Origin: Deltaproteobacteria bacterium
Lineage (GTDB): Bacteria; CG2-30-53-67
Direction of reading: 5' to 3'
Assembly (NCBI GenBank): GCA_013151235.1
Contig: JAADIO010000054.1
Coordinates: forward strand, 1-9,639
Length of the DNA stretch: 9,639 nt
The translations under genes and the position numbers were made by a program. The number at the start of each line of letters is the position of its first letter. Position 1 is the first letter of the stretch. Below the pieces are notes generated by a model, which was not told where the DNA came from, did no database searches, and saw only the letters and a program-made list of their open reading frames with translations. Below, piece by piece: positions 1 through 9,639 of this stretch.

Positions 1-227
1 CACGATCTCGCCCTTTTTCCCGACCTTTCTGCGATGCTCGGCTGCGTGAAGGGGTTACTCTCCCCCTACGGGGGAGCATAGGAAAAACCCGTACTTTAAT
101 TTTCTTGCCTTCCCCGTCACTCCCCGTGTTCCCCGTGGTTCATGCCTTTGCCCTTGCCTCTGTGCCTTTGCCCCTTTGCCCCTTTGCCCCAGCCCTCATT
201 CTTTGTCAAATAATTGATATTTTTTTC
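1..227. other. Left edge, no supported gene
   Basis: I find no convincing coding region here. One plus-strand frame is open from the window edge to a TAG at 79-81 (26 residues), which could be the tail of a gene lying to the left, but it matches nothing I recognise. A short perfect hairpin (arms 60-66 and 70-76, loop TAC) follows closely. It has no T-run immediately after it, so I do not call it a terminator. The next stretch is C/T-rich and low in complexity, and it turns sharply AT-rich after about 195. Confidence 0.4.
144..190. repeat. CCCCTTTG low-complexity tandem run
   Basis: Imperfect tandem copies of an eight-base unit, CCCCTTTG, with two exact copies at 171-186, a partial one after them and degenerate versions (GCCTTTG) before them. 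An open frame across it gives a Pro/Leu/Ala-rich low-complexity peptide, so it is most likely non-coding. No function is suggested. Confidence 0.6.
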
Positions 228-256
228 TTGACAACTCATTTGATATCCATTATCTT
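228..256 (+). promoter_or_regulatory. Likely sigma-70 promoter of the ParA-CBM48 operon
   Basis: A perfect -35 box TTGACA (228-233) is followed after 17 bases by TATCTT (251-256, four of six matches to the -10 consensus) in an AT-rich patch. Transcription would start near 263 and leave a leader of about 215 bases before the ATG at 477. TTGTCAA at 203-209 and TTGACAA at 228-234 form an inverted pair whose right arm covers the -35 box, so a repressor site is possible. Confidence 0.5.
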
Positions 257-303
257 CTCAACACAAGATATAGTATTTTTATTTTGGGCAAATACCAAAT
301 AAC

Positions 304-380
304 CTGTCAACCATTGGAAAGTGACAATGAGGACAGAAACAACGAACCGGGAGGAGAAGCACCCCGGGGAGTTTTCTTCC
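304..380 (+). other. Structured leader upstream of the ParA-CBM48 gene
   Basis: Two possible RNA hairpins. The first pairs CTGTC (304-308) with GACAG (332-336) and, inside it, CATTG (312-316) with CAATG (325-329), around an eight-base loop. The second pairs GGAGGAGAA (350-358) with TTTTCTTCC (372-380), including two G-U pairs, around a loop holding the palindrome CCCCGGGG. From 381 to the ribosome binding site at 464 I see no gene and no further clear structure. The leader matches no riboswitch class I know. Confidence 0.35.
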
Positions 381-476
381 TCAACTCTGCTCAACCACAT
401 CAGGGGCAAGATCGCAGTTCAGCAAAGCGGTACAGGCATGCAATGAACCGGTCAGTCATCTTGAAAGGAGCAGGCT

Positions 477-1625
477 ATGAAAACCTTTGCCATTGTAAAT
501 CAAAAAGGAGGCTGCGGAAAGACAACAACATCCATCAACCTTGCCGCCGGCCTGGCGGATCGGGGAAAGAAAGTCCTGCTCGTCGACATGGACCCTCAAT
601 CCCACGCCTCCCTGGGACTCAACATCACGGTCGGCGAACTTGATCTGGGATTATATGATGTTCTCCTCGCCGTCGGGGAAGAGGACGGCCCACGGCTGGA
701 TGATATCGTTGCTCCAGTCGTCAAGAACCTTGACCTGGTTCCTTCGAACATTATTCTTTCCGCTTTTGAGCAGAAAATGGCCGGTACTGCAGGCCGCGAG
801 ACCCGACTGCTTGAGGCCATCAATGCCATGGAAGGAGAGTATGACTATCTCCTCATCGATTGTCCTCCATCCGTGGGGCTTCTCTCTTTCAACGCTCTCA
901 TGGCCGTTCATCACGTCATTATCCCCATTGAGCCAAGCTTCTTTTCACTTCACGGACTCGGCAAACAGATTGAATCAATTCGGATATTCACGGAAAAACT
1001 GAATCACTTCATTGAGATCCATACGCTCGTCACAATGTTCGATCGGCGGACCCGACTTTCCCGTGAAGTCCTGGAAGAGGTGCAAAAGCACTTCGGCAAA
1101 CAGCTTTTTCAGACCGTTATCCATAACAACATCCGCCTCAAAGAGGCAGCCGGCTACGGCTCCCCCATCTGTAAATTTGATCGCCACTGTACCGGATTCC
1201 ATGATTTTCAGGCCCTTGCCGAAGAAGTGTCTCTGCTCAAGGCCGTTGAGGTTCAGGTACAACCGGTGGAAACACTGGGGCCCCGGCCGGTACGCAACGG
1301 GATTCTCTTTTCCCTGGATGCACCGAACGTAAAATCCCTGAAGTTAGTGGGGGACTTCAACAACTGGACACCGGACAAAAATTCGGAACTGGAAAAGGGA
1401 GAGGCCGGAAGGTGGGAAAAAACTCTGTCCCTGCCGCCCGGGAGATACCATTATAAATTTATCGCCGACGGCGAGTGGCGGGAAGATTCCGGCAATCCCA
1501 ACTACATCATCAACGATTTCGGCGGGATCGATTCCGTCGTGGAGGTCAAGCCGATAGAGTTCCCCGAACTGATGCAGCAGGACCGGTCCCTGGGCATGGA
1601 AGCGGACCAGCAGGAAGCGAGTTGA
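477..1625 (+). CDS. ParA/Soj-type ATPase fused to a CBM48 (AMPK-type glycogen-binding) domain
   Basis: The first ~255 residues are a ParA-family Walker-type ATPase, a class that dimerises on ATP, often binds DNA non-specifically and moves or spaces cargo. The deviant Walker A is intact (QKGGCGKTTT, 9-18, with signature Lys10 and Lys15), as are Walker A' (LLVDMDPQ, 34-41) and Walker B (LLIDCPPS, 125-132). Residues about 274-357 form a separate beta-sandwich-type domain resembling the AMPK beta-subunit carbohydrate-binding module: VGDFNNW (291-297), YHYKF (324-328) and DGEW (331-334). Trp297, Lys327 and Trp334 line up with the main sugar-contacting residues of AMPK beta; its Asn appears as Asp352. 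At 382 residues it is about 120 longer than plain Soj/ParA. The start is set by AAAGGAG six bases upstream of the ATG. It leads an operon with a degenerate ParA-like gene. ATPase and CBM assignments are firm; binding of glycogen is inferred. Confidence 0.93.
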   Translation: MKTFAIVNQKGGCGKTTTSINLAAGLADRGKKVLLVDMDPQSHASLGLNITVGELDLGLYDVLLAVGEEDGPRLDDIVAPVVKNLDLVPSNIILSAFEQKMAGTAGRETRLLEAINAMEGEYDYLLIDCPPSVGLLSFNALMAVHHVIIPIEPSFFSLHGLGKQIESIRIFTEKLNHFIEIHTLVTMFDRRTRLSREVLEEVQKHFGKQLFQTVIHNNIRLKEAAGYGSPICKFDRHCTGFHDFQALAEEVSLLKAVEVQVQPVETLGPRPVRNGILFSLDAPNVKSLKLVGDFNNWTPDKNSELEKGEAGRWEKTLSLPPGRYHYKFIADGEWREDSGNPNYIINDFGGIDSVVEVKPIEFPELMQQDRSLGMEADQQEAS

Positions 1626-1677
1626 AAGATCCTGTTCCGGAATTCTATGGCCCACAACACATCAACGAGGGGGGTTC

Positions 1678-2544
1678 ATGAAAACGAAGAGCTTGGGACG
1701 GGGAATGGAAGAGATTTCCCATATCTTTCTCTCTTCGGAACCGGCGACAGTTTCACGTAAAAAATCACAGGAAACCCGAAAGATCGAAAAGCCGGCCGCT
1801 GACAATTCCCTCCGAATGACCCCGTCGATCGGAATCACCGGAAGCACCGATCGATGGATCGGGACCTTTGCCCTCGTCAACATTTCCATTGAACTCGCCC
1901 GGCAGGGATACCGGGTCCTGGTGATCGACGAGGACCCCGGCCCCCTCAATGTAATGCGCTCCATGGGATTGATCGATGTAGAAAACCCCGGCGAAATGAT
2001 TCTGCACAATGCCCCCATGGGAGTACGCATCGCCTACCGAACCCCTTTCCTCAACGACCTGGCGCTCTATAGTCGGCTTACCCGGGACGAAAAGAACTTT
2101 TCCTGGCCGGAACGTTACCGGCGGTTTGATTTTATCCTGTCCCATCTCCCGCAACGAAATTACGAAGATTTCGGTCCTTTCCTGCGCCGGACCTCTCTTT
2201 GTATCGCGATCGGTTCCACGGAACCCGAGGGAATGCTTCAAACCTATGCCGCAATTAAGGGCCTGAACCAGGCGGCACGGCAGATGAACTTTGGCCTCAT
2301 CGTCTATGACTCGGTCGGCGTCATTCCCCCCGAAGAGGCATTTATAAAGATGGCCCGGAATGTTCGCAGGTTTCTTCACAAGGATCTCATAAGCTATTCC
2401 TTTATCCGGGACGACGCGGAAATTGCGGAATCGATGGAAACCGGTATGCCTCTCTCCCTGCAATCTCCGTCCTCCGAAGTGCGCCGTCAGTTATTCAGCA
2501 TTGCCGGACTGATCATCGACGACTATGACAAGAAAACATCATGA
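1678..2544 (+). CDS. Degenerate ParA/MinD-like protein with ParB-like N-terminal LGRGM motif
   Basis: This 288-residue protein keeps the outline of a ParA/MinD fold but not its active site. The loop where Walker A should be (about 53-68, ITGSTDRWIGTF in its core) has no lysine, while the following helix and Walker A'-like strand (VLVIDEDPG, 80-88) are well kept. The Walker B position reads FILSHLP (152-158), so the usual Asp is gone. It is therefore probably a pseudo-ATPase. The N-terminus (KSLGRGMEEI, 3-12) resembles the LGRGL box at the start of ParB, the region that stimulates ParA ATPase in that family; about 30 polar, probably disordered residues join it to the fold. A purine-rich GAGGGGGG site precedes the ATG, 52 bases after the ParA-CBM48 stop, and the stop overlaps the next gene. 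I infer a partner or regulator of the upstream ATPase. Confidence 0.8.
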   Translation: MKTKSLGRGMEEISHIFLSSEPATVSRKKSQETRKIEKPAADNSLRMTPSIGITGSTDRWIGTFALVNISIELARQGYRVLVIDEDPGPLNVMRSMGLIDVENPGEMILHNAPMGVRIAYRTPFLNDLALYSRLTRDEKNFSWPERYRRFDFILSHLPQRNYEDFGPFLRRTSLCIAIGSTEPEGMLQTYAAIKGLNQAARQMNFGLIVYDSVGVIPPEEAFIKMARNVRRFLHKDLISYSFIRDDAEIAESMETGMPLSLQSPSSEVRRQLFSIAGLIIDDYDKKTS

Positions 2545-3107
2545 CCTTCAGAACCGTACCGTTGCAGAACAAAAAGAAATTAATCGAGCTGATTCGCACT
2601 TCCAGTTCTCTGCTGGAAGAAGGGATGGAAATTATTGACAGCGATATCGGCTCGGAAGAAATTCCCCTGATCGACCTGGTCGCCCGAAGGAGGAGCGGTG
2701 AGGCGCTCCTGATCCATACCGGAGTTACCGCGGATGAAAAAGCATTTCTCCACGCCGCCGCCCAATCGGCATGGTTTCAGTCAAATCATACGCTCCTGAG
2801 AAGAATCTATCCCGAGTTGACGCTGGACAATCAGGTTCCCCCAAGGGCTGCCCTGATCTACCCGGAATTTCCTCATCTGATGAAGAGATTTGTCAGGGCA
2901 GCCCCCCCCTCCTTTGCTCCCATGCTTTTCCGGTACCGCTGTCTCGTCTCGGAGGATACACAATTTCTTTATCTGGAGCGGTTCGACAAACCTCGGGAGC
3001 AGATGCGCCTTTCCGAGGAGGACGCTTCGCTCCCCCCCTTTCGAACCGGAATCGCGGGAAAGGACGTGATGCTCAGCCCTGAAGAGAGGGAGGCATTCTT
3101 CTCCTGA
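2541..3107 (+). CDS. Uncharacterised 188-residue protein, third gene of the ParA-CBM48 operon
   Basis: I do not recognise this family. The ATG overlaps the previous stop (ATGA), so translation is probably coupled and the protein likely acts with the two ParA-like proteins. It has no signal peptide or membrane segment and should be cytoplasmic. An N-terminal helix (10-30) leads into IPLIDLVARRRSGEALLIHT (41-60), which has the rhythm of the core beta-hairpin of PD-(D/E)XK nuclease-like folds, with Asp45 in the expected place but the ExK pair replaced by IHT. That would make it a nuclease-fold protein without activity, which is only a guess. The rest is mixed alpha/beta, with proline-rich stretches (99-111, 121-127), ending in an acidic tail. 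A terminator follows about 50 bases downstream, closing the operon. Confidence 0.75.
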   Translation: MTFRTVPLQNKKKLIELIRTSSSLLEEGMEIIDSDIGSEEIPLIDLVARRRSGEALLIHTGVTADEKAFLHAAAQSAWFQSNHTLLRRIYPELTLDNQVPPRAALIYPEFPHLMKRFVRAAPPSFAPMLFRYRCLVSEDTQFLYLERFDKPREQMRLSEEDASLPPFRTGIAGKDVMLSPEEREAFFS

Positions 3108-3156
3108 ACAGCCACCCGACCCCATGGATGATGAACATCACAAGACCGTCTTCAAA

Positions 3157-3196
3157 AAAAATCCCCCCGGTGGCAAAAAGCACCGGGGGGATTTTT
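3157..3196. terminator. Bidirectional Rho-independent terminator
   Basis: A perfect 16-bp stem (3157-3172 with 3181-3196) has the core CCCCCCGGTG / CACCGGGGGG, an eight-base loop, an A-run on the left and a T-run on the right. Both strands therefore read as a GC stem followed by U's. It lies between the converging ends of the ParA-CBM48 operon and groEL and should stop transcription from both sides. Confidence 0.93.
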
Positions 3197-3219
3197 CGTA
3201 TCTCTCGGAGGGGCTGGGC

Positions 3220-4875
<1,656 letters not shown>

Positions 4876-4916
4876 TCAATACCTCCTTGATAGTTTTCAG
4901 ATCCTTGCAGGTATTA

Positions 4917-5174
4917 TTATTCAACAATACCCATCACATCTTCCAGTTTGACAATCCCGTACTCCGTCCCATCGATCTTGATATTGTCCGGGGCATAGGT
5001 CTTGAACATGATCATATCCCCAACCTTGACCTCTTCCACCTCTTTGCCGATGGCCTCGACCTTCCCCTTCTGGGGCCGCTCTTTGGCCGATTCCGGAATA
5101 ATAATCCCTCCGGCGGTCTTTTCTTCCTGATCCAGGTAGCTGACCAAAAGGCGATCTTTCAATGGCTTTAGCAT
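4917..5174 (-). CDS. groES: Co-chaperonin GroES (10 kDa, Hsp10), short-roof form
   Basis: Forms the seven-member lid of the GroEL folding chamber. The N-terminus ([11 protein letters not shown]), the mobile loop with its GroEL-binding GGIIIP (22-27) and the C-terminal EDVMGIVE are classic. At 85 residues it is about 10 shorter than E. coli GroES. The missing part is the region between EAIGKE and VKVGD, which in the E. coli protein forms the beta-hairpin roof of the dome. Shorter roofs occur in other bacteria, so the protein should still work. The start follows AAGGAG by seven bases. It is the first gene of groES-groEL. A promoter and CIRCE operator lie about 90 to 150 bases upstream, indicating HrcA repression and heat induction. 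Confidence 0.98.
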
Positions 5175-5262
5175 TTCTTTTCTCCTTTCTGTTCATTAAG
5201 TGCCAAAAACCCCAAATAGAGCCCCCCATCCAGGCTGTCGAAAAACCTGAAAGATTGTTATG

Positions 5263-5289
5263 TTAGCAGTCGTTACAGGGGAGTGCTAA
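5263..5289 (-). promoter_or_regulatory. CIRCE operator (HrcA binding site)
   Basis: TTAGCAGTC (5263-5271), nine spacer bases, then GAGTGCTAA (5281-5289). The consensus CIRCE is TTAGCACTC-N9-GAGTGCTAA, so the spacing is exact and 17 of 18 arm bases match, the only change being C to G in the left arm as written. It lies just downstream of the predicted groES start point, the usual place for HrcA repression. Confidence 0.93.
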
Positions 5290-5298
5290 TGAAGTTGA

Positions 5299-5326
5299 AA
5301 TATACTCGTGAAAAACCGATTTGCAA
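5299..5326 (-). promoter_or_regulatory. Predicted sigma-70 promoter of groES-groEL
   Basis: On the minus strand the -35 box is TTGCAA (5321-5326) and the -10 box is TATATT (5299-5304), with 16 bases between them. The predicted start near 5292 places the CIRCE at about +3 to +30, where bound HrcA would block initiation. Confidence 0.65.
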
Positions 5327-5461
5327 TCCCCCTTATGTGTTATTTAGCGCGCTCACACCAAAGATTCTCAAGTTTCCAACCATTTGTCCGATATGAAGTT
5401 CAGAAGGGCAACCCCATTACAAACATCGCTGTTGTGATTCCGCTTCCGGGAGGGAGGATCG

Positions 5462-6823
5462 ATGCAACTCAAGTCGAATCTGAAACTCAAATATTGTCCC
5501 ATGCTGGACAGTTTTATCAAGATCCGTGAGTTTTCCCAGGAGGAAATCGACATCTTTTCCAACCATACAGACATCCGGGATAAGCGATCTTATCAGGACC
5601 TGGTCATCCGGGAGACCATACCGGATTTCAATGAAAAAATCCTGAAACTGATCCACAACGACGGAGAGATCGGCTTCGACATGGAAGGAGCAATTGATGA
5701 ACTCTACCGGATGTGCATCAAGGTCAACCCCGCCCTGAATATCTATAATATCAGCATTCCCGTACAGGAAGGGGGGACCCCTCAGCTCCACCTGCAGCCG
5801 GGAAGGAAGCGGGACGTAAGAAACCGGATCCAGGAGATTCGGGGGTTGGAAGAAACGTTAAAACGGCGAATCATCGGACAGGATGAAGCCATTCGTCGAA
5901 TCGTTCAATCCATTCAGAGTGCGAAGATCGGAATCAAGGACCCCCACCGGCCTGTCGGCTGTTTTATCTTCGCCGGACAGACGGGGGTAGGTAAGACCGA
6001 ACTGGCCAAGGCCGTCGCGGAGTGTCTCGTGGGGAGCGAAAAGGAGATGATTCGCGTCGACTGCTCCGAGTTCTCGCAACCCCATGAATACGCGAAGTTG
6101 ATCGGGGCACCTCCGGGGTACGTCGGGTATGAAGATGGAGGCAGCCTGACCACACCACTCCTGAAGAATCCCGAAAACGTCGTCCTCTTCGATGAAATTG
6201 AGAAGGCCAACAGCAAGCTTCACAACCTGCTGCTCCAGATCATGGACGAAGGGGACCTCACCGACAACAAAGGAAGGAAGATCCCTTTTCATGATGCCGT
6301 GGTAATTCTGACGACGAATGTCGGTGTCGAAGGGTTGGACGCGATGAAAAACGCCGTCGGTTTTACAAAGGAAGAACAGCCCGGACGGAAGATCGTCGAA
6401 CGGGAAACCCTGAAGGCACTGGAGAAGACCTTCCGGCCGGAATTTCTCAACCGCATCGATGAAATCATCTGTTTTCGTCCACTCGGGACCGAAAGTATCC
6501 GCAAGATCGTCAGGCTCTTGTTGTCCCGTCTGAAGAAAAATCTTTCGCAAATGAAAATTTCCATCCGTTTCACACAGGGAGTCATCGACTTCATCAGCCG
6601 GGAAGGGATGGATCCGCGCTACGGTGCCCGTCCGTTACAGCGGGCAATCAAACAATATATTGAAGTCCCCCTGACGGAACGGATCCTCCATGCAAAAGAG
6701 GAATTCCCCATGAAGGTCGTAGCAAGGATTTCAGGCCGCCGGATTGTTTTTGTGGCGGATCGAACTCTCCCGGCAAACCGTGGGAACCATCGGATTCAGA
6801 CCCTCTACCAGGAGACGGGATGA
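5462..6823 (+). CDS. Single-AAA+ Clp/Hsp100 ATPase, ClpC-D2-like, with unknown N-terminal domain
   Basis: An AAA+ unfoldase like the second ATPase ring (D2) of ClpA/ClpB/ClpC, but with only one AAA+ module in 453 residues; ClpA, ClpB and ClpC have two in about 750 to 860. Visible motifs are the IIGQDEAI entry motif (137-144), Walker A GQTGVGKT (172-179), pore loop GYVGY (219-223), Walker B VLFDEIE (241-247), sensor 1 TTN (284-286), arginine-finger box FRPEFLNRID (324-333) and sensor 2 GARPLQRAI (388-396). All key ATPase residues are present. VGF (299-301) sits where ClpA has IGL and ClpC has VGF for docking on ClpP, so it may feed a protease. Residues 1-125 match no Clp N-domain I know and may choose substrates. 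GGGAGGGAGG precedes the start. The gene diverges from CIRCE-controlled groESL and overlaps a pseudopilin gene. It is too short for ClpB and lacks the ClpX zinc finger. Confidence 0.92.
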   Translation: MQLKSNLKLKYCPMLDSFIKIREFSQEEIDIFSNHTDIRDKRSYQDLVIRETIPDFNEKILKLIHNDGEIGFDMEGAIDELYRMCIKVNPALNIYNISIPVQEGGTPQLHLQPGRKRDVRNRIQEIRGLEETLKRRIIGQDEAIRRIVQSIQSAKIGIKDPHRPVGCFIFAGQTGVGKTELAKAVAECLVGSEKEMIRVDCSEFSQPHEYAKLIGAPPGYVGYEDGGSLTTPLLKNPENVVLFDEIEKANSKLHNLLLQIMDEGDLTDNKGRKIPFHDAVVILTTNVGVEGLDAMKNAVGFTKEEQPGRKIVERETLKALEKTFRPEFLNRIDEIICFRPLGTESIRKIVRLLLSRLKKNLSQMKISIRFTQGVIDFISREGMDPRYGARPLQRAIKQYIEVPLTERILHAKEEFPMKVVARISGRRIVFVADRTLPANRGNHRIQTLYQETG

Positions 6824-7587
6824 ACTTTCCTTTCCTTGCATCAATAAAGAGTTTCCGCCGCCGGAGCAGGAAAGGTCCGACGACAACAGCCGGATTTTCC
6901 CTGATCGAAATCGTCATCGTCATCGCCGTCCTCTCGATTCTTGCAGGAATGATGGTCCCGATGTCGGTCCATCTTATCGACCAGAGAAATGTGGAATCCA
7001 CAAAAAAGGAAATGAGCGAGATCAAGGACGGGTTGCTGCACTACTATGAAGATGTCTCTCCGAGTGCCTTTCCGGCGAATCTGGCAGACCTGGTCACCGC
7101 CCCCTTCGGGATCACCGGATGGAATGGCCCCTATTTCTCGGGATCCGCCTCCGAGGTACAGACCGACGCATGGGGGAACAACTACACCTACCGGGAATCC
7201 GGGAACTACGCCATCGTCATCAGCGGGGGGAATGACAAGAGTGTCGACTCCGGCTCCTACGACAATTTCCCTCCTTCCGACAGTCCGGCCGACAATTCCG
7301 ACCTCGTCGTCAACGTGAACGGCAATCTCATCGCCGACAAGCTCAATGAGGAAAAGATCGAGGAGACGAAAGAGATCCTGAAGCTGGTCGCGGGAGATAT
7401 CTACAACACGAACCCCACGACGGCGCCGACATCCTACACCCCAAGCCTTTCCGATGCCTGGGGAAACACCATTCAGTACAACCGGATCAGCAACTACTCC
7501 GTCAAGATTTACAGCTACGGGCTTGACGGCGTGGACGATTCCGGAAGCAGCGACGACATCTACTACTCCCTGATCTGGACTCCCTGA
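6820..7587 (+). CDS. Type II secretion-like pseudopilin with duplicated GspG-type domain
   Basis: The N-terminus is a class III prepilin leader: 25 residues, very basic (SFRRRSRK), then the peptidase site AG/FSLIE with the required Glu five residues into the mature protein, and a hydrophobic helix (26-47). Prepilin peptidase should cleave before Phe26, and the product would sit in the inner membrane and assemble into a pilus-like fibre. The periplasmic part seems to hold two GspG-type units, each a helix, a DAWGN turn (116-120 and 212-216) and an Asp/Gly/Ser-rich loop (137-148 and 234-246) like the calcium loop of GspG. GspG has one. It is 255 residues against about 140 for GspG. ATGA overlap with the Clp ATPase gene implies coupled translation. 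No other secretion or pilus genes are in the window, so its machine must be encoded elsewhere. It could equally be called a type IV pilin-like protein. Confidence 0.87.
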   Translation: MNFPFLASIKSFRRRSRKGPTTTAGFSLIEIVIVIAVLSILAGMMVPMSVHLIDQRNVESTKKEMSEIKDGLLHYYEDVSPSAFPANLADLVTAPFGITGWNGPYFSGSASEVQTDAWGNNYTYRESGNYAIVISGGNDKSVDSGSYDNFPPSDSPADNSDLVVNVNGNLIADKLNEEKIEETKEILKLVAGDIYNTNPTTAPTSYTPSLSDAWGNTIQYNRISNYSVKIYSYGLDGVDDSGSSDDIYYSLIWTP

Positions 7588-7597
7588 AAAATCAAGA

Positions 7598-7981
7598 TCA
7601 AGCCGTCAGAATCACCTGGGCCACCGCATACTTGCGGATGTGGGAAAGGGAGAGGTAGGCATGAAAGACCCCGATCTTTTCAGCCTGCTCCCGAGTCTTT
7701 CCATGAAGGATCAGCTCCGGCTTTCCCGCCCCGGTACGGCACACCTCAATCTCGGGGAAGCTCACCCCCCTTCCCCATCCCATCCCGAGGGCTTTCATGG
7801 CCGCCTCCTTGGCGGCAAAACGGGCGGCATAATGTTCAAACCGGTTCTTTCTTGATTCACAGTACCGTACCTCCTGCTCCGTAAAAACCCGTACACGGAA
7901 TCGCTCCGGATAGCGGGTCATCGCCTTTTCCATCCGGTCGACCTCCACCAGATCGATCCCGATTCCGACAATTCCTTTCAT
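7598..7981 (-). CDS. acpS: Holo-[acyl-carrier-protein] synthase
   Basis: Transfers the 4'-phosphopantetheine arm of coenzyme A to a serine of acyl carrier protein, making it active for fatty acid synthesis; cytoplasmic and essential in most bacteria. The family's signatures are present: GIGIDLVEVDR near the N-terminus with the Mg-binding Asp, RVFTEQEVRYC, the helix FAAKEAAMKALG with the second metal ligand Glu and the catalytic-site Lys, and SLSH near the C-terminus. The length of about 127 residues is normal. The start is ambiguous. GTG at 7982-7984 and ATG at 7979-7981 are adjacent; I chose ATG because it is the commoner start and matches the family's MxGIGxD opening. The gene is convergent with the pseudopilin gene, ten bases apart, and lies downstream of gap beyond a terminator. 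I see no promoter of its own, so it may depend on read-through. Confidence 0.96.
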   Translation of the reverse strand: MKGIVGIGIDLVEVDRMEKAMTRYPERFRVRVFTEQEVRYCESRKNRFEHYAARFAAKEAAMKALGMGWGRGVSFPEIEVCRTGAGKPELILHGKTREQAEKIGVFHAYLSLSHIRKYAVAQVILTA

Positions 7982-8002
7982 CACTTCCGGTCCCTTTCCG
8001 CG

Positions 8003-8039
8003 AAAACAAAAATGCCGGCGGAGACCTTCCCGCCGGCAT
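8003..8039 (-). terminator. Rho-independent terminator after gap
   Basis: On the minus strand a perfect 10-bp stem ATGCCGGCGG / CCGCCGGCAT (8030-8039 with 8012-8021, loop of eight) is followed by TTTTGTTTT. It lies about 27 bases beyond the gap stop codon and 20 bases before the acpS start, so it should end most gap transcripts while some read-through could supply acpS. Confidence 0.88.
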
Positions 8040-8065
8040 GGATCATCACAAACCTCCTCGCTCCC

Positions 8066-9082
<1,017 letters not shown>

Positions 9083-9134
9083 TTAATATGGATCAGATAT
9101 TTATTTTGAAATAATGCATGTGAAGAGTGTCGAC

Positions 9135-9162
9135 AGTTTACAAGAATCCTGAAAAAAGTCAA
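9135..9162 (-). promoter_or_regulatory. Predicted sigma-70 promoter of gap
   Basis: On the minus strand the -35 box is TTGACT (9157-9162) and the -10 box is TAAACT (9135-9140), with 16 bases between them. Transcription would start about 58 bases before the gap ATG. It is back to back with the tRNA promoter, only 13 bases away. Confidence 0.55.
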
Positions 9163-9175
9163 CGGGTATTTGATC

Positions 9176-9205
9176 TTGACAAGGGTTTTTCCCCGATGCT
9201 ATAGT
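9176..9205 (+). promoter_or_regulatory. Strong sigma-70 promoter of tRNA-Ala
   Basis: A perfect TTGACA (9176-9181), 18 bases, then TATAGT (9200-9205, five of six matches). The predicted start near 9212 is about 12 bases before the mature tRNA, the usual arrangement for a stable RNA gene. Confidence 0.85.
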
Positions 9206-9223
9206 GCAACCTCAAATTTGCAG

Positions 9224-9277
<54 letters not shown>

Positions 9278-9299
<22 letters not shown>

Positions 9300-9368
9300 T
9301 TTTTCTTTTGCAACGATGTTGCGAAAGAAAAAGCCGCGGCACAGCCCGAAGGGCGAAGCCGGGCGGAA
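9278..9368 (+). repeat. Direct repeat, copy 1: tRNA-Ala 3' end plus flank
   Basis: 91 bases identical to 9549-9639. This copy starts in the T-loop of the intact tRNA, covers its 3' end and CCA, then a 15-bp hairpin (9300-9314 with 9318-9332, loop GAT, one G-U pair) and a GC-rich part with the small hairpin GCCC-GAA-GGGC. It stops just before the terminator stem at 9369. Confidence 0.95.
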
Positions 9369-9401
9369 GCTTTGACCATTCGGTTGAAGCCTCTCTTTTT
9401 T
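9369..9401 (+). terminator. Rho-independent terminator of tRNA-Ala
   Basis: GCTTTGACC (9369-9377) pairs with GGTTGAAGC (9382-9390) over nine positions, two of them G-U, around the loop ATTC, and is followed by CTCTCTTTTTT. It is about 70 bases after the tRNA and would give a primary transcript of about 190 bases. Confidence 0.7.
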
Positions 9402-9449
9402 GTTCACACACGGGATCGCACCGACATCATCATATCTGAGTCGTCGGTT

Positions 9450-9548
9450 GGCCTCCCCCGAAAAACCCCGGGGAAGGCCCAATGAAAGGAATGGACCATT
9501 CATCCCCCCTCCCCGGCCCCAAAACCCGGCCGGCGAGGGGACGCATTG
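9450..9548. other. Hairpin-rich ~99-base stretch, possible small palindromic insertion
   Basis: Contains two large GC-rich hairpins. One pairs 9450-9460 with 9469-9479 (11 positions, one mismatch); the other pairs 9506-9518 with 9528-9540 (13 positions, one mismatch). Neither has a T-run. It is bounded on the left by GTCGTCGGTT (9440-9449), a 10-base match to the tRNA T-arm at 9269-9278, and on the right by the repeat copy starting at the next tRNA bases. The layout resembles a REP/BIME-type palindromic unit, but this is inferred from two hairpins only. I see no gene here or anywhere between 9300 and the window end. Confidence 0.4.
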
Positions 9549-9639
9549 TCGATCCCGATCAGCTCCACCATTTTTCTTTTGCAACGATGTTGCGAAAGAA
9601 AAAGCCGCGGCACAGCCCGAAGGGCGAAGCCGGGCGGAA
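9549..9639 (+). repeat. Direct repeat, copy 2: tRNA-Ala 3' fragment plus flank, cut by window edge
   Basis: Identical over 91 bases to 9278-9368, offset 271. It begins with the last 22 bases of the tRNA (9549-9570, including CCA) without the 5' part, so it is not a working tRNA. The identity runs to the last base of the window and may continue beyond it. Candidate explanations are an integrase attachment site, a tandem duplication, or a sequence-assembly effect. Confidence 0.93.

Follow-up and report, generated by a model that had tools for sequence, protein, structure and literature searches.

A ParA-type ATPase joined to an AMPK-beta-type carbohydrate-binding module and encoded beside a MinD-fold partner: a candidate glucan-linked positioning module

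The locus described here raises the question of what a ParA-type ATPase that carries a putative glucan-binding domain of its own might position, or report on, and with which partners it would act. Chromosomes, carboxysomes, chemoreceptor arrays and polyester granules all have known positioning systems. Glycogen goes unmentioned in a 2025 review on how bacterial organelles are positioned (PMC13052382), and no description of a ParA-CBM fusion was found in the open-licence literature. The DNA analysed (hereafter the window) is one whole contig of 9,639 bp (G000:C54) from a genome of 2.62 Mb (G000), and its named near relatives (L017-L019) are MAGs such as 'Nitrospirae bacterium' ES_M_CG2-30-53-67. 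The features of the locus, with the evidence for each in brackets, are as follows.

477-1241, + strand: ParA-type deviant-Walker ATPase domain, aa 1-255, with NQKGGCGKTT, D37/D39 and R220 (AAA_31, 8ray, residue conservation)
1290-1562, + strand: AMPK-beta-type CBM48, about aa 272-362, Pfam match aa 287-359 (PF16561, PDB AMPK beta1 CBM, conservation)
1365-1367, 1455-1457 and 1476-1478, + strand: CBM ligand residues W297, K327 and W334, to which D352, the N150 equivalent, is added (alignment with AMPK beta1)
1563-1625, + strand: short tail after the CBM, missing from most distant homologues (alignments)
1678-2544, + strand: partner, a MinD/FlhG-fold protein with a degenerate P-loop, GITGSTDRWIGTF (CbiA, hhalign, AF2, 4rz3 FlhG)
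1690-1734, + strand: ParB-like ParA-activating motif SLGRGMEEISHIFLS, in the disordered N-terminus of the partner (regex, ParB comparison, pLDDT)
2541-3107, + strand: third gene, NucS/EndoMS-type PD-(D/E)XK fold with the catalytic ExK missing, overlapping the stop codon of the partner (AF2, 2vld, profile)

The open reading frame at 477-1625 (+) encodes a protein of 382 aa, with AAAGGAGC before its ATG start. AAA_31 matched residues 1-181 above the Pfam cut-off (E 6e-51), and the best solved relative of the ATPase was the ParA of M. xanthus (8ray, E 4.5e-51). The deviant Walker A signature lysine and the catalytic aspartate were retained throughout, i.e., K10, K15, D37 and D39 were present in 28/28 fused homologues, and R220, the equivalent of the non-specific DNA-binding arginine R238 of M. 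xanthus, was R or K in 23/28. In M. xanthus ParA, Y81 and E82 are required for ParB stimulation. These two positions correspond to Y60 and D61 of the window protein and were kept as Y in 21 and as D or E in 24 of the 28 copies, and two of the four acidic ParB contacts of the M. xanthus protein, D110 and E117, were not kept in the fusions. Such a pattern, with Y60/D61 kept and D110/E117 lost, would fit a partner-specific ParA interface. A partner-stimulated ParA cycle is likely at the fusion locus.

AMPK-type CBMs are alpha-glucan binders. The C-terminal part of the fused protein matched AMPK1_CBM (PF16561) over residues 287-359 at 43.5 bits (cut-off 26.8) and also CBM_48 (PF02922), with the weaker score of 28.2 bits (cut-off 22.4), and when this piece alone was searched against the PDB the AMPK beta CBM chains ranked first (E 1.5e-8). 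W297, W334 and K327 align with W100, W133 and K126 of AMPK beta1. The first tryptophan was found in 28/28 fused copies and the second in 27/28, the K126 position was occupied by K (16) or R (12) in all of them, and the N150 position by N (16) or D (9) in 25/28, the window having D352. In AMPK beta the sugar contacts are made by the same CBM ligand residues (PMC4032982, PMC2642990), glycogen binding is reduced in W100, K126 and W133 mutants (PMC2642990), and N150 is likewise called critical (PMC4032982). No other protein of G000 matched either AMPK1_CBM or CBM_48. These results bear out the preliminary description on two points, namely that a complete ParA ATPase with intact Walker motifs and an AMPK-beta-type module share one reading frame, and that the module retains its two key tryptophans and Lys327. 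A second copy in G141 (L127) is a divergent ParA-CBM that has no partner gene and a Gln in place of one ligand Trp.

The same description had proposed a joint search for both domains to learn how often and where the fusion occurs. With a profile built from an alignment of eight fused proteins and a sample of 386 genomes, spread over families and not a census, the fusion proved recurrent: the full ParA-CBM protein was found in 26/386 genomes, as 28 copies in 15 families and at least three phyla, and one more, in G003, was cut by a contig end and is counted beyond the 26. Fusions scored at least 360 bits, whereas plain ParA proteins scored at most 292; CBM-free relatives in G093 and G233 reached 361-365 bits, but their matches stopped at profile position 259. 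A join of ParA and CBM by chance or misassembly was ruled out because full-length homologues occur in many genomes, in other families and phyla. In two small phyla the fusion is core, being present in every well-assembled genome (3/3 genomes in the phylum of G031; 18/20 in that of G346, with 13/13 of the well-assembled ones and a single copy in each).

A candidate fusion from Phycisphaerales (L054) was rejected, since it gave a long match, yet contained plain ParA frames only. The possibility of a plasmid or phage partition gene was also discarded, as no fused copy was found among plasmids or phages: the fused query yielded 10 plasmid records at 80% query cover, a total for which the individual records were not listed, a second fused query yielded no record with 80% cover, and a plasmid search with the CBM only returned four records, none annotated as ParA. 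The family of G093 and G233 (f88) has the same ParA type and the partner, and the CBM is absent; at their loci (L139 and L138) the LGRGLAEVSNVF partner is kept and a short unrelated tail replaces the CBM. In a tree of the ParA parts, whose deep forks are poorly supported, the CBM label changes twice, which would agree with a single gain and a single loss of the CBM, the latter being that in G093/G233.

The partner gene starts about 50 nt 3′ of the ParA-CBM gene and is overlapped by the third gene, and this three-gene order was kept in the family (L017, L018, L019 and L086) and the class (L085) of the window. In the earlier framing of a lone ATPase the fusion stood, but the solitary gene did not: the ParA-CBM gene shares a conserved operon with two others, and the locus would be a ParA-type positioning module of two to three genes. 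The partner has 288 aa. CbiA matched it just below its cut-off (E 1.8e-5), hhalign related it to the ParA-CBM alignment (E 3.5e-8), and its AF2 model (pLDDT 80.7, with a disordered N-terminus at pLDDT < 50) resembled FlhG (4rz3; Z 24.9, rmsd 2.6, 221 aa). ParB/Srx CTPase and HTH domains were not found in it, the matches being confined to MinD/ParA-type profiles and the FlhG fold. Its Walker A is not intact (GITGSTDRWIGTF), and across the loci the P-loop was intact only in L128, L129 and L131, partial in L126, and lost in the family of the window and in others. In L087, L119 and L120 the body of the partner is an unrelated Cys-containing protein, and the N-terminal motif is retained.

This motif is what links the partner to known ParA activators. 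At the sequence level the ParA-activating motif is present, with the core LGRGMEEISHIFLS, and the N-terminus as a whole (MKTKSLGRGMEEISHIFLSSEP) resembles the start of the chromosomal ParB of the same genome (MSRKVLGKGLSALIPDKP, L003). A regular expression covering the motif's second half was found in 22/380 predicted genes over all the loci, 20 of these 22 being the gene directly 3′ of ParA, a contrast that is descriptive because the expression is loose and was shaped on these same sequences. The motif lies in the gene immediately downstream at about 20/28 fusion loci, and a recognisable partner was absent from five, two of which are the second copies in G141 and G235. Since the body of the partner changes while the motif stays, we argue that the N-terminal peptide would be its functional link to ParA. 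ParB N-terminal peptides activate ParA by themselves (PMC12462528), and ParA partner proteins generally work via charged disordered N-termini (PMC10241942). The suggestion that the ATPase might read its cargo directly, with no adaptor, finds no support in these loci: in most of them an adjacent partner carries a ParB-like activating N-terminus, so that the ATPase retains an adaptor.

The third gene encodes 188 aa, and its AF2 model (pLDDT 79.3) superimposed on the nuclease domain of NucS (2vld) with Z 13.5 and rmsd 2.0 over 107 aa. Independently of the model, a profile search placed EndoMS on top with a marginal E of 0.0073. The catalytic ExK was missing from all 14 third-gene homologues, and an ordinary nuclease was ruled out because of this; the dead NucS-fold protein is probably an extra binding platform, for DNA or for the partner. 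GroEL and GroES follow the three genes on the opposite strand. Beside groESL, and kept there in the family, lies a gene (5462-6823, +) for an AAA+ protein of the single-ring, ClpA/ClpB D2-like type, whose N-terminal region (about 120 aa) is distinct and which matches ClpB D2 far under the equivalog cut-offs. It is overlapped by a GspG-like pseudopilin gene (6820-7587, +) that was found in L017 and not at the same place in L018, L019 and L086. An exact 91-nt direct repeat occupies 9278-9368 and 9549-9639, its first copy starting within a tRNA-Ala gene (9224-9299), and the contig probably ends where it does because of this repeat.

The preliminary description had also made its glycogen link depend on host genomes with polyglucan metabolism. 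Polyglucan genes were present in 26/26 fusion genomes, so that the refuting case of fusions in genomes lacking this metabolism was not encountered: GH57 was found in 26/26, GT5 in 25/26 (the match in G271 is weak and G124 has none), compared with 302/386 of all sampled genomes, and phosphorylase in 23/26, compared with 257/386. The support that this lends is weak, since genomes lacking the fusion carry such genes nearly as often, and no association is claimed because the background is high and the genomes are related. Signatures of glycogen synthase, phosphorylase and GH57 were looked for in the fusion neighbourhoods by a crude motif scan and were not found in any of them. Upstream of the fusion in L087, L119 and L120, all from one distant phylum, a GH38-like glycosidase and a rhomboid-like gene were recognised by eye.

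The reading that we prefer, with a probability of roughly 45%, is that of a ParA-type positioning (or occupancy-sensing) module in which the ATPase bears a glucan-binding tether, polyglucan (glycogen) being a plausible cargo or signal. ATP-bound ParA dimers would bind the nucleoid via the conserved basic site, the CBM would attach the ATPase and polyglucan to each other, and the N-terminus of the partner would dock at the ParA dimer interface, leading to ATP hydrolysis and release. Through repeated cycles of this kind polyglucan particles could become spread along the nucleoid and be shared between daughters; alternatively, polyglucan occupancy may gate the ATPase cycle. Against this reading count the missing glycogen-enzyme signatures around the fusions, the high background of polyglucan genes, the two lost ParB contacts and the five loci with no recognisable partner, and also the CBM-free G093 and G233, in which the partner is kept and the module can presumably work without a CBM. 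With ParABS this module would share the ATPase family, with all the catalytic motifs present, and a partner N-terminus like the ParA-binding motif of ParB (LGRGMEEI versus LGKGLSALI of the ParB from the same genome), but the partner is MinD-like and has no ParB/Srx or HTH match, the ATPase has a CBM, Soj and ParB are encoded as a pair elsewhere in the genome (L003), and no fused copy was found on plasmids or phages. The McdAB carboxysome system likewise combines a ParA-type ATPase and an adjacent partner whose N-terminus is charged and disordered, whereas here the partner has a predicted MinD/FlhG fold and it is the ATPase that bears the putative tether to the cargo. The CBM of AMPK beta (CBM48), which among solved structures matches the C-terminal domain best, shares its tryptophans and lysine, but belongs to a kinase complex and not to a ParA ATPase, and its N150 is D in the window. 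The predicted partner fold matches FlhG/FleN (Z 24.9) with the P-loop lost, and that of the third gene NucS/EndoMS (Z 13.5) with the nuclease ExK lost. PhaM, PhaF and PhaH of polyester granules couple storage-granule and nucleoid binding in one protein (PMC13052382), but have no ParA homology.

Three other explanations were weighed against this one. The CBM could report the abundance of polyglucan to the ATPase, i.e., the module could be a sensor of stored carbon with a regulatory rather than a positional output, for example if the FlhG/FleN-fold partner targets a transcription factor or the division or motility machinery. AMPK, in which glycogen inhibits the kinase allosterically via the CBM (PMC2642990), is a precedent, the fold of the partner is nearest that of FlhG/FleN, a protein that binds FleQ, an NtrC-family regulator (structure titles), and in the family of the window the gene directly upstream is that of an NtrC-like response regulator (454 aa, identified by eye); however, this neighbour was not seen at loci outside that family, and no output gene common to the fusion loci was found, and we regard a sensor as unlikely. 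A protein-protein interaction or dimerisation module with the CBM fold, binding no sugar and serving a protein or DNA cargo, would agree with the partner retained in G093/G233, with neighbour genes that never indicate glycogen and with the DNA-enzyme fold of the third gene. The fold alone would not require the ligand residues, and their conservation over 28 divergent copies, with near-invariant tryptophans and with K or R where AMPK has K126, therefore counts against this role, which appears improbable.

By analogy with BcsQ and cellulose secretion, the CBM might instead bind a secreted or lipid-linked glycan intermediate, with the ATPase positioning an export or assembly machine. Several distant loci do adjoin envelope polysaccharide genes, as recognised by eye (WecA-like and GT4 in L088; WbpM-like and WecA-like in L130; DegT/PMT-type in L136 and L137; PMT-type in L134; a sugar epimerase in L125). 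Nevertheless, such genes are common, they are absent beside the fusion in the window and at most other loci of its family, and AMPK-type CBMs bind alpha-glucan, which the ligand residues fit; a surface-polysaccharide role is the least probable of the three.

Within the preferred reading of a positioning module, its fullest form is possible, if doubtful: a dedicated system for the positioning and inheritance of polyglucan granules, which would be without precedent both for glycogen and in having a ParA ATPase that holds the cargo polymer directly. Its ParB-like activator would be a decayed MinD and its third component a dead NucS-fold protein, and the gene set would be core in several phyla. 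A ParA with its own glucan-binding domain makes the partitioning or sensing of glycogen by ParA directly testable. In addition, the partner family, in which a ParA-activating peptide appears to be carried by a paralogue of the ATPase fold that is itself decaying, may inform how new adaptors originate.
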